The position numbers and the translations under genes are program-made. The notes under the pieces are model-generated. The model had not been told where the DNA came from and made no database searches. It worked only from the letters and a program-made list of their open reading frames with translations. A DNA stretch of 64,000 nt from Sulfurospirillum halorespirans DSM 13726 (GTDB lineage Bacteria > Campylobacterota > Campylobacteria > Campylobacterales > Sulfurospirillaceae). The stretch's first letter is position 1. The number at the start of each line of letters is the position of its first letter. The stretch spans positions 1-64,000 of the forward strand of contig NZ_CP017111.1 in assembly GCF_001723605.1 (NCBI RefSeq), in the 5' to 3' direction. Positions 1-64,000 of this stretch are shown here, piece by piece.

Positions 1-157
1 TTTTATCCTTTATTCACAGCTTTGTTCACAGGGTGAATAACTTTTTTCACATTATACCCATACCCTCTTTAACATATAACTAATAATAGTTTAGATAAAA
101 TAAAACAAACTTATTCACATGATATTCACAGGGTGAAGACTTTTTTAAGGAGTATGT
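1..157. other. oriC: oriC1, DnaA-box cluster upstream of dnaA
   Basis: Seven TTCAC cores of DnaA-box type lie in 157 bp: forward at 13-17, 25-29, 46-50, 114-118 and 125-129, and as GTGAA at 33-37 and 133-137. Two identical copies of the palindrome TTCACAGGGTGAA sit exactly 100 bp apart at 25-37 and 125-137, on either side of the AT-rich stretch 51-110. Epsilonproteobacteria have bipartite origins around dnaA, so this is read as the upstream half. The box assignment is by eye. Confidence 0.75.
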
Positions 158-1483
158 TTGCTAGCAGATACCATCATAGAACTTTTAAAAGAAGAGATCT
201 CTTCACAAGAATATGATCGCTATATTAAACAACTTAAATTCCACGAAAAAGCCTCTAATTCGGATCAAATGGTCTTTCTTGCTCCTAATATTTTGATCGC
301 TAATTGGGTTAAAACAAAATACTCCGATAAAATTGCTCATCTGTTTGAACTCAAAACGGGTAAGAAACCTGAAATCAAAATTGTCCTCAAAGAACATCTT
401 AAAACCACCAAAGTGAAATCAACGCCTGTTGAGATGATTGATGCGATTAAAAACACTAAAAACACTATTTTAAACCCATCGTATACCTTTGATAGTTTTG
501 TCGTAGGAAGCTCCAATCAATACGCTTACACTGCCGCTAAATCGATAGCAGAAAAACCAGGTGTCATGTACAATCCTGTTTTTATTTACGGTCCTACGGG
601 ACTTGGTAAAACGCATCTTATTCATGCCATCGGCAATTATGTTCAAGGCAGAGGTAAAATCGTTATTTATGCGACGATTGAGCAGTTTATGAATGATTTT
701 ACTTACAATCTTCGCAACCAATCTATGGACAGATTTCGTGAGAAATACCGTAGTTGTGATGTTTTGCTCATTGACGATACTCAATTTTTATCCAATAAAA
801 TTCAAACGCAAGAGGAGTTCTTTCATACGTTCAATGAACTCCATTCTGCGGGCAAACAGATCGTTTTAACTTCTGATAAACCACCAAAGATGATCAATGG
901 ACTTGAAGATCGTCTTAAAAGTCGCTTTGAATGGGGTTTGATTGCCGATATTGGCTTGCCAGAATTAGAAACTAAAATTGCGATCATTAAAAAGAAGTGT
1001 GAACTCGATGGTATTAATCTTAACAGCGACATTGTCAATTACATTGCTGCCAATATGGGCGATAATATCCGTGAAATTGAGAGTGCTATTATCAACCTTA
1101 ATGCCTATGCATCGCTGATGCGTCAAGAAATTACCCTTGATTTCGCCAAAAACGTGATGCGTGAACAGATTAAAGAGCGTCGTGAAAACATTAGTCTTGA
1201 GGATATTATTCAAATCATCGCTAAAGATCTCAATATTAAACCAAGCGAGATTAAATCAACCAAACGCAGTAAAAACATTGTGGAAGCTAGACGTATTGGC
1301 ATTTATTTGGCACGTACCCTCACTCCAAATTCAATGCCCGCATTAGCGACCTATTTTGGAATGAAAGATCATACAGCGGTTTCACATAATATTAAAAAAA
1401 TTAACGAAATTATTGAGACCAATGAGTCCTTTAAACTCAAAGTTGAAGATCTCAAAAATAAAATTTTAACCAAGCAGATGTAA
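158..1483 (+). CDS. dnaA: Chromosomal replication initiator protein DnaA
   Basis: Binds DnaA boxes and opens the origin to start replication. At 441 aa it has normal length. The Walker A motif GPTGLGKT lies near residues 145-152, Walker B LLIDDTQFL near 203-210, and the domain IV helix-turn-helix signature DHTAVSHNIKKI near 403-414. The start is a TTG at 158, set 5 nt behind AAGGAG (147-152); an ATG at 154 is in another frame. The gene lies between the two halves of the putative bipartite origin, the usual arrangement in this class. Confidence 0.98.
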   Translation: MLADTIIELLKEEISSQEYDRYIKQLKFHEKASNSDQMVFLAPNILIANWVKTKYSDKIAHLFELKTGKKPEIKIVLKEHLKTTKVKSTPVEMIDAIKNTKNTILNPSYTFDSFVVGSSNQYAYTAAKSIAEKPGVMYNPVFIYGPTGLGKTHLIHAIGNYVQGRGKIVIYATIEQFMNDFTYNLRNQSMDRFREKYRSCDVLLIDDTQFLSNKIQTQEEFFHTFNELHSAGKQIVLTSDKPPKMINGLEDRLKSRFEWGLIADIGLPELETKIAIIKKKCELDGINLNSDIVNYIAANMGDNIREIESAIINLNAYASLMRQEITLDFAKNVMREQIKERRENISLEDIIQIIAKDLNIKPSEIKSTKRSKNIVEARRIGIYLARTLTPNSMPALATYFGMKDHTAVSHNIKKINEIIETNESFKLKVEDLKNKILTKQM

Positions 1484-1640
1484 AAAGTTTTGATGATAAA
1501 TGTGACGAGATGTGAAAAACCCTTGACGCATCTTTCACGCCAATAATCCCTAGTTTGAGGTATAATGTTGATGTTTTCACAATTTCATCCCATTCTACTA
1601 CTTCATCTATTTTAAATTAAATAATAAAAAAGGAGACTCT
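1484..1640. other. oriC2 / dnaN promoter region
   Basis: The dnaA-dnaN spacer holds three more TTCAC cores: GTGAA at 1512-1516, TTCAC at 1534-1538 and 1576-1580. This fits the downstream half of an epsilonproteobacterial bipartite origin. A perfect -10 hexamer TATAAT at 1561-1566 is the likely dnaN promoter; no good -35 box precedes it, as is common in this group. An AAAAAGGAG ribosome site lies just before dnaN. Confidence 0.6.
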
Positions 1641-2708
1641 ATGAAGGTTTCGATAAAAAAGAGCATTTTAGAAAACATGTTACTCAACATTCAACCTTAT
1701 TTAGAAAAAAAGGATTTGAGTCAGATAACATCCCATGTTTTACTCATTACTGAAGAGAGTCAATTTGTCATCAAAGCAACCGATTATGAGATTGGTTTAT
1801 GCTACCACACACCTGAAGTCAAAATCATCACAGCAGGAAATGCAACCGCTAATGGTAAAAAACTTCTTGATATTATCAAAAGTTTAAAAGATGACGAAGT
1901 TGTTTTAGAAACCATCAATGATTACCTCTATATCAAACAGAATAGCTCCAAATTTAAACTTCCGATGCTTAACCCGAGTGATTTCCCACCCTTCCCTCAA
2001 ATTGACGCTAAGCCCAAATTTGACATCAACAGTAACACGCTGGTTCGCTCCATTAAAAAGATCGCTCCCGCCATTGATAGCAACAATCCTAAATTTGAAC
2101 TGAATGGCTCTTTAATTGACATTAAAGACAACAGCATCAATTTAGTAGCAACCGATACCAAACGTTTGGCAATCGTACAACTTGAACAACCGACCGAACA
2201 TAACTTTACATTGATTATTCCTAAAAAAGCGATCAGCGAAATTCAAAAACTCTTTTTTGATACCATTGAAATTTTTTACGATGAAAACACACTCATTGCT
2301 TCATCGGCTCATTTTACATTTTATACTAAACTGATCAATGGAAAATTCCCAGACTATCAACGCATTATCCCTAAAAATAAAAACTATAGAATTTTACTCA
2401 GTCGTGAATCGATGGTGGATTCTATTAAACAGATCTCAATCATCTCTCCTGAAATTAAAATCACCTTTAAACCTGAAAAAATAGTTTTTGAGAGTTTGAA
2501 TGATGATAACATTGAAGCTAAAACAGAAATTGAGTTTAAAACGGGACTTGATAGTGACATTTACCTTGCAGTTAACAGTCGTTATATTTTAGATTTTTTA
2601 TCCAATATCGAAAATAGTAACTTTACCTTAGGTTTCAATGACAGTGGTCTTCCTTTCACATTAGAGAGCGATAATTTTACAACCATTGTTATGCCAATTA
2701 TGATCTAA
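1641..2708 (+). CDS. dnaN: DNA polymerase III beta subunit (sliding clamp)
   Basis: Forms the ring-shaped processivity clamp that tethers polymerase III to DNA and recruits repair and replication partners. The 355-aa length and the three-fold beta-clamp layout fit the family. Recognisable stretches are FKLPMLNPSDFPPFP in domain 1-2, a VATDTKRLA motif in the middle domain, and a C-terminus ending VMPIMI. It follows dnaA and precedes gyrB, the classic origin order. The start is fixed by a strong AAAAAGGAG a few bases upstream. Confidence 0.97.
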   Translation: MKVSIKKSILENMLLNIQPYLEKKDLSQITSHVLLITEESQFVIKATDYEIGLCYHTPEVKIITAGNATANGKKLLDIIKSLKDDEVVLETINDYLYIKQNSSKFKLPMLNPSDFPPFPQIDAKPKFDINSNTLVRSIKKIAPAIDSNNPKFELNGSLIDIKDNSINLVATDTKRLAIVQLEQPTEHNFTLIIPKKAISEIQKLFFDTIEIFYDENTLIASSAHFTFYTKLINGKFPDYQRIIPKNKNYRILLSRESMVDSIKQISIISPEIKITFKPEKIVFESLNDDNIEAKTEIEFKTGLDSDIYLAVNSRYILDFLSNIENSNFTLGFNDSGLPFTLESDNFTTIVMPIMI

Positions 2709-2732
2709 GAAACCAATACAAAAAGATAATAA

Positions 2733-5059
<2,327 letters not shown>

Positions 5060-5060
<1 letters not shown>

Positions 5061-6475
5061 TGCTCTATTCTGAGATCAAGGAGAGAGAAAACCGATTTAT
5101 TACCGCACTTAAAATCGTGTTTCCTCTCCTGCTTCTCATTGGCATTTTTTTCCACTCGTATCAGCTCTTTCCACACACATCCATCAACTTTATTCTTCTG
5201 ATTTTATTGATCCCCATTTATGTCTATTATACGGTCTATCTTATCTATTATGGGTTTCAGACTTCACTGATTGACCCGATCACTAAAACATTCACCAGAG
5301 CCGAAATTATCGCGAAAATTAAAAAAATTAACGATCGGGAAAATACCGCCGTTATCTTTTTACATGTAAACAATTTAAGCGACATTAATGAGCGGTATGG
5401 CATTAACAATGGAGATCTCGTTTTAGGGCAATTTATCCAAAAATTGGAATTTTTTTTAAGAGAACACCGTTTTAAAAAAGTTGCGATTGGGCGTTACAGC
5501 AGTGATAGTTTTTTGCTTTATCTCAAACATCCCCATAAAGAGCTTCGCCACCTTTTAATGATTTTTACTAAAAGCGTTCAAAATGTGGGTATTTCCAATA
5601 TTGAAATTAAAGTGGCTTTTTCACTCTTAAGCGCTGCGTATGATAGCGATACACATAACCTCATTGAACGGCTTTTAATGCTCATTGAAGAGCAAAAAAA
5701 GAGTGAAGAGACGACACCTCATATCAAACTCAATCAATTTCACATGATTATTGATGAAGCAATCAAACAGCATCAGCTTTTTTTCAAATACCAACCCTCT
5801 CTAAGCCTTCAAACAGAGCAGATCAGCATTTTAGAAGTCCTCATTCGTATGGAATCACACACCTATGGATCGCTCTCCAAACAGCAAATTCAGCGCATTG
5901 TAAACCATACGGGTTATGAGATGGCGTTCGATGAAAAAGTATTTGAACTTTTGGTCGAAGAGATGGAACCGTTGCTTCAAAAAGAGCTGCTTTTTAGTGT
6001 TGAAATTTCCCCCGTGACGCTGCGAAATCTCAGTTTTAAACGCTATCTTTTAACACTTCTTAGCCAACACAAGATTGATCCGCACCGTTTTATTCTTGAG
6101 ATAACAGAGCAAAAAAGTTATGAAAATATGCACCGATTTAGAGAAATTATCGAGAGTTACCAAGAGGTTGGATTTAAAATAGCGCTTGGTAATTTTGGGG
6201 GTAATAACTGTGGGTTTGAATACCTGAAGCATTTGCCGATTGATTTGGTAAAGTTTGACATTGAATTTACCAAAAAAATCGAAGATTCCAAATACCAACA
6301 GCTTCTTTTACACTATGTGGAACTTATCCAATCGCTTCATATACAAAGTATGGTAAAATTCGTCGATAAAGAGGCACTTTTGGAAAAAATAAAAGAGATT
6401 AGGCCTGATTTTATACAAGGGTTTTGCATTTCAAAACCTAAAAATTTAGAACAAATAGTAGGAGATATTTTATGA
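5060..6475 (+). CDS. Membrane GGDEF-EAL protein with degenerate catalytic motifs
   Basis: The protein has 471 aa. Two membrane segments lie at about residues 17-60, followed by a GGDEF-type fold (about 75-215) and an EAL-type fold (about 230-471). The diguanylate cyclase signature is replaced by RYSSDSF, and the EAL signature reads EVLIR. The usual DDFG metal-binding stretch reads GNFG, although the flanking NNCGFEYLKHLPIDLVKFD pattern is typical of EAL domains. Both activities are therefore probably lost and a c-di-GMP-binding or scaffold role is more likely, by inference. It overlaps gyrB by 1 nt and queF by 4 nt. Confidence 0.85.
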
Positions 6476-6867
6476 AATACGGTGAACAAATTATTAAAGA
6501 ATTTGATGTGGAAAAAGATTTGGAAATTTGGCCCAATCAGCACAAAAAAAACTATGTGATTAAACTGACACTGCCCGAGTTTTGTTGTTTGTGCCCACGC
6601 AGTGGTTATCCTGATTTTGCGACGATTTACATTGATTACATTCCAAATGGCTTTGTTGTGGAGCTTAAAGCGATCAAACTTTACATCAACAGCTTTATGA
6701 ACCGTAACATCAGCCACGAAAACAGTGCCAATGAAATTTACGATCTTCTCGATTCCAAACTCAAGCCAAAATGGCTCAAAGTGGTGGCGGATTTTAATCC
6801 AAGGGGCAACGTGCATACAGTGATTGAAATTGATTCCAAACAGGTACGAAACGAAAGCATATGTTAA
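6472..6867 (+). CDS. queF: NADPH-dependent 7-cyano-7-deazaguanine reductase QueF
   Basis: Reduces preQ0 to preQ1 in queuosine tRNA-modification biosynthesis in the cytoplasm. At 131 aa this is the short unimodular form. The family signature is clear: the nucleophile Cys lies within CCLCPRSGYPDF, and the QueF motif VELKAIKLYINSF with downstream HE residues binds substrate. The ATG overlaps the stop of the upstream gene (ATGA), and the end overlaps the next gene by 7 nt. Confidence 0.95.
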   Translation: MKYGEQIIKEFDVEKDLEIWPNQHKKNYVIKLTLPEFCCLCPRSGYPDFATIYIDYIPNGFVVELKAIKLYINSFMNRNISHENSANEIYDLLDSKLKPKWLKVVADFNPRGNVHTVIEIDSKQVRNESIC

Positions 6868-8072
6868 GTCCAAAACTCATTGAGCAGTTCTTTGGGGCTG
6901 CTTCGATTCAACGCTGGAACGATTACCCTCGCATGGTGGAACTGGTTGAACTTGATAAACAGGCGCACAAATTTATCATCGCCTATTTTTTAGCGCAAAT
7001 GGAAGAAAAAGATAGCATCAATATGGTCACGATGATCGAAGCGGGCATCTTTGAATTTCTGCGTCGGGTTGTGGTCACTGACATTCGCCCAGATGTCTTT
7101 CGTAAAGCGCTTCAAAAAAAAGAGAAAGAGATCAATACATGGGTGCTGGCGCAACTCTATGATTCGCTCAGTGACATTGAAGATGGCGCTTTTTATGAGC
7201 GTTTTAAGAGCTATTTGAACGACAGCTCTATGTATAAAAAAGAGCGATTTATCCTTAAAGCGGCTTCGTATATGGCGACACGTTGGGAATTTTTGATCGT
7301 CTATCAAACCAGCCAATTTCTCAACAATATCGACCGTGTGAAAGAGGCAGTGGAAGAGGAAATTGAGGATTATTATGAACTCATTGGGGTTCGTAAAATG
7401 GCGATGAATAAAAAAATCTCTAAAATCGTTGATCTAAGCGGTCGCCTTCGTTTTCAAAAACGGTGGGCGCAAACGCCGCGTATTCCTGAAACCTCCGTGC
7501 TTGGGCACATGCTAATTGTCGCCATTTTGGGTTATTTTTATTCACGCTCCATCAACGCGTGCGATAAACGTCTTGAAAACAACTTCTTTTGCGCCCTTTT
7601 TCACGACTTCCCTGAAGCACTCACCCGTGACATCATCTCTCCTGTCAAATACTCCGTCAGCGGGCTTGATGACATTATCAGTGAGTTTGAAATTAAGATG
7701 ATTGAAGAGGAAATTCTGCCGTTTTTGCCCGATAATTTGGTTTCGAGTTTCAAATATCTTTTGGGACTCTATGGGGACAATCAAAAAAATGAATTCCTCA
7801 ATAAAATCAATCACACTGGCATTGAAATTGTCGAAGATTTGAGTGCGTATAATGAAGATAAATACAACGCGATTGATGGTGAAGCGCTAAAAAATTGTGA
7901 TAGAATCGCTGCATTTATCGAAGCGACGCTTTCTATTTCGCATGGCGTGAAGTCTAAAGAGTTGATTCAAGGCAAAGAGTATATTCGTGGGAAGTTGAAA
8001 GAAAAAGGACAAATGGGCAATGCTGATTTTTATCAATTGGCGTTGGAAATTGAAACGTATTTGGGAGTTTAG
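6861..8072 (+). CDS. HD-domain protein, putative metal-dependent phosphohydrolase
   Basis: The protein has 403 aa. The C-terminal half carries an HD-type metal site: His near residue 216 in LGHMLIV, then the doublet in ALFHDFPEALTRD near 247-248, and a late Asp in KNCDRIAAFIEA. This spacing resembles the YfbR/HD_3 group of nucleotide phosphohydrolases. The first 180 residues are helical and not recognised. The substrate is unknown. It overlaps queF, so it belongs to the same transcript. Confidence 0.8.
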   Translation: MLSPKLIEQFFGAASIQRWNDYPRMVELVELDKQAHKFIIAYFLAQMEEKDSINMVTMIEAGIFEFLRRVVVTDIRPDVFRKALQKKEKEINTWVLAQLYDSLSDIEDGAFYERFKSYLNDSSMYKKERFILKAASYMATRWEFLIVYQTSQFLNNIDRVKEAVEEEIEDYYELIGVRKMAMNKKISKIVDLSGRLRFQKRWAQTPRIPETSVLGHMLIVAILGYFYSRSINACDKRLENNFFCALFHDFPEALTRDIISPVKYSVSGLDDIISEFEIKMIEEEILPFLPDNLVSSFKYLLGLYGDNQKNEFLNKINHTGIEIVEDLSAYNEDKYNAIDGEALKNCDRIAAFIEATLSISHGVKSKELIQGKEYIRGKLKEKGQMGNADFYQLALEIETYLGV

Positions 8073-8238
8073 GGCGTAGTGTAAAAAACCCTCTCCCAGA
8101 TGACTGCGGCACACACCTAAAAAAAGCGCTCTGCTGTGTTCCCACCCTGAAGCGTTACTCTTAAAAGACATTGCACAGGTCTAGAAGAAGGCGAAGCGTA
8201 TTTTACCCAAACATTCTTAAAAAACACAGAGGTTAACA

Positions 8239-8913
8239 ATGGTCGATCCAAAAATTGAAGAGAGTTGGAAAAATGTTTTACATGTAGAGTTTCAAAAGCC
8301 CTATTTTGAGAGCTTAAAAAGCTTTTTGGTGGAAGAGAAAAAAAACTACACTGTTTATCCCAGTGGTGCGAATATCTTTGCGGCATTTGATAACACACCT
8401 TTTGAGAGCGTTGAAGTGGTCATTTTAGGGCAAGACCCGTACCATGGAGCCCATCAAGCGCACGGGCTCTCTTTTTCGGTACAAGATGGCATTCAGCATC
8501 CGCCATCCCTCCAAAATATTTTTAAAGAACTGCGCGATGACATGGGATGTGCGATTCCCAAAAGTGGCAATTTAAGCGCGTGGGCAAAACAAGGCGTTTT
8601 CTTACTCAACACGGTTTTAACCGTTCGTGCCAGTGAAGCCAATTCCCACCGTGGTCAGGGTTGGGAGAATTTTACGGACGCCGTGATTAAGACACTAAGC
8701 GCTCAAAAAGAGCATTTGGTCTTCATTCTTTGGGGCTCACCTGCAGGTGCTAAAGCCAGTCTGATTGATAGTAAAAAACATCTCATTTTACGTGCTCCTC
8801 ACCCTTCACCTCTCTCTTCGTACCGTGGTTTCTTTGGTTCCAAGCCTTTTTCAAAAAGCAACGAATACCTTAGCAGTAAGGGTAAAAAGCCCATTAATTG
8901 GTGTTTGGCTTGA
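8239..8913 (+). CDS. ung: Uracil-DNA glycosylase
   Basis: Removes uracil from DNA in base excision repair. At 224 aa it is a family 1 enzyme with the water-activating motif GQDPYHGAHQAHGLSFSV, the LLNTVLTVR segment, and the C-terminal HPSPLSSYRGF loop that inserts into the minor groove. It precedes mutY with a 16-nt overlap, pairing two base-excision glycosylases in one transcript. The spacer 8073-8238 contains no recognisable gene. Confidence 0.97.
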   Translation: MVDPKIEESWKNVLHVEFQKPYFESLKSFLVEEKKNYTVYPSGANIFAAFDNTPFESVEVVILGQDPYHGAHQAHGLSFSVQDGIQHPPSLQNIFKELRDDMGCAIPKSGNLSAWAKQGVFLLNTVLTVRASEANSHRGQGWENFTDAVIKTLSAQKEHLVFILWGSPAGAKASLIDSKKHLILRAPHPSPLSSYRGFFGSKPFSKSNEYLSSKGKKPINWCLA

Positions 8914-9857
8914 GTGTAAAAGAGGCGATTTATGCGTGGTATAAAACAAATGGGCGCCATGATCTTCCGTGGCGCCAAACCAACGATGCGTACAAAATAT
9001 ACCTCAGTGAGATTATGCTACAACAAACCCAAGTCAAAACGGTTCTTGAGCGCTTTTACTTTCCCTTTTTAGAGCGTTTTCCAACCCTTCAAAGCGTAGC
9101 CGTTGCGCCACTCGATGATGTTTTAAAAATGTGGGAAGGGCTTGGTTACTACACCAGAGCTCGAAATTTGCATCATACAGCCATTATATGTAAGGGTGTT
9201 TTGCCCAAAAATCCTGAAGAGCTTGGCGGGCTTAGAGGCATTGGAAAAAGCACGGCACATGCGATTTGCTCTTTTGCGTACCACCAAGCACTTCCTATCT
9301 TGGATGCCAATGTCAAGCGCGTTTTGTGTCGCTACTTTGCGCTAAGCATAAAGGATGAAAAAGTGCTTTGGGAAAAGGCGTGGAAGCTTTTAGCCGTAAA
9401 GCATCCGTACGAACACAATCAAGCGATGATGGACATCGGTGCAATGATCTGCACATCTAAAAATCCGAACTGTTTGGCATGTCCACTTGAGTTTACATGT
9501 AAAGGTAAAAATGCACCTGAGAGCTATCCAAAAGCAGTGAAAAAAGCGAAAGTTCCAACGAAAAAGCGCTTTGCTTTGGTTGTCTTTCAAGAAGGAAAAT
9601 TGGGGCTTATTCAACGAAAAGAGAGACTGCTTCATGGACTTTGGGGATTTGTTCAGGTGGACGAAAAGCCAAAAGGTGTACACAGCCTTGGCAAAGTTGC
9701 TCACACGTATAGCCATTTTAAACTCGAACTGGAAATCATTCAAGGTGATGCTTTACATGTAAACGTGGATGGCTATTTTACAGAGGAAGAAATTGAAAGT
9801 TTAGCACTCTCAACCGTCGATAAAAAGATCATTCAAAAGATTTTTAGCTCAAAATAG
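8898..9857 (+). CDS. mutY: A/G-specific adenine glycosylase MutY
   Basis: Excises adenine mispaired with 8-oxoguanine. The 319 aa contain the LPWR and EIMLQQTQV segments, the helix-hairpin-helix LRGIGKSTA with catalytic Asp in LDANVKRV, and the 4Fe-4S ligands spaced C-X6-C-X2-C-X5-C near residues 185-201. A short NUDIX-like C-terminal domain follows. The start is a TTG at 8898, with a later TTG at 8910 as an alternative; neither has a good ribosome site, and the overlap with ung suggests coupling. The last cluster cysteine is encoded by a TTTACATGTAAA palindrome (9492-9503). Confidence 0.95.
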   Translation: MVFGLSVKEAIYAWYKTNGRHDLPWRQTNDAYKIYLSEIMLQQTQVKTVLERFYFPFLERFPTLQSVAVAPLDDVLKMWEGLGYYTRARNLHHTAIICKGVLPKNPEELGGLRGIGKSTAHAICSFAYHQALPILDANVKRVLCRYFALSIKDEKVLWEKAWKLLAVKHPYEHNQAMMDIGAMICTSKNPNCLACPLEFTCKGKNAPESYPKAVKKAKVPTKKRFALVVFQEGKLGLIQRKERLLHGLWGFVQVDEKPKGVHSLGKVAHTYSHFKLELEIIQGDALHVNVDGYFTEEEIESLALSTVDKKIIQKIFSSK

Positions 9858-10067
9858 CGCCATTTTGTTACAAATATACCCAAAAATTTCATTTTTAAGC
9901 TTTTATCCTTAAACCTTCCTAATGTACTATGCCATAGCGCCTCATGCCCATTCCAAGCGTCTAAAACTTAAAAATATTTTAAAACTTAATGTTTGTTTAA
10001 TCTGTTTAGGACTATGGTGAAAGGAGAGAGTCATCTAAGTTGACTTAATTTTGCCTTAGGAGTTAGA

Positions 10068-11270
10068 ATGAAAGAGGTTAAAATTGAGCTAAAAAATGTC
10101 TATAAAATTTTCGGGGATTCACCCAAAAAAGCACTTACACTGTTAAAAAAAGGTATGGATAAAGCGGAAATTTTTAGACGTACTGCTCAAACAATCGGCG
10201 TTAATAACGCCAGTCTTCAAATATACAAAGGTGAAATCTTTGTCATCATGGGTTTATCGGGATCTGGCAAGTCGACATTGGTGCGACTCTTTAACCGCCT
10301 TATTGAGCCCTCAAGCGGTTCGATTTTGATCGATGGTGAAGATATCGCCGTTATGAATCACTCAGAACTCAGAGCTGTGCGCAGGGCTAAGATGAGTATG
10401 GTGTTTCAATCCTTTGCCCTTTTGCCCCATCTTAATGTACTGGATAACGCTGCATTTGGGTTGGAACTGGGAGGTATGCCAAAAAGTGAGCGCTACATCA
10501 AAGCCAAAGAAGCGCTGGAGCGAGTCGGTCTTTTGGATTATGTTCATACGTATCCAGACTCACTCAGTGGTGGTATGCAACAGCGTGTCGGTTTGGCAAG
10601 AGCGCTTGCTAATAATCCGGATGTGCTTTTGATGGATGAAGCCTTTTCGGCACTCGATCCGCTCATTCGGTCTGAAATGCAAGATGAACTGTTAAAGCTT
10701 CAAAGTGAGCAAGAGCGCACCATCGTTTTTATCTCGCATGATTTAGATGAAGCGATGAAACTGGGTGATCGCATTGCCATTATGCAAGGTGGTTCGGTGA
10801 TACAAATTGGTACGCCCGATGAAATTTTAAAAAACCCTGCCAATGAATACGTGCACTCCTTCTTTAAGGGTGTGAATGTGGGTGGGGTGATTACGGCAAA
10901 AGATATCGCGAGTACCAAACAAGTCACCATCATCCAAAAAGATGGGCAAGGAACATTGATGGCGCTTCAAACTTTGATGGATAATGATCGTGAGTTTGCC
11001 TATATCGTTGATCGTAGAAAACGCTTTTTAGGGGTCGTATCGGTCGATAGTTTGCGCTCAAAACCCAAACGTGAAAGCATTGATGTTGCCTTTTTAAAAG
11101 AGATACCGATCATCGATGGAGCAACCTATCTCAATGATATTGTCGGCATTGTTGCGAGCACGCCCTGCTCCGTACCTGTTGTTGATAAAAACCAAAAATA
11201 CATCGGCGCCATTTCAAAAGCGACCCTTTTAAAAGCATTGGATTACCAAGGGGAGGATGACAATGAGTGA
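10068..11270 (+). CDS. proV: Glycine betaine/proline ABC transporter, ATP-binding protein ProV
   Basis: Energises osmoprotectant import. In 400 aa there is a Walker A motif GLSGSGKST near residues 62-70, the signature LSGGMQQR near 166, Walker [13 protein letters not shown] near 184, and two C-terminal CBS domains (about 280-400) that sense ionic strength in this family. The N-terminal extension with KKGMDKAEI is typical of ProV. A TTAGGAG ribosome site precedes it. It is the first gene of a proVWX operon; the 210-bp upstream spacer shows no recognisable riboswitch. Confidence 0.95.
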
Positions 11271-12288
11271 GAAAATAGAAAACCCGTGGGAAATGGCTCC
11301 CGCCACACAAATGGATTGGTTAAGTGACCAATCGGCGCCACCGCTTGATATTTCGTTTAATTGGTTAGACCCGTTTAAAGAGACCTTTATTCCCCTAGAT
11401 CGTTATGTGGAATCGGGTTTAACATGGACAGTAGCACATTTTCGTGATGTTTTCCAATCCATTCGTGTTCCGATTGATCTGGTTTTGCGTGCGGTTGGGG
11501 ATTTCTTTGGCTCCATTCCTGCCACGGTTTTTATTGTGGTGGTAACGCTTCTTGCATGGCAGTTTGCAGGGCGTAAAATTGCGATTGGTACGTTTATCTC
11601 GCTTATCATTATTGGATTGATTGGCGCGTGGAGTGAAGCGATGATAACGCTCTCTTTGGTCTTTACCTCCGTCTTTTTCTGTTTAGTGATCGGCATTCCC
11701 ATTGGCATTTTGGTTGCAAATAATGATCGGTTCTCACTGATTATGCGACCGATTTTAGATGCGATGCAAACCACGCCTGCGTTTGTCTATCTCGTTCCTG
11801 TTGTCATGCTTTTTGGCATCGGCAATGTCCCAGGGGTTGTGGTGACGATCATTTTTGCCCTTCCGCCTTTGATTCGCTTTACCAACCTTGGGATCAGGCA
11901 AGTGCCTAAAGATCTGGTCGAAGTCTCGCGAAGTTTTGGAGCAACGCCTTTGCAGATGCTCTTTAAAGTGCAACTCCCTGTTGCGATGCCAACCATTATG
12001 GCAGGTATCAATCAAACGTTGATGTTAGCGCTTTCGATGGTCGTATTTGCCTCAATGATTGCAGTCGGAGGGCTAGGTCAAATGGTACTTCGTGGCATTG
12101 GAAGGCTCGATATGGGATTGGCGTCCATTGGTGGCGTGGGCATTGTGCTTTTAGCCATCGTACTAGATCGTATCACGCAAGCATTGGGGGAGAAAGATAT
12201 GGTAAACGCACATGTGGCATGGTATCAAAAAGGGCCTTTAGGCTTTTTATACGACCTTCTCGCCAAACAGAGGAAAAAACATGAATAA
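11263..12288 (+). CDS. proW: Glycine betaine/proline ABC transporter, permease ProW
   Basis: Inner-membrane channel of the betaine importer. The ORF is open from an ATG at 11257, but the ribosome site GGGGAGG abuts that codon, so the ATG at 11263, 6 nt behind it, is the likely start. The roughly 90-residue N-terminal extension ahead of the first membrane helices is typical of ProW. The permease signature [26 protein letters not shown] contacts ProV. The start overlaps the end of proV and the end overlaps proX by 8 nt, so the three are cotranscribed. Confidence 0.94.
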
Positions 12289-13288
12289 ACTACTCAAAAA
12301 AAGCCTTATCGGCATGGTTTGCTTTTTGTTCTTAAGTGGTGTGAGTGCTGCAGCAGAAATGCCAGGCAAGGGCGTTAAAGTGCATCCGATGCACAGCTCC
12401 ATTGCCGAAGAGAAGTTTCAAACAATTATTATCAACGAAGCGCTCAAAGCGTTAGGATACGATGTTTTACCGATTGAGGAAGTGTCGTATGCCGTCATTT
12501 ACCAGACGATTGCCCAAAACAAAGAGTCGAATGAGATCTATTATACGACCGTCAATTGGATACCGTTGCATGATGAGATGTTTGAAAACGTAGGTGGTGA
12601 AAAAGTCCTTTTTCGTAAAGGAACGTTTATTTCAGGAAATGCACAAGGCTATTTGATCGATAAAAAAACAGCGGAAAAATATAACATTAAATACCTCAAT
12701 GACCTCAAAGATCCCAAAATTGCCAAGTTGTTTGATAGCAATAAGGATGGTAAAGCGGATTTAGCTGGCTGTAACCCGGGTTGGGGATGTGAAAGATCGA
12801 TTGAATATCAACTGGACGCCTTTGGACTTCGAGGTACGATTCAACACAATCAAGGCGAATATTCGGCAATTATCGCTGAAACGATTGAGCGTTATAAACA
12901 AGGTCAACCCATTTTATACTACACATGGACGCCGTATTGGGTGAGTGGTGTTTTAATTCCTGGCAAGGACACTGTATGGCTTCAAGTCACAAAGAGTGCA
13001 GACCCTGATCATAAAGATACTGCATTAACAGATGGTAAAAATTATGGTTTTAGCGCTAATACAACGCATATTGTAGCCAATGGAAACCTTGCGGCACAAA
13101 ACCCTGTCGCTGCTAGATTATTTGAAATTGCGAAGTTAGATATTCGCGATGTAAGTGCTGAAAACATGATGATTAGCCAAGGTCAAAAGAGCGAAAAAGA
13201 GATTGAACATCACGCGTTATCGTGGATAAAATGGCATGAAAAAATCTTTCAAGGTTGGATAAGTGAAGCGAAAAAAGCGGCGCAATAG
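12281..13288 (+). CDS. proX: Glycine betaine-binding periplasmic protein ProX
   Basis: Solute-binding subunit of the betaine importer. The 335 aa begin with a signal peptide (about residues 1-25, cleavage after SAAA). A conserved disulfide segment [11 protein letters not shown] and the aromatic ligand-cage region [10 protein letters not shown] match ProX proteins. It follows proW with an 8-nt overlap and an AGAGGAAAAAAC ribosome region. The ligand is probably glycine betaine or proline betaine, inferred from the family. Confidence 0.93.
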
Positions 13289-13296
13289 TATGACCC

Positions 13297-13320
13297 AACG
13301 AGAAAAAAATTCTTCTCGTT
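13297..13320. terminator. Hairpin between convergent proX and MFS genes
   Basis: Perfect 8-bp inverted repeat AACGAGAA / TTCTCGTT at 13297-13304 and 13313-13320, in the 30-bp gap between two convergent genes. No strong U-tract follows on either side, so it may work as a weak bidirectional terminator. Confidence 0.5.
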
Positions 13321-14497
13321 AGCTTCCATGGTGCGGAATGTATCCTCTACTTCCCAAAAGTAACAGCGTTGCGCCACACAGACTGACCACCATCATCACA
13401 CCTGTGATCGGGAAGAGTGTTGCGTCGTGCAAGGAACTGGCGGTAAACCCCATGAGGGCTCCCACACTGTACTGCAAAACACCGATGATGGCATTGGCCG
13501 AAGCGCTGATGCTTGGGAAAAACTCCAAGGATAAAGAGACAGAATTTCCAAAAATGAGCCCTAGCGTACCAATGTAGAGTCCAATGAGCGGAAAAAGAAC
13601 GTAAATGCTCTGATCTTGGCAGGCAAACAACGCAATGCCAATGAGTGCTTGAGCACTCATACCAATGCGAAGCAGAACAAGAGGGTCTTTGTATTTGACA
13701 AGCCATGCGTTGATCCTTCCCACGATCATCAGCGTAGTGACATTAAGCGCGAAAAAAAGTGCAAATTGACCTGAACTGACATGAAAATGTTCCATATAGA
13801 TGAAGGATGAAGAGGTGATGAACGTGTACATCCCTGAAGAAGAGAGAATTTGAGAGACGATAAAAACCATCGCCATTTTATGGCTAAGCACGGTTTTGTA
13901 GTTCTGAATCGGTGTGACTTTGACCCGTTCTTGCTTCACTGAAGGGAAACGGAAGAGGTAAAAACCGAGCGCAAAAAGGGTGTAAAGGCTTAAAAATATA
14001 AAGATGATGTTCCAGTCAAAAAATTTGAGGATTAACGAGCCCATCGTTGGGGCGATTAATGGTGCCATCAGCATCACCATCGCGATCATGGAGAAGATGC
14101 GAGCACTCTCTTTGCCCTCGAACATATCACGCACAATGGCGGAAACATTGACCGTGGCGATGCCTCCACCAAAGGATTGAATCGCTCTTAATATCCAGAA
14201 CATTTCGATGCTGTCGGTAAACGAGAGCAAAAGGCTACTGATACCAAATAAAATAAGCCCAATGATGATCATCGGACGTCTGCCGTACGCATCCGAAATG
14301 GGACCACCAAAAAGCTGTCCCATTGCCATACCAAAAAAGAAAAGGCTTAAGCTGATTTCGACATTGGGAATAGAGGTTTGAAGGCTTTTAGCAATGGCGG
14401 GGAATGCCGGTAAATACATATCAATCGATAAGGGTGTAATGGCGGCAAGGCTTGCAAGCGTTAAGACAATCTGACGCTCAGTGAGTGTGTGGGACAT
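13319..14497 (-). CDS. MFS drug-efflux transporter, Bcr/CflA type
   Basis: 392 aa with about twelve membrane helices. The signature SIDMYLPAFPAIAKSLQTS at the first helix and GPISDAYGRRPMIIIG in the loop between helices 2 and 3 are characteristic of the Bcr/CflA (DHA1) subfamily of drug:proton antiporters. The substrate cannot be told from sequence. It is a single gene, convergent with proX and divergent from the ttdAB locus. Confidence 0.88.
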   Translation of the reverse strand: MSHTLTERQIVLTLASLAAITPLSIDMYLPAFPAIAKSLQTSIPNVEISLSLFFFGMAMGQLFGGPISDAYGRRPMIIIGLILFGISSLLLSFTDSIEMFWILRAIQSFGGGIATVNVSAIVRDMFEGKESARIFSMIAMVMLMAPLIAPTMGSLILKFFDWNIIFIFLSLYTLFALGFYLFRFPSVKQERVKVTPIQNYKTVLSHKMAMVFIVSQILSSSGMYTFITSSSFIYMEHFHVSSGQFALFFALNVTTLMIVGRINAWLVKYKDPLVLLRIGMSAQALIGIALFACQDQSIYVLFPLIGLYIGTLGLIFGNSVSLSLEFFPSISASANAIIGVLQYSVGALMGFTASSLHDATLFPITGVMMVVSLCGATLLLLGSRGYIPHHGS

Positions 14498-14822
14498 GAA
14501 GTTCTCTTTAGATTAGTGTGCGCACATTATAGGGTAAAAGTTTAAATCCTCTGTTAACATAACCGTTTACATGTAAAGGTTGCAGGCGATAAAAAGGTTT
14601 GTTAACAGAGCGTTTGAGATGTTTTAAAAGCAAAGCTCACAACGAAGTGTCCTTGAAAAAACTGGGCGCACCTTTGGCGCTTTTTTTTTACATGTAACCT
14701 TCATTTGACACGAATTCTCTTCTTAGAATCTTTTAAGCCCGCTTTGCCTACAATTAACGGTGATAAAATATCACATATTACAAAAAAAGAGATCAAACGG
14801 TTTTAATAACAGGAGGTAGACG
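14498..14822. promoter_or_regulatory. Divergent promoter region, MFS / ttdAB
   Basis: This 325-bp gene-free stretch holds promoters for both flanking genes. It contains a TTTACATGTAAA (14566-14577) and a TTACATGTAA (14688-14697). A perfect 6-bp inverted repeat GTGATA-AAA-TATCAC at 14760-14774 lies about 50 bp ahead of ttdA and is a candidate operator. TTGACA at 14705-14710 could be a -35 box but has no convincing -10 partner. A strong AGGAGG site precedes ttdA. Confidence 0.5.
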
Positions 14823-15722
14823 ATGTCTACAAGCGAACAAGAAGCAAAGCTAGTAGCGATTTTAGGAAAATTCATCGACATTGTCTCCAAAGAGCTACCT
14901 GATGATGTGATGAAAAAGTTAACGGAGCTTCGAACGAAAGAGGAAGCTCCCTTAGCTAAAGCGATTTACGATGTGATGTTTGACAATTTAGACCGCGCCA
15001 AAAAACTGGGTCGCCCTACCTGTCAAGATACGGGTGTGATTCAGTTTTTTGTGCGTTCAGGTTCCAATTTCCCTCTGCTGGGAAAATTACGGAGCATTTT
15101 AAGGGAAGCGACGATTAATGCGACAAAAAGTGCACCACTGCGCCTCAATGCGGTCGAAGTCTTTGATGAAAAAAACACTGGAACCAATGTGGGAACCGAT
15201 GTTCCGTTCATCGAGTGGGAGATCGTGGATGAGAGTACCAACGTCGAGATCGAAGTCTATCAAGCCGGTGGTGGCTGTTCGCTTCCGGGTCGCAGTATTG
15301 TTTTACCTCCACTGGCAGGCTATGAAGGGGCGATGAAATTTGTCTTTGACACGATTGTCGATTGGGGCATCAATGCCTGCCCACCGCTTGTTGTGGGTGT
15401 GGGGATTGGAACTTGTTCGACTTCTGCGGCGAAGCTTTCTAAAAAAGCGATGCTAAGACCGATTGGTACTTCTCATCCGCACCCCAAAGCGGCAGCCATG
15501 GAAAAGAGCATCGAGGAAGGGCTAAACGCGATTGGTTTAGGACCTCAGGGTATTTCAGGGAAAAACAGTGTGATGGCAGTCCACGTGGAAGGCATGGCGC
15601 ACCACCCTTCGGTTTTAGGCGTGGGCGTAACGGTAGGATGCTGGGCAAATCGTCACGGCATCATTCGATTTGATGAAAATTTAGCGTACGAAGTGGTGTC
15701 GCACACAGGAGTGAGCCTATGA
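14823..15722 (+). CDS. ttdA: L(+)-tartrate dehydratase-type Fe-S hydro-lyase, alpha subunit
   Basis: Catalytic Fe-S subunit of a class I fumarase-type dehydratase that removes water from a hydroxy-dicarboxylic acid. The 299 aa follow the TtdA layout: RPTCQDTGVIQFFV near residue 64, GGGCSLPGRS, INACPPLVVGVGIGT and PIGTSHPHPKAA. The resemblance from memory is closer to E. coli TtdA than to the fumarase A N-terminus. It overlaps ttdB by 4 nt. The substrate (tartrate, fumarate or malate, or a methylated analogue) is open; the LeuCD-like neighbours hint at a branched or unusual hydroxy acid. Confidence 0.85.
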   Translation: MSTSEQEAKLVAILGKFIDIVSKELPDDVMKKLTELRTKEEAPLAKAIYDVMFDNLDRAKKLGRPTCQDTGVIQFFVRSGSNFPLLGKLRSILREATINATKSAPLRLNAVEVFDEKNTGTNVGTDVPFIEWEIVDESTNVEIEVYQAGGGCSLPGRSIVLPPLAGYEGAMKFVFDTIVDWGINACPPLVVGVGIGTCSTSAAKLSKKAMLRPIGTSHPHPKAAAMEKSIEEGLNAIGLGPQGISGKNSVMAVHVEGMAHHPSVLGVGVTVGCWANRHGIIRFDENLAYEVVSHTGVSL

Positions 15723-16333
15723 AAAAAGTTTTAACAACCCCGATTCAAGATGAAGATATTGCATCGCTTCGCGTGGGAGACATCGTTTATCTTACCGGCA
15801 CATTGGTGACATGTAGAGATGAAGGACACCGCAGAATTGTGGCAGAAGGTATTATGCCTTCACTTCCGATGGATCGCATCGCCATTTTTCACGCCGGGCC
15901 GATTGTTAGAGATGTGGAAGGTGGTTGGGAGATGGTTTCCATAGGACCTACAACCAGCATGCGTATGGAGCGTTATGAAAAAGAGTTTTTAGCCAAAACG
16001 GGCGTGAAATTGGTCATTGGAAAAGGTGGCATGGGCGAAAAAACGGCGCAAGGGTGTAAAGAAAGTTTTGCCGTGCATGCCGTTTTCCCGGGTGGTTGTG
16101 CCGTGATCGCCGCCGAAGAGGTGGAAAAAATCGAAGGCAAAGAGTGGCCAGAGTTTGGGATGCCAGAAGCGTTTTGGATACTTAAAGTCAAAGAGTTTGG
16201 CCCGTTGATTATCTCGATCGATACAGAGGGAAATAACCTTTTTGAAGCGAATAAAGTGACGTTTCATGAGCGAAAAGAAGTTGCACTGAAAGATACTGCC
16301 AAACAGATTGTTTCGATGATTGCAAAGAGCTAG
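15719..16333 (+). CDS. ttdB: L(+)-tartrate dehydratase-type hydro-lyase, beta subunit
   Basis: Partner subunit, 204 aa, matching the swivel domain of class I fumarases. TtdB-like motifs in order are VGDIVYLTGTLVTCRD, AIFHAGPIVR, SIGPTTSMRME, IGKGGMGEKT, FPGGCAVIAA and VKEFGPLIISIDT. The ATGA overlap with ttdA gives coupled translation. Like ttdA, it could serve tartrate, fumarate or a related substrate. Confidence 0.85.
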   Translation: MKKVLTTPIQDEDIASLRVGDIVYLTGTLVTCRDEGHRRIVAEGIMPSLPMDRIAIFHAGPIVRDVEGGWEMVSIGPTTSMRMERYEKEFLAKTGVKLVIGKGGMGEKTAQGCKESFAVHAVFPGGCAVIAAEEVEKIEGKEWPEFGMPEAFWILKVKEFGPLIISIDTEGNNLFEANKVTFHERKEVALKDTAKQIVSMIAKS

Positions 16334-16338
16334 AAGAT

Positions 16339-16360
16339 AAGGCGCTTTTAGTAACGCCTT
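16339..16360. terminator. Hairpin between convergent ttdB and GntR gene
   Basis: Inverted repeat AAGGCG (16339-16344) / CGCCTT (16355-16360) in the 32-bp gap of two convergent genes. There is only a short T-run in the loop and no clear U-tract. Confidence 0.4.
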
Positions 16361-16365
16361 TGAGG

Positions 16366-17016
16366 TTATTTAAAATTGGAAAGGGTGCTGTTCATACTGC
16401 GAACAATATGCTCTCGCATAATGTTACATGCCCCTTCATAATCTTTTTCAATCAGTTTTTCGACCATTTGGTCATGTTCAGCGAGTGAAATTGCGGCGTA
16501 CTCTTGCGCCGTGACGAGTCGGTTCATGGAGAGACCATTCCACAAAAGAGCGAGAAAGGATTTGAGTTTTTCACTCCCCGCGGCTTCCCAAATGGTCATG
16601 TGAAATGCTTGGTTGGCAATATTATACGCCTCCGTATCGCCCGCTTCTTTGGCACGCTGTCCTTGTTTGTTGATCTTTTTGATTGCATCAAGGATGTGAT
16701 CGTTCATATTGGCGCAGGCACGCTTGAATGCTTCGGTTTCGAGTAAGATGCGCATTTCATAGTGGTCTTTAATCGCCTCTTCTGAAATGCCTTTGACGAT
16801 GGCGCAACGGTTTTGGCGAAGTTCGATAAGCCCTTCATTCGCGAGGATTTGAAACGCTTCGCGCACGGGAGTACGCGACATACCGACTTGTTCGCCAATG
16901 CTATCTAGCGTGATCGATTGACCTTTGCTGATGCCGCCTGTGAGGATGGAGGAGCGAAGGATCGAAGCGACTTGTTCGCGTGCAGGCAACATTTGTATTT
17001 TGGTGAGATTCATCAT
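16366..17016 (-). CDS. GntR-family transcriptional regulator, FadR (FCD) subfamily
   Basis: 216 aa. The N-terminal winged helix-turn-helix (about residues 15-75) contains the segment LDSIGEQVGMSRTPVREAFQILANEGLIEL. The all-helical C-terminal FCD domain (about 85-205) has metal-ligand type Asp and His residues and binds organic acids in this family. It is convergent with ttdAB and divergent from the LeuCD-like pair, so it probably controls one or both dehydratases in response to their substrate. Confidence 0.9.
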   Translation of the reverse strand: MMNLTKIQMLPAREQVASILRSSILTGGISKGQSITLDSIGEQVGMSRTPVREAFQILANEGLIELRQNRCAIVKGISEEAIKDHYEMRILLETEAFKRACANMNDHILDAIKKINKQGQRAKEAGDTEAYNIANQAFHMTIWEAAGSEKLKSFLALLWNGLSMNRLVTAQEYAAISLAEHDQMVEKLIEKDYEGACNIMREHIVRSMNSTLSNFK

Positions 17017-17154
17017 AAATGCTCTTTATAATTCGATATTTTGTAAAGTATAGCATGACAAAGCTATCTTTTTCAAGAAAAGTAACAATTTCGTTTTACA
17101 TGTAACGCTTTTGGGAATTACATGTAAAACGATACAGGCTCAAAAGGATGAACC

Positions 17155-18405
17155 ATGCACGCAATTGAAAAATTATTAGCCAAAAAAGCAGGTAAAACAA
17201 GCGTCAAAACAGGTGAGATTATCAACTGTGAGATTGATATGGCAGGCATCAACGATCTTTACTTGCAGACCATACGCTCTTTTTTTGAAATGGGTGGCAC
17301 GAAAGTGTATGATCCAAGCAAGGTTATTATGTTTTTAGACCATTATGCGCCCGCTTCGACCATCACGCAAGCAACGAATCAGAAGCAGTTTCGAGAGTTT
17401 TGCTGGGATCAAGGCATTGATCTTTTGATGGACATCGACCAAGGTGTGTGTCATCAGGTTTTAGCCGATAAAGGGTTGGCGTATCCGGGCGAAATCGTCG
17501 TTATCACTGACTCGCATACCACAACACACGGCGCGTTTGGTGCCTTTGGAACGGGTGTGGGTGCGACGGACTTGGCGATCATCTTAGCGACAGGAAAGCT
17601 GTGGTTTAGGGTTCCTGAAATCATCAAGATCAATTTTGAGGGGAAACTTCACAAAGGTGTGTATGCTAAAGATGCGATCTTGCACGCGATTGGCACGCTT
17701 GGAGCGGATTATGCCGTGTATAAAGCGGTTGAATTTGGCGGTTCGATGTTGGAGCAGCTCAGCATCTCAGAGCGTATGGCGCTGTGCAATATGAGTACCG
17801 AAATGGGCGCTAAAGCCAGTTACATTCAGCCCGATGCGATTACGATGGCATTTTTAGAAGAGCGGGTCACAAGGGCGTATGAGATTTACCACACGGATGC
17901 TGATTTTCACTATGCCGATGAAGTGAGCTTTGATGTGAGTGCTCTTAAACCACAACTTGCCGCACCTTCAAGTGTCGATAATGTTTATGATGTGAGTCAG
18001 TTTATCGGTCGCCACATCGACCAAGCGTATTTGGGTTCCTGTACGGGTGGCAGGGCTGAGGACATCGGCATTGCGGCGCATATTTTGCACGGCAAAAAAG
18101 TAGCGTCTCGTACACGTTTTGTGATCGTTCCCGCTTCCAAAGGCGTTTTACTCGAAGCGATGGAAAAAGGGTACGTGAAAACATTGATCGAAGCGGGAGC
18201 GACCTTTGTAACGCCTGGATGCGCCGCCTGTTTGGGAACGCATGAGGGGATGATCGCGTCGGGAGAGACCTGCATTACCACGACCAATCGAAATTTTCCA
18301 GGACGCATGGGCGATACGAAAGCAGAGATATTTTTAGGCTCACCAGCGGCGGTTGCAGCAGCAGCTTTGATGGGCGAAATCGTCGACCCTACGCTTTACA
18401 TGTAA
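17155..18405 (+). CDS. Aconitase-superfamily dehydratase, large subunit (LeuC/homoaconitase-like)
   Basis: 416 aa, the length of the short archaeal-type isopropylmalate isomerase or homoaconitase large subunit. The 4Fe-4S ligands are visible as C in LGSCTGGR (about 296) and the pair in TPGCAACLG (about 355 and 358). ITDSHTTTHGAFGAFGTGVGATD is the family hallmark. No leuA or leuB is nearby, and the gene is divergent from a FadR-type regulator, which points to catabolism of a hydroxy acid rather than leucine synthesis (inference). Two TTACATGTAA sites (17096, 17118) lie in its promoter region. Confidence 0.85.
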   Translation: MHAIEKLLAKKAGKTSVKTGEIINCEIDMAGINDLYLQTIRSFFEMGGTKVYDPSKVIMFLDHYAPASTITQATNQKQFREFCWDQGIDLLMDIDQGVCHQVLADKGLAYPGEIVVITDSHTTTHGAFGAFGTGVGATDLAIILATGKLWFRVPEIIKINFEGKLHKGVYAKDAILHAIGTLGADYAVYKAVEFGGSMLEQLSISERMALCNMSTEMGAKASYIQPDAITMAFLEERVTRAYEIYHTDADFHYADEVSFDVSALKPQLAAPSSVDNVYDVSQFIGRHIDQAYLGSCTGGRAEDIGIAAHILHGKKVASRTRFVIVPASKGVLLEAMEKGYVKTLIEAGATFVTPGCAACLGTHEGMIASGETCITTTNRNFPGRMGDTKAEIFLGSPAAVAAAALMGEIVDPTLYM

Positions 18406-18415
18406 AGGATAAAAA

Positions 18416-18925
18416 ATGCAAAAATTACTGAGTGGCAATGCCTTTGTTTTTGGCAAAAATGTCGATACCGACCAGATTTATCCGGGGCGTTTTGTGGAGT
18501 TTACCGATGTGGAAGATGTCGCGAAATATGCGATGTTTGGAGCTGATCCAGCGTTTACATGTAAAGTCAAAAAAGGCGATTTTATCGTTGCTGGGACGAA
18601 CTTTGGCTGTGGCAGTAGTCGCGAGCATGCCGCCATTACGATCAAAGCTGTGGGCGTGGGAGCGATCATCGCAGAATCCTTTGCACGTATCTTTTACCGC
18701 AATGCGATCAACCTTGGCATTCCTCTCATTGTCTGCCCTAACATCTCACAATTGATCCAAACGGGCGATAGTTTGAGTCTTGATCTTCACAGTGGAGAAA
18801 TACGCCTCGAAAAAAGTCTCATCGCAACCGCGGAACCGATGTCAGAATATGTGCTTAACATCTTAGAAAGTGGCGGTATCAAACCGCTGATAAAACAGCA
18901 ATTAGCGACTGGAAACAGAGCCTAA
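18416..18925 (+). CDS. Aconitase-superfamily dehydratase, small subunit (LeuD-like)
   Basis: 169-aa swivel subunit that completes the active site of the preceding protein. The motif GTNFGCGSSREHAAITIKA is diagnostic, and VDTDQIYPGRF near the N-terminus is typical of the short LeuD/HacB group. It starts 10 nt after the large subunit. Its ribosome site AAAGG is formed by the right edge of a TTTACATGTAAA palindrome (18395-18406), and a second copy lies inside the gene (18554-18565). Confidence 0.85.
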   Translation: MQKLLSGNAFVFGKNVDTDQIYPGRFVEFTDVEDVAKYAMFGADPAFTCKVKKGDFIVAGTNFGCGSSREHAAITIKAVGVGAIIAESFARIFYRNAINLGIPLIVCPNISQLIQTGDSLSLDLHSGEIRLEKSLIATAEPMSEYVLNILESGGIKPLIKQQLATGNRA

Positions 18926-19028
18926 AATAGCTTACATGTAAAGCGTTTCCTTACCTAACTTTTTGGGCTTGTAATGGTTTAAGTTATGCCGTTATAGAAT
19001 GAAGTGGAAACGAATTTAAAGGAGTCAG

Positions 19029-19697
19029 GTGATGCTAAGAGAGATGATGGCATGTTTAATCGTTTTAGGCTTCCTTGGTGGCTGTAGTGGCACAGAAAAT
19101 CACGAAGTGGTAGGCGAAAAAAGCGTTGAAAAAGTCTATCAAGACGCGATCAGAGACGATATTCTAAAAAGCACCAAAGATCCCAAAGAGTACCAACCGC
19201 TTTCATGGAAACTGTTGAAAAGCAGTGAAGTGGTAACCAAGCGTCTTGGCAAAAGAGCTGTTTTTATTGTTCATGCGTATAAAGAAAAAAATATTTACGG
19301 TGGCGTGATTCAACGTGAAAATATCTATTTTATCGGTGATTCAAAACCGAGCCTGATTATTGACTTTGATATGAAACAGGTTTTTGAAGAGTTCCTCTTC
19401 AGTCAGAGCATGCGCGATGTCTTCTCTCAAACGACGTGGAATTTTGAAACCCTGCAAGCAGCATATCCAAAACGCTCAAGTGACCCTGTGGCTAAAGAGA
19501 GCGTGAAAGATTTTATCTATGCAATTAAGCATTACAGTAAGGCAGATCAAGAAGTGCTCATTCATTCCATCACCAATGCCAACAACCCGATGTTCATCGC
19601 CAAAAACATGGCTATTTTCTTAAATATGCGATCCTTCCCCGAGCTGATGGAAGAGTTATTATTTGATGAAGTAACCTATAAAGGAAAATACAAATAA
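19029..19697 (+). CDS. Predicted lipoprotein of unknown function
   Basis: 222 aa. The N-terminus has a lipobox ending FLGGC with Cys19, so it should be lipidated and membrane anchored. The rest is soluble and I recognise no domain. An AAAGGAG ribosome site precedes the gene. It is followed after 9 nt by a Sel1-repeat secreted protein, so the two may work together at the cell envelope. Confidence 0.75.
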   Translation: MMLREMMACLIVLGFLGGCSGTENHEVVGEKSVEKVYQDAIRDDILKSTKDPKEYQPLSWKLLKSSEVVTKRLGKRAVFIVHAYKEKNIYGGVIQRENIYFIGDSKPSLIIDFDMKQVFEEFLFSQSMRDVFSQTTWNFETLQAAYPKRSSDPVAKESVKDFIYAIKHYSKADQEVLIHSITNANNPMFIAKNMAIFLNMRSFPELMEELLFDEVTYKGKYK

Positions 19698-19706
19698 GGG
19701 ATTACC

Positions 19707-20336
19707 ATGAAAAAATTTTTACAACTTTTATCTTTTTTAGCACTACTCTGTGCGCCGTTGTCGTATGCGGATGATTTGATGGATGGAATTAACGCGTATG
19801 AGAAGAGTGACTATGTCAGGGCTAGCGCTTCTTTTCAAACCTCATGCGAGAGTGGCAACGCCGAAGCATGCTACAATCTTGCCAATATGTACGACAAAGG
19901 GCTTGGCGTGAATAAAGATGATCAAAAAGCCGTTACGCTTTTTACCAAAGCATGCGATGGAGGCTTTATGGATAGCTGCTACAACCTTGGTATGATGTAC
20001 GACAAAGGTGAAGGCGTAAAACAAGACGCTACAAAAGCAGTTTCACTCTACACCAAAACATGCGAAATCGGACATACCAGAGGATGTTATAACCTAGCAC
20101 TCATGTTCTATAAAGGTCAAGGAGTTCAAAAAGACTTCGTCAAAGCATCTGGATTGTTCCAAAAAACATGCGAGCAAGGCTATGAAGAAAGTTGTTACAA
20201 TCTAGGCGTAATGTACCGCGATGGACAAGGCGTTATGAAAAGTAAACAACAAGCCCTTGAGCTTTTCAAAAAAGCATGCGACCAAAATCTTCCAATTGCA
20301 TGTAAAAATTATGAAAAATTGAAAAGCGGTATGTAG
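19707..20336 (+). CDS. Secreted Sel1-repeat protein, cysteine-rich (Hcp-like)
   Basis: 209 aa with a signal peptide (about 1-21, ending LSYA). Sel1-like repeats of about 36 residues follow, each with a pair of cysteines (for example in CESGNAEACYNLANMYDKG) that form a disulfide in each helical hairpin. This is the pattern of the Helicobacter cysteine-rich protein family. Such proteins act as scaffolds or peptidoglycan-linked factors; the exact role is unknown. It is the last core gene before the mobile element. Confidence 0.88.
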   Translation: MKKFLQLLSFLALLCAPLSYADDLMDGINAYEKSDYVRASASFQTSCESGNAEACYNLANMYDKGLGVNKDDQKAVTLFTKACDGGFMDSCYNLGMMYDKGEGVKQDATKAVSLYTKTCEIGHTRGCYNLALMFYKGQGVQKDFVKASGLFQKTCEQGYEESCYNLGVMYRDGQGVMKSKQQALELFKKACDQNLPIACKNYEKLKSGM

Positions 20337-20363
20337 GAAATTTGAGGAAAAAAGTTAAAAAAG

Positions 20364-20380
20364 TGGCGGGCAGAGGGGGA
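20364..20380. repeat. attL: attL core of the element
   Basis: 17-bp copy of the tRNA-Ser 3' end (T-arm strand, acceptor and CCA, in reverse complement), identical to 26939-26955. It is the distal boundary left by site-specific integration. Confidence 0.88.
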
Positions 20381-20438
20381 GACAACTCCAATTCTCGTTA
20401 TAACCAGCAACCCCTTTAAATAAGGGTTTTGAATACAT
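20381..20438 (-). pseudogene. Displaced 5' end of the integrase gene
   Basis: Reading leftward from ATG at 20438-20436, an open frame runs to attL with AAGGAA (20448-20443) ahead of it and TATAAT at 20463-20458. In the integrated state it runs through attL and stops after two codons of host DNA. If the 17-bp cores recombine, the frame passes through attP and joins the integrase body at 26938 with no stop and in the correct frame. This supplies about 19 residues before the core and an integrase of about 543 aa. The joining was worked out by hand from the sequence. Confidence 0.7.
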
Positions 20439-20457
20439 TTTGTTCCTTTTTTTTATG

Positions 20458-20463
20458 ATTATA
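20458..20463 (-). promoter_or_regulatory. Putative integrase promoter, -10 element
   Basis: Perfect TATAAT on the minus strand, 19 nt ahead of the ATG at 20438. The tandem AGTTGGACA integrase-type repeats (20474-20497) lie in its -35 region, so integrase binding could repress it. In the integrated state it points out of the element toward the Sel1 gene. Confidence 0.5.
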
Positions 20464-20473
20464 TCACAAAAAA

Positions 20474-20497
20474 AGTTGGACAAAAAGTTGGACAGTT
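20474..20497. repeat. Left arm-type repeat (tandem AGTTGGACA)
   Basis: 24-bp sequence made of AGTTGGACA twice at 12-bp spacing. It is identical and in the same orientation at 26855-26878 near the other end. In the circle the two copies flank attP at 93 and 60 bp, the layout of tyrosine-integrase arm sites. Confidence 0.65.
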
Positions 20498-20519
20498 CAA
20501 AAGTAAAATACTTATGAAC

Positions 20520-20702
20520 TTATTCACCCATATTTTTTTTAAACCATGACATCAAGGATAAGACGTTTTTATATCTTTTTGATACACATTGACCACTATA
20601 ATCAAGTAACAGATATTGACCTTCAACATAGTGCAAACAAAGATCTGACCCACATTTTTCTAAATAGTCTTCGAACAATTCTTCTTTTTCTAAATCTGAC
20701 AT
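20520..20702 (-). CDS. Small acidic protein of the mobile element, unknown
   Basis: 60 aa starting MSDLEKEELFED, acidic at the N-terminus, with two cysteines and no recognised domain. A good ribosome site, AAAGGAG on the minus strand, precedes the ATG, which supports a real gene. In the excised circle it lies directly upstream of the integrase promoter and in the same orientation. A recombination directionality factor or regulator is possible, but no helix-turn-helix is evident. Confidence 0.6.
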   Translation of the reverse strand: MSDLEKEELFEDYLEKCGSDLCLHYVEGQYLLLDYSGQCVSKRYKNVLSLMSWFKKNMGE

Positions 20703-20880
20703 TTTTTCTCCTTTTATTTAAATCATTTTTGAATACCTTTCAAGTAAAACCTTATTACAAATATATAAAAAAATGTTTTTGTAATAGAACTATAACATAA
20801 AAAAAAATTAAGTTTAAAAAAAGTCGAAAAAACTTTTTATATCACCAAAAATATTGTTTCTTCTTTTTTGTGAAACAAAA

Positions 20881-20955
20881 AACACCTTGATAATCTAACT
20901 TTTTAACGTAACGTAGTGTAGTGTCAAAAAAGTTAGGTTATCACTGTAAGGTGTT
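20881..20955. other. Candidate oriT: long imperfect inverted repeat with short direct repeats
   Basis: The arms pair in three blocks: 20881-20888 with 20948-20955 (AACACCTT), 20889-20893 with 20938-20942 (GATAA), and 20895-20904 with 20927-20936 (CTAACTTTTT). The centre 20906-20924 is a chain of short repeats (ACGTA twice, GTGTA-like twice). It lies about 65 bp ahead of the relaxase start, where MobV elements carry oriT. The gene-free stretch 20703-21019 otherwise holds only the relaxase promoter. Confidence 0.5.
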
Positions 20956-20989
20956 ATTTCTATGGACTAAATTTGTGATCTATAATTAA

Positions 20990-21017
20990 GTGTATACATT
21001 TCAAAAGGAGTATACAC
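20990..21017. promoter_or_regulatory. Inverted repeat spanning the relaxase ribosome site
   Basis: Perfect 8-bp inverted repeat GTGTATAC-N12-GTATACAC with AAAAGGAG in its loop, immediately ahead of the relaxase ATG (21020). A TATAAT at 20981-20986 lies just upstream, so the left arm is at the expected transcription start. It could be a repressor operator or an RNA hairpin controlling translation. Confidence 0.55.
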
Positions 21018-21019
21018 AT

Positions 21020-22612
21020 ATGAAATACAGTTCATTTTTATACAAGGAAATCAACTACACAAAACTTGGGAAACGCATCGCTAGAAAGACATGGAACGGC
21101 TACCAACAACTGCTTAAAAGTCTAAAACACTCACTTAGACTACAAAAAGAAGATAAAATTCATATAGATAAAGAAAAAACAAAAAACAACTTCTACTATT
21201 CTTGTTTTGAATTTTCAACACAAGATGACTTAATAGGAAAAATAGAAAAAGATATTGAAGAAAAGATACAAAAATTTGAAAATATCACTGATGAAAATGA
21301 AAGAAAAAAACAGTTTAAAGACTTTCAAAACGCTAAATACGCTATTTCTAAGAAAATACCTTTAGATATACTGGAACTGGAATTAAAAGAGAGCGATGAT
21401 GCTGGAACTGTCCTTCATAACGTTGTTTATAAACACAAAATCAAAAACTTAAAATCGAAAGACAAACGAACGTTAAAAACACTAGAACACTATATTTCTA
21501 TGTCAAAAAGCTATTTTTCTACAAAACAAAAAACACGAAAATATAACAATCAAACTCTTATGAAAGAACTCTTGTTCAAAATTCCAGAAGGGCAGGAATT
21601 GACTTTAACAAATGAGGAATGGAACGTAATTATTCATAATTTTAAAAGTCTATATTTTAAAAATTATGACCTTTATTGCTATGCAATACATGGGGATGAA
21701 GGAACGGAAGATAAAAGTCACGTTCATTTATTCCTGAGTAGTTATAACAAAGATGCGAATGATTTTGACATACAAAAAAATCTTTTTGAATTTATTTCAA
21801 AAAAACATGATTTAAGACTGGATATTAACAAAAACGATGACCATAAAATTTTTATGCAACATTTTCAAGATGATTTTTTTAGTTTTTTTAACGAGCAATT
21901 ACACTCACTAAAGAAAAAAGAACGCATAAAACAAAACGAATATCTTAATAATGAAGATATAAAAAAACGTCTTTTAATTCAAAATGATGACAAACTAACA
22001 ATAGACCAAAGACATACGAAATTAATTAATCAAAAGCTCCTAGAACGCATTCAAGAAGTGAAAGACCCTATCAAGATATTAAAATTTGAAACCAGCGAAA
22101 AATCTTCCATTTTCTCAAGCGACATCACGCAAAAAATCGAAATTGAAGCAGAAAGCAAAGACGATATAAAAAAAGTCATTAAAGCAATTAAAAACTATTC
22201 TAATCTATCAAATTTCATTCAAGATTTAGAACAAAAAAACAGAGAAAAAGATATAAAAATCTTTTCACTAAATCAAAAATTGAATGATGATTACTTCTTT
22301 TTTAACAAAAAGGAAAATGACCTATTAGAGCAAATAGATATATTAAAAAATGACAAAAATGAAGATAAAAATAAAATCAAAATGGACTTAATAAAGTCAA
22401 CCGAGACAAACAAAATTTTAAAAAGTATTCTTCAAAAAATAACAAATGTTGAGATTAATGAAATTGATCAAAACTTGGAATTTAACATTCTCGAACATAT
22501 TAAGAAAATGCAAAAAATCAAAGATCTCGAAAAAGAAAAATTAGACAATGCTCGTTTAACTAATAAGAAAAAAACAGAAGAGCATGAAGAAGTCAAAAAT
22601 AAAATAGTTTAA
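21020..22612 (+). CDS. MobV/Pre-like relaxase (mobilization protein)
   Basis: 530 aa from the ATG at 21020. The frame is open from a GTG at 20990, but AAAAGGAG at 21003-21010 fixes the later start. The N-terminal segment with HSLRLQKEDKIHIDKEKTKNN resembles motif I of Mob/Pre proteins. The segment AIHGDEGTEDKSHVHLFLS (about residue 225) has the HxDE...HxH metal-site pattern of HUH relaxases. The C-terminal 200 residues are Lys/Glu-rich coiled coil, as in other Mob proteins. It should nick the element at oriT for conjugal mobilization by a helper. A terminator follows. Confidence 0.75.
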   Translation: MKYSSFLYKEINYTKLGKRIARKTWNGYQQLLKSLKHSLRLQKEDKIHIDKEKTKNNFYYSCFEFSTQDDLIGKIEKDIEEKIQKFENITDENERKKQFKDFQNAKYAISKKIPLDILELELKESDDAGTVLHNVVYKHKIKNLKSKDKRTLKTLEHYISMSKSYFSTKQKTRKYNNQTLMKELLFKIPEGQELTLTNEEWNVIIHNFKSLYFKNYDLYCYAIHGDEGTEDKSHVHLFLSSYNKDANDFDIQKNLFEFISKKHDLRLDINKNDDHKIFMQHFQDDFFSFFNEQLHSLKKKERIKQNEYLNNEDIKKRLLIQNDDKLTIDQRHTKLINQKLLERIQEVKDPIKILKFETSEKSSIFSSDITQKIEIEAESKDDIKKVIKAIKNYSNLSNFIQDLEQKNREKDIKIFSLNQKLNDDYFFFNKKENDLLEQIDILKNDKNEDKNKIKMDLIKSTETNKILKSILQKITNVEINEIDQNLEFNILEHIKKMQKIKDLEKEKLDNARLTNKKKTEEHEEVKNKIV

Positions 22613-22634
22613 AATTTTACAATACGCCCCCAAA

Positions 22635-22654
22635 CCCCCTAAAGGGGGCTTTTT
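22635..22654 (+). terminator. Rho-independent terminator of the relaxase gene
   Basis: Stem CCCCC (22635-22639) / GGGGG (22644-22648) with loop TAAA, followed by CTTTTT (22649-22654), just after the relaxase stop. Confidence 0.85.
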
Positions 22655-23073
22655 AGAAAATTACTCTTTTTGCATTCCATTCATAGAATATAAAACCTCA
22701 TAGAACACTCAAAAACCTCAAAAAAAGACCAAAAGAAATGTTAGACAATACAAAACATCAGAACTGAAAAAATTGATATAGAAATCGCTCTCTTTTAATT
22801 CTTTTTCTTTTAGCGCGTAATTTTTCTTTTTCTTGGCTGTGAGTCTATTTACTACAATGTAATAAGCACAAACATATCTAATCAAACTTTTTACGGCTTT
22901 GTGAGAAATTTTATGCAAAGAATTTAATGCGGGGAAAGACTTTAAAACGAAGTAAGCAAGCAAAAACAAAACTTTTAAACGTTAATTCACATATGACAAA
23001 AAAGACAAACTACATAATTTTGGAGTCAAAAGTTTGCGTTCACAAAAATTCCGTACACTAATAAGTATAGTCA

Positions 23074-23106
23074 TCTTAATATATGAACGAAGTGAATATA
23101 TTAAGA
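23074..23106. repeat. 10-bp inverted repeat in the element
   Basis: Perfect arms TCTTAATATA (23074-23083) and TATATTAAGA (23097-23106) with a 13-nt loop containing GAACGAAGTG. No U-tract follows. Function is unknown. Confidence 0.6.
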
Positions 23107-23130
23107 GATTATAAGTAATTAGTTACCTCT

Positions 23131-23168
23131 TGAGTATACTCATATGTAACTAACTACATATGAGTATA
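23131..23168. repeat. Nested palindromes in the element
   Basis: A 12-bp palindrome TGAGTATACTCA (23131-23142) overlaps the left arm of a perfect 14-bp inverted repeat (arms 23135-23148 and 23155-23168, loop 6 nt). A further 7-bp pair TAGTTAC / GTAACTA (23119-23125, 23146-23152) interlocks with both. The pairings exclude each other. The GTATAC core is shared with the repeat ahead of the relaxase. Confidence 0.65.
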
Positions 23169-23258
23169 AAATAATAATATATTTTAATTTTATTGCAATA
23201 GACTAAATTTGATTAAAATTCACCAATATATTACAAAGTTGAAAATATTTAGTAAACA

Positions 23259-25118
23259 TTATCCTATAACCACACAATTTCGACCATTATGTTTTGCTTG
23301 ATAAAGTGCTCTATCAGCACGTGAAAGTAACTCTTTAACTGTATTTTCACCTTCAAATTCAGCAACACCAATACTAATAGTCATATTATTAATATCATTA
23401 AAGAGAGTATTTTCTACACAAGCTCTTAATTTTTCAGCAAGTAGAGCTGTTTTATTCTTATCTGTCTCAGGACAAATAATTAAAAACTCTTCACCGCCAT
23501 AACGTCCAACAATATCACTTTTTCGTAAATTATCAGTTAATATTTTTGCTAAAGTCTGTAATGTAGAATCACCAGTAGGATGACCATAAGTATCATTGAT
23601 ATTTTTAAAATGGTCAATATCAAGAATCATAAATGATAAAGGTTGACGATAACGTTTTGCTCTATTAAATTCACTTTCCATATATTCATCAAGTTTTCTT
23701 CGATTATAAATTCCCGTAAGTTTATCTATTTCAGATAAGCGCTCAACTTCTTTCTTAGCGGTTATATCATTACCAATAGCCATATAAGAAACAATTCTAT
23801 TATTCCCATCTTTAATAGGAAGAATATTTTGTTCCAAATAATATATATCTTCATCTTTATTAAGGTTTTTTAATTCACCTTGCCAATTTTTTCCTGCTTC
23901 AATTGTTTCCCAAAGCTCTGAATATAATTCATTCGAAGTATCAGGATGGCGGATGATATTCATTTTTTGACCTATGAGTTCTTCTTTAGAATAACCAGAT
24001 CTTTTTGCAAAAGCTGTACTTACAGATGTAATGATACTATTCGTTTTTGTCGTAGCGGTAATAACATATTTATCAATAATATCAGCAAATCTTCTTAATT
24101 CATGATTTGCTAAAAATAAAGACTTTTGCAATCTTGATGGAGCGATTGAAGCAAAAAATGCTAGAGGAATACTGACTAAAATACTCAGTAATATAATTAA
24201 AATACTTGTTTTGATATTAGATGAAAATAATGTACTCTGATAGGCAACTTTTAGTTTTAAAATCAATATAGCTTTATCTTCATTATCCAATATATCATTT
24301 AACTGAAAACTATAAAAAGTCTCACCTTTATTTTCCCCTGCAAGTATCTTTTCTGCTTCTAATGGGAATTCATCATATAATCTAATACTAGAATTTGTAT
24401 ACCGTGACCATGAATATTCATCATTTGGATGTGTAATAAAATAACCATCTTTATCAATAATAAAATGATCAAAACTTGTTGATTTTTTTAAACCACTAAT
24501 CATTTCAGATGCAAGCAAATTAACAATAACCATGCCAACAAATTTATTATCTTTTATAATAGGTTGAGCTACTCTAAATGTTGGTTTATAAGGAACTTCT
24601 ATTTTCCCATTTTCAATATTAAGATCAATACGGGAGTGCCATATTTTTGCTTCTTTCATATGACTTACAATTTGAAAATAATCTCTTTGACTTTTATCTT
24701 GTAAATTTGATTCTTCAACTATAAAAGGCTTGTCATATTTATTTTTTCTATCAACTCGAACTATCTCTTTTCCCTCTGCACTAATAAATCGAGCTTGCAT
24801 AATAAAATTATTTGACATAGAAATTGCATAAAAAACATTCGTTAAATTATTTCTTTTTTGCTTATCAGGCGATGTAATATATTCTTCCAATGAAGTATTA
24901 GTAGACAATGCTTTAACTATTTCATCAAATTTTTCGATATCTGGTTTTAAATAATCAAATTTTTTTATTAATCCAACTTCTTGTGAAGCTTTATCAATAT
25001 TTTTTTTAATATCAATGAGATTCATGTTATAACCAACAAAAGAACCAAAAAATGCAACCAAAATACCAAAGATTACAAAATATGTAAAAAACATGAGCTT
25101 AAAATTTTTATTTGTCAT
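23259..25118 (-). CDS. Membrane dCache-PAS-GGDEF diguanylate cyclase
   Basis: 619 aa. A membrane helix at about 10-30 and another near 300-320 enclose a periplasmic double-Cache sensor domain. A PAS domain (about 345-440, with SGYSKEELIGQKMN and a PAC tail) and a GGDEF domain (about 450-615) follow. The catalytic motif GRYGGEEF is intact (about 538-542), and an RKSD inhibitory site sits five residues ahead of it, so it should make c-di-GMP under feedback control. It lies between attL and attR and is therefore element cargo. The input signal is unknown. Confidence 0.9.
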   Translation of the reverse strand: MTNKNFKLMFFTYFVIFGILVAFFGSFVGYNMNLIDIKKNIDKASQEVGLIKKFDYLKPDIEKFDEIVKALSTNTSLEEYITSPDKQKRNNLTNVFYAISMSNNFIMQARFISAEGKEIVRVDRKNKYDKPFIVEESNLQDKSQRDYFQIVSHMKEAKIWHSRIDLNIENGKIEVPYKPTFRVAQPIIKDNKFVGMVIVNLLASEMISGLKKSTSFDHFIIDKDGYFITHPNDEYSWSRYTNSSIRLYDEFPLEAEKILAGENKGETFYSFQLNDILDNEDKAILILKLKVAYQSTLFSSNIKTSILIILLSILVSIPLAFFASIAPSRLQKSLFLANHELRRFADIIDKYVITATTKTNSIITSVSTAFAKRSGYSKEELIGQKMNIIRHPDTSNELYSELWETIEAGKNWQGELKNLNKDEDIYYLEQNILPIKDGNNRIVSYMAIGNDITAKKEVERLSEIDKLTGIYNRRKLDEYMESEFNRAKRYRQPLSFMILDIDHFKNINDTYGHPTGDSTLQTLAKILTDNLRKSDIVGRYGGEEFLIICPETDKNKTALLAEKLRACVENTLFNDINNMTISIGVAEFEGENTVKELLSRADRALYQAKHNGRNCVVIG

Positions 25119-25381
25119 AAGAAAACCTAGTTTTTTGAATTATATTTTTAATAATATCTAGTATTACTATAATCCTAAATTAATACATTAAAATTATGTG
25201 TATAACCTTTACTTGTCAAACGAAGTGTAGTTTTAGTCACTATTTAATCCAATTAAAGGCTAGAATACGGACCTTGATGTAAAAATATCTGCAGAACTCT
25301 GCTATTCGTCTGATAATAATGATTTGATAGTTATTTTTTTCAACTTTTTCTCCTATTTTCAATGCTTATTTCATATTTTAA

Positions 25382-26938
25382 CTAAAATATAAAAGTTATT
25401 TGATTTATACAATCTCTTAATTTTTCTATATTTATTTTATTTTTATTATAAACTGTATGTGTTACATCATTTTTAAAACTGTGTCCCATAAGATACTTTT
25501 TAGTTTTTTCGTCGGAATTTGTGTTTAATTCAATTTCTTGTGAAAAGTTTTTTCTAAAACTGTGAAAACTTTTATCTTTATCATTTACTATTTTTTTTAG
25601 TCTATTGTTTACTCTTTTACCAGCATTTTTAACTTCATTTTTTTTCTCATAATCAAAAAATAGATATTTATATTTACGGTGTTTTTTTTGATATTCAATT
25701 AAATTTTGTATGTTTTTATGAACTGGAATTATTCTTTGATGTTTTTTATTAGTAGTATCATCTAACGTTGTAACATGTATTAAATTATCGTGTATGTCTT
25801 CTTTTTTAACACTTAAAACTTCTTCTAATCTCAATCCTGTATAAATCGTAAATTTACACATATTTAAATAAACTTTTTCCATTTTACTGTTAAAAATTTT
25901 GTCTATATCTTCTTGTGAATACTCTATTTTTTCACTCTCTTCTTCTTTTAAAGATTTTATATTTTTGAGTGGGTTTTCTGTCAATACCTCTTCGTAAATT
26001 AAGTAATCAAAAAATTTACTGTAATTACTCATATGATTATTTATTGTTTTTGTATTTAATACTTCATAGTTTTCTATATCTTTTAATTTTAATACTTCCT
26101 CAAAATCTTTTTTATAGTATTTCTCGTATTTGAAAAAATTCGCTGGTAATTCCTGAAATTTCTTTTGAATTTCTTTAAAAAAAGAAAAATTAAAAACAGT
26201 ATTTTCTTTGATAAAATACTTTAAATATCGAAAAGAAGAATTACTCGTTCTTATTGAATCGTTTGAAACTTTGACAAAATTCTTTCTATAATCTATATAC
26301 TCACTATAATATCTATCAAGATTAATTAGAACATTATTCTTTATTTTATTAATTTCTTCATCAATTTTTGGAGAATTATCTAGTTTTTTTTCTAAAATTT
26401 TTACAATTTCAAAAATCTCATTTTCTTTTCTTTTTTCTAACTCTTCTATTCTCTTGTCGTTCTCGATTTCATCTTTCCATCGCCATTCATAATACTCTTG
26501 TTCTTCTTTTTTTGTGGCAAAAGTCATAGTTTCTTTTAGTATTCCTCTCTGACTTTTTGTTAACCCAGATTCGTAAAATTCTTCATCAAATTCGCCATTT
26601 TCTTCGTGAATTTTATTAATTTTTTCTTGAATATCTTCTTGAATTTTTTGTAGATATTCAATTGAATTTTTATCTATTTTTTTCGTCATTTTTTCATCTT
26701 TTTTCATTTCTATTTTCTCTAAAATTTTATTTTTAAGATTTTTACAATACTCAAAATCACCTGATTTTAAAGATATTTTAAAAGATTTATTATTAAATTT
26801 TTTAGAAAAGTAGTAAATGTTCTTTCTTTTATATAAGTATTTTTCTTTTTTTGAAGTTGGACAAAAAGTTGGACAGTTTTGTTTTTGTAAGTTTTTAAAT
26901 TGTTCAAATGTCGAATTTAAGGTAGTTTGTGAAGTTTC
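25382..26938 (-). CDS. Tyrosine recombinase (integrase) of the element, 5' end separated by integration
   Basis: The catalytic domain has the R-H-R-H-Y set: TGLRLEEVL, HSFRKNF, LMGHSF and TVYNKN. An arm-binding segment (LYKRKNIYYF...FKISLKSGDFEY) and a long coiled-coil region come first. Between the tRNA gene (ends 26939) and the first in-frame ATG at 26707 there is no ATG, GTG or TTG, yet the arm-binding region lies there. The frame runs on through the tRNA to an ATG at 27028 with no ribosome site. The natural start is probably the one at the left end of the element (20438), joined only after excision. Confidence 0.85.
   Translation of the reverse strand, partial: ETSQTTLNSTFEQFKNLQKQNCPTFCPTSKKEKYLYKRKNIYYFSKKFNNKSFKISLKSGDFEYCKNLKNKILEKIEMKKDEKMTKKIDKNSIEYLQKIQEDIQEKINKIHEENGEFDEEFYESGLTKSQRGILKETMTFATKKEEQEYYEWRWKDEIENDKRIEELEKRKENEIFEIVKILEKKLDNSPKIDEEINKIKNNVLINLDRYYSEYIDYRKNFVKVSNDSIRTSNSSFRYLKYFIKENTVFNFSFFKEIQKKFQELPANFFKYEKYYKKDFEEVLKLKDIENYEVLNTKTINNHMSNYSKFFDYLIYEEVLTENPLKNIKSLKEEESEKIEYSQEDIDKIFNSKMEKVYLNMCKFTIYTGLRLEEVLSVKKEDIHDNLIHVTTLDDTTNKKHQRIIPVHKNIQNLIEYQKKHRKYKYLFFDYEKKNEVKNAGKRVNNRLKKIVNDKDKSFHSFRKNFSQEIELNTNSDEKTKKYLMGHSFKNDVTHTVYNKNKINIEKLRDCINQITFIF
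26855..26878. repeat. Right arm-type repeat (tandem AGTTGGACA)
   Basis: Identical in sequence and orientation to 20474-20497. Here it lies inside the integrase coding frame, whereas the left copy is non-coding, so conservation is for the DNA rather than the protein. Confidence 0.65.
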
Positions 26939-26955
26939 TGGCGGGCAGAGGGGGA
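26939..26955. repeat. attR: attR core of the element
   Basis: 17-bp repeat identical to 20364-20380, forming the 3' end of the tRNA-Ser gene. Integration leaves the tRNA intact. Confidence 0.88.
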
Positions 26956-27026
26956 TTCGAACCCCCGGTGAGTTGCCCCACGGCCGCGTTCCAGGCGACT
27001 GGATTAAACCACTCTCCCATCTGCCC
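26939..27026 (-). tRNA. tRNA-Ser (anticodon GGA)
   Basis: 88 nt with encoded CCA. The acceptor stem is GGGCAGA / TCTGCCC with discriminator G. The anticodon stem GTCGC / GCGGC carries loop CTGGAAC, giving anticodon GGA (Ser, UCC/UCU codons). A long variable arm of the class II type is followed by T-arm GGGGG-TTCGAAT-CCCCC. A TTATAC -10-like element lies upstream on the minus strand. It serves as the attachment site of the mobile element. Confidence 0.95.
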
Positions 27027-27068
27027 ATTTTGATAGGACTGGAAGTATAACGATTTTGTGCTTATTTG

Positions 27069-27104
27069 AGGATTAATGGCTTTACATGTAAAGTCATTAA
27101 TCCT
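27069..27104. terminator. Long hairpin built on TTTACATGTAAA, with T-run on the plus side
   Basis: The palindrome 27081-27092 is extended outward by matching flanks to an 18-bp stem (27069-27104, one G-T pair), followed on the plus strand by seven T. It lies between the chemoreceptor end and tRNA-Ser. As a terminator it points rightward; for the leftward chemoreceptor transcript there is no U-tract. Confidence 0.55.
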
Positions 27105-27108
27105 TTTT

Positions 27109-28185
27109 TTACGATTTACGAATCGCTTTAAAGCCTTCGATGAGTTTCTCAAAGCCGACTTTACTTGCATTTTCAACGGCACGGAATGTCTGCACACCTT
27201 CATTCAAATTGCCATTGTTACTAAAAATATCAACAGCTTTTTTAAGACCTTCATGGACTTTGACGTGATGTTCACTCACTTCGTTGACAACCGTTTGGCT
27301 GAGTCTTTGGCTAATGCTTGAGAACCATTTTCCAAATCGGCACGCGGTGTGTCCTAGAATGTTAACATTTTTGCGACCGAGGGCTGCGTTGTAGCCTTTG
27401 AGTTTGAGCATGATGTGGTCAATTTTACCATTGCTGACGGAGATTTCATTGGTGACGTTGTCGCATTTGTTGGTAATGCTGACCGAATTTTTGAGCATTG
27501 TATTAATTTGAGCATAAAAATCGTCCAATATTTTCATTGAAGCTTTGGATTCACTTTGGAAGGTTTCGCTGGTATCTGCCATCGAGTTGGTATTTTGTTT
27601 CAAAACACTAATGTTAGATTCGACCTCCAGTGTCGCTTTTTGAGTACGCTCAGCCAGTTTTCGTACCTCATCGGCTACAACGGCAAAACCACGTCCATGT
27701 TCGCCCGCCCTTGCTGCTTCAATGGCAGCATTGAGCGCCAAAAGATTGGTTTGATCGGAAATATCTTTAATGAGATTAATGATGTCACTGATGGCAGAAA
27801 CACTGCTGGAGAGGTTTTCGACATCGTGGGTAAATTTTTGGGTCAATTCTTGAACTTTTTCGAGCGATGCAGAGATCTCTTTGGTCTGGTTTTCAACATT
27901 TTGACCTTCTTGCATGGACGCATCGTTCAGCGTGTTGATCTCGTTGAGCATGGTCAGGCTCTCTTCGACGGTATTTTGTAAAAAATTCATACCATCTTCG
28001 TAGCTGGCAAGAAGAATCGTCAGAAGTTCCTCTTTGGTTTGATCCGCTGAAGTTTCTTTTGCTTTTTGCTCCATGTGTTGATTTACATTTTGAAGTTGTT
28101 CATTAAGGGTTTTAATTTTTTGAAGTTCGTCTTTGAGTGCTTGGTTTTCACCCTCTAATTCTGAAATACGCTTACTGCCAAACAT
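27109..28185 (-). CDS. Soluble methyl-accepting chemotaxis protein with CZB domain (TlpD-like)
   Basis: 358 aa with no membrane segment. An N-terminal coiled coil (1-35) leads to the signalling tip ([39 protein letters not shown]) that contacts CheA and CheW. A C-terminal CZB zinc-binding domain has the Cys motif HTACRFGKW and His residues including HHVKVHEG. This architecture matches Helicobacter TlpD, a cytoplasmic receptor linked to oxidative and metabolic stress, so an energy or redox taxis role is inferred. Confidence 0.9.
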
Positions 28186-28248
28186 CGTGTCTCCTTTGGT
28201 TTATATGACGAAGATTATAACCAAGAAGCGTGATTTTTGCGTTGTATT

Positions 28249-28725
28249 TTAATAATACCCCACACAAATTCCATTAGAAAGATTGATCTTTCTTTCAAAA
28301 GGAGAAGGGCCAAAATATTTGCACTTTTCGATGTAAATGTGGTAGTTGTAGCTAAGCCCCAGATCATCGTAAAATTTTTGGAGATTGACGAGTTTCACAT
28401 CGCAGACATCGATGATCTCTAAGGCTTTGTAGATGCAAGAGTTGTTGTGTTCTATGAGGTGTGAGGGTGCGAGACCTGTGTATTTGCAAAAGGCTTGGGA
28501 CTGCACCATCCCTGTGAGGTTTGTGCACTGCTTCACAATCTCTTTGTATTTTGGAAGGATGCTCTCTTTGCGTAAAAAAACAACGCGTGCGTCATCAAAT
28601 TTAGCGGCTTCCCCATTTTTCCAGTAACGATACGCATTGGAAGAGATCCCCGCAAGCAGGCTAAACTCTTTGTTTAAAACATAATGGTTCAGCCAATGGT
28701 TATGCGTAAGAATGTTCATCTGCAT
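28249..28725 (-). CDS. Hypothetical protein, possible HTH, coupled to the transporter
   Basis: 158 aa, not recognised. The segment FSLLAGISSNAYRYWKNGEA near residues 19-38 could be a helix-turn-helix. Five cysteines are spread through the middle and C-terminal half. Its ATG lies 1 nt after the stop of the upstream transporter gene, so translation is probably coupled and a regulatory role for that transporter is conceivable. Confidence 0.65.
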   Translation of the reverse strand: MQMNILTHNHWLNHYVLNKEFSLLAGISSNAYRYWKNGEAAKFDDARVVFLRKESILPKYKEIVKQCTNLTGMVQSQAFCKYTGLAPSHLIEHNNSCIYKALEIIDVCDVKLVNLQKFYDDLGLSYNYHIYIEKCKYFGPSPFERKINLSNGICVGYY

Positions 28726-28726
28726 G

Positions 28727-30313
28727 TTACATCATTTTCATACCCAGTTGCGCAAGGACGATAACAAGCACCAATCCTAGCGGATAAACGGCGGCATATG
28801 CGATGGACGGGTAGTCGGTTTTGGTCATATTATTGGCCATCGTTAAAGAGGGTGTCGACGTCATCGCACCTGAGATAACGCCCAAAATATCGATAAAGTT
28901 CATCTTTAAAATCGTTTTACATGTAAAGGCGACCAAGCTCATGGAAAATAGCAACGCACCAAGCGCCATAACGATCGGTAAAATTCCGTTATTTTCTAAC
29001 GATTCGACAAGGTATTTACCAGCATTGGTGCCAAGAGTGGCGATAAAAATGAGCTGACCAAGGGTTTTTAAAAGCGTGGTTGAGTGTGGCGAAAGATTCC
29101 ACACAATCGGCCCTACGCGACCAAGACGCCCTAAAACAAGCGCGGTAATCAAAATGCCACCCACGAAGCTGAGCTTAATCGCCCCAACACCTGGGATATA
29201 AAGAGGAATGCTTCCGAGTAAAATACCAAAAACAACACCAAGTGAGATAGGCAAAAAGTCCGCAGCAGGGTATTTTAAAAGATCATTACCGATCAGTTTT
29301 ATCACCTTGTCGGTGTAAATTTCAGGGGCAACCACATAGAGTTTATCGCCCAGTCGTAAGGTTAAATCAGGATACGCAGGAATATCAATACCCGCGCGTC
29401 TGACTTTTGTAATGATGGCGCGAAGGAATTTGAGCTCTTTAATCATGCCAATTTTTTTACCGACGATCTCTTTGTTGGTGGTTAACAGCCTAAAAACAGA
29501 CATATTGTCCTGAAATTCATGCTCTTCGCCAATCTCTTCCCCTAAAATAATGCTCAAACTTGCCAGTTGCTCATCGGTACCTACGACCCTGATAACATCG
29601 CCAAAACGGAGAGAAACATCATCACTGGTGTGATCAATGATGGTGCCATCCAGTGTCATACGCTCAATCACCGTAGAGGTCATACTCTCGATTTTTGATT
29701 TTTTGATTTCAGTCGTTTTGAAATTTTCATTGGTGATGCGAAAATTTCGGGTCAAAATGTCAGGAAAACGGGTTTTTTGCGCCGCTTCATACGCCTCGAT
29801 CTCTTTGTCGATGTCCACACGAAAGAGCACAGGAAGTACGCGAATCAACAATACCGTTGCTACGATACCAAAGGGATAAACCAAACCAAAGATAACAGAA
29901 GTCGTAGGCGTATGTTTGATCTCAAGTGCTGCTGCAAGGGCGGGGACAGAGGTGAGCGCACCTGTAAAAATACCATCGATGATCGTTTTTGGCAGGTCAA
30001 AAAAGTAACCAAACCCAAAAATAATCACAAAAAGAAGGAGCAAAAGTGCTGTTGCAATCACGTTGAGCTTGAGACCTTCGTTTTTGATCGTGTCAAAAAA
30101 ACCAGGGCCGGACTGAAGCCCGACCGCATAGATAAAAATCGCCAGTCCAAAATACTGAAACGCGTCTGAGATAACCATACCAAAATGCCCTGCGATAAGC
30201 GCAACGATGAGCATAGCGGTCACATCAAGTGAGAAGCCTCTGATTTTAATATTACCTAAGATATAGCCAACGGAAATGATGGCAAAAAGGTAGAAAATTT
30301 CGTTATTAATCAT
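28727..30313 (-). CDS. AspT/YidE/YbjL-type membrane transporter with RCK_C domains
   Basis: 528 aa. Two membrane halves, each of several helices with related GA-TSTPSL/GA-TSVPAL signatures (GALTSVPALAAALE and GAMTSTPSLTMANN), enclose two cytosolic TrkA-C (RCK_C) domains at about 200-350. This duplicated layout defines the aspartate:alanine exchanger / YidE family. The transported substrate cannot be told. It is followed, one base later, by an unknown 158-aa protein. Confidence 0.88.
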   Translation of the reverse strand: MINNEIFYLFAIISVGYILGNIKIRGFSLDVTAMLIVALIAGHFGMVISDAFQYFGLAIFIYAVGLQSGPGFFDTIKNEGLKLNVIATALLLLLFVIIFGFGYFFDLPKTIIDGIFTGALTSVPALAAALEIKHTPTTSVIFGLVYPFGIVATVLLIRVLPVLFRVDIDKEIEAYEAAQKTRFPDILTRNFRITNENFKTTEIKKSKIESMTSTVIERMTLDGTIIDHTSDDVSLRFGDVIRVVGTDEQLASLSIILGEEIGEEHEFQDNMSVFRLLTTNKEIVGKKIGMIKELKFLRAIITKVRRAGIDIPAYPDLTLRLGDKLYVVAPEIYTDKVIKLIGNDLLKYPAADFLPISLGVVFGILLGSIPLYIPGVGAIKLSFVGGILITALVLGRLGRVGPIVWNLSPHSTTLLKTLGQLIFIATLGTNAGKYLVESLENNGILPIVMALGALLFSMSLVAFTCKTILKMNFIDILGVISGAMTSTPSLTMANNMTKTDYPSIAYAAVYPLGLVLVIVLAQLGMKMM

Positions 30314-30525
30314 AAAAAAAGTGCCTTAAAAGAATTAGGCGAATTATACCTTATTTTTGAGGTGTGACTTTTAATAAAAGCAGCATCGTGGTTATTCGCT
30401 TCAACTAAGATTAAGTTTGCAGTAAGCCTTTGGTTAGTTGAGCGCTTTATAATTGAAACTATAAGTTTAAATTTAATATTTAAACTAAATATAAAATTTG
30501 CTCTCAAGCAAAAAAAGGGGAGATT
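30314..30525 (+). promoter_or_regulatory. Porin promoter and leader
   Basis: TATAAT at 30448-30453, then a 9-bp inverted repeat AGTTTAAAT / ATTTAAACT (30464-30472, 30478-30486) in the expected leader, and a strong AAAAAGGGGAG ribosome site. The repeat is a candidate operator, possibly for the downstream response regulator. Confidence 0.5.
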
Positions 30526-31869
30526 ATGCAAATCGCTAAGCTTAGTTTAGTAGCGGCAATGGTTTTGGGTTTTTCAGGTAGTGTATACGCGGCGGATACA
30601 CTTGCAGATGCATTTAAAAATGGTAAAGTCAATGGCGAACTCAAAGCGTGGTATTGGGATAGAACCAAAGATGTCAGTGGCGGAACATCTTCGCACAATA
30701 ATGAAAATCTTATCAATACCGCTGTTGTAATTAAATATGTGACAGACTCATTTTATGGACTTAAGTTAGGTGCTACATTCCAAGGCAACTCAATGCCATG
30801 GGCTGAAAGTGGTGCAAAAACTGAATTTAAAGACGAAGCAGGTGCGGGGGCTGTTTTATCAGAAGCATATATTGAATATACACTTCAAAACATAACAGCA
30901 AAAATTGGACGCCAGATGATTTCAACGCCATTAATTAAAGTGAACCCGTTACGTATTTATACAGAATCTTTTGAAGGGGGAACACTTATTAATAAAGATA
31001 TCCCTCAAACAACACTTTTTGCTCACTATGTTGATAAATTTCAAGGAAGGTCTAGTTACATCTCAGATAATACAGATCTTGGAAGTGCCCCAACATTTGA
31101 GAAAAAAGTTATTTTAGGTGGCGCAGGAACTGCTTCTTATGCTTTTGATGGTGCCTATGGCGTTGGTTTGACAAATACTTCTCTTCAAAATTTAACATTA
31201 ACTGCACAGTATGTCCAAGTTAATGATGTTCATATGGGCACTAAAAAAGATGATATAACAATGTATTACACAGAAGCAAATTATCTTCTTCCAATGAATA
31301 ATCTGAAATTAGGTTTTGACGTGAATTACCGGGGCTCAAGAACAGATTCTAATTTAGACAGTTACAATTTTGAAGGTAATATGTTAGGATTAAGATTATC
31401 TCTTTTGGATATGTATGGCTTTGGAACTTCTGTTGCATATTCAACTGTTAGTGACAATGATTCTGTTATCATGGGACTTGGTAACGGACCGACAAGTTAT
31501 ACGGCGCTTTGGATTAGAGGACCATATGCCTATTCTTCTTCTTCAGGAATGAATGCTTATAAATTTACGGTAAATTATGATTTTGCGAAAGCAGGTGTTT
31601 CTGGTCTAATAGGGGAGCTACAATATATTGATGTTTCTCAAGATAAGCCTTCTGTTACTACAGGTATAAGTGGACTTCAGACTAAAGCAAACAGCCATTC
31701 TGATTTCACTGGTTATGCTGCAGGTTTAACATATGATATACCAGCGGTTAAAGGTTTATCTATTCAAATGATTTATGCTGCACTTAAAAAAGAAGCAACA
31801 AGTGCAACCAATGTTGTAACAAAAACAGATACTGATGAGTTATGGTTTAACACAAAGTATAAATTTTAA
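30526..31869 (+). CDS. Outer-membrane porin (epsilonproteobacterial OprD/MOMP-like)
   Basis: 447 aa with a signal peptide (about 1-22, ending VYA). The start of the mature part, DTLADAFKNGKVNGELKAWYWDR, is typical of major porins in Sulfurospirillum and Arcobacter relatives. Alternating aromatic beta strands run throughout, and the chain ends in Phe (NTKYKF), as needed for BAM-mediated insertion. It precedes a two-component system and the arylsulfate sulfotransferase locus, so it may admit sulfate esters (inference). Confidence 0.88.
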   Translation: MQIAKLSLVAAMVLGFSGSVYAADTLADAFKNGKVNGELKAWYWDRTKDVSGGTSSHNNENLINTAVVIKYVTDSFYGLKLGATFQGNSMPWAESGAKTEFKDEAGAGAVLSEAYIEYTLQNITAKIGRQMISTPLIKVNPLRIYTESFEGGTLINKDIPQTTLFAHYVDKFQGRSSYISDNTDLGSAPTFEKKVILGGAGTASYAFDGAYGVGLTNTSLQNLTLTAQYVQVNDVHMGTKKDDITMYYTEANYLLPMNNLKLGFDVNYRGSRTDSNLDSYNFEGNMLGLRLSLLDMYGFGTSVAYSTVSDNDSVIMGLGNGPTSYTALWIRGPYAYSSSSGMNAYKFTVNYDFAKAGVSGLIGELQYIDVSQDKPSVTTGISGLQTKANSHSDFTGYAAGLTYDIPAVKGLSIQMIYAALKKEATSATNVVTKTDTDELWFNTKYKF

Positions 31870-31883
31870 TCGATTTTAGTCGA

Positions 31884-31917
31884 ATGAATGACTCCAATTT
31901 AAGTTGGAGTCATTCAT
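31884..31917 (+). terminator. 14-bp hairpin after the porin gene
   Basis: Perfect arms 31884-31897 and 31904-31917 (core GAATGACTCC / GGAGTCATTC) with a 6-nt loop. No U-tract follows. Its right arm shares three bases with the next hairpin. Confidence 0.65.
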
Positions 31918-31937
31918 AATTCTGTTGCAGAATTATG
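31915..31937 (+). other. Second hairpin overlapping the first
   Basis: Arms CATAATTCTG (31915-31924) and CAGAATTATG (31928-31937), loop TTG. Because it shares 31915-31917 with the preceding hairpin, the two full stems are mutually exclusive. It lies 26 nt ahead of the histidine kinase start. Confidence 0.55.
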
Positions 31938-31962
31938 AAAATCTTATTTAAAGACCTCTAAA

Positions 31963-33684
31963 ATGAGAAAATTTTTATTAAAATTTACGCAAAATATTGA
32001 AAATTATAAGATTTATCATATCATTATTCTTTTCACAACAGTGTTTATCATTCTTTTTCTGAATGGTATTTATCATATTCGAGAAGAGCATAAAGTTATT
32101 GCTACTCAAAATCGCATTTTGATTACAAAAGAGATTGACTTCACAATTTCTTCATGGTTTGAAGCACGCATTAAAAATTTGGAAAATAGTGCAAAATATT
32201 TGAGTATGGATGATGTATTAGAAGATGAACGGATATTAGTTGCTTTTATAGAAGTCCTTTTAAATCAACATAAATATTTTGATGCTATTCAAGTTTTGGT
32301 TCCTGACGAATACTTTTATGTAAATACGCGTAAAGCAAATGATTACCACGAAAATCCTATTTTCATACATAAAGAAAGCCAATTAAATCCTATGGAAACA
32401 CCTTGGTACCTTAATACCAAAAAAAATATGCAAACAACCATTACCATCATGGACAAACATGCTACTTTGTTAAAAGAGACAATGAATATTTGTACTCCCA
32501 TTCAAAAAAATGAACAATTTAAAGGTGTTGTATGTGGCATTTTGAAAACGGATTCTTTATTTGACAGAATTAATCAACTTGATTTTCCCCAAAACGCATA
32601 TTATTTTGTTAACAATACTGAAGGGAAAATCTTAGCAGGAATCAATAAGCCTGACTTTCAAAAAGAGCTTGAAGAGATTATTCGCTTAAATATGAAAAGT
32701 GATTTTAAATTTATTCAAAAAAAAATTGTTATGGAAAACGATGTTTTGACATTAACAAAATTACATAATTTTGATTGGTATATTGGTGTCGGTATGAGTA
32801 AAGAAGATATTATGCAAGAAAGTGCACAAAAAGTGACTAGCCATGCTATTTTCTTGTTTTTATGTTTTCTTTTACTTTTACTCATTATTAATACTGCTCA
32901 TACCTTTTTACGAAAACGAGTCGAACAAAAACAAAAAGAGTATGAATATATGTTAAGTCATCGTTCACGCATTTCGGAGATTGGAAAGCTTATATCGGGT
33001 ATCAATCATCAGCTTAAACAACCGCTTAATGCAACGGCGTTGGTCGTGAGCAATACGCTGGATATGTCAGAGCGTGAGCTTTTAGACAAACAGACCCTTG
33101 AGGAGAATCTTAAGCTGTGCCAGAAGTCGATTACACTGATGGACAAGACCATTGGCATCTTTCGTAATTTTTACCGTTGTAGTGAAGAGATAACGCATTT
33201 TAAGCTGTTTGATTGCATTCAAAGTGTTTTACATGTAAAGCATGTTGATCTTTCACGCCACAACATTGTTGTTGAAGTCAATGCAAAAGAGATAGCATCT
33301 ATTGAAGTTGAATCAATCGAGAATTACATACAGCAAATTTTATTGGTTTTAATTCAAAATGCCAGAGATGCACTGATGCTTGAAGCCAAAAATTTTCCTA
33401 AAAAAGAGATCGTACAAAAAATCCACCTGAGCGTTTTTGAAGAGTTTGGTCGTGTGACAATAGACATTTCTGATTGGGGATGTGGTGTTTCTAAAGAGAT
33501 GAACAGTACCCTCTTTTCAGAATTTAAAAGTTCAAAAAAATACGAAGGCTCAGGCATTGGGCTCTATTTTGCCAAAAAACTAGCCCGTGAAAAACTCATG
33601 GGTGATCTCGTGCTCCACAACCGTTTTGCCCCCACCATTTTTCGACTGACATTGGCGCAGTCTTTGTCTTATAAGGAGTCATAA
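31963..33684 (+). CDS. Sensor histidine kinase with periplasmic Cache-type sensor
   Basis: 573 aa. Membrane helices near 18-38 and 293-313 flank a periplasmic dCache-like domain. The H-box GKLISGINHQLKQPLNAT carries the phosphorylated His (about 348), and a HATPase domain with SDWGCGV and GSGIGLYFAKKL motifs ends the protein. The stop overlaps the response regulator start (TAATG). The pair probably senses a periplasmic ligand and controls the adjacent porin and sulfotransferase genes (inference from position). Confidence 0.9.
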   Translation: MRKFLLKFTQNIENYKIYHIIILFTTVFIILFLNGIYHIREEHKVIATQNRILITKEIDFTISSWFEARIKNLENSAKYLSMDDVLEDERILVAFIEVLLNQHKYFDAIQVLVPDEYFYVNTRKANDYHENPIFIHKESQLNPMETPWYLNTKKNMQTTITIMDKHATLLKETMNICTPIQKNEQFKGVVCGILKTDSLFDRINQLDFPQNAYYFVNNTEGKILAGINKPDFQKELEEIIRLNMKSDFKFIQKKIVMENDVLTLTKLHNFDWYIGVGMSKEDIMQESAQKVTSHAIFLFLCFLLLLLIINTAHTFLRKRVEQKQKEYEYMLSHRSRISEIGKLISGINHQLKQPLNATALVVSNTLDMSERELLDKQTLEENLKLCQKSITLMDKTIGIFRNFYRCSEEITHFKLFDCIQSVLHVKHVDLSRHNIVVEVNAKEIASIEVESIENYIQQILLVLIQNARDALMLEAKNFPKKEIVQKIHLSVFEEFGRVTIDISDWGCGVSKEMNSTLFSEFKSSKKYEGSGIGLYFAKKLAREKLMGDLVLHNRFAPTIFRLTLAQSLSYKES

Positions 33685-34376
33685 TGCATCAAGCCACCTT
33701 GAATCTTCTGGGTACCTTTTCGGTTTTGGTTGTCGAAGATGATGAAATTGCTCGCATGATGATCAAACAAGCCCTTAAACCCTACTGTGAATCATTTTAC
33801 GAAGCATGCGATGGACTTGAAGGGTTGGAGCTCTTTAAAGAGCACCGTATTGATCTGATCGTGACCGATATTCACTTGCCAGGACTCAATGGCTTTGAGA
33901 TGATGAAGGAGATTTTAGCTCTCAAACCAAGCCAACTTTTCATTGTCATGACATCATTCGATACAGATCAAAATATCATTCACAGCATGCACGAAGGTGC
34001 GTGTAGTTTTTTGCGTAAACCTATCGATATTAAAGAGCTTCAAACCGCTCTTTTAATGAGTTCATCTAAAGTAACGCAGTCGCTTAAATCATTAAGTTCT
34101 GAGATAACCGTTGATTATCGCAAAGAGTTGATACTCAAAAATGGGGAGCCTATTTTTCTTTCGCAAAAACACCACAAGATTTTTTGGTTACTCTGTTATA
34201 ACCAAGAACGATTGGTCACCTACGAGATGTTTGAGGACTATGTTTACGCCGGTGAGTCGATCAACAAAAGTGTTTTGCACGTTTCTATCTTGAGAATCAA
34301 ACAGCAGTTAGGCAAAATTTTAATTGAAAATAGCGTTAATATGGGCTATATCTTAAAACCATGGCTCAGTGATTGA
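33684..34376 (+). CDS. Response regulator, OmpR-like winged helix
   Basis: 230 aa. The receiver domain (about 10-125) has the acidic pair VVEDDE, the phospho-acceptor Asp62 in IVTDIHLPG, Thr in VMTSFD, and the Lys in FLRKPID. A C-terminal winged-helix domain of the Trans_reg_C type (about 135-230) contains the segment HKIFWLLCYNQERLVTYEMF. It is translationally coupled to the kinase. Confidence 0.92.
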   Translation: MHQATLNLLGTFSVLVVEDDEIARMMIKQALKPYCESFYEACDGLEGLELFKEHRIDLIVTDIHLPGLNGFEMMKEILALKPSQLFIVMTSFDTDQNIIHSMHEGACSFLRKPIDIKELQTALLMSSSKVTQSLKSLSSEITVDYRKELILKNGEPIFLSQKHHKIFWLLCYNQERLVTYEMFEDYVYAGESINKSVLHVSILRIKQQLGKILIENSVNMGYILKPWLSD

Positions 34377-34416
34377 TGGCTTACATGTAAAGATTTTAGA
34401 GATCGTTTTGGAGGAG

Positions 34417-34443
34417 AAAAGGTGGTACGTTGTACCACCTTTT
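34417..34443. terminator. Bidirectional terminator between regulator and sulfotransferase genes
   Basis: 12-bp perfect stem AAAAGGTGGTAC / GTACCACCTTTT (34417-34428, 34432-34443) with loop GTT. The A- and T-runs are built into the stem and serve both convergent genes. Confidence 0.85.
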
Positions 34444-34447
34444 CTTG

Positions 34448-36271
34448 TTATTTAAAAGCAGATTGTATATCGATACTTAATGCTCTATAGCCAATACTTT
34501 TACTATCCACAAATTTCATTTCAAATAATTCGTCTTTCGTTCCATATTTGAATTCGTGTAAATATGGGATAACACTACCTTTACCTGAACGGAAAGCTTG
34601 AAGATCGCCAAGTCCAGCTGTTGCAGAATATACCATCATTGAATCGGTTTTAGGTTGATATTCAACGACTGAAGTAATTGGACTATACCATTCAAAACCT
34701 CTCTCTTTACCAAACTCCCAGACTTGTTGTACGGTCATGTTTTTTTCATCAACAACATATTCAACAGCACGAGAATATTTCATAGATGGCATCGCAGGCT
34801 GTTCCATACCACGGGAATCGCCATTATCAAATACACTGACATGCACTTTCCCAGGTTTTGATTTTTCATTGATTTTATAAGCTGTGTGCTGTGTCCATGA
34901 CCAGTCAAATGTACCCTCACACTTACTGCTCTCACACTTAATTTTGTTGCCTTTTAAATCTACTGGCACTAAAACTTTTGAAGAAAGATCTTTATTCCAA
35001 CCTTCAGGACTTGCAATAATCCATTTAACTTTTTTATCACGACCAATTTTTACAACTGCGGATTGATTTCGTGTGGAAATAATGATGGAATCATCGGTTT
35101 CATCATAATTAACAGAGTTAACATGTGCCCAGTTGCGCCCTGCACCAACGCCTGTAACATCACCCCAAGGTGCATTTGGTCCTTCCATATCTTCTTTATT
35201 AGCCGTATGACCTGCTTGTGATGCGTCTATATTCAGACATACCGCACCCTGATCCATGGCTAAAAGATTGTTGTCTCGGTAAGGATCAAGAATTTCGAAT
35301 AACTTCCATTCATCTACAACATTACCTTCTTTATCTGTTTCCAAAATAATATCACGCACTGTTCTAACATCTTTACCATCTTTACGTTTATAATCTGCAG
35401 ATGCAACGCGCATTAAATAATGACCTTTTGCAGTCTCTTCCATATGGTGGCTAAAGTCAATGTAGCTGTTAGGCAATTGTCGATTGAAAATTTCTCTTCC
35501 CATAAGGTCATATTTATAATAAGCTTGGCTAGATCCCCAAAGTAATGAACCATCTTTGGTTTGGTCAAAGCCCATTAAATTACCTTTTTTACGAATATCA
35601 TTCGGGTCTCTAAACTTATCAACATTCAAATACCATCTTATATCACCATTGGTATCAACGATCCACACATAGGACTCATAATCCCATTCCAATGCGCCAC
35701 CAACAGGATTATTCCATACAACTTGAGAAGAATTTGGCAACCCAGAAACTAAGTGGTTCATAAGGTACAATTTATCTTTTACACTTTTATCCGCTGGCTT
35801 GACAACAACCGCCTTTGGTAATGTTGTTTTTTGACCAGTTCCAGAACCATAGACCGTAATGGGAGGCGCATAAATTGTATAGGTCTCTTTCACATCTTGA
35901 GGTGTAGAACCTGCTTGAGATTTTTTATAAGAGACTTCAACACTATTTTGATAGTCTGGATAAAGACCCCATACAGGAATACCACCATTTTGTAAAATCT
36001 TAGTATTGGCAACCTGATATGTAATAGGAATACCAGAATCCCCTTTACCTTTGACTGTTACCGTCACATCTGTTAACGAGAAGCCAGCACTTCTAATTAA
36101 CGCAGTCAACGGGGCAACACCATAAGGATCCATTTGAACAGCACCTATTTGACCTACACTTTTATAGGTAGTAGGTCCACTAGCCCCTCCTGCTGCTAGA
36201 ATAATCGATGGAGTGACACTCAAGATTAATCCTGCCACTAAAGCAGAAGATAACATCTTTCCAATTTTCAT
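34448..36271 (-). CDS. assT: Periplasmic arylsulfate sulfotransferase (ASST)
   Basis: 607 aa with a signal peptide (about 1-26). Transfers sulfate from one phenolic ester to another phenol without PAPS. Family elements are the N-terminal beta-rich domain, IDFSHHMEETAKGHYLMR, NWAHVNSVNYDETDDSIIIS followed by TRNQSA, and the nucleophilic His region WSWTQHTAYK (His about 460). Just ahead of it, KCESSKCEG supplies the cysteine pair that needs oxidation. Dedicated DsbL and DsbI genes lie upstream, as in uropathogenic E. coli. A strong AAAAAGGAG site precedes the start. Confidence 0.93.
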   Translation of the reverse strand: MKIGKMLSSALVAGLILSVTPSIILAAGGASGPTTYKSVGQIGAVQMDPYGVAPLTALIRSAGFSLTDVTVTVKGKGDSGIPITYQVANTKILQNGGIPVWGLYPDYQNSVEVSYKKSQAGSTPQDVKETYTIYAPPITVYGSGTGQKTTLPKAVVVKPADKSVKDKLYLMNHLVSGLPNSSQVVWNNPVGGALEWDYESYVWIVDTNGDIRWYLNVDKFRDPNDIRKKGNLMGFDQTKDGSLLWGSSQAYYKYDLMGREIFNRQLPNSYIDFSHHMEETAKGHYLMRVASADYKRKDGKDVRTVRDIILETDKEGNVVDEWKLFEILDPYRDNNLLAMDQGAVCLNIDASQAGHTANKEDMEGPNAPWGDVTGVGAGRNWAHVNSVNYDETDDSIIISTRNQSAVVKIGRDKKVKWIIASPEGWNKDLSSKVLVPVDLKGNKIKCESSKCEGTFDWSWTQHTAYKINEKSKPGKVHVSVFDNGDSRGMEQPAMPSMKYSRAVEYVVDEKNMTVQQVWEFGKERGFEWYSPITSVVEYQPKTDSMMVYSATAGLGDLQAFRSGKGSVIPYLHEFKYGTKDELFEMKFVDSKSIGYRALSIDIQSAFK

Positions 36272-36409
36272 AAAATCTCCTTTTTGAAATTTTTCTTTAA
36301 ATTATTATCTAGTTTAAAGAACTTAGTGTAAGTATAAATCAGAGGACTAACGAGGGCATAACTCTAAGATTAAGATTGACTGAAAAAGGGTTACATGTAA
36401 GATTAAGAA

Positions 36410-36519
36410 GACACGCTAAGGGGCTAGCTAGCGTGTCCAAAACAGGAGATAAAGATGACATCGGGGCATTGATGTCACTAACGACTCTCTAAGATGCCCA
36501 ATACCGTTGATAGAGAGTC
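36410..36519. other. Three consecutive stem-loops with complementary loops
   Basis: Hairpin 1: GACACGCTA / TAGCGTGTC (36410-36418, 36429-36437). Hairpin 2: TGACATC / GATGTCA (36456-36462, 36471-36477), loop GGGGCATT. Hairpin 3: GACTCTCTA / TAGAGAGTC (36483-36491, 36511-36519), 19-nt loop containing ATGCCC (36494-36499). The loops of 2 and 3 can pair over six bases (GGGCAT with ATGCCC). The region lies between a chemoreceptor 3' end and assT, both on the minus strand. Confidence 0.5.
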
Positions 36520-36548
36520 AAGTAGTGGGCAGGGTTGGTATTAATGGA

Positions 36549-38417
36549 TTAGATTTTGAAGCGATTGAGCTCGTTATCAAGGCGTAAAGTCATCTGCTCT
36601 AGATGTTGGCTGGAAGTTGCAACCTCTTCGACACTACGAGCGTTAGAGCGTGTAAGGGTATCGATCTCTTGAATTTTTTGAATCATAAAACTAATGCTTT
36701 CAAAAATATGATGGTACTCATCGACTCCTTTATGGCTCGATTGAATCGTTGATTGCATAATAACGGCGTTATTGTTAACCATTTTTTCAAGCGCTGAAGA
36801 AGCAGATGAGAGATGACATATCTCTTGTGCAACAGTGTCTAGATCGGTGCTTGCATCCATGATGGATTGTACTACAAGATTGATGGTAGAATTAATCTCA
36901 GAGAGAGATCTTTGTGTGCTATCTGCTAGTTTCCTCACCTCATCTGCAACAACAGCAAAACCACGTCCATACTCACCTGCTCTTGCTGCTTCAATGGCAG
37001 CATTTAAGGAGAGAAGACTGGTTTGATCGGCAATATCGCTGATAATATCTAAAATATTTTTAATCTCATTGGTGTTTTTGCTGGTAAAGCTCAGTTTCTC
37101 TGCAAGCCTAGACTCTTTATCGGATGTTTCCATGAGTTTTTGATTGAGAGAGATCATGTCCTTGGTAATGGTGGCAAGATTGCTATCGACTTTTACCAAT
37201 TGCTGATTGTTATCATTCACTTTTTCGACAGAAGCGGTGATATTTTGAAGTACTTTTTCGCCAGAAACGCGTGTTTCATTCACAGACATACTCTGCTCCT
37301 CCGAGCGTTTGCCCACTTCCAATGATGTCGATGAAAGCTCGGCTGCAATGGAAGCATTTTCAGCACTGGTATGTTTGGCTTGAAGCAGTAAATTTTGAAT
37401 TTTTTCGATAAAAAGATTGATATTGTTGGCAATGTTGCCCAGCTCATCTTGACGGGTCACTTGAAGACGCTGTGTCAAATCCCCCGTGCCATGACCCAAA
37501 TCTTGTACCATCAGATCAAGCTTTTGCAGAGGTTTGAGCTGGTGTCCTAGAAAAGCGTAGAGAACAAAGATAGCGATGATAAAAAAGCCAATAGTGATGT
37601 AAATAAGAATGCTTGCTCGATGGTTGAGATCAGCATAAGCGGTATCTTCATCAATGGCCATAACAATCTTCCAGCCTGTTTGCTCGATCGTATTGAAGAA
37701 CATAAGTTTTGCATTATCTCCTTTATGATATTGCAAAAAGCCCGATTTTTGAGTGATAATAGGTGCAAGATTGGGATTTTTTTCTTGAAGAACGGTGTTG
37801 ATGAGCGCTTTTTCAGGATGGTAGATGACGGTTCCATCTGCTTTAAGCAAAATGGCATACCCTCCATCATAGGTTATAGAAGAAACTTTGCGAATGGCTT
37901 CCTCTATGGGCAGAGATAATACGACAAGGCTTTCATCTTGGATTGGTGCAGTTAGCGCGATAAATGGGTCTTTTGTACGTGGATTTTCAAAAATATCTGA
38001 ATATGCAGGTTTAAATTGATGTTCTTTTGCAGAATTAAATGCCGATCTTTCTCGAAACATTTTTTCAGTTAATTGCGTTGAACCAGAGCTATTGATTGGA
38101 GCTTTTCCAACAAAATAGGCTAATGTAACATCACTTTTAGCCCCTTCTTTTGCTAAATTAAGATATTTGAGAACCTCTTCAGTAGGTAATTGGCTCATAT
38201 CTTTTAGAGCGTTGCCTAAGGCGATTGTAATGTTCATTTTATTGTTGAACCACTCGTCAATATTCATTTTTATCGTTAATGCTTCAACATTAAGCTTTGC
38301 ATGAATGGCAGCAGTTGTCGCATCTTTCATCATCTTATAATTGATAAAAGAAAATACACTAAATCCTAGTGTAATGCCAATTAAGGCGTATAGAGTGATT
38401 TTTTGTTGTAGCTTCAT
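36549..38417 (-). CDS. Transmembrane methyl-accepting chemotaxis protein, dCache sensor
   Basis: 622 aa. Membrane helices near 8-28 and 275-297 enclose a dCache ligand-binding domain (with [23 protein letters not shown]). A HAMP domain and a signalling domain ([39 protein letters not shown]) follow. It is placed between assT and the dsb pair, so its ligand may be an arylsulfate or phenolic compound. That is inference from position only. Confidence 0.9.
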
Positions 38418-38526
38418 GGCGAACCTTCCTAATAATTACATTGAAATTCTCATAAGTGCAAAAATTATAGATCGAGGTTCTTACGGCACTCTTGCATGAA
38501 TCTTAATATTAACTTTATTTTAGAAG

Positions 38527-38562
38527 TTAGCTCAAACAAAATAGACATTTGGTTTGAGCTAA
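38527..38562 (-). terminator. Hairpin after dsbI
   Basis: Perfect 11-bp arms TTAGCTCAAAC (38527-38537) and GTTTGAGCTAA (38552-38562), just past the dsbI stop. The minus-strand tail is only weakly U-rich. Confidence 0.55.
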
Positions 38563-38580
38563 GAGGAGTATGATCGAGGT

Positions 38581-47757: not shown

Positions 47758-48552
47758 TTATCCTAGTATAAACGAGGCGTATCCGACCACGCGACTCGTA
47801 TCGTTACTGCGCGCAAAACTGGTGCGATAGTCTAAAAAATGGGCTTGAAAATTGTGCGTAAGTGCACTTTGCACCATTGCTTTTACACCGGTGATACCAC
47901 ACGCTTCACAGCCGTGCGTTAGGGCGTGAAGATCAAGATGGGAGATGGCATTGATGCAAGCCTGATCAAGCGCATTGGCTTCCTCTTCGGTGTAAAAATG
48001 GCTCAGATCGGTGCTGATGACCAGAAGTGTTTTTTCATCATTGAGTAGCGCATCGATCAAGCGTGAGAGTTCTCCAGAGGTGACGTCGCCATAGACGATC
48101 TCAACGACTTTGGCGTGTTTAAAGTAGTGGCGAATCAAGGGCATCTGCACTTCAGTGGAGTGCTCTTCGTGTGCGAGCGGGTTGAAGCTTAGAAAAGCGA
48201 ACTGTTTTTCAAGCGCATGGCTGAGTTCGAGGTCTATTTCGATTTCGCCACACGGCGTGTGGTAGCTCTCAAACAAGGCGATGGAAGCACCCGCAATGTA
48301 GATGCGATGACTAGGTCCAAGTACGACCACACGCTCGATGTCAGCGTGTTTTGAAGCGGTGTAGTGGTAGGCAAGATTGGCGGTGTAGCCACTGTAAATG
48401 TAGCCTGCATGGGGCACGATGAGTGCACGAGGCAGGACATCCAGTTCCAACGGAGGCATTGCTTTGGTAAAATGGTCTATAAAGTGTTTAATCTCACTGC
48501 AATTATCGGGGTAAAACATGCCAGCGACGGCTGATTTGCGATGTTTATTCAT
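47758..48552 (-). CDS. AmmeMemoRadiSam system protein B (MEMO1 family)
   Basis: 264 aa from the ATG at 48552; the open frame extends to 48597 but overlaps the upstream gene without a ribosome site. MEMO-family segments are RKSAVAGMFYPDN, IVPHAGYIYSGYTA, VLGPSHRIYIAGAS and STDLSHFYTEEEAN, with His residues placed to bind metal. The fold is related to class III extradiol dioxygenases. It overlaps the radical SAM gene (ATGAATAA), forming a three-gene operon. Confidence 0.9.
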   Translation of the reverse strand: MNKHRKSAVAGMFYPDNCSEIKHFIDHFTKAMPPLELDVLPRALIVPHAGYIYSGYTANLAYHYTASKHADIERVVVLGPSHRIYIAGASIALFESYHTPCGEIEIDLELSHALEKQFAFLSFNPLAHEEHSTEVQMPLIRHYFKHAKVVEIVYGDVTSGELSRLIDALLNDEKTLLVISTDLSHFYTEEEANALDQACINAISHLDLHALTHGCEACGITGVKAMVQSALTHNFQAHFLDYRTSFARSNDTSRVVGYASFILG

Positions 48553-49537
48553 CAAAAACTCCTGCGAGTTTGGTTTTACATGTAGGACAGCGCGCATCTT
48601 CGATCAGATGATTTTCCATCACATCAAAGCGGTAGCGCTTAATCAAAACCGCGTTACATGTAACGCACCGTGTTGGGTTTTCAAGTCCGGCATTGCCGAT
48701 GTAGATGTGTTTGAGTCCTGCTGCTTTGCCGAGTGTTTCGGCGCGTTTGAGCGTCTCTATGGGTGTGGCGGAAAGGGAGTGTTCGTGATAATCGGGATGA
48801 AACGCGCTGATGTGCCACGGAGTCTCTTCTCCCAACTCTTTGGCGATAAACGAAGCGATGGCGCCTAGCTCTGCGTCTGAATCGTTTTTGGATGGAACGA
48901 TCAGCGTGGTCACTTCGATCCAGATGCCGTTTCGTTTAAACTGTTTGAGGTTTTCCAAAACCGTTTCAAGCCCTCCTCCAAGCTCTTTTTTGTAGTAATC
49001 GTGGTTGAACGATTTCAGATCGACATTGGCCGCGTCGATGATACCTTTCATGTCATCAATGACTTCGTGGGATTCAAAACCATTGGTAACGAAGATGTTT
49101 TTAATACCCCTCTCATGCGCCAAAAGAGCGATGTCGTGGGCGTATGGGTAAAAAATGGTCGGTTCATTGTAGGTGTAGGCGATGGAGGCACATTCGTATT
49201 TGAGTGCCATCTCTATGATTTGCTCAGGGGCGATAAACTCTTTTACATGTAACGTTTTTTCTTGGGAAATACTCCAGTTTTGACAAAAAGGACAGACGAA
49301 GTTACAGCCGATGGTTCCAAGTGAAAGCGCTCTGGTATCGGGCAAAAAATGGTAGAGTGGTTTTTTCTCCACGGGGTCTACATGTAACGTCACAGGAAAG
49401 CCGTAAACCAGATTTTTGATGGTGCCTTCCACGTTTTGATTCACACCACAGATGCCACGTTGTCCCTCTTTAAGATGGCAGTAATGCGCGCAGAGCAAAC
49501 AAACCAGACGTGAACCTTCCGCTTTAAAGTAGTTCAT
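48545..49537 (-). CDS. AmmeMemoRadiSam system radical SAM enzyme
   Basis: 330 aa. The radical SAM cluster motif is CNFVCPFC in GTIGCNFVCPFCQNWSISQ, preceded by an N-terminal Cys-rich stretch (CLLCAHYCHLKEGQRGICGVN). A C-terminal pair of CxxC motifs (RCVTC, ARCPTC) suggests a zinc or rubredoxin-like site. It is PflA-like in fold. It stands between the AMMECR1 and MEMO genes with overlaps on both sides. The reaction is not established. Confidence 0.92.
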   Translation of the reverse strand: MNYFKAEGSRLVCLLCAHYCHLKEGQRGICGVNQNVEGTIKNLVYGFPVTLHVDPVEKKPLYHFLPDTRALSLGTIGCNFVCPFCQNWSISQEKTLHVKEFIAPEQIIEMALKYECASIAYTYNEPTIFYPYAHDIALLAHERGIKNIFVTNGFESHEVIDDMKGIIDAANVDLKSFNHDYYKKELGGGLETVLENLKQFKRNGIWIEVTTLIVPSKNDSDAELGAIASFIAKELGEETPWHISAFHPDYHEHSLSATPIETLKRAETLGKAAGLKHIYIGNAGLENPTRCVTCNAVLIKRYRFDVMENHLIEDARCPTCKTKLAGVFDE

Positions 49538-50079
49538 TATTTCACCTTTTCAACCCTATAACGTGAAATGTCAGGATGGCTTTCTACGCAATGTGCCTCC
49601 AGCCCTGCTTTTTGGCAGAGATGGGAAAAAAAGAGCTCAAACGTAGGCAGTTGCTCCCAAACTTGGGGTAAAAAGGTCGCTTTTCGCGCTCCTTTTTGAA
49701 GAATGATGCCATCTTCCCCAACGGTGATTTTGGATTTGAGATCTGTTGTATCGCTGTATTCAACGCTTTTTGGCGCACTCAAAAGCGAGACTTCAATGCT
49801 TACATGTAAAAACTCTTCCGAACTCAGCGGATAAAAACGCGGGTCATCAAATGCGGCGGCTTTAGCGTTGTGGATCAGGTCGTCTAAAAAAGGACGATGC
49901 GCGATGAGTGAGCCGATGCAGCCACGAAGCTGCCCATCAAGAGTGAGCGTCACAAACGTCGCTTTGGGGTTGGAAAATTCGGGGTAGCGTTCTAATAACG
50001 TTTTTGTATCAATGGTGGAAGTGTGCTCCAAGCCGTCTTTGATGGCCTGTTTTGCAATAGCTAGGATCACGTTTTGCAT
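49537..50079 (-). CDS. AmmeMemoRadiSam system protein A (AMMECR1 family)
   Basis: 180 aa. The AMMECR1 hallmark LRGCIGSL is present, followed by AKAAAFDDPRFYPLSSEE and the later IEVSLLS and GEDGIILQKGARKATFLPQVW. It is first in the operon and overlaps the radical SAM start by one base (TAATG). The molecular function is unknown; the three families co-occur widely in bacteria and archaea. Confidence 0.92.
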   Translation of the reverse strand: MQNVILAIAKQAIKDGLEHTSTIDTKTLLERYPEFSNPKATFVTLTLDGQLRGCIGSLIAHRPFLDDLIHNAKAAAFDDPRFYPLSSEEFLHVSIEVSLLSAPKSVEYSDTTDLKSKITVGEDGIILQKGARKATFLPQVWEQLPTFELFFSHLCQKAGLEAHCVESHPDISRYRVEKVK

Positions 50080-50215
50080 TGTAACTCCTTATCAGAGGAG
50101 TATTATAGGATAAAATGGCTGATAGCTATCGTTATTTTTAGGCACGGATTTCGTTTACATGTAAAACATTAACACTGTTTTGCTAGACTACCGTATAATT
50201 TTTAAGGAGTGATGG

Positions 50216-50617
50216 ATGAAACAGTGGTTGGTCATCGTGATGAGTGTTGCATTTTTTTCAGGCTGTAGCATGAGTTTTAATTATAATTTTTGGAGCCAAA
50301 AAGCCCCTGAAACGCCCACTCCCACCGTTGTAACAGAAGCCAAAATTGCACTACCAAGTACCGTTTTAATGTACGATCTTGATATTACCGATCGCCCTTA
50401 CACCAGCCTTGGTGAAGTCAGCGTGACACTGACCAAACTGAACCCATGGGGCGAAGAGCCAACCCAAACGGAAGCAGAAACCAAGCTCAAAGAGGAAGCG
50501 GTGAAAAAGGGTGCGGACGCGCTCATTTACGTGCGTTACACCAAACTTGGTGCCTCGTGGAATCGACTGAGCGGCATCGAAGGCAAAGCGCAAGCGGTGA
50601 AATTTACACGCTATTAA
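50216..50617 (+). CDS. Predicted lipoprotein
   Basis: 133 aa. The signal sequence ends in lipobox FFSGC, so the mature protein starts at Cys18. The C-terminal half (ITDRPYTSLGEVSVTLTKL...KKGADALIYVRYT) resembles the heavy-metal/YbjQ-like or DUF4156-type fold of small envelope lipoproteins. An AAGGAG site precedes the start. The role is unknown. Confidence 0.75.
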   Translation: MKQWLVIVMSVAFFSGCSMSFNYNFWSQKAPETPTPTVVTEAKIALPSTVLMYDLDITDRPYTSLGEVSVTLTKLNPWGEEPTQTEAETKLKEEAVKKGADALIYVRYTKLGASWNRLSGIEGKAQAVKFTRY

Positions 50618-50643
50618 AAGCACAATTGCGTTATACTTTTGCC

Positions 50644-51444
50644 ATGAAAACCACGTTACTCAGCGACACGGCGTTTGAAAATATCGCCGATTCGACCAGT
50701 AGTTTTTCTTGCCACTTTCACGACACTTACACGATTGGGCTAACGCACCATGGCATGTTTACGTCGCTTCATGAGCATAAAATCACCCAAGCCTATGAGC
50801 GTTCGGCGCGCATCATTAACCCTGGCGAAATTCACGGTGGGGATTCTCACGCGTGGCAATACACCAATTTTTACCCCAGTATTGAGCTTTTAAGCACGCT
50901 GTATGAGCAGATGTACGGCGAGAAAAAGATGCCGATTTTTGAGAAACACATCATCCAAGATGATGAACTTTACGCTCGATTACTCCTCTTTTTTCAAGCC
51001 GTTTATGCCAATGAAACGGAACTGCTTTTGGAGTCCAAACTCATCGACGCACTCTCCTATCTCATCGCGCATTACGCGCATCAAACCTCGCCTTATCCTT
51101 TTACATGTAAAGATTCCAAAGGGATCTCTATGGCTGTGGAGTACATTCATGACAACATCGCTTCTGACATTAGTTTGGACGCACTTGCGGGAACAGCAAA
51201 GGTGAGCAAGTACCATTTTCTCAGGCTTTTTAAAAACCATACAGGGCTCACCCCGCACCAATACATCATCGCGGAGCGCATCTGCAAAGCCAAAACGCTC
51301 GTACTCGAAGGCGAATCATTAAGCCTTGCAGGACTGCATGCAGGCTTTAGCGACCAGTCGCATTTCATCCGCACGTTTCGCAAAATTTACGGCTATTCAC
51401 CCAAAACACTGCTTCAAAAAAGCAATTTTATTCTATACACCTGA
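50644..51444 (+). CDS. AraC-family regulator with cupin sensor
   Basis: 266 aa from the ATG at 50644; the frame is open further upstream but overlaps the lipoprotein gene. The N-terminal cupin-like AraC_binding domain has HFHDTYTIG and NPGEIHGG. The C-terminal double helix-turn-helix reads ISLDALAGTAKVSKYHFLRLFK and LAGLHAGFSDQSHFIRTFRK. It is followed by an EamA exporter, a common regulator-exporter pair. No clear ribosome site is seen. A TTTACATGTAAA lies within the gene (51100-51111). Confidence 0.9.
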   Translation: MKTTLLSDTAFENIADSTSSFSCHFHDTYTIGLTHHGMFTSLHEHKITQAYERSARIINPGEIHGGDSHAWQYTNFYPSIELLSTLYEQMYGEKKMPIFEKHIIQDDELYARLLLFFQAVYANETELLLESKLIDALSYLIAHYAHQTSPYPFTCKDSKGISMAVEYIHDNIASDISLDALAGTAKVSKYHFLRLFKNHTGLTPHQYIIAERICKAKTLVLEGESLSLAGLHAGFSDQSHFIRTFRKIYGYSPKTLLQKSNFILYT

Positions 51445-51481
51445 GTTTAAAAAGGGTAAACTTTGCGCCAAGGAGTTGGCT

Positions 51482-52381
51482 ATGGCACATAAAAATCTTT
51501 TCTTTTTTTTACTCTTCATCGCGATGCTTGCATGGGGTGGTTCGTGGGTGAACGTGAAAATTTTAGGGCATTATATCAGTGCGTATGAGATGATCTTTTT
51601 GCGCTTTGGCATCACCGCCATTACGATGGTTCCCATCATTATTTGGCTGAAACATTCATTCAAAATTGACCTCAAAAGCTTTGGGTTGGTCGTCTTAGTC
51701 GCCCTTGCGTTGATCTTTTATAACAAATACTATTACCTTGGAACGAAGTTTGGTACCGCTTCCTTGGGTGGTGCGATGGTGACCACAATGATTCCCATCT
51801 TAACCTTTGTTTTACTCGCTTTGATGGGGGTTAAAAAGGTGAGTTCTAAAGATTTGTTTGCCCTTGGTTTAGGGGCTGTGGGTGTTTTGACGATGTTGCA
51901 TATTTGGACGTTTGATCTCGCGCACATTTTGCTGATTCAAAATCTCTATTTTATTATCGCTGCTTTTTTGTGGGCGGTTTTGACGATTATCAGCTCCAAA
52001 TCAACGAAGATTTCGCCGATTGTTTTTACGTTTTACATGTACATTATGTCCGTTGTGCTGGATTGGGTTTTGTTTGTGGATGTGAGTACTTTGCCATTTG
52101 AGACGTTTGATGGCATTTTTTGGATTAACATACTGTTGATCTCCCTCGCCGCTTCCACCTTTGCCAATACCATTTTCTTCCTAGGCATTGAAAAATTAGG
52201 CGCAGCCGAGGTGAGTTCTTTTGTCTTTTTGGTACCGTTTTCCGCCATTGGACTGAGCGCCATTTTCTTAGACGAGAAAGTGGATCTTTTTATCATACTA
52301 GGAACAGTTTTAACGCTTTTTGCGGTCAAAATGCTCAATAATATTACAATTTTAAAGCGACGCCGAAAAAGCGTTGAATAG
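51482..52381 (+). CDS. EamA/DMT-family transporter
   Basis: 299 aa from the ATG at 51482, fixed by AAGGAG 6 nt upstream (51470-51475); the longer frame from 51326 overlaps the AraC gene. About ten membrane helices form two EamA repeats (LAWGGSWVNVKILG near the start, FVFLVPFSAIGLSAIFLDEKV near the end). Probably a metabolite or amino-acid exporter controlled by the adjacent AraC regulator. The 3' end overlaps the convergent YqiA-like gene by 38 bp. Confidence 0.9.
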   Translation: MAHKNLFFFLLFIAMLAWGGSWVNVKILGHYISAYEMIFLRFGITAITMVPIIIWLKHSFKIDLKSFGLVVLVALALIFYNKYYYLGTKFGTASLGGAMVTTMIPILTFVLLALMGVKKVSSKDLFALGLGAVGVLTMLHIWTFDLAHILLIQNLYFIIAAFLWAVLTIISSKSTKISPIVFTFYMYIMSVVLDWVLFVDVSTLPFETFDGIFWINILLISLAASTFANTIFFLGIEKLGAAEVSSFVFLVPFSAIGLSAIFLDEKVDLFIILGTVLTLFAVKMLNNITILKRRRKSVE

Positions 52382-52910
52382 TTGTAAAATGGCGATCCAG
52401 CCCTTCAAAGCTGTGATTGCCACCTTCTTCGACAACCATCTTTGCTCCCTCTAAAAAATCAAGCGCCTCTTCGTAGTCTAAGACCTCATCACCTTTTTGA
52501 AGTAAGAGTAAAATATTTTCAAGATTTGGCTCTTCGATTTCATAGCTTTCAAGCATCTCAAGATGTGACTCATTCCATTCGTACGTGCTGTTATCGTAGT
52601 AATTAACCCCATGTCCAATGGCGCGCTCAAGCGTTTCAGACGCATTCACCGCAGGGTTAATCAGCACGGCTTTGAGGTTGTATTTATCGCTCAAGTAGAG
52701 CGCATAATAACCACCAAGGGATGAGCCCATAAGATACACTGGCTCTTGATACGATTCGATCAGTTCACTAAGCGTGTTAATCGCAAGATCAGGAATCGTT
52801 GGCAACGATGGCGCAATGAAAGCAATGCCCTTTTCTTGGCAATACGCACGAAGCAGTTTTGCTTTACTTGCCTCGCCACTGGAACCAAATCCGTGAATGT
52901 AGATAATCAT
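52344..52910 (-). CDS. YqiA/YcfP-like alpha/beta-hydrolase
   Basis: 188 aa from the ATG at 52910, with AGGAG on the minus strand ahead; a longer frame to 53024 is a read-through of the upstream gene. Motifs are IYIHGFGSSG, the nucleophile elbow MGSSLGGYYA, the Asp in LQKGDEVLDY and the His in GGNHSF, a complete Ser-Asp-His triad. It is likely a small esterase. It overlaps the oxidoreductase gene (ATGA). Confidence 0.88.
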   Translation of the reverse strand: MIIYIHGFGSSGEASKAKLLRAYCQEKGIAFIAPSLPTIPDLAINTLSELIESYQEPVYLMGSSLGGYYALYLSDKYNLKAVLINPAVNASETLERAIGHGVNYYDNSTYEWNESHLEMLESYEIEEPNLENILLLLQKGDEVLDYEEALDFLEGAKMVVEEGGNHSFEGLDRHFTTIQRFFGVALKL

Positions 52911-54193
52911 ATGTTCTCCTTTATAATACCGTGTGCGGCGCGAATGCCTGAAGCCCACGCGGCGGTGATGCCTCTGCTGGTTCCTGCTCCGTCTCCGATG
53001 ATGTAGTAGCCCTCTTTGACACAAAAGTGTTTATCAATAAACGCTGGTTTATTCGAGTAGGTTTTAATTTCGGGGTAATAAATGATGGTTGAAGGGTGAA
53101 GGACGCCGGGGATGATGGTGTCAAGCATCTTGAGCGATTTCCAGATGTCTCGTAAGATTTTTGCGGGCATACACAAAGACAAATCCCCTGCAACCGCACT
53201 TTTCAAGGTGGGTTCAAAGTCGTACAAATCGTTGTTAAACGTCTCCGCCTTAGAGCGTGCTCCCATGCGAAAATCCCCCACCCGTTGCATGATGACAGAG
53301 CCTCCGCTGAGTTGCATCACCATCTCGCCCAAAATCTTTCCAAACTGCTGACCGCTGACCACGGGCTCGGTGAGGCGAATGGTTTTGAGCATCGCAAAAT
53401 TGACCAAATTGTTGCGTTCATTTTCACGCGAGAGCGAATGACCATTGACTGAGTAGTAGCCTTTGTATTTTTCACGCACGATGTGTGCACACCCTGAGTT
53501 GGTACAAAAGGTGCGCACCTTCCCAGGAAAGAGAATCTTAGGGTCATAATAATCCCGCACGATGGGGTAATTTTCCTCTTTGGTTTCGATCCGAACGCCA
53601 ATGTCCACGATATTGTCACTGTAGGGCACACCAAGTGTGTCCATCTGCTCTTGCAACCAATCATAATCGGCACGGCCAGGGGCTAAAATGAGGTGATTAA
53701 AGGAGATATATGTGCCATCTTCAAGCGAGATGGTTTTCTTCTTGGCGTGAATGCTGTGCACTTCTGTTTTAAGTGCAACGTTTACATGTAAGACTTTGAG
53801 CGCATCAATCAAGTTCCCAATCAGCTCTGAGGATTTGTCAGTTCCCACATGCGCTTGGTCGATACTGAGGATTTCAACCCCAATTTTTTTCGCACGTGCC
53901 GCGTATTTTTCAATGTTAATTTTTGCTTCAATCGTAGGGTTTAGATGAGAAGCGACCTCTTTGAGCAACTCATCCGCCTCTTCTTTGCTCCAATGCTCAC
54001 ACGGAAAACCCACAGGATACGTGTAGTTTTGCTTGCAGTCGTTGCGCAAGCCTCCTGAGCTTATCTTCTTTTTTTCGATCAGTAAAATGGAGTGTTGCGT
54101 GTTTTCAGCAAGCTTAAACGCTGCACCTAGCCCTGCGGGTCCTGAGCCTACGATGATGACATCATAATGTGAGTTGAGTCTGTTTTTTTCCAT
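52907..54193 (-). CDS. FAD-dependent oxidoreductase (COG2509-like)
   Basis: 428 aa. The N-terminal dinucleotide-binding motif DVIIVGSGPAGLGAAFKLAE and the C-terminal GYYIIGDGAGTSRGITAAWASG FAD segment frame the protein. Internal segments RNDCKQNYTYPVGFPCEHW and FCTNSGCAHIV contain cysteines that could be redox active. It resembles uncharacterised FAD-dependent dehydrogenases. The substrate is unknown. It is coupled to the downstream hydrolase by ATGA. Confidence 0.88.
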   Translation of the reverse strand: MEKNRLNSHYDVIIVGSGPAGLGAAFKLAENTQHSILLIEKKKISSGGLRNDCKQNYTYPVGFPCEHWSKEEADELLKEVASHLNPTIEAKINIEKYAARAKKIGVEILSIDQAHVGTDKSSELIGNLIDALKVLHVNVALKTEVHSIHAKKKTISLEDGTYISFNHLILAPGRADYDWLQEQMDTLGVPYSDNIVDIGVRIETKEENYPIVRDYYDPKILFPGKVRTFCTNSGCAHIVREKYKGYYSVNGHSLSRENERNNLVNFAMLKTIRLTEPVVSGQQFGKILGEMVMQLSGGSVIMQRVGDFRMGARSKAETFNNDLYDFEPTLKSAVAGDLSLCMPAKILRDIWKSLKMLDTIIPGVLHPSTIIYYPEIKTYSNKPAFIDKHFCVKEGYYIIGDGAGTSRGITAAWASGIRAAHGIIKENI

Positions 54194-54257
54194 GGAAAAG
54201 AGTATAGCAAAAGATTCGTTAGGCTATAATACGCGCAATTACTTATAAGAGGTTACC

Positions 54258-54542
54258 ATGAAATTACAAGAATTGGAAGCACGAAAAATCATTCAGATGG
54301 TGATGGGTGAGTCGCGAACAATAACAAAAAACGATGAAGAATTAGCACTGCTTCTCAAAAAAAGATTGACCAAAAAAGAGTGCGAAGTGCTAAATGCTGA
54401 AGCACTTGGCAAAGACAAAGAGGCGCTGATGAGCGAGCAAAAAATAGACGCAACACGTTACGATGCACTCAAAGCAAGTGCAACTAAAAAGATCAAAAAT
54501 GAGTCCGTTCATGGAGATTTTTTCTATACCAAAGGTGAATAA
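54258..54542 (+). CDS. Small conserved-looking protein upstream of formate dehydrogenase
   Basis: 94 aa, helical and highly charged (starts MKLQELEARKIIQMVMGES), with one Cys and no recognised domain. It ends 2 nt before the molybdoenzyme gene, so it is cotranscribed with it and may be a small partner or maturation factor. A TATAAT at 54225-54230 and an AGAGG ribosome site lie upstream. Confidence 0.65.
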   Translation: MKLQELEARKIIQMVMGESRTITKNDEELALLLKKRLTKKECEVLNAEALGKDKEALMSEQKIDATRYDALKASATKKIKNESVHGDFFYTKGE

Positions 54543-54544
54543 AC

Positions 54545-56608
54545 ATGGAACACGTTGAAGTCATAGATAGCGTTTGTACCTATTGCGGTGTGGGGTGTGA
54601 CATCGCTGCGAATGTCAAAGACAATAAAATTCAAAGCATTTTCGCACATCCTGAAGGGGTGGTTTCAGAAGGCAATTTGTGTGTTAAAGGCAAATACGGC
54701 TTTGAGTTTGTCGATGCTCCCGATCGTCTCAGAATTCCACGTATTCGCAAACGTTTTTTGGCGCAAAACCCCACCATTTACGAAGCGATCGCTTTACATG
54801 TAAAAGAGTTGGATGAGACATGGGTTGAAACTACTTTGAATGCAGCAACCACGGCGGCAGCGATGAAACTTCAAGAGATTCAAGCAAAGTATGGACGAAC
54901 CAGTGTCTGCTCCATCGGAGGGGCGCGAACTTCGTGTGAAAGTTCGTACCTGCTTCAAAAATTCACCCGTCATACGCTAAACTCTCCGCATGTCGATAAC
55001 TGTGCACGCATTTGCCACTCTCCAAGCCTTAAAGGCATGCGCACGACCATCGGTGAAGGTGCTGCGACCAATCCTTACAATGACATCTACAACGCTGAAT
55101 TTATGATCGTTTTTGGCTCTAACACCACCGAAGCACATCCGATTATTTCCAACCGCATTGTCGATGTAGCGGGCAAACACGATAACTTAGCCGTGTTTGA
55201 TGTCAGGGAAATCACCTTGCATCGCTTCGCCAAATACAAAGGCATCATCCCGCATGAAGCGAATTTGCTGGTTTTAAATATGATGGCGTATGTCATCATC
55301 ACCGAAGAGCTTTACAATGAGCATTTTCTCTCAGATCGCACCAAAGGCTTTGAATCGTTTAAAGCAAAAATTCTCAATGACCCTTATGCCAATCCAAAGT
55401 ATTTTGAGCACATTGAAGGCTATGAAAACTTAAGTAAACTTATCCCAAAAGTCGCGCGTGAATACGCACTCAAACGGTCGATGATTTTCTGGGGATTAGG
55501 CATTACCGAACACATCGATGGTTCGTATGCGGTGATGGCGATCACGCATTTAGCCCTTATGACAGGAAACATCGGTAAGCAAGGTGCAGGACTGATGCCA
55601 CTTCGTGGACAAAACAATGTCCAAGGGGCATGCGATATGGGCATGCTGCCTTACTACGACCCCGATTATCAAACACCCAAAGAGATAGGGTTGATGACGC
55701 CACAGCTGGTCGATGAGATGCTAGAAGGTCGCATTAAAGCAATCCTCAATATGGGAGAAGATCTCACGCATGTTCACCCCAACAGCAACAAAGTAAACCG
55801 TGCGCTTGATAACGTAGAATTCATCATGGTTCAAGAGCTTTTCATGACCGAAATCGCCAATCGAGCCGACATTGTCATCGGCGTGAAATCAGCCTATGAA
55901 AAAACGGGTGTCTATGTCAACGCGATGCGTCGCCTTCACCTCTCACAACCGCTTGTGAAGTCTGATTTGCCTGATGACTGGGAAGTGATCAAATTGCTCG
56001 ATAACAAAATGGGCGGAAACTACACTTATGAAGATTCCAAACAGATTTGGGATGAAGTACGCGAAGTGGCTTACCGACGTTTTTCAGGGGCGAGTTACAA
56101 TAGACTTGAACGTCACCGCGTTCGTGGACTTCAATGGCCTGTACACACCGAAGATACACCGATCTTGCATCAACTCGACTTCCGAACCGAAGATGGCTAT
56201 GGCGAGTTTCATTACCACCCGTATCAGCTTCGTGGCATGGTGCAAGAGATACAGGAGAAAAGACTCACAGGCTATCATCTCACCACTGGAAGAACCTTAG
56301 CTCAGTATAACAATGCTTCGCAAACTAGCCGTTGTGAGAAGCTCAATAAACGTTATGATGAGACTATTCTTTTGGTACATGAAGATGACGCGGCAGATTT
56401 TACCAGTGAAAAAGTCATACTCAAAACCGAGTTTGGGCAAAGCGCTCCACTCACCGTCAAGTTTACCGATAAAGTGCAACCTAAAACACTTTTCTGTACC
56501 TTTCATCACGCCAAGTCAAAAATCAATAATCTTTTTGGTGATAGATGTGATGAACTCATCTTAACAGCAGCATTTAAGTCGATAAAAGTGGAAATTATAA
56601 ACGTTTGA
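54545..56608 (+). CDS. Molybdopterin oxidoreductase, cytoplasmic FdhF-like formate dehydrogenase
   Basis: 687 aa. An N-terminal 4Fe-4S motif C-X2-C-X3-C (CTYCGVGC) with a fourth Cys in GNLCVKG leads into the Mo/W-bis-MGD domains. The segment ARICHSPSLKGM (Cys about 157) matches the formate dehydrogenase active site, with Cys in place of selenocysteine. IVFGSNTTEAHPI and GALLPLRGQNNVQGACDMG-type patterns support the family. There is no Tat signal, so it is cytoplasmic, like FdhF. No FdhB-type electron subunit is adjacent, so the redox partner is unknown. Confidence 0.88.
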   Translation: MEHVEVIDSVCTYCGVGCDIAANVKDNKIQSIFAHPEGVVSEGNLCVKGKYGFEFVDAPDRLRIPRIRKRFLAQNPTIYEAIALHVKELDETWVETTLNAATTAAAMKLQEIQAKYGRTSVCSIGGARTSCESSYLLQKFTRHTLNSPHVDNCARICHSPSLKGMRTTIGEGAATNPYNDIYNAEFMIVFGSNTTEAHPIISNRIVDVAGKHDNLAVFDVREITLHRFAKYKGIIPHEANLLVLNMMAYVIITEELYNEHFLSDRTKGFESFKAKILNDPYANPKYFEHIEGYENLSKLIPKVAREYALKRSMIFWGLGITEHIDGSYAVMAITHLALMTGNIGKQGAGLMPLRGQNNVQGACDMGMLPYYDPDYQTPKEIGLMTPQLVDEMLEGRIKAILNMGEDLTHVHPNSNKVNRALDNVEFIMVQELFMTEIANRADIVIGVKSAYEKTGVYVNAMRRLHLSQPLVKSDLPDDWEVIKLLDNKMGGNYTYEDSKQIWDEVREVAYRRFSGASYNRLERHRVRGLQWPVHTEDTPILHQLDFRTEDGYGEFHYHPYQLRGMVQEIQEKRLTGYHLTTGRTLAQYNNASQTSRCEKLNKRYDETILLVHEDDAADFTSEKVILKTEFGQSAPLTVKFTDKVQPKTLFCTFHHAKSKINNLFGDRCDELILTAAFKSIKVEIINV

Positions 56609-56690
56609 GTTAGATTAAAGTAGCTACTCGTTGGCTACTTTAAAAAAAGTAGTTAAATAAAGTTTGTAGTGTAGGGATTTTAGTATGAAG

Positions 56691-56710
56691 TGGCCGGGAG
56701 AGAGGGATTT
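56691..56710. repeat. tRNA 3'-end-like remnant, putative att site
   Basis: Reverse complement reads AAATCCCTCTCTCCCGGCCA, which looks like a T-arm strand, acceptor strand, discriminator and CCA of a tRNA. The rest of a tRNA is missing. Presumed attachment-site half; tRNA identity not resolved. Confidence 0.55.
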
Positions 56711-56795
56711 AAAAGGCATAAATTTTCTATATTATACATTTTGTAAAATAATCATCAAAATAGCATATTTTAGGCTTTAAGATAACTTTATCAAT

Positions 56796-56858
56796 TTCCA
56801 ATAATATGTTATTATTCCAATAAAATATAAATTTATGTTGGAAATAGGTTGGAATAAT
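56796..56858. repeat. Symmetric TTCCAA / TTGGAA repeats at the island integrase start
   Basis: TTCCAA at 56796-56801 and 56815-56820, then GTTGGAA in tandem at 56837-56843 and 56848-56854, just before the integrase ATG (56857). The tandem GTTGGA layout echoes the AGTTGGACA arm repeats of the first element. Candidate integrase arm sites or operator. Confidence 0.45.
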
Positions 56859-57954
56859 GAGCCGCATCAAAACTAAATATCAAGGTGTTTTTTATCGTGA
56901 AGCTATCACGAATGGTAAGCCTGATAAGACATATTATATCGTTTTTAAAGACACTCATAATAAAACAGTTGAAACGAAGGTTGGTAAAGAAAGCGAAGGT
57001 GTACGTGCAAATTACTGCAATCAAAAGCGTAATGAGATTGTTACAAAGCAACGCTTAGGTGAAGATCTTCCGACAATAGCTATCAAAAAGAAAAGGAATA
57101 TTATCACGTTAGATCTTGCGGCTGAAAAGTTTTTCAAAGAACGTGAGATGCAAAATAAAGATAATGCTCATACTCAATCAAAATACAATAATTGGATCAT
57201 GCCAGTACTTGGGAAGATGGATATTGATTTGATCGGTCTTGAGGAAGTCAGAGGATTGCAAGAGAGCCTGGTGAAAAAAGAGTACGCAGCAGCCACGATT
57301 AACTTCACAATTAACCTATTAAATGCAATCATCAATTATGCGATTGAAAATAAACTATCGACAACTATTCAAAATCCCACAAAAAAGCTCAAGCAATTGA
57401 AAGTCGATAATGCTCGAGATCGATATTTGACAAAAGAAGAGTGCCAGAGCCTTTTAGAGGCCGTTGATGATGAACCCGTACTAAGATTATTCGTGCGATT
57501 GAGTTTGAGCACTGGAGGGCGATTAGAGACGATCTTAAGTATATGCAAAAAAGATATTGACTTCACCAATAAAATAATTACGCTAAAGGATCATAAAAAC
57601 GCCTCTTCGTATCGTGGATTTATCAATGATGATCTCACAAGTTATGTAAATGAATACTGTAAGGATCTAAAACCAAACGATAAGTTGATCACAATGCCGG
57701 TACGTACACTCAGAAGACAATTATCAAATATTTTCGCAGATCTCTTTAACGCAGATTTAGACAAAAACGATAGAAAAAATCGAGTTGTCATTCATACCTT
57801 GAGACATACATTTGCAAGCTTGCTAGCAATTCAAGGAACACCAATATTTACGATTCAAAAGCTGATGAATCATCAGGACATAAAGACTACTCTACGCTAT
57901 GCAAAATTGAGCCCAGAGAGTGGAAAAGAATTTGTCTTAAAATTACTTGCATAA
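56857..57954 (+). CDS. Tyrosine recombinase (phage-type integrase)
   Basis: 365 aa with an arm-binding N-terminus, a core-binding SAM-like domain (about 90-170) and a catalytic domain. The active-site set is complete: Arg in STGGRLETIL (about 221), His and Arg in HTLRHTFASL (about 312-316), His in LMNHQDI (about 337) and Tyr in LRYAKL (about 347). It lies beside a tRNA-like remnant and faces into the island. Confidence 0.92.
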   Translation: MSRIKTKYQGVFYREAITNGKPDKTYYIVFKDTHNKTVETKVGKESEGVRANYCNQKRNEIVTKQRLGEDLPTIAIKKKRNIITLDLAAEKFFKEREMQNKDNAHTQSKYNNWIMPVLGKMDIDLIGLEEVRGLQESLVKKEYAAATINFTINLLNAIINYAIENKLSTTIQNPTKKLKQLKVDNARDRYLTKEECQSLLEAVDDEPVLRLFVRLSLSTGGRLETILSICKKDIDFTNKIITLKDHKNASSYRGFINDDLTSYVNEYCKDLKPNDKLITMPVRTLRRQLSNIFADLFNADLDKNDRKNRVVIHTLRHTFASLLAIQGTPIFTIQKLMNHQDIKTTLRYAKLSPESGKEFVLKLLA

Positions 57955-58119
57955 AAAACATTAAGATATTAAGTTTCCAAGATCTATTTAGAAAATATTC
58001 TCAATAAAGTATAATATGAAATTAATTTAATATATTTTATCAATATTTGTATTATTTAATCTCTGAATTATTGTAGAATTTCTTTCTATAGGTCTGAATG
58101 TCAATTCGAGGGTACTCCA

Positions 58120-59628
58120 ATAAGCTATGAAGATGTAACTCCTAATCCTGAATTCTTAATAAAATCTATTGCAGAGCAAGGCTATAGTTTAGAATCGGCA
58201 CTTGCCGATTTGATTGATAACTCTATATCTGCGGATGCGCAAAGAATAGAAATATTAATTAAAACTGATCGAGAGCCATTTACCTTATTTCTGGCAGATG
58301 ACGGAAATGGGATGGCTGAAGAAACCTTAAAAGCTTGTATGCACTTTCCCAGTAATTCACCGGATGAAATTCGCCAGAAATCTGATCTAGGACGTTTTGG
58401 CTTAGGTATGAAAACAGCTTCTTTCTCACAAACAAGAAAATTTACAGTTATTTCTAGGCTGAAAGGTACGGAGAAGTTTTCTGGAAGAACATGGGATCTG
58501 AATGTATTGAAGGAAGACAATAAATGGCGGATTGTGGTTAATTCAGAAAAAGAGATAGAAAATATTCTTTATAATTATAAAGTTCAAAGTAATGAACATT
58601 ATAATACCTTTGACGACTATATTCCAAACGTAATAGTCGTCTGGTATGGTTTATATAAATTTGAAGAGTATTTGGAAGAAGAAAACAGACGTAAAGCTCT
58701 AAACCGGGAGATAACGGAAGTAACTACAGACCACTTGTCACTTGTTTTTCATCGCTTTATGGAAAAGAAAAGAAAAAGACTTCAAATTCGTGTAAATAAT
58801 ACTCTTATTAAGCCATTTAATCCGTTTCCGATCGATGAAAATGATTTTAGAGCAGTCGAATTCAAACAAAAGAAATTTGGTTCTGATGCGATTAAACTGG
58901 AAGGTTTTGTATTACCTTCTAGAAGTATTGAAGAGACAAAAGAGAGCAATCAATCTATATGGGCTACAAAACATAGAAGTTTGCAAGATATGGAAGGAAT
59001 CTATATCTATAGGGCTAATCGGATTATTCTATTTGGTGGATGGAATGGTTTAATAAAGAAAGCTTCAAGACTGCAACTAGCTAGACTAAGAGTAGAAATT
59101 GGAAACAGTGTCGATCATTTACTTCATTTGAATGTTGCGAAATCACAAGTCATTGTACCTCATGAGTTAAAAGATGCATTTGAAAATTATATAAATGATT
59201 TAACACAAGAAGCCATCAAAGAGTTCTATAATCGTACAACAAAAACATATCCAAAACAAACAGAGAAATCAATAAGTCCATTTATAAGAAGACCATCTAA
59301 CAAAGGTATACTTCTTGAGATAAATGATAAATTTCCTATATTTAAAATATTAAATGATGAGCTCACGATATCTGGCAAAGCACAATTAAAAGCATTTGTC
59401 AAAATAATTAATACGCAAATTAATCAGATAAGACAGACTCATGAAGATAGAGTTTTTTTAAGCCTAGAAAATGAAAACAACTTTTCAGAAGAAGAGTTAC
59501 TGGAAACCATAAAAAGCTTAAAAGCTCATGGTATTAAATCATCAATAATTAAAAAAGAAATTTTACCAACTTTAGGCTATCAAATTAATTCTTACCCTGA
59601 TCATATATTAAAGGCATTAAATGACTAA
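58120..59628 (+). CDS. MORC-type GHKL ATPase of a predicted restriction/defence system, non-canonical start
   Basis: About 502 aa if read from ATA at 58120. The GHKL motifs are IAEQGYSLESALADLIDNSI (N box), LADDGNGMAEE (Bergerat box) and GRFGLGMKTASFSQ (lid). This matches the MORC/MutL-like ATPases described in restriction loci. The frame is open from an in-frame TAA at 58057, but no ATG, GTG or TTG occurs until TTG at 58210, inside the N box. ATA at 58120 has GAGGG (58108-58112) 7 nt upstream, so an ATG-to-ATA change is suspected. The end overlaps the Z1 gene by 8 nt. Confidence 0.8.
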   Translation: MSYEDVTPNPEFLIKSIAEQGYSLESALADLIDNSISADAQRIEILIKTDREPFTLFLADDGNGMAEETLKACMHFPSNSPDEIRQKSDLGRFGLGMKTASFSQTRKFTVISRLKGTEKFSGRTWDLNVLKEDNKWRIVVNSEKEIENILYNYKVQSNEHYNTFDDYIPNVIVVWYGLYKFEEYLEEENRRKALNREITEVTTDHLSLVFHRFMEKKRKRLQIRVNNTLIKPFNPFPIDENDFRAVEFKQKKFGSDAIKLEGFVLPSRSIEETKESNQSIWATKHRSLQDMEGIYIYRANRIILFGGWNGLIKKASRLQLARLRVEIGNSVDHLLHLNVAKSQVIVPHELKDAFENYINDLTQEAIKEFYNRTTKTYPKQTEKSISPFIRRPSNKGILLEINDKFPIFKILNDELTISGKAQLKAFVKIINTQINQIRQTHEDRVFLSLENENNFSEEELLETIKSLKAHGIKSSIIKKEILPTLGYQINSYPDHILKALND

Positions 59629-62600
59629 CAGAACTTATATTGACTTGATTAATACGTTTATTGATATAGAAGTAGATAAAAGATTAAAAGAAAACAAAGT
59701 TTTGACATTTCAATTTTTCAGCTCTGAAGAGCTTAAAGCTCAAGTTAGACAAAGCACTCCTTTTTTTAGTGATGATAAGTTTGATGATTTATATGCAATA
59801 GCAATAAAAGAAGCAAAACATCGTAATAAACAGGGCATGACCCCAAGTGTATCGCTTAGTACAAAAGAAACAAAAAATCAAAAATGGTTAACAGATGATC
59901 GTATCAAAAGTCTTGGGTGGAATCATGATGAAATAATTACTTACAGAGCCAGATATTTAAAATATTTAAAGAATTTGGAGAGATCTGAATTATATATTCA
60001 AGAAACAGCTAGATCAAGTGAGGAAATAATTAAAAAATTAGGTGATCCACATTCAGAAAATCCATATTTCACAAGAGGATTGGTAGTTGGAAGTGTGCAA
60101 TCTGGTAAAACGGCAAATTTTAATGCAGTTATAAATAGTGCTTTAGATGTAGGATATGATCTAATAATTGTTTTATCAGGCATTATGGAAGATTTACGGG
60201 AGCAGACCCAAAAGAGAATTGAAAAAGAAGTAGTTGGCACCAATATAGGTGGAGAATGGAATGGTGTAGGCAAAGTTTCTTCATTTGGAACAAGGGGCAG
60301 TCATCCAGAAGTAAATCAAGTTTGTATTCCAACATCAGCCAAAACTGATTTTAAGAAAAATATGAAAGAAGCAGATTTCGATTTAAATCATAAAAATATT
60401 TTGGTATGTAAAAAGAATACAGGTGTGCTTAAAAACCTCTTACTCTGGTTGGATAAATATTTAAATGAGAACAAAGATAAAATCGATATTCCCTTTTTGA
60501 TTATTGATGATGAAGCAGATAATGCTTCCTTAAACAATCTCGGACATAAAGGTATTGAGTATGCTTCTGTTATCAATGGTCAAATACGGGCATTACTTGC
60601 ATTATTTAATAAAAAAACATATTTGGGCTATACGGCTACTCCTTTTGCCAATGTATTACAAGATAGAAATGAGAAACCAAAAGAAAAGTTGGAAATAAAA
60701 GACAATGGTGAAATTAAATCATTTGAACAAGAAGGAAGCTTATTCCCAAAAGATTTTATAGAGTTACTTTTTCCTCCAGATAATTATATTGGAGCGAAAC
60801 ATTTTTTTGAAACCCGTTTAAATAAGATTAAAAAAATCGATCCATTAATTCCTCCCGTTATCAATGATTATTTGGAGTATTTCCCGCACCGTATAACAAC
60901 TAATGATATGCTACCCACAAAAGAAACAGGCAAAGGTACTAGAGCAACTAGAAAGGACGATAAATTTCCAAAAAAAAATCAACTTTCGGATTCTCTAAAA
61001 GACGCGATAAAATGTTTTGTAATCTCTACGGCAATCAGAACTAGCAGAGAAAAAGAGATGTTTCAATCAAAACTTTTTCAACCACATAATACGATGTTGA
61101 TTCATATATCCAGATTTACACCGTGGCAAACTCGTACAAAAGAAAATGTAGATAAGTATGTTAATGAACTTAAAAGTGCTTTAGAGAATGATTCTCCCTC
61201 TGATAAAAAAGGAATTTATGTAGATTTTGAAAAAATTTGGAATAAATATTATGCTTATATTATGGAAAATATTAGAACATATTTACCAGATGATTATGAG
61301 GATGATTTTTTAACTCCAAGAACATTTCATGATATTAAACCATTACTCTATAAAGCAATCAGTGATATTGAAGTAAAAGCCATCAATAGTGAAACAAAAG
61401 ATAAATTGGATTATCCAGAGGATAAACCAAAAAAGTATATTGCTATAGGGGGGAATAGACTATCTAGGGGTTTTACACTCGAAGGCTTAACAATAAATTA
61501 TTTTATACGTAATACAAACTTTTCTGATACATTACTACAAATGGGAAGATGGTTTGGCTATCGCCCTGGTTACATAGATTGTTGTAAGGTGTTCGTAACT
61601 CAAGATGGAATAGAAAAATTTGATCAAACAACAGCAACTATTGAAGATCTCGAAGACAAATTTATTGAAATGAATCGAGATCCGAATAATACACCTGCAA
61701 ATTTTGCATTACGAGTATTAAGTCACCCTGGAGTGATTCAGATCACAAGGGGTGATATATTAAAGAATGCTAAAGAAATTAAATGGTCATATTCGGACCA
61801 TTTGAAGCAATTCACAAAATTTCATATTGATAACAAGAAAATCAATGAGGCTTGGGAAGCTTTTGTATCACATATTTCTTCGCCAGACATTCACTTTGAA
61901 ATTAAATATAATGAAGAAAATAAGCCCGAGTTTTTGGAATACCAACCTAAAGCTATCAATAAGCTACTCGATTTTTTAAATTTACCAAATAGTTTTTATG
62001 AAAGAAACGATGATTTATCTGGAATAAAAGAATATATAAAACTTTGTTCAAAAGAGAATAAATTAAATAAATGGTCGGTGGTTATTAAAGTAACAGGTAG
62101 AGGTAAAGTCTTAAAAGGTAATGTATCAGGCTTACCAATTGATATTCATAAAGCAGAAAGGAAAAGTTCAACTTCTAAGAAATGGCACGACATGCTCAAG
62201 AATGAACATATATTTGCGGCTGGTGGTGGATCTTCTAACATTTTAGGTGGTGGTCAAGATATGCAGATACGCCTAAATGATACTCAGATAAAGCAAGCTA
62301 ACCAAAAATTTAAAGACCAACTTCGAAAAGATTTAAAGGATAAATATCCAAATATTAGTGATATAACATTAGAAGAAAAAGTGAAACAAACGAGTGTCCC
62401 TGAAAAAATATTTAGAAGGATGATGAGTGATGAAGAAGGTATTTTACTTATTTATCTAATGGATTTAGAATCAATTTTTTCAGATGAAAATGGTCATATT
62501 GCCGAATTGGATGAATTAAAAAAATCAATAGATATGAATATTCCTCTAATAGGATATGCTATTGGGATACCTAAAATTGATAGTAATATTGGTGGAACAT

Positions 62601-62689
62601 ATTTAGAAAGTTTATTTCATAAAGATATAGATGAAGAATATAACGAAGATGAAGAATATAACGAGTTAAAAGAGGAACTCGAAGGATGA
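59621..62689 (+). CDS. Z1-domain superfamily II helicase-like protein
   Basis: 1022 aa. Walker A GSVQSGKTANF (about 157-164), Walker B IDDEADNAS (about 296), GYTATPFANV (about 337), and the late motif IAIGGNRLSRGFTLEG...LLQMGRWFGYRPGY (to about 645) define the Z1 family, associated with MORC ATPases in predicted restriction systems. It presumably couples ATP hydrolysis to DNA remodelling or cleavage. It starts inside the end of the ATPase gene and overlaps the next gene (ATGA). Confidence 0.9.
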   Translation: MTNRTYIDLINTFIDIEVDKRLKENKVLTFQFFSSEELKAQVRQSTPFFSDDKFDDLYAIAIKEAKHRNKQGMTPSVSLSTKETKNQKWLTDDRIKSLGWNHDEIITYRARYLKYLKNLERSELYIQETARSSEEIIKKLGDPHSENPYFTRGLVVGSVQSGKTANFNAVINSALDVGYDLIIVLSGIMEDLREQTQKRIEKEVVGTNIGGEWNGVGKVSSFGTRGSHPEVNQVCIPTSAKTDFKKNMKEADFDLNHKNILVCKKNTGVLKNLLLWLDKYLNENKDKIDIPFLIIDDEADNASLNNLGHKGIEYASVINGQIRALLALFNKKTYLGYTATPFANVLQDRNEKPKEKLEIKDNGEIKSFEQEGSLFPKDFIELLFPPDNYIGAKHFFETRLNKIKKIDPLIPPVINDYLEYFPHRITTNDMLPTKETGKGTRATRKDDKFPKKNQLSDSLKDAIKCFVISTAIRTSREKEMFQSKLFQPHNTMLIHISRFTPWQTRTKENVDKYVNELKSALENDSPSDKKGIYVDFEKIWNKYYAYIMENIRTYLPDDYEDDFLTPRTFHDIKPLLYKAISDIEVKAINSETKDKLDYPEDKPKKYIAIGGNRLSRGFTLEGLTINYFIRNTNFSDTLLQMGRWFGYRPGYIDCCKVFVTQDGIEKFDQTTATIEDLEDKFIEMNRDPNNTPANFALRVLSHPGVIQITRGDILKNAKEIKWSYSDHLKQFTKFHIDNKKINEAWEAFVSHISSPDIHFEIKYNEENKPEFLEYQPKAINKLLDFLNLPNSFYERNDDLSGIKEYIKLCSKENKLNKWSVVIKVTGRGKVLKGNVSGLPIDIHKAERKSSTSKKWHDMLKNEHIFAAGGGSSNILGGGQDMQIRLNDTQIKQANQKFKDQLRKDLKDKYPNISDITLEEKVKQTSVPEKIFRRMMSDEEGILLIYLMDLESIFSDENGHIAELDELKKSIDMNIPLIGYAIGIPKIDSNIGGTYLESLFHKDIDEEYNEDEEYNELKEELEG

Positions 62690-63666
62690 TTCAATCTAAC
62701 GAATTGCAAAACATATGGAAAAATATTCAATACTCTGGGAAAAGCGAATTTGAATTTAATCGTATAGACAGTGGTATTTCAATTCCTGAAATGAGTATTG
62801 GATTAAACTCTTCGTTGAATAAATGTCTTTTATTGGAGATACCTAAGAACTATAATGTAGATTTCCAAAAATCGATAAAACAAAACTTAACACTGTACTT
62901 TTTTAAGGATACAAATTTTATTGTTTTGGAATTAACTGATAAAGCATTTGAAGATTTATTTGATGACTTGATTATTTCAATTTATCAGCATATATATCAA
63001 TTATCAGATGTAGATAAGTATTCTAAAATTTTTATAGCAATGTTTTACAAATGGAGTGAATTTTTTGATGATAAAAAAGTAGAAAAACATTCCTTAGATA
63101 TAATAAAAGGGCTTTATGGTGAGCTTTTTATTTTATATTTATTAATAAAAGAATGTAATTCTTCTCATTTAAATGATATATTGATGTCATGGAAAGGACC
63201 GTACGATAGCGGACATGATTTTGTATTAGAAAATAAAAATATTGAAGTAAAAACGAAAGAAACTATAAAAAATTCTGTAAAAATTTCGAGTGAATATCAG
63301 TTGGAGTATGAATTAAAAAAAGGATTAGAGTTACATGTAATATCTGTTGAAACTAATTCCGAAAATGCTAGATCTTTGAGTAGGTTATTGGATCTTGTCA
63401 AAGATATTATAATCAACAAGATGGGAGATTTTTCAATTATTTTAGCTGCTCTATTGCAAAAAAATATTACCACTCAGAATATACGTATTTATGATAACTT
63501 TCAGTTTGAGGTAATGGAAATCGCAATATACGACTGTTTAGATGAATCGTTTCCAAAGCTTACAAAAAGTAATACGCCAAAGGCAGTAGGGAATATTCAA
63601 TATACTTTATATCTAGATTATTTAAATGATTTTTTAGTTTCAAAAAGGAAATTTTTTGATGAATGA
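62686..63666 (+). CDS. PD-(D/E)XK motif protein (DUF4420-like)
   Basis: 326 aa. The nuclease-type signature is WKGPYDSGHDFVLENKNIEVKTK (about 168-190), with Asp and the E-V-K triad spaced as in PD-(D/E)XK enzymes, preceded by the conserved helix IIKGLYGELFILYLL. It is the probable endonuclease of the system. It overlaps the Z1 gene by 4 nt and the AIPR gene by 8 nt. One TTACATGTAA (63331-63340) lies within it. Confidence 0.87.
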   Translation: MIQSNELQNIWKNIQYSGKSEFEFNRIDSGISIPEMSIGLNSSLNKCLLLEIPKNYNVDFQKSIKQNLTLYFFKDTNFIVLELTDKAFEDLFDDLIISIYQHIYQLSDVDKYSKIFIAMFYKWSEFFDDKKVEKHSLDIIKGLYGELFILYLLIKECNSSHLNDILMSWKGPYDSGHDFVLENKNIEVKTKETIKNSVKISSEYQLEYELKKGLELHVISVETNSENARSLSRLLDLVKDIIINKMGDFSIILAALLQKNITTQNIRIYDNFQFEVMEIAIYDCLDESFPKLTKSNTPKAVGNIQYTLYLDYLNDFLVSKRKFFDE

Positions 63667-64000
63667 TATTGAAGAACGTTTAAATTTTCGATCAGATTTA
63701 CTGGAAGATTCAAAAGACGAAGATGGCTTTATTGTACAAAGCAATTTGTTATCTCAGGTTCTACCTTCAATGCTAGATGCGAAATTAATTGATTCTGAAG
63801 ATTTTAATGACTCTTACTTTCATGATCAATCGAATGGTCAAAAACTAAATGCGTATAATATAAGTAATTCTGGAGAGCGGTTACAATTATTTATTATTGA
63901 TGAAAGTACTATTGATGAAACATCAAATACAGAGGAATTATTGATTTTGCAAAAAGCTGATTATGACAATCAATTCAAACGTGTTGAGAAGCTGATAAAA
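63659..64000 (+). CDS. AIPR family protein, N-terminal part (cut by window edge)
   Basis: 114 codons are visible, open to the end of the window. The start MNDIEERLNFRSDLLED, the acidic stretch that follows, and LNAYNISNSGERLQLFIIDES match the N-terminus of AIPR (abortive infection phage resistance) proteins as I know them. The ATG overlaps the preceding stop by 8 nt, so it is the fourth gene of the operon. AIPR proteins are regular partners of MORC/Z1 loci. Confidence 0.75.
   Translation, partial: MNDIEERLNFRSDLLEDSKDEDGFIVQSNLLSQVLPSMLDAKLIDSEDFNDSYFHDQSNGQKLNAYNISNSGERLQLFIIDESTIDETSNTEELLILQKADYDNQFKRVEKLIK

Follow-up and report, generated by a model that had tools for sequence, protein, structure and literature searches.

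An integrative element at tRNA-Ser(GGA)

The window analysed here, positions 1 to 64,000 of Sulfurospirillum halorespirans DSM 13726 contig NZ_CP017111.1, carries an integrative element next to tRNA-Ser(GGA) (26939..27026, minus strand, called by ARAGORN). The 3′ end of this target gene is the core, a 17-bp exact repeat, tggcgggcagaggggga, which stands on the minus strand both at the tRNA side (26939..26955) and at the far end (20364..20380), and the interval between the two copies gives an element of 6,575 bp. Removal of one copy together with the interior yields the empty site of five congeners (G012, G013, G014, G016 and G023), found uninterrupted when the two chromosomal flanks were joined and the genus was searched. 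In further genomes, G008 and G020 among them, the same search showed the tRNA-Ser-GGA site filled by different insertions. This confirms the boundaries and marks the site as an insertion hotspot. A direct repeat of the tRNA 3′ end combined with an empty target in relatives is the pattern of tRNA-targeted integrative elements, and the span 20381-26938 given in an earlier note on this DNA is the element interior between the core copies, correct to within the core. Decayed family members also occur, as two related 4.6-5.2 kb insertions at tRNA-Ser-GGA: the integrase leader has decayed in L138 (G010), and in L135 (G020) the tRNA is not followed by any long open frame.

Read along the minus strand, the order is tRNA-Ser(GGA), integrase body, diguanylate cyclase, a 540-aa protein on the plus strand, a 60-aa ORF and the far end. 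The cargo gene encodes a sensor-PAS-GGDEF diguanylate cyclase (23259..25118, minus strand; Pfam), a copy of which, 78% identical, adjoins the integrase gene of the G007 element. The 540-aa HUH-like protein (20990..22612, plus strand) contains an HVHLF motif and has relatives in the G009, G011, G015 and G007 elements; no confident family or solved-structure match was obtained for it, and going by the motif it may be a new HUH protein with a role in replication or mobilisation. The 60-aa ORF beside the far end (20520..20702, minus strand) is conserved in two relatives (tblastn matches in G011 and L044) and gave no family match; our guess would be a directionality factor.

The integrase body, int(C) (25382..26938, minus strand), comprises leader, arm-binding, core-binding and catalytic domains, on the evidence of PF00589 (E=7.7e-10), the start scan and AlphaFold/Foldseek. 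It is a lambda-type tyrosine integrase, with PF00589 above the cut-off, a match to phrog_1 (E=8.8e-30) and an AlphaFold model that matches lambda Int (Foldseek E=6.9e-8), and the R, H, R, H, Y columns are invariant. In the model, residues 35-56 form a three-stranded arm-binding sheet, followed by helices and the catalytic domain, while the leader (residues 1-25) has pLDDT below 50 and is probably disordered. Hence, the cut described below would fall where sequence change is tolerated.

An integrase frame divided between the element ends

The body has no start codon of its own ahead of the arm-binding domain. Across the 77 codons scanned between the core and ATG 26707, the int frame contains no ATG, GTG or TTG, in agreement with the earlier claim that a canonical start is missing between the tRNA and the arm-binding region. 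The first standard start, an in-frame ATG at codon 78 (26705..26707, minus strand), has no Shine-Dalgarno sequence and lies beyond the arm-binding sheet of the model, so a protein begun there would have no arm-binding domain. After integration, the frame can be followed upstream across the tRNA as far as an ATG, giving 548 aa, and no ribosome site precedes the arm-binding domain of the body; the fusion through tRNA-Ser described in the earlier note is therefore real.

At the opposite end, the minus strand carries what the body lacks, and the −10, ribosome site and ATG were all found where they had been placed. The extended −10 TGATATAAT of a putative circle promoter (20458..20466) is followed by the Shine-Dalgarno sequence AAGGA (20444..20448), 5 nt upstream of the far ATG (20436..20438), the putative int start. 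The promoter was missed by a sigma-70 two-hexamer scan because its −35 is poor; G021 and G017a have TGTTATAAT at the position of the extended −10. From the far ATG, int(N) (20381..20438, minus strand) contributes 58 nt ahead of the core, start codon included, which amounts to 19 codons plus 1 nt, and its frame stays open through the core. The far-side peptide including the core is MYSKPLFKGVAGYNENWSCLPLCPP, and a related peptide stands at the equivalent place in G033, G021 and G017a. When the element ends are joined across the core, a stop-free frame of 543 codons results, reading NWSCLPLCPPETSQ across the junction; the single joined frame and the location of the attP core within the int 5′ coding region, both proposed earlier, hold. 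We infer that the far promoter is active in the circle, that int is translated from the far ATG, and that Int is lost after integration.

The first codons of the joined frame also contain a conserved inverted repeat, CCC..AT-rich..GGG (20405-20435), shared by the window and the far ends of G033, G021 and G017a. Its arms vary on both sides, for example AACCC/GGGTT versus AATCCC/GGGATT. A directionality-factor site or an mRNA hairpin are possible roles.

In-register far-end starts in 12 elements

A genuine int start at the far ATG requires that relatives, too, carry a far-end start in the register of their own integrase. Relatives were gathered by protein and profile searches and their flanks then retrieved, which gave 11 further elements of 4.3 to 21 kb with both ends readable. 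Six lie at tRNA-Ser-GGA (G033, G021, G017a, G007, G008 and G015), and the others use Ser-GCT (G017b), Ser-TGA (G009), Asn (G092), Arg (G059) and tmRNA (G078). Their integrases are 21-53% identical to that of the window. The 12 elements are related and are not independent trials; between them they use six target genes, and their integrases belong to several divergent lineages, while the comparison set of one genome per species allows few close comparisons.

In all 12 elements, window included, a far-end ATG shares the register of the integrase, and the frame from it is free of stops up to the core end. The ATG lies 45-123 nt upstream of the end of the far core, and the int(N) peptide has 15-41 codons including the core, which is 14-23 bp long. 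The integrase register relative to the end of the RNA gene is 0, 1 or 2 depending on the element, and the far end matches each time, for which chance would give about 2e-6 assuming free registers and independent elements. Taking four or more bases of AAGGAGG ahead of the ATG as a Shine-Dalgarno match, this signal with an ATG was present in 11/12 in-register frames versus 1/24 off-register frames (Fisher P = 2e-7). The split layout in the window is not due to chance, since the same layout recurs in 11 other elements. The earlier note had pointed to related Campylobacterota elements as the place to look for an attP-spanning frame; such a frame is present in 12/12, in three registers, with a ribosome site in 11/12.

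These data bear on the idea that the far-end frame encodes a separate short peptide, a leader or directionality factor, which is in register with the core by accident. Once the element is integrated, the far frame does form a short ORF whose start signals are good, and far peptides are conserved within types. Nevertheless, accidental register is hard to reconcile with agreement in 12/12 elements across three different registers, and it leaves the int body with no other start, making this idea extremely improbable.

The N-terminal peptides fall into types. Type A peptides are alike (MYSKPLFKGVAGYNENWS, MSIKPINKGFCGYNKAWS, MLANPPIKGFCGYNKFWQ and MLLESLKIGICGYSKEWQ; pattern KGfcGYnk.W), as are those of type B (MIQSLSAKNVEALESRIIGLLRNF, MTPSLSAKSVEALESRILGTLREF and MIQKFGAKELEALIYGVLEKF; pattern MIQ.LSAK..EALE..Il..Lr.F), which occur at three tRNA targets, Ser-GGA, Ser-GCT and Asn. 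For a profile of the joined type-B protein, the match to full-length chromosomal copies does not begin until about position 26, as expected if the first part always lies elsewhere. Substitutions in the far segment are only suggestive of coding in the best pair, G008/G017b (pS 0.43, pN 0.18), with other pairs mixed and the segment too short to decide; its conservation may partly be due to DNA sites. Moreover, L009 (G021) is an apparent chimera of a type-A arm-binding domain and a type-B-like catalytic domain, which hints that integrases may exchange an N-terminal module made up of arm sites and arm-binding domain.

The core is flanked by repeats that resemble Int arm sites. In the window, the 25-bp tandem AACTGTCCAACTTTTTGTCCAACTT of the far (P) arm (20473..20497, minus strand) is matched exactly in the near (P′) arm (26854..26878, minus strand), where it reads NCPTFCPT in the int frame; a 25-bp match was not reached by any of 300 shuffles. 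In 10/12 elements the far side (roughly −145 to −70 relative to the core) and the near side (roughly +45 to +85) have words of 12 or more bases in common. These words are GTCCAAC tandems in type A elements, TATGATAC in those of type B and TTTACAACTT in G009. The near repeats are read as CPTFCPT in some elements and as CPTSVQQ in others; therefore, it is the DNA and not the peptide that is kept. Overlap of the far arm set with the −35 region of the circle promoter raises the possibility of autorepression by Int.

Another explanation is translation from the internal ATG 26707 in both states, which would make the joined frame incidental and give an Int without the arm-binding domain. That ATG is the first standard start after the tRNA in the chromosomal frame, and AGGAG precedes an internal start in a few type-B relatives (G007, G015), where it probably reflects Glu-Glu codons that resemble AGGAG. 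We also considered a conserved internal start giving a short Int as a general rule and rejected it, having seen it in some type-B members only. ATG 26707 itself lacks a Shine-Dalgarno sequence, the conserved arm-binding sheet would be lost although the arm repeats are kept, and the in-register far start in 12/12 elements would be left unexplained. Internal initiation is thus very unlikely as a substitute for the far start.

Broken integrated int genes are frequent (truncated or decayed in G017a, G015, G092, G029, G010 and G020), as expected if int is not needed after insertion. Within the same order, the integrase of the G059b element is conventional: it has an ATG of its own, and stops interrupt the joined frame. 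In a tandem remnant of G017 the far end is open through the inner core into another integrase leader, and in G078, G059 and G092 an ATG without Shine-Dalgarno sequence stands shortly after the RNA gene. In L054/G230, int has no in-frame start and is preceded by element-like DNA together with part of a tRNA-Val sequence, which may make it a counterexample or else a tandem remnant; L054 was also considered as a possible attP form and dropped, having a stop in frame just before the core. In this region (L054:5200-13070), the integrase is followed by a cluster that resembles Tn7-type transposition genes. The far ends of G317, G001, G248, L051 and L055 were searched and not found, often because of contig ends. 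Phage and plasmid records and the IMG/VR viral collection yielded no intact copy or circle, and the 7.3-kb contig L047, considered as a possible circle, has int interrupted by unrelated sequence.

Integration as a putative switch, and known systems

The reading we prefer, with a probability of roughly 0.86, is that int spans its own attP, is whole in the circle and is split by integration, whereupon Int production should stop by itself. According to this model, the circle would carry, in order, the P arm over the promoter, the Shine-Dalgarno sequence, the ATG, about 20 codons and the tRNA-derived core, followed by about 30 leader codons holding the P′ arm and finally the domains for arm binding, core binding and catalysis. 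Full-length Int made from this whole gene would catalyse recombination between the core and the tRNA-Ser 3′ end. Integration would cut the gene at the core, moving promoter, ribosome site and start to the far end, from where they would read out into the chromosome, and the body would remain behind the tRNA without a ribosome site or start ahead of its arm-binding domain. The sequence strongly implies that integration shuts Int off. Int synthesis would then be self-terminating and the integrated state favoured, and excision would depend on Int supplied in trans from another copy, or on a little leaky or truncated Int.

The switch might instead act on the promoter only, as in ICEclc and ICEKp1, with tRNA readthrough and a non-standard start giving full-length Int in the integrated state. 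Readthrough from the tRNA into int has been demonstrated for ICEKp1 (PMC13023037), and the int frame of our element is open through the tRNA. We regard this as unlikely, given that the start codon itself is relocated in the window element and that 0/12 elements have a Shine-Dalgarno sequence with a start codon between the core and the arm-binding domain.

For the group as a whole, the balance tips slightly towards independently evolved 'suicidal' integrases in Campylobacterota, whose gene would overlap the whole of the attachment site and be expressed only in the circle, with integrated elements locked in until Int is supplied in trans by a related element or by a chimeric gene remade in a tandem copy. 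A clade-wide bacterial int that splits itself would mean that a trick held to be archaeal arose more than once. It would also offer a simple integration switch, one-way by default, in culturable bacteria, in which the persistence of self-disabled elements becomes testable. In addition, gene callers will miss or truncate such integrases because the true protein is not readable from the integrated genome.

A 2021 review restricted recombinases that disrupt their own gene to archaea (PMC8371274), and the Islander authors allow integrases extending across attP, citing Mx8 and SSV (PMC4383910). The open-access literature searched yielded no description of a bacterial integrase whose start lies across attP; subscription papers were mostly outside this search, and absence is unproven. 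There is a close likeness to SSV-type elements (type I, 'suicidal': SSV1, pTN3, pT26-2), in which attP also lies in int, integration splits the gene into int(N) and a catalytic int(C), the target is a tRNA, and Int supplied in trans is a route to excision (PMC8371274). Those elements are archaeal, belong to another integrase family and have att sites of 40-50 bp (PMC8371274), whereas the Campylobacterota cores have 14-23 bp. Phage_integr_3 (PF16795), the mark of the SSV family (PMC8371274), was absent from the Pfam scan of the integrase, which gave PF00589 only; this and the short core place it outside the SSV family. The Campylobacterota cut also differs in falling in a short, apparently disordered leader ahead of the arm-binding domain, so that int(N) is reduced to the promoter, the start and 15-41 codons, those of the core among them. 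At the sequence level, the data nevertheless support an integrase that works like the SSV type, with attP inside the int coding sequence.

Among bacterial systems, myxophage Mx8 (and Mx9) has a tyrosine integrase with attP inside int and a protein changed by integration. In Mx8, attP lies at the 3′ end of int and the new C-terminus alters activity without abolishing it (PMC6070905), whereas attP lies at the 5′ end in the window element. ICEclc (Pcirc) and ICEKp1 also have int beside a tRNA and, when excised, rely on a promoter at the opposite end for its transcription; their int coding sequence stays whole and a tRNA promoter drives it when integrated (PMC13023037), whereas the start codon and ribosome site are also relocated in the Campylobacterota elements. 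In mycobacteriophage BPs an attP within a coding sequence likewise serves as a switch, but there the split gene is the repressor, which is truncated at its C-terminus (PMC4557955).
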